This document shows, in pieces, positions 1 through 21,123 of a stretch of 21,123 nucleotides of DNA. The number at the start of each line of letters is the position of its first letter. Positions within the stretch are counted from its first letter, which is position 1. The notes below the pieces were generated by a model that worked only from the letters and a program-made list of their open reading frames with translations, was not told the origin of the DNA and did not search any database. Origin of the DNA: a virus. Made by a program: the position numbers and the translations under genes. The DNA lies in IMG/VR virus record IMGVR_UViG_3300032241_000346, positions 1 through 21,123 of that record; one strand, 5' to 3'.

Positions 1-1
1 C

Positions 2-454
2 GCTGCTGGCGTAATCATTGGCGCTTATTTCTATGGGCACCACAGCGGATACCAAGAAAAAGAAACTGAAGTGGCTGCACAAGTAGCTAAGGCAAACGAA
101 GAGACGGCCAAGAAAGATCAGGAATCCCAAAGCAAGATCAACACCCTGTCAACTCAACTTGTAAAGGCCAAACAAAATGCCGCAACTAAGTCTCAAAAGC
201 TGGATTCTGCTATTGCCACTGGCGCTTTGCGCTTGCGCATCCCAACAACCAGTGGTGGCGAATTGCCCTCGGGTGCCGGATCTACCGGCGGAAGTGACAA
301 AGGATACACCGAACTTGACCCGAGAACTGCTGGGAATCTTGTCGCCCTCACCCACCGTGGGGACGACGCCATCCGCAGACTCAACACCTGCATCGACTCC
401 TACAACAACATCAAAGAAGTAATTAATAAGGCGGCTGAAAATGACAGAAAATGA
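2..454 (+). CDS. Rz: Rz-like inner-membrane spanin (5' end outside window)
   Basis: The reading frame is open from the first bases of the window, so the start codon lies upstream. The first visible residues (AAGVIIGAYFYGHH) look like the end of an N-terminal membrane segment. A long charged and Gln/Lys-rich stretch follows (about residues 20-65), suited to a periplasmic coiled coil. The C-terminal half has a Gly/Ser/Thr-rich linker and a helical end with one Cys. This is the layout of an i-spanin, which with Rz1 fuses the inner and outer membranes in the last step of lysis of a Gram-negative host. The identification rests on layout and on the embedded Rz1 frame and the endolysin next door, as spanins share little sequence. 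The stop codon overlaps the endolysin start by 14 bases, suggesting coupled translation. Confidence 0.8.
   Translation, partial: AAGVIIGAYFYGHHSGYQEKETEVAAQVAKANEETAKKDQESQSKINTLSTQLVKAKQNAATKSQKLDSAIATGALRLRIPTTSGGELPSGAGSTGGSDKGYTELDPRTAGNLVALTHRGDDAIRRLNTCIDSYNNIKEVINKAAENDRK
177..422 (+). CDS. Rz1: Rz1-like outer-membrane spanin lipoprotein, embedded in Rz
   Basis: This 81-residue frame lies wholly inside Rz, in a different reading frame. It starts MPQLSLKSWILLLPLALCAC: a short basic region, a hydrophobic core and a Cys at a plausible lipobox (LCAC, lipidation at Cys20), so it should be exported and cleaved by signal peptidase II. The mature part is rich in Pro, Ser and Thr, typical of Rz1 proteins that lie on the inner face of the outer membrane and bind the C-terminus of Rz. 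The embedded arrangement is the lambda type. Similar-length frames on the other strand in this stretch lack such a signal. The function is inferred from the signal sequence, composition and position. Confidence 0.85.
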   Translation: MPQLSLKSWILLLPLALCACASQQPVVANCPRVPDLPAEVTKDTPNLTRELLGILSPSPTVGTTPSADSTPASTPTTTSKK

Positions 455-1031
455 ATTGCAACAACTGGGTATCCATGAAAGCTGGCTGGAGCCATTGAAC
501 GATACGTTTGAGCGCTTTGAGATTAATACACCTTTGCGCCAAGCCTGCTTTATCGGTCAGTGTGCCCATGAATCAGAGCACTTTAAATTCTTGGAAGAGA
601 ATCTGAACTATAAGGCCGAGTCTCTGATGCGCGTATGGCCTAGCCACTTTACGCATGAAACAGCCGAAGAATGCGCCCATCACCCACAAATGATTGCTGA
701 CATTGCTTACGCCCACCGCATGGGAAATGATGGCCCTGAGTCTGGGGATGGGTTCCGCTACCGTGGCAGGGGTCTGATTCAGTTGACTGGCAAAAGTGGG
801 TACCGCGCTTGCGGCGAAGCTATTGGCGTTGACCTGGTTAATAACCCCGACTATGTGTCTACACCGGAAGGCGCTTGTTTGTCTGCTGGTTGGTTTTGGC
901 AGCATCATGGTCTAAATGAATTAGCGGATGCTAACGAAGTAGAAGAGATGACAAAACGTATCAATGGGGGTACACTAGGCATGGAGAACCGAATTGCACT
1001 AATGCAACAGGCGCTTGATGTACTAGCGTAA
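441..1031 (+). CDS. Endolysin, GH19 chitinase-like muramidase
   Basis: This 196-residue protein degrades host peptidoglycan at lysis. It shows the hallmarks of phage GH19-fold lysins: AHESEHF around residues 42-48, with Glu44 the likely catalytic acid; LEENLNYKAE at 51-60, with the ENLNY motif common in this group; and the substrate-cleft motif YRGRGLIQLTGKSGY at 107-121. There is a late RINGG motif at 173-177. It is one catalytic domain with no wall-binding domain and no signal peptide or anchor, so it needs a holin to reach the wall; none is seen on this strand. The ATG at 441 overlaps the end of Rz by 14 bases. GH19 lysins cut the glycan backbone between MurNAc and GlcNAc; the exact bond cannot be told from sequence. 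Confidence 0.93.
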   Translation: MTENELQQLGIHESWLEPLNDTFERFEINTPLRQACFIGQCAHESEHFKFLEENLNYKAESLMRVWPSHFTHETAEECAHHPQMIADIAYAHRMGNDGPESGDGFRYRGRGLIQLTGKSGYRACGEAIGVDLVNNPDYVSTPEGACLSAGWFWQHHGLNELADANEVEEMTKRINGGTLGMENRIALMQQALDVLA

Positions 1032-1033
1032 TT

Positions 1034-1195
1034 ATGGCACTTATCAAGCTCCAGTTCCAACCAGGTATCAATAAAGAAACCACAGCGCTGGCGGATAAAC
1101 AGACTTGGTTTGCGGGTAACAACGTCCGCTTCCGTTCTGGAGTTGCTGAAAAATTAGGCGGTTGGGTTCTCGCCGTTTTAAAGGCTATAATTTAA
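1034..1195 (+). pseudogene. 53-codon remnant of a tail-protein N-terminus
   Basis: An ATG three bases after the endolysin stop opens a 53-residue frame starting MALIKLQFQPGINKETTALA. It resembles the first 45 residues of the nozzle-like protein encoded at 3088: both have PGI near residues 10-13, then a VRF motif, a Gly, and K(L/I)GG(W/Y). After GGW the likeness ends, and the frame runs for eight more residues over promoter-like DNA before stopping at TAA. The simplest reading is a truncated paralogue left when the lysis genes and the tail operon were joined by recombination. It could instead be a real short virion gene. The reading frame itself is certain; the remnant interpretation is inference. 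Confidence 0.55.
1162..1191 (+). promoter_or_regulatory. Probable sigma70-type promoter for the tail operon
   Basis: A perfect -10 box TATAAT lies at 1186-1191, with a weak -35 match TTGGGT at 1162-1167 and an 18-base spacer. It sits in the only gap ahead of the long tail operon and would start transcription near 1198, about 17 bases before the ATG at 1215. The bases around the -10 box (GCCGTT, AAA, then TATAATTTAA) partly match the two promoter-like sites on the minus strand at 13689-13715 and 16953-16977. Confidence 0.55.
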
Positions 1196-1214
1196 GGTAA
1201 TTTGGGGTTTATTC

Positions 1215-1856
1215 ATGACCACGCCATCCTTTGTTCTAACGTATGACAGTCTCACCTCCACGGTGCTCCAGTACTTGGAACGCAGCGACGCGGCGGTCGT
1301 CAATTTTATCCCAACAGCGATTACTCTAGCTGAGTTTGAAATCGCTCAAGAAATCAAGACCTTAGGACAGCTTGAGGTGGTTGACTCCACGATGCAAGCA
1401 GGTAATCCAGTCATCGCTAAACCCGCTCGTTGGCGCAAGACTGTCTCTATGACAATCTCAACGTCTAGCGGCAAGCAGCCAATTTATTTGCGTAAGTTAG
1501 AGTACCTGAACAATTACTGGCCTAATGTCAGCTCAACCGCTACCCCGCAGTACTACGCTGACTATGATTATGATCATTGGTTTGTAGCCCCAACGCCCGA
1601 TCAGGCCTACTCGTTTGAAGCCCTATGCTATACACGGCTGCAACCTCTAGCTTCCGATAACCAAACCAACTGGTTGACGCAGAATGCTCCAAACGCAATG
1701 ATTTTCGGCACTTTGAAACAAACTGCGCCTTTCTTAAAAGATGACGCTCGGTTACAAGTCTGGAGTCAACTGTTCCAAGAAGCGCTGGGTGCGCTTAAGA
1801 CTGAGGATCAGACTCGCTTGGTTGACCGTCAAACCATTGCATTGGATGCCCAATAA
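1215..1856 (+). CDS. Head-tail adaptor (SU10 adaptor-like)
   Basis: This 213-residue protein opens FVLTYDSLTSTVLQYLERSD, an N-terminal helix pattern that I recognise from the adaptor family found in many podovirus-like genomes and typified by phage SU10. Such proteins form a ring beneath the portal and connect it to the tail nozzle. The middle (about residues 60-125) is aromatic- and beta-rich (YWPNVSSTATPQYYADYDYDHW), and the end is helical. A GGGG stretch seven bases before the ATG at 1215 is a possible ribosome site. The stop overlaps the next start in the pattern TAATG. The family assignment is from memory of sequence patterns; the position before the fibre and nozzle genes fits. Confidence 0.65.
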   Translation: MTTPSFVLTYDSLTSTVLQYLERSDAAVVNFIPTAITLAEFEIAQEIKTLGQLEVVDSTMQAGNPVIAKPARWRKTVSMTISTSSGKQPIYLRKLEYLNNYWPNVSSTATPQYYADYDYDHWFVAPTPDQAYSFEALCYTRLQPLASDNQTNWLTQNAPNAMIFGTLKQTAPFLKDDARLQVWSQLFQEALGALKTEDQTRLVDRQTIALDAQ

Positions 1857-3091
1857 TGACTACGTATACAAATCCTTTTACTGGCCAGACGATCTATCCA
1901 TCGACTGTTAGTTATGAGTCTATCACGTTAAGTGCTAACCTCATCCTGCAATGGCCTATCAATGGCAACACAAACACGCCGGTAAGTAGCATTATTGACG
2001 TTACAGCTACGTCAACAGGATATTATCTTATTCTGCCCCCCGCGCCGCAAGTTTCTACAGGGCAGTCGATTCTAATTAGAAACACCGGCTCGAACCCCTT
2101 CACGGTAGCGGCTAACTCAGGAACCACCGCGCCAGGTACAACGATTGTATCTATCGCTTCAGGCGTAGCTGAGTATATTTGGTTGACTGATAATACAACT
2201 AATGCCGGTACTTGGACGCAAGTTCAGTTTGGCGCGGGTACATCATCGGCTAATGCCGCTCAACTGGCCGGTTACGGCCTAGCTGCTAACGGCGTTACTC
2301 TTAATGAGAACAATCCCGTTACATTTATCAACTCGAGCACTACTTTAAGTTCTACAAGCCAAGCGCAGTTGCTGGTTTGGAACACAGGCGCAGGATCACT
2401 AACGCTGCCTTCAGCGGCCACAGTCGGTAACGGCTGGTACACAATCGTTAGCAACGGCGGTACTGGTATTTTGACGCTGACTCCTGCGGGTACTGACACG
2501 ATTAACGGTAACGCTAATCAGCAGCTGCAACTTACTGAATCGTTAGTAATCGTCTCTAACGGCTCAACTGGGTGGAATACGTATGGCTATGGTCGCTCTA
2601 ATAGTTTCCCGTACACGCAACTGGCTTTGACAGTCACAGGGGGAACTTTAACTCTAAGCTCCACTCAAGCCTCTAACACGATCCAAGAGTATAGCGGTAC
2701 TTTAACGTCTAATCAAATCATTGTGCTGCCGCCTACAGTGCAATTGTATTCTATTACAAACACGACTACTGGCTCTTATACGCTGACGTTTAAGACCTCG
2801 GTTTCAGGCGGCGCAACTTTAACCATCGCGCAGAACCAATCGGTTATCGCGGTTTGTGATGGTACGAACGTTTACAACGCAAATAGCGGCGCGGTCGGCA
2901 CGCTGACTAGTATCACGCTGGCTTCCGGTACAGTTTCTACGCCGACTTTAAACTACACTGGCGATACAACGACTGGTTTGTATCACCCAGCCAGCGGGCA
3001 ACTAGCCGTGACAACCGGCGGTACGCAAGCGGCCTTATTTACAGGTACAAACGTAGCTTTTCCCGTGGGTCTTAGCGGGGGCACATTTTGA
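1856..3091 (+). CDS. Beta-rich tail fibre or appendage protein
   Basis: This 411-residue protein is rich in Thr, Ser, Asn and Gly, with almost no charged residues. Three similar beta units can be seen, at about 15-125, 145-250 and 255-345. Each carries an LP motif (LILPPAP, LTLPSA, IVLPPT) and an I..N.G or I.N..T strand, a pattern common in phage fibre shafts. The first ends LTDNTTNAGTWTQVQFGAGT, a sequence type I know from phage fibres. The last 60 residues, with TLNYTGDTTTGLYHPASGQL, match the repeat often placed before the tip of phage fibres, so an intramolecular chaperone or tip domain may be absent or encoded elsewhere. It starts at an ATG overlapping the preceding TAA. It is likely receptor-facing, but adsorption specificity cannot be read. 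Confidence 0.7.
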   Translation: MTTYTNPFTGQTIYPSTVSYESITLSANLILQWPINGNTNTPVSSIIDVTATSTGYYLILPPAPQVSTGQSILIRNTGSNPFTVAANSGTTAPGTTIVSIASGVAEYIWLTDNTTNAGTWTQVQFGAGTSSANAAQLAGYGLAANGVTLNENNPVTFINSSTTLSSTSQAQLLVWNTGAGSLTLPSAATVGNGWYTIVSNGGTGILTLTPAGTDTINGNANQQLQLTESLVIVSNGSTGWNTYGYGRSNSFPYTQLALTVTGGTLTLSSTQASNTIQEYSGTLTSNQIIVLPPTVQLYSITNTTTGSYTLTFKTSVSGGATLTIAQNQSVIAVCDGTNVYNANSGAVGTLTSITLASGTVSTPTLNYTGDTTTGLYHPASGQLAVTTGGTQAALFTGTNVAFPVGLSGGTF

Positions 3092-4851
3092 CCGCAAAAG
3101 TCATTAGCCTAGCCCCTAATCCCGGAATCCAACGGGACGGGACGCAGTTTGACACCGTTCGTTATGTTGACGGCGAGTGGGTTCGGTTTCAACGCGGTCG
3201 CCCCCGTAAAATCGGCGGCTACAATGCGATGTTTTTGAGCGCTTCTGGGCTTTCACGCGGCTTACAGATGACCTCTAGCAACGGACTGAACTACATCGTT
3301 TCAGGTTATAGCGGCGGCCTTGAACAATGGCAAAATGCCTACGACGACAATACAGGCTTCGGTCCTACCGCTTATACGCTGAATAATTTTACAGCGAATG
3401 CAAATAATTTGTGGCAGTTTGACATCGGTTATGACTCCACCGGCGGCGCAAACAATAATCTTGTAGCGCACCCAGGACAGAACTTGTCAGCTATTGACTC
3501 AACAGTCAACACCCCAGTTCTTTATGGACAGTTTCCGGGCACTTTCGGCAGCCCGACGATGTCTAAAGTTGGCGTCTTTACAGCGGCTGCAACTGCCAAC
3601 GGCACGACGACTTTAACGCTATCAGCTGCAGATGTTCGGGTTTCTGCAGGACAATCGGTATCTGGCACGTATATTGCCTCTGGAACTACTGTAGTTTCAG
3701 CCTCAGGCACCTCGGTAACTTTATCTATCGCGGCTACCGGCTCAGGTACAACTACAGTGACGTTTGACAACAACATCGCTGTGTCGGGTGGGTGCGTTAT
3801 GATCCACCCGTATTTATTTGTTTACGGCAATAATGGGTTAATTCAGAACTGCTCAGCGGGCGACTTTAGTGACTGGGTTTCTGCTGACGCTAACGCCAAT
3901 AACGTGGCCACCGGCAAGATAGTGAAGGGCTTGCCTATTCGCGGCGGTACAACATCGCCGAGTGGTTTATTTTGGGCGTTAGACGCGCTGATTCGCGTTA
4001 GCTATGCCCCTACTACGGCGGGGGGTGAAACCTTTTATTGGTCTTATGACTTGATTAGTAGTCAAACCTCAATTTTGTCATCTAGCTCCGTAATCGAGTA
4101 TGATGGAATTTACTATTGGGCAGGTATTGACCGCTTCCTGATGTACAACGGCGTGGTGCAAGAGATACCCAATGACACTAATCAAAATTACTTTTTTGAT
4201 AATTTAAACTACAGCCAACGCCAGAAAGTCTGGTGCACAAAAGTGCCGCGCTGGGGTGAAATTTGGTGGTTCTATCCATCAGGCGACTCTGTAGAATGTA
4301 ACAACGCAATCATTTACAATGTACGTGAAAAAACTTGGTATGACGCCGGTTTCGCTCCTGGCGCTCAGCGTACTGCAGGGGCTTTTACTGAAGTGTTTAG
4401 ATACCCTGTTTGGGCGGGCGTCGCGCCTGATAGTAATAATAAATACACGCTTTGGCAGCATGAATTCGGCACTGATCAAGTATATTTGACCAACGTCGAC
4501 GCTGTATACTCAGCTATCGAGACCCCCAGCCTCGGCACTCTTAGCGGGCTAGTCGGCTCTACCGAACAACCAGGGGATAACCTCTGGACTAGAATCGAGC
4601 GTATTGAGCCTGATTTTGTTCAAGACGGTCAGATGGATGTGATCGTCACTGGTAAGGGTTATGCTGATGACGTTGACCAACCCTCTAGCCCTTATAATTT
4701 CACGCCAAGCACGCTAAAAATTGATATGCGTGAACAGCGCCGTGAAATGCGTCTACGTTTTGAGTCAAATACCTTCAATGGAAATTACCAGATGGGTAAA
4801 ATCTTGCTGTCTATCACCACCGGCGATGTTCGCGGAACGGGGAACCCGTAA
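3088..4851 (+). CDS. Nozzle-like tail structural protein
   Basis: This 587-residue protein is probably a tail nozzle or stabilisation protein that closes the portal channel, like the beta-propeller nozzles of SU10-type or P22 gp10-type phages. The N-terminus has the shared signature PGIQRDGTQFDT, then WVRFQRGRPRKIGGYN. Later stretches are rich in Trp and Tyr (YYWAGIDRFLMYNGVVQEIP; WWFYPSGD), as expected for propeller blades. Residues 162-228 form a separate Thr/Gly/Val-rich module absent from the overall pattern. The start is TTG at 3088, overlapping the preceding TGA, with GGGGG nine bases before the fibre stop as a ribosome site. The next ATG is far inside the conserved region, so TTG is preferred. 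The name is inference. Confidence 0.65.
   Translation: MTAKVISLAPNPGIQRDGTQFDTVRYVDGEWVRFQRGRPRKIGGYNAMFLSASGLSRGLQMTSSNGLNYIVSGYSGGLEQWQNAYDDNTGFGPTAYTLNNFTANANNLWQFDIGYDSTGGANNNLVAHPGQNLSAIDSTVNTPVLYGQFPGTFGSPTMSKVGVFTAAATANGTTTLTLSAADVRVSAGQSVSGTYIASGTTVVSASGTSVTLSIAATGSGTTTVTFDNNIAVSGGCVMIHPYLFVYGNNGLIQNCSAGDFSDWVSADANANNVATGKIVKGLPIRGGTTSPSGLFWALDALIRVSYAPTTAGGETFYWSYDLISSQTSILSSSSVIEYDGIYYWAGIDRFLMYNGVVQEIPNDTNQNYFFDNLNYSQRQKVWCTKVPRWGEIWWFYPSGDSVECNNAIIYNVREKTWYDAGFAPGAQRTAGAFTEVFRYPVWAGVAPDSNNKYTLWQHEFGTDQVYLTNVDAVYSAIETPSLGTLSGLVGSTEQPGDNLWTRIERIEPDFVQDGQMDVIVTGKGYADDVDQPSSPYNFTPSTLKIDMREQRREMRLRFESNTFNGNYQMGKILLSITTGDVRGTGNP
3571..3771 (+). other. Inserted Ig-like or beta-sandwich module in tail protein
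   Basis: Residues 162-228 of the nozzle-like protein (starting GVFTAAATANGTTTLTLSA) have the strand and turn pattern of small decorative phage modules: a GTTTLTL strand, an AGQSV..GTYI..GTTV segment, then GTSVTLS. Composition shifts from Tyr/Trp-rich on both sides to Thr/Ser/Ala/Val-rich inside. It is likely a surface-exposed accessory domain. Fold assignment is by pattern only. Confidence 0.45.
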
Positions 4852-5099
4852 TGGCGATAGCGCTCGACCCTAGAAATTTGACGTGGGACGAGTACTGTGC
4901 GCGTATGGCAGAGCTCTTCGCGGCGAATCAACTAGGCACTATTGCAGAAAAAGACTGGCGTCTTTGGGCTGATGCGATTGCGGGTATTGGGTATTTTACT
5001 CAAGCAGGGTGCCCTGACTCTAGGGGCTTTGCTAAGTGGCAAGATTGGGCTGCGGCTATTACAGGGACGATGACCTTAACTAAGGCGAACGTTATATGA
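4851..5099 (+). CDS. Small hypothetical tail-operon protein
   Basis: This 82-residue protein has no motif that I recognise. It is helical-looking and Trp-rich (LTWDEYCARMAEL, KDWRLWADAIAGIGYF, FAKWQDWAAAITG), suggesting a small folded helical bundle rather than a membrane protein. Its ATG overlaps the nozzle stop as TAATG and its stop overlaps the next start as ATGA, so it is translated with the tail genes and is probably a minor virion or assembly protein. Confidence 0.7.
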   Translation: MAIALDPRNLTWDEYCARMAELFAANQLGTIAEKDWRLWADAIAGIGYFTQAGCPDSRGFAKWQDWAAAITGTMTLTKANVI

Positions 5100-5488
5100 G
5101 CGAAAAATCTATTAGTGCCATCGTACACCACCACATCGAGCACAATAACCTACACACTACACATGATAGCGTTATGGAATCATTGGCTGAAGCTCTTAAA
5201 GAGGGCTTTCAGCTTGTTCGGTTTAACAACGTAATTTTTGCTGTAAAACAAGCTCCTGGAAGTATTCTACTCTCTATCATAAATGGCGATAGTCCTAAAG
5301 AGTACGTGCGAGCCTTGAAAAAGTTCGTTACGTTTTTCAAAACAAAAGGCGTCAAACGCTTCGCAATCTACGTTAAAGATCAAGAATCTGCAACCCATAT
5401 TGGAATGGCCGCAGGGCTGCATGATATCAAATTTACACATACTGGTATGGATATTGAAGACCCTTACCTGATGATAGGGGAGGCTTGA
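5096..5488 (+). CDS. Hypothetical protein, possibly GNAT-like fragment
   Basis: This 130-residue protein starts with a His-rich stretch (HHHIEHNNLH). It continues as alternating strands and helices: FQLVRFNNVIFAVKQ, then a helix EYVRALKKFVTFFKTKG, then VKRFAIYVKDQ. The order loosely recalls phage acetyltransferase-like proteins found among tail genes, but no acetyl-CoA binding loop (Q/R-x-x-G-x-G/A) is visible, so no enzyme role is claimed. The ATG overlaps the preceding stop as ATGA, and the gene ends one base before the next start. Confidence 0.65.
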   Translation: MSEKSISAIVHHHIEHNNLHTTHDSVMESLAEALKEGFQLVRFNNVIFAVKQAPGSILLSIINGDSPKEYVRALKKFVTFFKTKGVKRFAIYVKDQESATHIGMAAGLHDIKFTHTGMDIEDPYLMIGEA

Positions 5489-5489
5489 T

Positions 5490-6806
5490 ATGGGTTGCTG
5501 TAAAGGTTTTATCGGGCAAGTTTTAAACCCAGTTGCGAAAAACCCTCTCGCAGCTATCGCGGCAGTTACAGCCGCAGTTGTAGCGCCTGAGCTGTTGCCA
5601 GAAATGGTTAGCGGCGGCGCTGAAGTCCTTGGCGCCTCTACAGTTCTTCCCGGAACGGTATTGGCAAACGGTGCAACAGTCTTGGCTGATGGTTCTATCA
5701 TCGCCGCTGATGGCTCGATGATTGCTGGCGCAGGTTCTGCCGCAGTTAGTGGCGGAGCTGCTGCCGCTGGAGCCGCTGGAGCTGCGGGCGCTGGGAGCGC
5801 GTTACCCGCTACTAACGCGCTAACTGAAGCAGGTATACCATCGGTTAATACCTCAACTTTTATGAACTCGGTACTGCCAGGAGACTTTGTCCCAAGTAGC
5901 TATGCGCCGCTAGGTTCTGGACTGACTGGAGCAGGTGCTGCAGTTCCTGGAATCTCGACGCTAGGTACTACAGAGGGAGCATTGATCCCTGGAGCCGCCG
6001 CTTCAACTCCTTTACTCGGAACGCCGCTAGATGTTGCTGGTAATCCTCTAGCGTATACACCCGCGTTAGGAGACGCTGGCGCTGCAGCTGCTGCAGCTTC
6101 GGCTACACAAGATCTAAGCAACGCTTTTAATCCTAATCCAGCTCCCTCAATCGGCCCATCGGGCACTACAACTATTCCAAACATATCATCTGGAGCACCA
6201 GCTAATTCAGTGATTTCAGGAGGCACCACTGGAGGCTCTAGCAGCGGTCCTTGGAATGCCCCCATGTCGCCAGGAGTTGCTACCGTTGGTAGGGCGGCTT
6301 TTCCTACGATGGCTAACCCGCTCGCCAGCGTAGCCTCTAAAAGCATAGTTCCTACGTACACTCCTAGTGACTCTATGCTCAATAACATTATGGGGCATCA
6401 GCAGCAAGGTGAGTTCTCATCGGCGACAGGGTATAAAAAAGGCGGCGAAGTCAAAGCTGATTTGAGCAAGTTTGAGCCTGAGTTTGTAGATATAATCCGC
6501 AAGCGTACCCCTGACAAGTCACATCCGAACTATAATGGAACCCCATTGTTCCGCACGGGCGGGCTAGGTAAGCACGTTCAAGGGCCAGGCACTGGACAGA
6601 GCGATGACATTCCAGCTATGCTAGCGGACGGTGAGTACGTGTTTGATGCTGATACGGTATCGGCGTTGGGCGATGGGTCAAACAAAGCGGGAGCTGAAGC
6701 GCTGGATAAGATGCGTGAGCGTATTCGTAAACATAAACGAAGTGCTCCAATTGATAAAATCCCGCCTAAAGCAAAAGACCCCTTGCACTATTTAAAGGGT
6801 AAATGA
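5490..6806 (+). CDS. Ala/Gly-rich virion protein with conserved C-terminal motif
   Basis: This 438-residue protein has two parts. Residues 1-310 are low-complexity Ala, Gly, Ser, Pro and Val, with hydrophobic runs near the N-terminus (AAIAAVTAAVVAPELL) and a Cys-Cys at residues 3-4. Residues 315-438 are ordinary and charged. Around residues 365-384 is the motif GPGTGQSDDIPAMLADGEY, followed by a basic helix DKMRERIRKHKR; I recognise this motif from virion-associated proteins of many podovirus-like phages, where its function is not known to me. AGGGGAGG six bases upstream is a strong ribosome site. The gene lies first in the group of likely internal or ejection proteins. A membrane-active role for the Ala/Gly part is only a guess. 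Confidence 0.7.
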   Translation: MGCCKGFIGQVLNPVAKNPLAAIAAVTAAVVAPELLPEMVSGGAEVLGASTVLPGTVLANGATVLADGSIIAADGSMIAGAGSAAVSGGAAAAGAAGAAGAGSALPATNALTEAGIPSVNTSTFMNSVLPGDFVPSSYAPLGSGLTGAGAAVPGISTLGTTEGALIPGAAASTPLLGTPLDVAGNPLAYTPALGDAGAAAAAASATQDLSNAFNPNPAPSIGPSGTTTIPNISSGAPANSVISGGTTGGSSSGPWNAPMSPGVATVGRAAFPTMANPLASVASKSIVPTYTPSDSMLNNIMGHQQQGEFSSATGYKKGGEVKADLSKFEPEFVDIIRKRTPDKSHPNYNGTPLFRTGGLGKHVQGPGTGQSDDIPAMLADGEYVFDADTVSALGDGSNKAGAEALDKMRERIRKHKRSAPIDKIPPKAKDPLHYLKGK

Positions 6807-9391
6807 TCATGGCTACCTCTAATAATTTTACTCCAACTCCGGCCCAGCTAGCGACAGCCAGCACTAATGATAACGGCTCGTTAACGCAAGGCGCTCCGCT
6901 GCCTAGCATTACAACGACGCAGCAACAAGCGACAACGCTGCCGCAGTTTTATCAGGATTACCTGAACAATATCACAACACAAGGGCAAACCGCGCTGCAA
7001 GGTATGCAGTACGCTGGCCCCACCGCTAACCAAACAGCGGCCTTTAACGGAGTGCAAGCTGCTGGTAACGCGTATCAACCAGGCCTAGCGCAAGCTCAGC
7101 AGACCGCGCAAGGGGCGTTAGGTTTGAGCGCTGCAGCCGCAACTCAACCGTACTTGAATCAAGGTTTGGCAACGTCAGGCTTGTCACAAGCCTCGCCTTT
7201 CTTGCAAGCCGCCGGTTTGTCGGGCGGGTTAAACGCAGCTAGCCCTTATTTAGCGGCAACTTCAGCGCAAAATAACGCTCCTGGCGCTGCTATTCCGTAT
7301 ATGAGCAACGCTCTAGCGCAAAATACGGCTACTTCTGCGGCCAACCCCTATTTGGGCGCATCGGCAGGTCTAAACGCGACAAACACTGCCGCAGCCGGAG
7401 GCGTGAATGCTGGTTTAGCACAGAATACTGGAGCGGCAGCGGCCAGCCCGTACTTGTCTAACGCAAGCAATATCAATGCAGTTAACGCAGCTTCAGGTGA
7501 TATTAACGCTGGCCTTGCTCAAAACACAGCGGCAGCGGCGGCTAACCCTTACTTATCACAGTCTTCATCGTTAAGCGGGGCAAACGCTGCACAGCAATAC
7601 CTCAATCAAGGTATGGCGCAAAATACAGGCGCTGCAGCAGCTAGCGGGGCTTTAGGTCAAGCGCAGTCTTTAAACGCGCTCGGCGCAGCAGCACCAACTT
7701 TAAGCTCAGCTTTAGCGCAAAATACAGGCGCACAAGCGGCAAACCCTTATTTGAACGCGGCAGCTACGCAAGGCGGCTTGACCGCAGCTAACCCTTACTT
7801 GCAAGCCTCCGCGCTTAGCAACACAGGAATGGCCGCTTTCAGCCCGTATGCTCAAGCTGCGACAACGACTTCCGGCGTTCAACAGGCTAACCCTTATTTG
7901 CAGCAAGCCACGCAAGCGTCTACAGCTAATCTCAACCAGTATTTGAGTCCTTATACTCAAGATGTGGTTAATTCTATTCAGGCGTTAAATCAGCAAAATA
8001 TCGCGCAAAACTTATCGCCTCAAATCACAGCGGGAGCGGTAGGCTCAGGCCAGTTTGGATCGCAGCGCGGCGCTCAAGCTCTAGCGCAAGGTATTTCTAG
8101 TGCAGACACAGCAGCGTTGGCTCAGGAAGCTCAAGCTGAACAAGCGGGCTATAACACTGCGCTGTCAGCAGCTCAGCAACAGCAAGCAAATCAACTGGCC
8201 GCAGGTCAAACTGTTGGAAACTTGACTCAGCAGCAAAACTCGTTACTTGCCAATTTAGGTACGAGCGCGGCAGGTATCCAAAGTCAAGAAGCTCAAAACT
8301 TGGCAACGCTGGGTCAAACGGCAGGCACGCTACAACAGCAGCAAGCTAACAACTTGGCTTCTATCGGCTCTACCGCAGGTAACTTACAGCAACAACAAGC
8401 TCAATTGGCTTCTACAGTAGGCACCAATTTAGGGCAGCTGAGCAACGCTCAACAAGCAAACTTGGCTAGTATCGGAGCTACGCAAGGTAATCTGCAAAAT
8501 CAACAAGCTCAAAATGCGTTGAATGCTGCAGCAACGACGGGGCAACTGACAAACCAGCAAGCTCAAAACTTAGCAACAGTTGGCGCTACTGCAGGTAACT
8601 TACAAAACCAGCAAGCGCAAAACGCTATCACAGCGGGGACAAACCTAGGACAACTGAGCAACACGCAACAGGCCAACTTAGCAGCTATGGGTGCAACCGC
8701 TGGTAATTTACAAAATCAGCAAGCTCAAACAGCGATCAACGCTGGTTTAGGATTAGGTCAGCTTACTAATCAGCAAGCTAGCAACTTAGCCACCCTCGGG
8801 TCTACCGCGGGTAATTTGCAGAACCAACAATCTCAAAATTCATTAGCGCAAGCTACTTTGGCTGGCAATTTGCAGAATCAACAAGCGCAAAATACGCTGG
8901 CGCAAGGTAATTTAGCAGGCAATCTGGCTCAATCTCAAGCGGGCTTACTCGGCACGTTGGGGCAAACTGCTGGTACGTTGCAAAACCAACAAAACGCAAA
9001 TTACCTTACAGCCGGTCAAACGCTGGGCGGATTGACAAACACTCAGCAAGCCAATCAACTGGCTGGTGCTCAGTTACAATCTTCTATGGCTAATCAAGCG
9101 CAGACTAACGCGCTGGCGGCTGTTAATGCTAATTCAACTATCGGCGCTCAGCAACAAACCATTAATCAAGCCGCAAACAACTATCCTATGACTGCGCTGC
9201 AGCAGTATGCTACGTTGTTGCAAGGTCAAACGATTCCCACTGCGACATCGCAAACTTACACTGGCCCTATTCCTGGCGCTTATCAAACTTCTCCATTGTC
9301 TACAGCTGCCGGCCTTGCCGCCACCACTGCGGGCGTTGCTAGCACTGTCGCTAATGCCGCTGCTGCAGCTAAAACTGCCGGTCTTCTTTAA
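6803..9391 (+). CDS. Giant repeat-built virion protein (Ala/Gln/Asn-rich)
   Basis: This protein of 860-862 residues is composed largely of repeats. Residues 168-366 are six copies of a 33-34-residue unit centred on AQNTGAAAANPYL. Residues 376-445 form a non-repeated core with LSPYTQDVVNSI and GQFGSQRGAQ, a motif I recognise from phage tail or ejection proteins. Residues 463-750 are sixteen copies of an 18-residue unit centred on GNLQNQQAQN. The C-terminus is Ala-rich. Charged residues are almost absent. Two starts are possible: ATG at 6803, overlapping the previous stop as ATGA, or ATG at 6809, which is better spaced (nine bases) from GGG at 6797-6799. It is probably a long helical internal, tail-core or DNA-injection protein; the role is inferred from position and composition. 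Confidence 0.75.
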   Translation: MIMATSNNFTPTPAQLATASTNDNGSLTQGAPLPSITTTQQQATTLPQFYQDYLNNITTQGQTALQGMQYAGPTANQTAAFNGVQAAGNAYQPGLAQAQQTAQGALGLSAAAATQPYLNQGLATSGLSQASPFLQAAGLSGGLNAASPYLAATSAQNNAPGAAIPYMSNALAQNTATSAANPYLGASAGLNATNTAAAGGVNAGLAQNTGAAAASPYLSNASNINAVNAASGDINAGLAQNTAAAAANPYLSQSSSLSGANAAQQYLNQGMAQNTGAAAASGALGQAQSLNALGAAAPTLSSALAQNTGAQAANPYLNAAATQGGLTAANPYLQASALSNTGMAAFSPYAQAATTTSGVQQANPYLQQATQASTANLNQYLSPYTQDVVNSIQALNQQNIAQNLSPQITAGAVGSGQFGSQRGAQALAQGISSADTAALAQEAQAEQAGYNTALSAAQQQQANQLAAGQTVGNLTQQQNSLLANLGTSAAGIQSQEAQNLATLGQTAGTLQQQQANNLASIGSTAGNLQQQQAQLASTVGTNLGQLSNAQQANLASIGATQGNLQNQQAQNALNAAATTGQLTNQQAQNLATVGATAGNLQNQQAQNAITAGTNLGQLSNTQQANLAAMGATAGNLQNQQAQTAINAGLGLGQLTNQQASNLATLGSTAGNLQNQQSQNSLAQATLAGNLQNQQAQNTLAQGNLAGNLAQSQAGLLGTLGQTAGTLQNQQNANYLTAGQTLGGLTNTQQANQLAGAQLQSSMANQAQTNALAAVNANSTIGAQQQTINQAANNYPMTALQQYATLLQGQTIPTATSQTYTGPIPGAYQTSPLSTAAGLAATTAGVASTVANAAAAAKTAGLL
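7304..7900 (+). repeat. Six tandem in-frame 33-residue repeats
   Basis: Within the 862-codon gene, six units of 34, 33, 33, 33, 33 and 33 residues follow without gaps. The start of each unit fits (N/S)xxLAQNTGAxAANPYL. Several units contain a second, weaker NPYL about 16 residues after the first, so each unit may be an older doublet. DNA similarity is modest and codons differ, so selection appears to act on the protein. Confidence 0.85.
8189..9052 (+). repeat. Sixteen tandem in-frame 18-residue (54-base) repeats
   Basis: Sixteen consecutive units of exactly 18 residues occupy residues 463-750 with no insertion or deletion between them. The consensus is NLATxGxTAGNLQNQQAQ; Leu or a similar residue at position 2, Gly at 10, Leu at 12 and Gln at 15 are the best kept. 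An imperfect seventeenth unit follows. Even and odd units differ in places (LGQLSN against AGNLQNQ), hinting at a 36-residue super-unit. Codon use varies between copies, so the array is old or has been kept by selection on protein. Confidence 0.92.
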
Positions 9392-9402
9392 AGAGTAAAT
9401 AT

Positions 9403-11148
9403 ATGCCAGATACTACCTCTCCTTTAAGCGCAGCCGATCCGAATAGCGATAGCAATAGCTGGCCTGGCTACGTATCTAGTGGTAATGCCGCGGCGATGGT
9501 TCCACCTGCGCCTCAAGCCGCACCTCAAGCCGCTCCCCAACCTGCACCTGCCCCTCAAGGGGCTTTGCCAGCTCCTCAGGCTGCTCCTCAAGTTGCGGCT
9601 CCTCCAGCTCCAGTTATGAATGGGCCGATGGCTGAGTACAAGCAAGCTCTTGACCAGTACCAAGCAATTCTTGACAAGCAAGCCAACGCAGGTTCTCAGG
9701 TGCCATGGTTTCAAATCGCTGGCGCGTTTCTTGACCCAGGTCGTACAGGTAGCTTTGGTGAGTCTTTAGGTAAAGCCGCTTCCACTTTTGGCCGATATCA
9801 AGACGAACAACAAAAGAATCAAATTCCGCTGGCTAAAGCCCGCCTCGACTTGATGCAAGCAAAATACGGCTTGGCTAATCAAGCTCAAGCCCAACAAGAT
9901 TTTACAAGTCTTATCGGCGGTCAGCCAGGAGCGGCCGTAGCTGGAGCCGCGCCTACAGCCTCTTCAAACGCAGTTCCCTCATCGCACGTTGAACCCGCTT
10001 CAATGAATGCGGCTGCCGCTTCCACTCCTAGCGCCGTAACTCTTGTAGGTGCAACTGCGCATCCCGCTGATACGGCCTCGCCTAGGACGTTGACGATTCA
10101 AGACGCCCTCAAGTACGCCGTCGCTCATCCTGAAGACAAAGAGCGTATTACATTGTTGACAGAAGCCGCTAAGGTGTCGCAGCCTGACTATCTTATCGCG
10201 CAAAACGGCGTCGTTTTCAATAAGAAAACTGGACAATACGTCACAGATCAACCTATTCCTGGTCAAGAACAAAAGACATACACTACACCTTTCGGTGACT
10301 TTAAACTGACGTCTACTGACTATGACCAGTTCCGAAAGCTGCCCTCACAAGACCAGCAGCTCAAGTTCTTACAAGGCATCTCAGGCACTAACGAACAAGG
10401 TATGCCTAGAACCGTGCAAGACGTTGAAACGGCGACCGCGGGGCGTAAAGAAACGTCCACTAGACAAGCCAGTGCTGACGTTACAGGCGCTCAAACGCTA
10501 CTAAGCAACCGCAAAGCGGCCGAAGCGATGTTGCCTGTCTATGACCGCATCCAGACAATTCTTGGGCAACCAGGCGTCAAAGAAAACTTAGGTATTTTCA
10601 AACGCGGTGATGTCGCCGATGCTGTATCGTCGTTCTTGTCGGGTGATCACTCTGAAAAATCTGTGCGCAATATGCAAGACACTTTGCGTAGGGCGAATGC
10701 TAGCGAAAACGTGATCAACGCGATTAACGATATTGACGGCCAACGCGGTGTAGCTGAAGCTGAGTATATTAAGAACATGGGTAGTACCGCTCGCGTTACC
10801 GATTTCCGCTTGAAGTTTGCTCAAGGTTTGCACCCCAGCTCGCAAGACGACATGTATGGCGCTTTCCAAAATAAGCTGAACGAGTTTAAGAACCGAGCAA
10901 ATTGGGACGTTGAGCAGCATAACTTGTACGACAAACTGAACCGCGACCGCGGCGTCACGTACTCGCAACTTAACACGCAACCTGAGTTTACTGAAGCTTA
11001 TAATAGGCACTCTGCTGCATATGCGTCTGGTATGCCTACAAACACTCCAGTACCTACTGGAACTACACCCTCGGCACCCGCAGGTAGCTGGAAGCAGCGT
11101 TTAAATGCTGAAAAGGCGCGTCGCGCTCAACTGGGCGCTACTCAATAA
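9403..11148 (+). CDS. Pro/Ala-rich N-terminus virion protein, likely internal
   Basis: This 581-residue protein starts with a disordered-looking region (residues 30-75) built from PQAAPQ-type repeats. Residues 101-160 hold a segment WFQIAGAFLDPGRTGSFGES followed by a long helix rich in Lys, Gln and Ala, an arrangement that I know from phage proteins grouped with internal virion genes. A second low-complexity linker (about 170-230) leads to a mostly helical C-terminal half with many Asp, Arg and Asn residues, including LRRANASENVINAINDIDGQ. AAAGAG lies about nine bases before the ATG at 9403. No enzyme motif is seen. It is likely ejected or internal, given its place between the repeat protein and the transglycosylase. 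Confidence 0.68.
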   Translation: MPDTTSPLSAADPNSDSNSWPGYVSSGNAAAMVPPAPQAAPQAAPQPAPAPQGALPAPQAAPQVAAPPAPVMNGPMAEYKQALDQYQAILDKQANAGSQVPWFQIAGAFLDPGRTGSFGESLGKAASTFGRYQDEQQKNQIPLAKARLDLMQAKYGLANQAQAQQDFTSLIGGQPGAAVAGAAPTASSNAVPSSHVEPASMNAAAASTPSAVTLVGATAHPADTASPRTLTIQDALKYAVAHPEDKERITLLTEAAKVSQPDYLIAQNGVVFNKKTGQYVTDQPIPGQEQKTYTTPFGDFKLTSTDYDQFRKLPSQDQQLKFLQGISGTNEQGMPRTVQDVETATAGRKETSTRQASADVTGAQTLLSNRKAAEAMLPVYDRIQTILGQPGVKENLGIFKRGDVADAVSSFLSGDHSEKSVRNMQDTLRRANASENVINAINDIDGQRGVAEAEYIKNMGSTARVTDFRLKFAQGLHPSSQDDMYGAFQNKLNEFKNRANWDVEQHNLYDKLNRDRGVTYSQLNTQPEFTEAYNRHSAAYASGMPTNTPVPTGTTPSAPAGSWKQRLNAEKARRAQLGATQ

Positions 11149-11157
11149 GAGGTAACT

Positions 11158-12519
11158 ATGGCTGACGTTCAACCCTTCGATCTTGCTAATCTTAACGAAG
11201 CGCAGTTAGCCGTTGCGGAAAAGATCGGCGCTAAATTTGAAGCGGCTGGTTTGAACCCTGACTTATTTGTCCCGCTTGCGTTTCACGAAAGCAGCCTGAA
11301 GCCAGATAGTATTGGGCCTGAGATTGTAAAAAGCCCTACTAATGTCCAGCGGGCTATGGGTCTTTTCCAGTTTACTCCGGACACAGCCAAATTTGTAGGT
11401 TTGAAAAACCCTCTGGATACTGATCAAAATATTGACGCAGCTATCAAACTCGCTCAGCATCATATCCAGAATCCTAACATCGGTACTGACCCAGTAAAGC
11501 TGCTTGCGGCTTGGCACGGTGGTCCGAATTCGGCTTTTGTAAAGACAGGTGATGAAACTAAGTTGCCTGATTCCACAGTCGATTATCTGCTAACAATGCA
11601 CCAACGTACGGGAGGGGAGTTACCTTCTCCGATTACAGGCGCTAAAGATTTGACGACGCCTTCAAATCAAATGCCCCCGCCGCTTAGCAGTATGACGCCA
11701 GGACAAGCGATGGCTGTAGCTGCTCCTGCAGCCAAAGCCGGTCTTGCGGTTTCCGGTGTTGGCGAGGGGGCTCGGGGCGTTAAAGGCACTGTTGATTACG
11801 CAGTTAGAAAACTGGCTGAAGAAAACGCCCGCGCAACTGGTACTAATTTAGCTACAAATGCCGCAGCGGGAATCGCCCAAACTGGCGGTACTGGAACCGC
11901 TAACTACGGCAGGGCTTTTGGTTTGAGTGATTTTGACGCCCGTCGTGCGGCTGATATGTCTAAGCAACCAGGCGGTGTTTGGGATTTGAAAGCTACAATT
12001 CCTGAACAAGAGGCTAAACTGGCGCAGATGGGTATCACCAATGTCGGTGAATCAGCCCCAGGCTCTAATGTCTTAGTTCCTAAAACGATTCAAGAAGTTA
12101 ACGCTGAAACTAAAGCGTTACTTGCGCCGCCTAAGAAAGTTTCACCGTTGACAGCGATGCTTAAAGCACCTTCCGAGGGTGCGTTGCCTATTATGGCTAA
12201 AGCGGGAGCTCGTACCCTTGGCACTACGCTACCTATCGTGGGTGCAGCTTTGGACACGCAAGACGCCCTAAATAGAAGCAAGCAAGGCGACGTTACCGGC
12301 TCTCGTATTTCTGCAGGTGGAGCGTTGACAGGGGCTGGCGCGGCTGGCGCGGCCTTAATGGGTTATCCAGTTACAGCCGGTATTTTGGGGCTGGGCGGTC
12401 TAGCCGCGAACGCTATCAACATGGGCCGAGACATCTACAACATGACGCCGATGGAACGTCAAGAGTTGAAAGAGCGTATCTTACGGCCTCCGGAAACACC
12501 AACCCAGTATTATCGCTAA
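11158..12519 (+). CDS. Virion lytic transglycosylase with hydrophobic C-terminal region
   Basis: Residues 15-145 form an SLT-type (goose lysozyme-like) lytic transglycosylase domain. LAFHESSLKPD at 40-50 gives the catalytic Glu44; AMGLFQFTPDTAKFVGL is the usual GLxQ-type motif; and LLAAWHGGPN matches the late AYNxGxG-type motif. Such domains in internal proteins open a local hole in peptidoglycan during DNA entry. Residues 165-375 are Ala/Gly/Thr-rich with no recognised domain. Residues 382-422 (GGALTGAGAAGAALMGYPVTAG and onward) are hydrophobic enough to insert in a membrane. AAGAGGT sits six bases before the ATG. It is the last gene of the tail operon, and its final 39 bases are overlapped antisense by a small membrane ORF. 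Confidence 0.88.
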   Translation: MADVQPFDLANLNEAQLAVAEKIGAKFEAAGLNPDLFVPLAFHESSLKPDSIGPEIVKSPTNVQRAMGLFQFTPDTAKFVGLKNPLDTDQNIDAAIKLAQHHIQNPNIGTDPVKLLAAWHGGPNSAFVKTGDETKLPDSTVDYLLTMHQRTGGELPSPITGAKDLTTPSNQMPPPLSSMTPGQAMAVAAPAAKAGLAVSGVGEGARGVKGTVDYAVRKLAEENARATGTNLATNAAAGIAQTGGTGTANYGRAFGLSDFDARRAADMSKQPGGVWDLKATIPEQEAKLAQMGITNVGESAPGSNVLVPKTIQEVNAETKALLAPPKKVSPLTAMLKAPSEGALPIMAKAGARTLGTTLPIVGAALDTQDALNRSKQGDVTGSRISAGGALTGAGAAGAALMGYPVTAGILGLGGLAANAINMGRDIYNMTPMERQELKERILRPPETPTQYYR

Positions 12520-12636
12520 GTACAGCACCGGTAGGACTGCTACGGCTAGAAGAACCAGCCATGGAGCCCAAACCGATACCGCTAGTAACGCAAATGCGAT
12601 AATGTTTAGCGGAATTAACAGGGCGCTTTTAAGCAC
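12481..12636 (-). CDS. Predicted 51-residue hydrophobic membrane protein
   Basis: This short frame starts at GTG (12636), eight bases inside the end of the preceding 63-codon gene, with AAGAG four bases upstream. It reads MLKSALLIPLNIIAFALLAV, then SVWAPWLVLLAVAVLPVLYL, and ends AIILGWCFRRP. Two hydrophobic stretches (about 5-22 and 26-46) joined by SVWAPW, a Lys near the start and two Arg at the end suggest a membrane hairpin with both ends in the cytoplasm. The 3' end runs antisense over 39 bases of the transglycosylase gene. It could be a small holin, an exclusion protein or an unknown; nothing fixes the function. A near-continuous run of hydrophobic codons ending in basic residues is unlikely by chance. 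Confidence 0.55.
   Translation of the reverse strand: MLKSALLIPLNIIAFALLAVSVWAPWLVLLAVAVLPVLYLAIILGWCFRRP
12520..12628. other. Convergent junction of the two main transcription units
   Basis: The plus-strand tail operon ends at 12519 and the minus-strand block reaches here from the right. I see no GC-rich stem followed by a T-run on either strand, so no clear intrinsic terminator. The only coding content is the small membrane ORF on the minus strand. Confidence 0.6.
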
Positions 12637-12820
12637 TGAACTCTTTCGACCAATCGCCAACGCGCACTGAGTGCGTGACTTCGCTTGGTTTCATTGGGTC
12701 TGGCATATCAGTCCAGATATGCATCGGTTCTTCCCAACCGTACATCTTCATAGCAGCCGCTAGACTATCATAGAAGAACAAGGCTTGGTCTTCGCTATCA
12801 CACAACATTTCAAATTTCAT
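12629..12820 (-). CDS. Small hypothetical protein, 63 residues
   Basis: The protein MKFEMLCDSEDQALFFYDSL and onward is acidic overall, with helix-forming residues in the first half and a Met/Pro/Trp-rich middle (HIWTDMPDPMKP). I do not recognise it. AGGTGA five bases before the ATG is a good ribosome site that overlaps the preceding stop; the gap to the DUF1599-like gene is three bases, so the two are one operon. It is likely a cytoplasmic small accessory protein. Confidence 0.7.
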   Translation of the reverse strand: MKFEMLCDSEDQALFFYDSLAAAMKMYGWEEPMHIWTDMPDPMKPSEVTHSVRVGDWSKEFSA

Positions 12821-12823
12821 AAA

Positions 12824-13165
12824 TCACCTATCTTGGTTAACGTAACTAGAGCCGGCATCACCTTCCTTGTCAAGCTGAGGAATCGCTTGGCCCATATGTT
12901 CCTCAACTAACAGTAGGTAGCGACGTAAGTCGCGGATGTCGTCGATTATACCCTCAATGCGGACATCACAGCTGATAGCTTCAAAGATGTCATAGTCATG
13001 CATTTTGACTTGATTCTCAAGGCGATCCCACTTACGAGCAAGCATCATGAACGCGCCAACGCCGCCGCGCTTTTTCCAAGAGTCACCGTAAGATTGTTCA
13101 GCTTTGAGCAGCCCCTTAATATCGGCGTGGGTGATGCCGTTCAAACCCATTTCAAGACTTGACAT
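12824..13165 (-). CDS. DUF1599-like (possible nucleotide modification-associated) protein
   Basis: The core around SYGDSWKKRGGVGAFMMLARKWDRLE is the signature that I know from the DUF1599 family, often in phages and linked in comparative work to nucleotide modification or nucleotide pools; the reaction is not known to me. A helical stretch IIDDIRDLRRYLLLVEEHM follows. I chose the ATG at 13165, which overlaps the upstream HD gene by 14 bases and has AGAAAG ahead of it. An ATG at 13219 would add 18 residues (MNTQLDHFFWNNY...) but has no ribosome site and lies inside the HD gene. Placement beside a nucleotidase fits a nucleotide-pool role; that is inference. Confidence 0.75.
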   Translation of the reverse strand: MSSLEMGLNGITHADIKGLLKAEQSYGDSWKKRGGVGAFMMLARKWDRLENQVKMHDYDIFEAISCDVRIEGIIDDIRDLRRYLLLVEEHMGQAIPQLDKEGDAGSSYVNQDR

Positions 13166-13664
13166 TTTTACGATCTTTCTGTAGTTGTTCCAAAAGAAGT
13201 GATCCAACTGGGTGTTCATTTAAATTTTTAAGATAGTCAACGCCGCGATCAAAGACCTCGGCCATAGTGGAGTTGCCAACCTCAAGCTCATCTAGGCAAC
13301 GGTAAAGCAAGTCAAGCATATCAGCCCACTTAAGCACCAAGACTTCCTCAGCGCTGAGCGCGGGCACTTTGAGCATATTTTCCTGCATCATATCGTGCTC
13401 AAGCTCATCGCAAGCTGACTTTAACCTAGCCAACCGCCACTTCGCCGTAGCCGGCACATCACCTGTCCATTGTTCAGCGGTATCGTGAAGTAGCGTTGCG
13501 AAAACCAGTTGCCGTGAGGGTTTGGGTTCCAGTACGAAAACGATAGCGAGGACATTAGCTGTATGTTCGCCGACGGTGTCGCTTGTGAGCATACGGCGCG
13601 TGTGCCAGCGTTTGACTGCATTTCCATTACGAATAGTTTTGATTGAAACGTGAGGTACTAGCAT
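13152..13664 (-). CDS. HD-domain 5'-deoxynucleotidase (YfbR-like)
   Basis: This 170-residue protein is probably a metal-dependent phosphohydrolase acting on deoxynucleoside 5'-monophosphates. The motifs follow YfbR: R19-W20 near the start (VKRWHT), His34 in VGEHTA, the His60-Asp61 pair in LLHDTAE with Glu64, Asp69 in TGDVPA, and a late Asp115 in KWADMLD. A phage copy could remove unwanted dNMPs or salvage host nucleotides. ATG 13664 gives the whole motif set; later starts would lose RW. No good ribosome site is seen, and only about 22 bases separate this ATG from the predicted start of transcription. It is the first gene after promoter-like site A and overlaps the DUF1599-like gene. Confidence 0.85.
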   Translation of the reverse strand: MLVPHVSIKTIRNGNAVKRWHTRRMLTSDTVGEHTANVLAIVFVLEPKPSRQLVFATLLHDTAEQWTGDVPATAKWRLARLKSACDELEHDMMQENMLKVPALSAEEVLVLKWADMLDLLYRCLDELEVGNSTMAEVFDRGVDYLKNLNEHPVGSLLLEQLQKDRKNVKS

Positions 13665-13688
13665 AAGTAAGTTCTAAGTTATCAGGGT

Positions 13689-13715
13689 TTAAATTATAAC
13701 TCAATTTTTAGCCGC
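13689..13715 (-). promoter_or_regulatory. Promoter-like site A, upstream of the HD gene
   Basis: On the minus strand this reads GCGGCTAAAAATTGAGT, then TATAAT (-10 at 13698-13693) and TTAA. No good TTGACA box lies 17 bases upstream, but the site is nearly the same as site B (16953-16977), with the same 17-base distance from GC(C/G)G(C/T)T to TATAAT. Initiation near 13686 would leave a leader of about 22 bases. Confidence 0.6.
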
Positions 13716-13723
13716 TACGTTAA

Positions 13724-13735
13724 TTTAGCGCTAAA
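13724..13735. promoter_or_regulatory. Perfect 12-base palindrome beside promoter-like site A
   Basis: TTTAGCGCTAAA reads the same on both strands. Its centre is about 34 bases upstream of the -10 box centre of site A, where an activator or repressor dimer could bind. No T-run follows on the minus strand, so a terminator is unlikely. Confidence 0.45.
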
Positions 13736-13745
13736 AACTAAGTGT

Positions 13746-14204
13746 TTAAGATTCAGCAACCGGCTTTAGGGGCGCTCTACGCACCTTTGCAACTCCGCGT
13801 GGGTACTTGGTAGGTTTAGCCTTGCCGTTGCCCTTAGCCAACCCGCGATGGTAAGCCGCCGCTTCTAACGACTCGAGAGTTCGCTTACGTTCATCCCAGA
13901 GTTCAAGAATTAGACCGGCCAGCGGGCGCATACTGAACTTGGGGTTCAAGCGCTCAAAGTCAGCTGTAGTTTCCCAACCGTAAGCTTCAATGTAATGAAG
14001 CCAGCTGAGGCCCAACTTACGCAGCAAGCCTTTGACGCCAGCGTCCGAAGGGCGAACGTAGAACATTGGCAACGTGACGTTAGCATCGCGAGCGAGATCA
14101 ACCCAGTGATCATCATCAGCGTGTTTTTTGATGTAGTGCTCACGCTGGAAGTCTACTTGTTCCTTGGCTTTCGCCATCAATTCAGAGTCAAATGGTTTTG
14201 GCAT
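13746..14204 (-). CDS. Hypothetical protein with basic C-terminal tail
   Basis: This 152-residue protein is not recognised. Residues 1-110 look like a soluble helical domain (HWVDLARDANVTLPMF; GLLRKLGLSWLHYIEAYGW). The last 30 residues are strongly basic (KGNGKAKPTKYPRGVAKVRR), as in proteins that touch nucleic acid. The ATG at 14204 overlaps the resolvase stop by 17 bases, so the two are translated together; a role as a partner in DNA repair or packaging is possible. The gene ends just before promoter-like site A. Confidence 0.7.
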   Translation of the reverse strand: MPKPFDSELMAKAKEQVDFQREHYIKKHADDDHWVDLARDANVTLPMFYVRPSDAGVKGLLRKLGLSWLHYIEAYGWETTADFERLNPKFSMRPLAGLILELWDERKRTLESLEAAAYHRGLAKGNGKAKPTKYPRGVAKVRRAPLKPVAES

Positions 14205-14685
14205 TATAAGTTTCCTTTAAGTAAGTGGCAATCAACAACGCTTCAGCGCGGTCAATGTGTTTTTTCAAGTGTAAGTCTACCAGAGGATAGAGCTTAACAG
14301 CCAGCGCTCGGGCTTCCTCTTTGTCTTTAGAGAGCTTAAAATACTTTTTCCAAGCCATAGGGGTAACATAAGTCAAAGGCAGGTTTGTGAGGCTTAAAAC
14401 TGCGCGACAAACCCCGAACGAGTCACCCAAACTGAAAGTAGAAGCAGCGGCCTGTCCAGGCATAGAGTTAACACGCTCGAGAGCGGCGACAACCCGCACG
14501 CGGTTGATAATGCCTTCGCGTAGTAAACGCCCCATACCGGCGGGGTCAATCTCATACTTTACCGCGCCGTCACCTTTCTTAATTGTCGGGATATCATAGA
14601 TGACGTACTCGTCACCGTGCAACACCGCGATAGCGCCAGTCAGCCCAGGATCGACGCCGACAAAAGTAGTTAGAATGTCGTCCAC
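14188..14685 (-). CDS. RuvC-like Holliday junction resolvase
   Basis: This 165-residue protein has an RNase H-like fold pattern: VGVDPGLTGAIAVL at 9-22 with Asp12; ALERVNSMPGQAAASTFSLG at 68-87 with Glu70; and KHIDRAEALLIATYL at 142-156 with Asp145. These are the acidic metal-binding residues of RuvC-type nucleases, which cut four-way and branched DNA. In phages they clear branches before packaging. The start is GTG at 14685, overlapping the nuclease gene by 16 bases; no ATG upstream is in frame, and starting later would lose Asp12. It sits in the recombination block with nuclease, ssDNA-binding protein and Sak4-like ATPase. Confidence 0.92.
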   Translation of the reverse strand: MDDILTTFVGVDPGLTGAIAVLHGDEYVIYDIPTIKKGDGAVKYEIDPAGMGRLLREGIINRVRVVAALERVNSMPGQAAASTFSLGDSFGVCRAVLSLTNLPLTYVTPMAWKKYFKLSKDKEEARALAVKLYPLVDLHLKKHIDRAEALLIATYLKETYNAKTI

Positions 14686-15506
14686 AAGTCACATCCTTTC
14701 AGTTGCTTACCGTAGTCAAGCTGCTCATTGAACTTCTCGCAAAGCCAGCCGCCGTCCTGAATAGGGCGAGCGTGTTGGCAGGAGCGGCAGTTTTGTAAGG
14801 GCTTTTGATGACCCCAGCAAACCGCGTGCGCGTCACAGAACTTGCACCGCCAGTCGGTTTCCTTTTCTGCTATGCGAATAGGAGGCATAGTGGCTTCGGT
14901 CAACTTCCGCAGCTTTTCCTCAATCATTTCAATTGTAGCTTCGTCTTTATAGACGCGCTCAATATGAAACTTTTCGTCATCTTTGCAAACAGCGATGTAA
15001 AGAGCACGTTCCAAACCCGATAGCCACATACCGGCTTGCATCTGCCAGTAGTGCAGAGGCTTGGCTTCTTTGACGCCGCGAGTCTGTAACTCTTTGAACC
15101 CTTTGACGTTGGACGATTTGATTTCAATGACGTGCGGCGTCTTTTCAGCTGAGGGCACGCCCCGAACTGCACCGTCAGTCTTGCAAACAAAGTGCCCGTC
15201 AGCAGCGGTGTAAGTCCACTGCTTACCAGTATCAGGGTCAACTTCCCAGACTTCTAGGCCAGCGTCTTTTAAGTCTTGAACGACGCGGTCCTCTTGGATA
15301 TAGCCGGTCTTAAATAGGCGCAGCATACGCCCTTCGGGGCGGTCGTTATGGAACCCGCGCCAATCATACCAGATAGAGCGAACACACTCTTCACCGATAC
15401 TAGACGCACCTATCCGCGTCAACATCAGATCTTTGCTGTCGTTTTTCTCATAGGCTTGGTATATTAGCTGTTCCAGAGTAGAATTTTCTTTCGGCAATGC
15501 GACCAT
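14670..15506 (-). CDS. Cas4-like PD-(D/E)XK exonuclease with cysteine clusters
   Basis: This 278-residue protein has a PD-(D/E)XK nuclease core: Glu72 in GYIQEDRV, Asp111 in CKTDGAV, Glu128-x-Lys130 in HVIEIKSS, and Gln155 in HYWQMQAGM. One early cysteine (Cys41 in GEECVRSIWY) and three later ones (Cys221, Cys224, Cys230 in WRCKFCDAHAVC) are placed as in Cas4 and AddB, where they hold a [4Fe-4S] cluster. A further set (Cys240, Cys243, Cys256, Cys272) could bind zinc. It probably resects DNA ends for annealing by the Sak4-like protein. ATG 15506 has AGAGGA ahead of it and gives the expected N-terminal helix; it overlaps the zinc-ribbon gene by 59 bases. Confidence 0.9.
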   Translation of the reverse strand: MVALPKENSTLEQLIYQAYEKNDSKDLMLTRIGASSIGEECVRSIWYDWRGFHNDRPEGRMLRLFKTGYIQEDRVVQDLKDAGLEVWEVDPDTGKQWTYTAADGHFVCKTDGAVRGVPSAEKTPHVIEIKSSNVKGFKELQTRGVKEAKPLHYWQMQAGMWLSGLERALYIAVCKDDEKFHIERVYKDEATIEMIEEKLRKLTEATMPPIRIAEKETDWRCKFCDAHAVCWGHQKPLQNCRSCQHARPIQDGGWLCEKFNEQLDYGKQLKGCDLWTTF

Positions 15507-15648
15507 TTTTTCCTCTTATATAAACTACAGCTCGTTCTTCAGTTGTAAACGTATGATAGTTAAAGCAAACCCGACGGCGGTATGTGTAGCCGCCTTTAGA
15601 TCGGGTTTCCTTAACGTCACTTTGTGCCCCGCAAACCGGACACTTCAT
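15448..15648 (-). CDS. NrdR-like zinc-ribbon protein
   Basis: This 66-residue protein begins MKCPVCGAQSDVKETRSKGG, followed by YRRRVCFNYHTFTTEERAV. The order CPxC, RRR-x-C and FTT-x-ER is that of the zinc ribbon at the N-terminus of NrdR, the repressor of ribonucleotide reductase genes. The fourth ligand appears to be His (C-x3-H) rather than Cys, and the ATP-cone domain is absent. Ogr/Delta-type phage activators are an alternative relative. Its likely role is DNA binding and gene control. ATG 15648 overlaps the upstream stop as TGATG. The last 19 codons overlap the nuclease gene in another frame. Confidence 0.8.
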   Translation of the reverse strand: MKCPVCGAQSDVKETRSKGGYTYRRRVCFNYHTFTTEERAVVYIRGKNGRIAERKFYSGTANIPSL

Positions 15649-16160
15649 CAATCATCCCAAGGGGCTTTTTTACCAGCGGGGGCTTTAGAAGCTGTAGGAG
15701 TCGAGACTGGAGCAGAGGGGGCAGCCTTTGCCGGCGCAGCAGGGCGGCCTGAGCCGTTTGGGGCTTTGAAGCCGGTAATGATATTTTGAGGACCGTAATC
15801 ACCGGAACCTTTTTCAATACCAACGTTCGCGCTGAAAGGCACGTTGACCAGATGATCCGAGTCGCTAGCGTTGGGGTTACCGCACGCTTGAGCCCAACCA
15901 GCCAACTGACGACGCCCGATTTCCTCAGCCTTGGAGCTAGGGTTATGGGTGTTGAAGTTCATGAAAATAACGCGGTTTGCGCTTGTAGGACCCAAGACAC
16001 GAAACTTAGCGCGGATATAGTAACCCGTCCCCGCTTTCGTTTGACGTTGCTCGGCTTCCTCACACATCAGTTGGTATTCACCTTCAGGAATAGGATCATA
16101 AGACCCGCCGCTATCCACATTAGGATCATATTCAGCAGTATTAAAACCAAAGTTAGCCAT
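15648..16160 (-). CDS. DUF669-like ssDNA-binding protein
   Basis: This 170-residue protein starts MANFGFNTAEYDPNVDSGGS, followed by YDPIPEGEYQLMCEEAE, typical of the DUF669 family of phage proteins that act as single-stranded DNA-binding proteins with Sak- and Sak4-type annealing proteins. A likely OB-type beta domain fills residues 20-130 (GYYIRAKFRVLG; VIFMNFNTHNP). The tail from 131 is a Pro/Ala/Ser/Lys linker ending KKAPWDD. A flexible linker with an acidic tip recalls the SSB C-terminus that recruits partners. GGAGAA lies eight bases before the ATG. It is 14 bases after the Sak4-like gene, which fits their functional pairing. Confidence 0.85.
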   Translation of the reverse strand: MANFGFNTAEYDPNVDSGGSYDPIPEGEYQLMCEEAEQRQTKAGTGYYIRAKFRVLGPTSANRVIFMNFNTHNPSSKAEEIGRRQLAGWAQACGNPNASDSDHLVNVPFSANVGIEKGSGDYGPQNIITGFKAPNGSGRPAAPAKAAPSAPVSTPTASKAPAGKKAPWDD

Positions 16161-16174
16161 TCTAAATTCTCCAT

Positions 16175-16915
16175 TTACAGTTTAACAGGAATGCTCTCGG
16201 TGAGCTTTTCATACACCATCGGGATGGCGTCAGGACACGCATAGCGATTCTTCGCTACGTACGCGGGGTTCTCCACCAAGTGAAGCAAACGCTCACCCGT
16301 GGTTACACCTCGTGTGGTTTTATTGCCGAAGCCCGAGTCACTTTGCTTGACAATGACGCGGAAGCTGGCAAAAGCCAAAACATCAACCCACTCTTGCAGG
16401 ATGGCGTTACAGCGGTTAGGCAGTTTAGGTTGATAGCGATCGTAAGGATCGGAGCGGGGGTCTTCATATCGGACAACCGACGCGTGAGCTAATAAGACGA
16501 TGTTCATATCGCGACGCTTACGCAGCGCATCGAACCCGCTTAAAATTTCACGAAACGACTCAGCGATCATCATTTGACCCTTGCCGTAAGCGAGCGCTTT
16601 TTCATCGTAGCGGCTTTCAATATCGCCCGAAATTAACGGCTCGACCAACCAATCAACGGTATCGAGCACTACAGTCTTGAAGTCATGATCCTCCTTAATT
16701 AAAGTTTTAATGCTGCTAGCCACATCGCCAATAGTTTCAGCGCGGGGAAACGATGTCACATCCAAAGATGATAAGCCGTCCTCGGTTGAAATGTAAATCG
16801 GCTTCGGAAACTGGCTAGCAATAGTGCTCTTGCCAATACCATGACCACCGTAAATACAAATGCGCGGGGGAAGCTCTTGCTTGCCTTTGATAAGGCTGTC
16901 TTGCCAATCACTCAT
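16175..16915 (-). CDS. Sak4-like RecA-fold recombination ATPase
   Basis: This 246-residue protein has a Walker A motif GGHGIGKST at residues 23-31, a Walker B segment TVVLDTVDWL with Asp85, and a sensor-like LLAHASV near 141. The small single-domain RecA-like layout, without RecA's N- and C-terminal domains, matches the phage Sak4 family (AAA_24 in Pfam), which anneals single strands with help from an SSB. The neighbours, a DUF669-like SSB and a Cas4-like nuclease, complete a single-strand annealing set. AGGAGAA six bases before ATG 16915 is a strong ribosome site. It is the first gene after promoter-like site B. Confidence 0.88.
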   Translation of the reverse strand: MSDWQDSLIKGKQELPPRICIYGGHGIGKSTIASQFPKPIYISTEDGLSSLDVTSFPRAETIGDVASSIKTLIKEDHDFKTVVLDTVDWLVEPLISGDIESRYDEKALAYGKGQMMIAESFREILSGFDALRKRRDMNIVLLAHASVVRYEDPRSDPYDRYQPKLPNRCNAILQEWVDVLAFASFRVIVKQSDSGFGNKTTRGVTTGERLLHLVENPAYVAKNRYACPDAIPMVYEKLTESIPVKL

Positions 16916-16952
16916 GAAAAGTTCTCCTAGGTTACAAAGTTATGAGGTCCGT

Positions 16953-16977
16953 TAATTATAACCTCAATTTTAACGGC
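16953..16977 (-). promoter_or_regulatory. Promoter-like site B, upstream of the Sak4-like gene
   Basis: On the minus strand this reads GCCGTTAAAATTGAGGT, then TATAAT (-10 at 16960-16955) and TAAC. It matches site A in sequence and spacing. Transcription would start near 16948, giving a leader of about 33 bases that carries a strong ribosome site. It lies in a 66-base gap. Confidence 0.6.
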
Positions 16978-16979
16978 GC

Positions 16980-16995
16980 GGTTAAAAATTTAACC
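16980..16995. promoter_or_regulatory. Inverted repeat beside promoter-like site B
   Basis: GGTTAAAAATTTAACC has seven-base arms (GGTTAAA and TTTAACC) around two bases. It covers the stop codon of the 106-residue gene, with its centre about 30 bases upstream of the -10 centre of site B. The position parallels the palindrome at site A, so it could be an operator; it is too AT-rich for a good intrinsic terminator. Confidence 0.45.
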
Positions 16996-17302
16996 TTAAT
17001 TTGCTGTAGGACAATTTATTTTTATCCCACCTTAGCAACAAACACGTGCCCCGCAACTCGGCCGCGACCGTGACGCAAATTGAGCACAATGCAGGGTCAC
17101 CCGACATGACGATGTAGTCATCAGGGTAGTAGTCTTGTAAGACGTTTCTAGCGTGAGCAATAGCAGCCGAGCCGTCATAGTCACGTCCAATAGAGGAAAA
17201 GACATGACGCACGTTGCCGTAAGCGTCCGCTGCAGAATAGTCTCTACGGCGGTCATAGCTCACAAGCCATACTGTTGGTATTCTATTACTTGATGTTTCC
17301 AT
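16982..17302 (-). CDS. Hypothetical protein downstream of DNA polymerase
   Basis: This 106-residue protein is not recognised. It has beta and helical segments (PTVWLVSYDRRRDYSAADA; AAIAHARNVLQDYYPDDYIV), then SGDPALCSICVTVAAELRG, and ends in a basic stretch LLRWDKNKLSYSKLRLNF. SGDPALC and LRWDK look like conserved spots. I chose ATG 17302, which overlaps the polymerase stop by 17 bases. A GTG-type start at 17416 would give 144 residues but lies deep in the polymerase gene. Coupling to the polymerase suggests a replication role, though nothing fixes it. Confidence 0.65.
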   Translation of the reverse strand: METSSNRIPTVWLVSYDRRRDYSAADAYGNVRHVFSSIGRDYDGSAAIAHARNVLQDYYPDDYIVMSGDPALCSICVTVAAELRGTCLLLRWDKNKLSYSKLRLNF

Positions 17303-19082
17303 ACACTTCTCCAAATTTAACCTCAGCCTTGACCGGTAAGTCCGGCCACCAGCGTGGAGGGGTACACATAATGCGCTCGATATAGTCACGCGCTTCGGCA
17401 GCCTCAGCCTTGTCAACCACGGCCACTAACTCGTCATGTACTGTGAGAGCGACAGGGTATTTTTGATGCACAATCAGTAGCTGTTCCATCACAATGTGAC
17501 GGGCTAACGCTTGGACAATGTTCTCGGTAATTAACCCGCCATAGATACCTGAGCGCCCATCACCGCGTGAAGCGTAGCTATAACGACGGTCAGTGGAGCT
17601 GTAGCTGAGCTCAGTATAAAGCAACGGCAAACCAGCGGGTAGCGTGATTTTGTTCTTACCAGTAATGACCGGTATCTCGGTGCTTAGCGGGCGCTCGATG
17701 CCTTCAACGATTAAGGGTAGTGCTTTATCGCAGACGTCCCAGAACTTGACAATCTTGTCGTTCTTCTTGCGGTACGCCGTGATAGCCTTCTCACACATTT
17801 CCATGGACAAGGGCTTACCTTGCGTTCTAAGAAACTCAAAGAACGTTCTAGCGGACATACCATACCCCGCGCCTAGAACCGTCACCTTGCCAAGCCAGCG
17901 CTCATCTTCGTCAGCTTTAGTAATAGTGCGGCCATAGATAAACGAGGCCATATCGCAGTAAGGATCAAGCCCCTTGCGAAAAACCTCCATCAAATCCTCT
18001 TGGCCGGCGACGCAAGCTAGAGCGCGAGCTTCAATCTGTGAGCTATCGCCCACGACAAGGGCTTTACCAGCAGGGGCAACGATGCCTTTTCGCAACTTAG
18101 ACCCGCGAGTCAGGTTTTGCAAGTTGATACCCCCGCCGCCGCTCATACGGCCTGTGTGCGCGCCGTAGTACAGTAGCGGAACTGGCAGCAGGCCAGTCTT
18201 GCCGATAGCGCTCAAGCGGGCAGCGCGAGTCTGTTCAATGGTGGACTTCAGCTTGAGCCGAGCGCCAACAACGGCTTGCACCCGAACATCAGGATATTCC
18301 ATCAAATCGGTAATACCCTTGTCTTGCTTAGAAAACGCAAACGTAGGCTTACCGGTGCGCTCGCTCATTTTCATCGGCGGTTCAACGCCTAAGTTCTTAA
18401 GAGCCTGAGCGAACTTCTGGTTTGACATGATAACATCGAGCGTTATGCCCGCGTCCTCAAGCATACTTTCGCGAGCTTTGTCCAGCTCAACGATGTAATC
18501 ATCAAGCATCTTGTAATCCACCGCGAGTAGCGGCATTGTGACCGCTTTGATCGTCCATTGCAGCAGTAAGAACTCAAACTTCGGGAACGTCTTAATCAAA
18601 CGCTCATAAATGCGGTACGTCAGGTCAACGTCACGTACGCAGTACTCGCCTAAGATATCGCGCTCATAATCTTGCAAAGCCTCAAGCCGCTTACCCTTGG
18701 ACACCGATAGCCCGTCAAGTTTCTCGCCGAAACCTAGACTAGCAGCGACTGAGTTAAGGCTATAAGACTTCAAGCGAAGTTGCGCCCGCGCTAGGCCCAC
18801 AGTATCAGTTGCCTCCTTAGGAAACCATTGATAATGCTGAGCGGCGATAGCCAAGTCAAACTGCGCGTTATGACACACAGCACGGACGTTAGTACCATAG
18901 TGCTCAAACGCTTTAGCAATATCATCACCCCAAGCTAAATGCGTAGGCTCGTCGTTAAACTTAAAAGCGCAGCATATGGCTTGGAACCTAGCGTCCCGAA
19001 TGTACTCGGTGGACGTCATCTTGGAAAGCGAGAATGACGCCGGATCGTAGTACGTCTCGAAGTCAAGCACCAACGTGTTCAT
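17286..19082 (-). CDS. polA: Family A DNA polymerase with 3'-5' exonuclease
   Basis: This 598-residue replicative polymerase has both domains. Exonuclease: D7-x-E9 in LDFET, Asp76 in HNAQFD, and Y147-x3-D151 in YCVRD. Polymerase: motif A GDSSQIEARAL at 345-355 (Asp346, Glu351); motif B R395-x3-K399-x7-Y407-G; and motif C VHDEL at 548-552. No 5'-3' flap nuclease domain is present, as usual in phages. The residue matching Phe762 of E. coli Pol I is Leu403 (KVTVLGAGYG). The ATG at 19082 overlaps the thymidylate synthase-like gene by 20 bases. It should copy the phage genome, which may contain modified thymine. Confidence 0.96.
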   Translation of the reverse strand: MNTLVLDFETYYDPASFSLSKMTSTEYIRDARFQAICCAFKFNDEPTHLAWGDDIAKAFEHYGTNVRAVCHNAQFDLAIAAQHYQWFPKEATDTVGLARAQLRLKSYSLNSVAASLGFGEKLDGLSVSKGKRLEALQDYERDILGEYCVRDVDLTYRIYERLIKTFPKFEFLLLQWTIKAVTMPLLAVDYKMLDDYIVELDKARESMLEDAGITLDVIMSNQKFAQALKNLGVEPPMKMSERTGKPTFAFSKQDKGITDLMEYPDVRVQAVVGARLKLKSTIEQTRAARLSAIGKTGLLPVPLLYYGAHTGRMSGGGGINLQNLTRGSKLRKGIVAPAGKALVVGDSSQIEARALACVAGQEDLMEVFRKGLDPYCDMASFIYGRTITKADEDERWLGKVTVLGAGYGMSARTFFEFLRTQGKPLSMEMCEKAITAYRKKNDKIVKFWDVCDKALPLIVEGIERPLSTEIPVITGKNKITLPAGLPLLYTELSYSSTDRRYSYASRGDGRSGIYGGLITENIVQALARHIVMEQLLIVHQKYPVALTVHDELVAVVDKAEAAEARDYIERIMCTPPRWWPDLPVKAEVKFGEVYGNIK

Positions 19083-20061
19083 CGTTTTCCTTAGGAATCA
19101 ACCACGCTTTGCACGCCGCACGCCAATCAGTTGCGCGGATACTATCAGCATAGATCAGGCCATTGCGGGCGCGTTTATGTTGCCACCAAATCATCGCTAT
19201 CGGTTGAGCCACGTCTTGGAAGAACGGCGTACGGTAAATACGCTCATCTTGCGGGTCTAGCATGAAAGCTTCAAGGTCTTTTTGCCAGTCACCGTGATCA
19301 CAATCCTGCATCATCGGATAGGGCTTGACGGCCAGCTCAGCATAGTCAGACTCATAATAATCAAGCGGTACGTAGCTTGTATCTTTGACGCGGTCCCAGA
19401 CTTCTAGCGACGTGTAAACGTGCAGCGAGTCAGACATCTGCGTGTAAGGACCGACCTTGTAGCCGGTTCTAGCGGCGACATACTCTTGCAACATACTGAA
19501 GTGGACAACGTTCGCGCCCAACTTACCGTAAAGCAAGTCATTAGAACGGCAGCAAACGGTCATGTACAGCTCACCGTCACGCACTTTCCAATAGATATGT
19601 GTGTTGCAAGGGTGATCTTTTTTGTTGCCGCCTAAGTCTAGGATAGGATCCCACATCGTTGTGACAACGCGACGGTCCTCAGGGTTTTTCTTAAGCAGCG
19701 AAATGGCCAACTCGAGCTGATCGAAGCCAGCATTGTTCCTTAAACGATAGCCGTACGCGCCCCAAAACGTATCACCATCATCACTATACTGCTTCATCTG
19801 TGAGTTGAAATAGTCAAGGAACTCGACGTCGCGGTAGCCGCCGATAATCCAAAGACCTTCCATACAATGAAAGAATGGATTACAGTTACGGGCTTCATTG
19901 AACAGGACGCGCTCGGTAGGGCGGGCATAGGTCGTTGCCACAGGCTCGCTGAATTCAATAACAGGCCCATTGCGTGAGTTGCGGGGCTTACCAATAGACT
20001 TAATGCTATTGATTTCCAAGGGGAACGCTTGGTTCACGTTTCTGACGTTGAAAGCTATCAT
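19063..20061 (-). CDS. Thymidylate synthase-fold enzyme, possible dUMP hydroxymethylase
   Basis: This 332-residue enzyme has the ThyA fold: RPTERV at 47-52, AYGYRLR at 102-108, DRRVVTTMWDP at 129-139, and the catalytic Cys152 in HPCNTH. RSNDLLYGKLGANVVHF at 172-188 is the nucleotide-binding segment, with Asn184 the likely equivalent of the uracil-selecting Asn of ThyA; SDSLHVY at 210-216 follows. The usual PPCH is PCN here, and the protein is longer than ThyA (264 in E. coli). Such variants in phages make either dTMP or 5-hydroxymethyl-dUMP. The adjacent hypermodification-type gene favours hydroxymethylation, but sequence alone does not settle it. GAGGA ahead of ATG 20061 overlaps the upstream stop. 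Confidence 0.85.
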   Translation of the reverse strand: MIAFNVRNVNQAFPLEINSIKSIGKPRNSRNGPVIEFSEPVATTYARPTERVLFNEARNCNPFFHCMEGLWIIGGYRDVEFLDYFNSQMKQYSDDGDTFWGAYGYRLRNNAGFDQLELAISLLKKNPEDRRVVTTMWDPILDLGGNKKDHPCNTHIYWKVRDGELYMTVCCRSNDLLYGKLGANVVHFSMLQEYVAARTGYKVGPYTQMSDSLHVYTSLEVWDRVKDTSYVPLDYYESDYAELAVKPYPMMQDCDHGDWQKDLEAFMLDPQDERIYRTPFFQDVAQPIAMIWWQHKRARNGLIYADSIRATDWRAACKAWLIPKENDEHVGA

Positions 20062-20069
20062 GTTAGTCC

Positions 20070-20960
20070 TCAGTATGCAGTTTCAGGTATATAGTTAGAT
20101 CTAGGGCGGCCACCATTGGTAGCCCGTATATACTTATCAAACTCACACATACAATTCTGCCAGTCATGCAGCGTGAGAGAGTTAAGATTGATATCAGCCA
20201 CCGGCTTACACGTTTCCAGCGTTTCCATCAATTCGTCGTTGAACCGTTCTTGCGGAATGCTTTGTTCCAAGGAACGGCCATAAATTCTGTTCAAGCCGCG
20301 AGTTGAGCCAGGACCGATAGGGGCAAAGGTTTTCAGGTCTTTAGCCTCGCTCAACAGATGGCAGTAAGTCATATCAGCAACGACTTGACCCGACATGAAA
20401 GTGCCCCAACCGTATATACCCTCAAACATCTTTAGCACCGCCTGAACGCTACGCTCCTCAGGGGCAGTCGTGTTTAAATACTTAGGTATTTCCACATTAT
20501 GGAACAACGGCTCAAGCATGCTCTTAGCGACAAATACGCCTTTACCCATGCCTGGGGGGATATTGCGACCAGTGATAACGTAAGCGCCAGTCCAAGCCTT
20601 CTTTCCCTTTTCAGCGCGACGGTCAATCACCCCGCCGAAAGCGGTAGGGCTAAATGACGCCACAGGCCATTCACCGCGCTCAATCAACTCGATGATAGTG
20701 GGAGGCCAGTTGATATAGCGAGCGCAAGCTAGCATAATCCAAAGCCAGTCGTTATCATTGTACGGCTCGATGATGTTCTCAATTATCCAACGCGATACAC
20801 GATCGTCAGCGCGGTGCACGTTGCAGAAGCGGTACTTCTGTAGTATTTCATCCTCAGTCCAAGGCTCAGTTTGAGCTGGATCTGACTGCTTTTTCATTCT
20901 AATGCTTTCCCGCTCACTGACAAAGTAAGCGAGCTTGCGCGTCATTGTATCAAATGGCAT
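20070..20960 (-). CDS. Helical thymine-hypermodification protein (HMUDK-helical/aGPT-PPlase-like)
   Basis: This 296-residue helical protein carries EPWTEDEILQKYRFCNVHRA at about 32-51, then DDRVSRWI; FAPIGPGSTRGLNRIYGR in the last third; and LHDWQNCMCEFDKYIR near the end. I recognise these patterns from the predicted DNA glycosylase-fold families annotated as 5-hmdU DNA kinase helical domain or alpha-glutamyl/putrescinyl thymine pyrophosphorylase, described by Iyer and colleagues in phages with hypermodified thymine. Which subfamily it belongs to I cannot tell. It would act on hydroxymethyluracil in DNA or nucleotide. I chose ATG 20960, which overlaps the upstream stop by 11 bases; a longer frame to 21020 would run into that gene. 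Confidence 0.72.
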   Translation of the reverse strand: MPFDTMTRKLAYFVSERESIRMKKQSDPAQTEPWTEDEILQKYRFCNVHRADDRVSRWIIENIIEPYNDNDWLWIMLACARYINWPPTIIELIERGEWPVASFSPTAFGGVIDRRAEKGKKAWTGAYVITGRNIPPGMGKGVFVAKSMLEPLFHNVEIPKYLNTTAPEERSVQAVLKMFEGIYGWGTFMSGQVVADMTYCHLLSEAKDLKTFAPIGPGSTRGLNRIYGRSLEQSIPQERFNDELMETLETCKPVADINLNSLTLHDWQNCMCEFDKYIRATNGGRPRSNYIPETAY

Positions 20961-21123
20961 AGCCAAGCTCCCGCAAGACGATAGGCACCGCCTCATCTGA
21001 GCTAACCCAGTGTGGCTCAAGTCCTGCCGCGTGCAGTTTCTTAGCCGATGAAATATTCTTCTTGTCGTTTGTCAAGATGTTGTCAGTTTTTTCAATAGGG
21101 GGCTTGCCCTCAATAGCGCGACG
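20950..21123 (-). CDS. C-terminal end of an unidentified gene (cut by window edge)
   Basis: The last 57 codons of a gene entering from the right are visible, ending GLEPHWVSSDEAVPIVLREL then GYAI and a TGA. The stretch before is Lys/Asn-rich and helical. No catalytic motif lies in this piece, so I do not name it. Its stop overlaps the next start by 11 bases, so it is coupled to the hypermodification-type gene. A DNA kinase or nucleotide kinase would be a natural neighbour, but nothing here shows it. Confidence 0.7.
   Translation of the reverse strand, partial: RRAIEGKPPIEKTDNILTNDKKNISSAKKLHAAGLEPHWVSSDEAVPIVLRELGYAI

Follow-up and report, generated by a model that had tools for sequence, protein, structure and literature searches.

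What base does the phage behind this DNA use in place of thymine, and which genes would make it? The window analysed here is a whole viral record, a single contig of 21,123 bases. An earlier note, made from the letters of the window alone, had read its right end as a thymine hypermodification locus. Thymine hypermodification is known in phages M6, ViI and PhiW-14, and the replacement of thymine by bulkier bases is a known anti-restriction strategy. The present analysis supports the interpretation of the earlier note. It suggests that the right end of the window holds the downstream half of an operon for phage thymine hypermodification, and that the product of this operon is probably an unsculpted aminoacyl thymine, a reading to which we give a probability of about 80%.

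At the right end, in the order of transcription on the minus strand, a gene truncated at the edge of the record is followed by genes for a 296-residue protein, a 332-residue ThyA-fold enzyme and a family A polymerase. The features that bear on the question are:

20950 to 21123, minus strand: 3' end of 5-hmdU DNA kinase B (57 codons and the stop), cut by the record end
20070 to 20960, minus strand: HMUDK_hel or 'aGPT-PPlase1' helical protein, stand-alone, 296 residues from the ATG (PF18723)
19063 to 20061, minus strand: predicted ThyA-fold dUMP 5-hydroxymethylase, 332 residues (PF00303)
17286 to 19082, minus strand: family A DNA polymerase (PF00476, E 1e-24; PF01612, E 4.7e-7)
13152 to 13664, minus strand: HD-domain 5'-deoxynucleotidase, YfbR-like (PF12917, E 6e-16)
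12824 to 13219, minus strand: 131-residue conserved protein beside HD and thyA genes (recurrence by its own HMM; no Pfam match)

The right-end genes are arranged as in an operon, overlapping or 8 bases apart. The thyA and polA genes share 20 bases (19063-19082), the start of hel and the end of the kinase gene upstream share 11 (20950-20960), and the hel stop is separated from the thyA start by 8 bases (20062-20069), one fewer than the nine that the earlier note had counted. These overlaps make translational coupling plausible, both to the DNA polymerase and to the upstream gene that the note had proposed without being able to see it. That gene is now identified as the 3' end of a P-loop kinase gene, its 57 codons being 98% identical to the complete gene in the sister contig L002.

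The neighbours past the record end, including kinase A and the amino acid:DNA transferase (ADDT), were read in relatives of the window, the nearest of which, L002, has ThyA and hel proteins 98% identical to those of the window. The order in the sister contigs is ADDT, kinase A, kinase B, hel, ThyA, PolA, with genes overlapping or near-contiguous. A P-loop DNA kinase had been proposed as something to look for right of position 21123, and two 5-hmdU kinases, preceded by the ADDT, lie there in the sister contigs. The order from ADDT to ThyA is the same in every contig of the clade that reaches that far.

The first step of the pathway would fall to the ThyA-fold enzyme, whose PCN motif and GANVVHF loop had been read correctly. 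It matches PF00303 at E 7.5e-20 and phrog_5131 at E 1e-103, and among the annotated proteins of public phages it is closest to those of M6-like Pseudomonas phages, at 44% identity over 97%. In an alignment with E. coli ThyA, SPO1 gp29 and T4 gp42 it retains R126, R127, C146, R166, S167, D169, N177, H207 and Y209 (E. coli numbering), and so has the catalytic Cys, the Arg cluster, Asp169 and, for uracil, Asn177 that are looked for in the fold of a dUMP 5-hydroxymethylase. Residue H147 is replaced by N, giving the PCN motif, which is also found in the SPO1 dUMP hydroxymethylase, M6, PaMx11 and others; PCN with N177 is a signature of dUMP hydroxymethylases. Because the motif is shared with the SPO1 enzyme, and because of the identity to M6, the product would be hmdUMP rather than dTMP. 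The databases do call this ORF 'thymidylate synthase', and one could read it as an ordinary one whose neighbours have nothing to do with base modification. This is hardly credible for a protein that scores far under the NCBIfam thymidylate synthase cut-offs, carries the PCN motif, has a long C-terminal extension in place of the thymidylate synthase C-terminus, and is encoded among three families dedicated to 5-hmdU chemistry. Both ThyA and hel have dN/dS well below 1 in the pairs with estimable dS.

The helical protein was placed by HMM search in the HMUDK_hel family, as its patterns had suggested to the earlier reader, and in no unrelated family. PF18723 matches at E 5.2e-41 (bit score 141, cut-off 25; positions 3-275 of 281) and phrog_2396 at E 7.6e-56, and the protein is 34-39% identical to homologues from M6-like phages, Sonora and Pam3, several of which are annotated aGPT-PPlase1. 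Its AF2 model is all-helical, with a pLDDT of 91.9. A Foldseek search with the model gave weak but consistent matches, all at E above 0.3. Most of them are HhH DNA glycosylases, and the PaMx11 transferase is there too, which is suggestive of a fold shared with these. No solved-structure relative of hel was found by sequence, a comparison of hel with the ADDT profile found no relation, and no relative was found in cellular genome contigs at the sensitivity used.

We infer that hel recognises 5-hmU or makes it accessible to the enzyme of the following step, whichever that is. Kinases adjoin hel in the window clade; 34 loci with at least 3 kb of upstream sequence have hel without a recognised kinase within reach. 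Acinetobacter SH-Ab has hel without a recognised kinase in reach, yet has an ADDT, and in L157 hel lies beside a TET-associated glycosyltransferase (TAGT), again with no recognised kinase nearby. The reverse is seen in Rhodoferax phage P26218, which has ADDT, kinase and ThyA without hel (whole 36-kb record searched). The kinase-less hel of L157 (6953-9374), L158 and L166 is found near an HD nucleotidase, the 131-residue protein, the TAGT (PF20691, tested in L157) and ThyA, and this gene content suggests that 5-hmdU may be glycosylated there and that hel may have a role independent of the kinase. In another locus, L033:8026-9024, on a 75-kb contig, a radical-SAM/SPASM enzyme is encoded between HMUDK_hel and ThyA, and neither a kinase nor an ADDT was recognised nearby.

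The cut gene at the record end translates in the window to RRAIEGKPPIEKTDNIL...GYAI, 98% identical to the L002 gene. Kinase B is complete in L002:7602-8162, where it matches PF18748 (HMUDK_HMUD1) at E 6.7e-9. The kinases of the sister contigs score over the PF18748 cut-off and the P-loop is intact in both A and B, the window itself holding the C-terminal 57 residues of B. No HMUD2 kinase was found above cut-off. Both kinases are present in all 17 contigs that extend far enough (16 from the clade and the more distant L108), kinase A of L016 being partial. The two are about 30% identical to each other and form separate clades in a tree, with support of 100/98 and 100/100. The L108 member lies outside each of these clades, so the duplication predates the split between L108 and the clade. 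The P-loop reads GKTW in all copies of B and GKTT in A. In pairs with estimable dS, dN/dS is 0.04-0.17 for kinase A and 0.04-0.12 for kinase B, values that are only indicative, as dS is saturated in many pairs. A reading of kinase B as a dead duplicate was considered and rejected, since every member keeps the gene and its P-loop is intact.

A single kinase is found in each of M6, PaMx11, Sonora, Pam3, Rhizobium TM26 and P26218. L114 and L159 also have two, and their copies look independent, though the branches are long. The conservation of kinase pairs implies a distinct task for each copy. The M6 kinase favours TG dinucleotides (PMC6449724), and one option is that A and B might divide their targets by sequence context; another option is serial phosphorylation by A and B. 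The 5-hmdU kinases of M6 (gp54, L058), PaMx11 (gp49, L092) and P26218 (gp15, L178) are labelled 'terminase small subunit' in RefSeq, and PHROG 800 uses the same label, which is probably a widespread annotation error.

The ADDT gene lies outside the window and matches PF18724 at E 1.8e-7 in L002 and 1.8e-11 in L010. Compared with solved structures, its profile finds two at 1e-99 or better, among them 8z2m, 'Glycinyltransferase' (6e-100), whose entry title is PaMx11 5-phosphomethyl-2'-deoxyuridine glycinyltransferase. The modification might instead end early, at 5-hmdU or phosphorylated 5-hmdU, with the transferase homologue inactive or otherwise employed; sequence can suggest an amino-acid chemistry rather than show it, and many relatives have hel and ThyA without an ADDT. 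We consider such an early stop quite unlikely for the window clade, whose ADDT retains the invariant residues common to the solved transferases, lies inside the operon and shows purifying selection (dN/dS 0.07-0.13 in pairs with estimable dS).

Within the model of an aminoacyl thymine, a sub-question is which amino acid is loaded. If it were glycine, as with the PaMx11 transferase, the product would be N-alpha-glycyl-thymidine, and a single-sequence search with the clade ADDT does give that PaMx11 enzyme as the top solved homologue (E 1e-21). A phylogeny of 39 transferases points the other way: a branch with support 100/99 splits the clade ADDT from those of M6, PaMx11, Pam3, Rhizobium and Sonora, and the clade ADDT groups with PhiW-14 gp109 and Acinetobacter SH-Ab, some of the branches being long. 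PhiW-14 has putrescinylthymine in its DNA, a base that ornithine labels, and a PhiW-14 mutant accumulates a pyrophosphoryl intermediate (PMC5977210). With the ADDT on the PhiW-14 side of the tree, glycine is possible without being the default, and we regard it as somewhat doubtful. A more specific proposal, which we regard as unlikely, joins the transferase to the kinase pair: A would add the first phosphate and B, with its GKTW, the second, and a PhiW-14-type transferase would load an amino acid other than glycine onto the pyrophosphoryl intermediate, giving an undescribed thymine.

Whether the base is then sculpted further depends on finishing enzymes. The earlier note, having seen no such genes in the window, had pointed to neighbours past position 21123 as the place to look; kinases and ADDT did appear there, whereas PLP, radical SAM and FAD enzymes did not in the near-whole relatives. 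PF04055 (radical SAM), PF00291 (PALP) and PF01266 (DAO) had no match in the window or in G000-G007, the relatives being near-complete though not proved complete, and scored in the M6, Pam3 and PaMx11 controls. BLAST with the M6 cassette, which together with partial Pfam scans also covered other PLP fold types and families, found no finishing enzyme in the window or in G001-G007, two 51-kb contigs included, and ten further G002 proteins, nearly all without an assigned function, had no relevant Pfam match. The radical-SAM, PLP or FAD enzyme that marks sculpting of the M6 or ViI type is thus absent from G000-G007 as searched. Because no radical-SAM, PALP-type PLP or DAO-type FAD enzyme was found, the final base is taken to be an unsculpted aminoacyl thymine, though a finishing enzyme could be hidden among the small ORFs of the relatives or be supplied by the host.

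One candidate for a further step is an extra gene between the phrog_624 gene and the ADDT in G004, G005 and G006. Its AlphaFold model (pLDDT 82.6) has as its best Foldseek match a Rossmann SAM methyltransferase fold, at E 6e-7. The predicted methyltransferase-fold gene, which belongs to no Pfam family, is at L010:6400-7167 and also in G005, G006, L009, L011, L013, L022 and L023, with a weaker match in L108. It lies directly before the ADDT, and it is possible that it encodes a new finishing step on the aminoacyl base. The chance that such a gene finishes the end group here seems slim, since neither L002, which is closest to the window, nor the identically organised L005 has it, and G002 and G003 lack it as well. 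The unsculpted aminoacyl thymine is still the preferred end product.

Comparison with known systems shows what is shared. The DNA of M6 carries 5-(2-aminoethyl)dU (PMC6449724). The relative order of ADDT, HMUDK_HMUD1 kinase, HMUDK_hel, ThyA, HD protein and PolA is shared with M6 (L058), except that in the window the HD gene comes after PolA. M6 differs in having a single kinase along with a PLP enzyme, a radical-SAM enzyme and Nmad5; kinases number two in the window clade, and none of the other three was found in it. PaMx11 (gp46-gp51, L092) likewise has an ADDT (gp46, 8z2m/8z2n), a kinase (gp49), hel (gp50) and ThyA (gp51), but only the one kinase, an extra FAD enzyme and acetyltransferase, and an ADDT on the opposite side of the family tree. 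Delftia phage PhiW-14 has HMUDK_hel and an ADDT, gp109, related to that of the clade. It differs in being a 157-kb T4-superfamily myovirus with dispersed genes, and it has no HMUDK_HMUD1 profile match, though kinase A matches one place in it by tblastn. In P26218 the ADDT, kinase and ThyA genes are adjacent and the ADDT joins the branch of the clade, on a long branch of its own; it differs in its one kinase and in having no HMUDK_hel anywhere in its 36-kb record. The system is therefore of an already known type overall, and what is new against M6 and PaMx11 is the two conserved, old kinases and the failure to find a finishing enzyme.

Two window genes further along may be accessory. The HD 5'-deoxynucleotidase is 31% identical to M6 gp59 (E 2e-17), its gene adjoins thyA in many related loci, and it probably acts on nucleotide pools; PhiW-14 infection removes dTTP (PMC5977210). 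The own HMM of the 131-residue protein matches in 50 of the sequences searched, some of them duplicate views of one contig, and its gene often comes directly after HD or thyA, for example in L036, Pam3 and L157.

As for the phage itself, the terminase of cassette-bearing relatives is nearest to that of MW202545, a metagenome-derived genome (56%), then to Caulobacter phages (42%), and a structural protein of the window has the same neighbours (66% and 40%). HMUDK_hel is absent from MW202545, and protein searches found no cultured member of the clade. Other genes deserve mention. The window has an 862-residue ORF in its structural region (6803-9391) with many degenerate repeats (NLQNQQAQ and NPYL units), where G002 has an ORF of 369 residues. 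A RuvC-like Holliday junction resolvase (14188-14685; phrog_1770, E 6.5e-29) and the gene beside it (14670-15506), with weak matches to YqaJ, Cas4 and PD-(D/E)XK nucleases, are both conserved in the clade. L010:2268-3467 encodes a protein of 399 residues that on inspection by eye resembles a glycosyltransferase (phrog_1574, E 3e-6; no Pfam match); the gene lies upstream in some clade members and has relatives in L121 and L124.

Both the assignment of the genes to families and their order are firm, and comparison with M6 and PaMx11 makes a pathway from dUMP through hmdUMP, DNA and phosphorylated hmdU to aminoacyl-thymine well supported; for the window phage itself we infer each reaction, the amino acid, the role of hel and the protection from restriction. 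ThyA would convert dUMP to 5-hydroxymethyl-dUMP, which would pass into the triphosphate pool, and the adjacent PolA would polymerise hmdUTP instead of thymine. After replication, hel would bind and perhaps flip 5-hmU in the DNA, presenting it to the kinases. The two P-loop 5-hmdU DNA kinases would phosphorylate the hydroxymethyl group, and in the ADDT reaction an amino acid would displace the phosphate through its amino nitrogen. The end base would probably be an unsculpted aminoacyl thymine, whose bulk and charge may block host restriction.

The virus thus probably replaces part of its thymine by a bulkier base that bears an amino acid. The activated intermediate in such systems is a monophosphate in one branch and a reported pyrophosphate in PhiW-14. 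With two diverged kinases, a transferase from the PhiW-14 side and no finishing enzyme found, this locus is a minimal natural test case: the five-protein operon bears on the choice between a monophosphate and a pyrophosphate intermediate and on how transferases pair with amino acids, and it may make a new DNA base. Its gene order is a clear marker for this group of phages.
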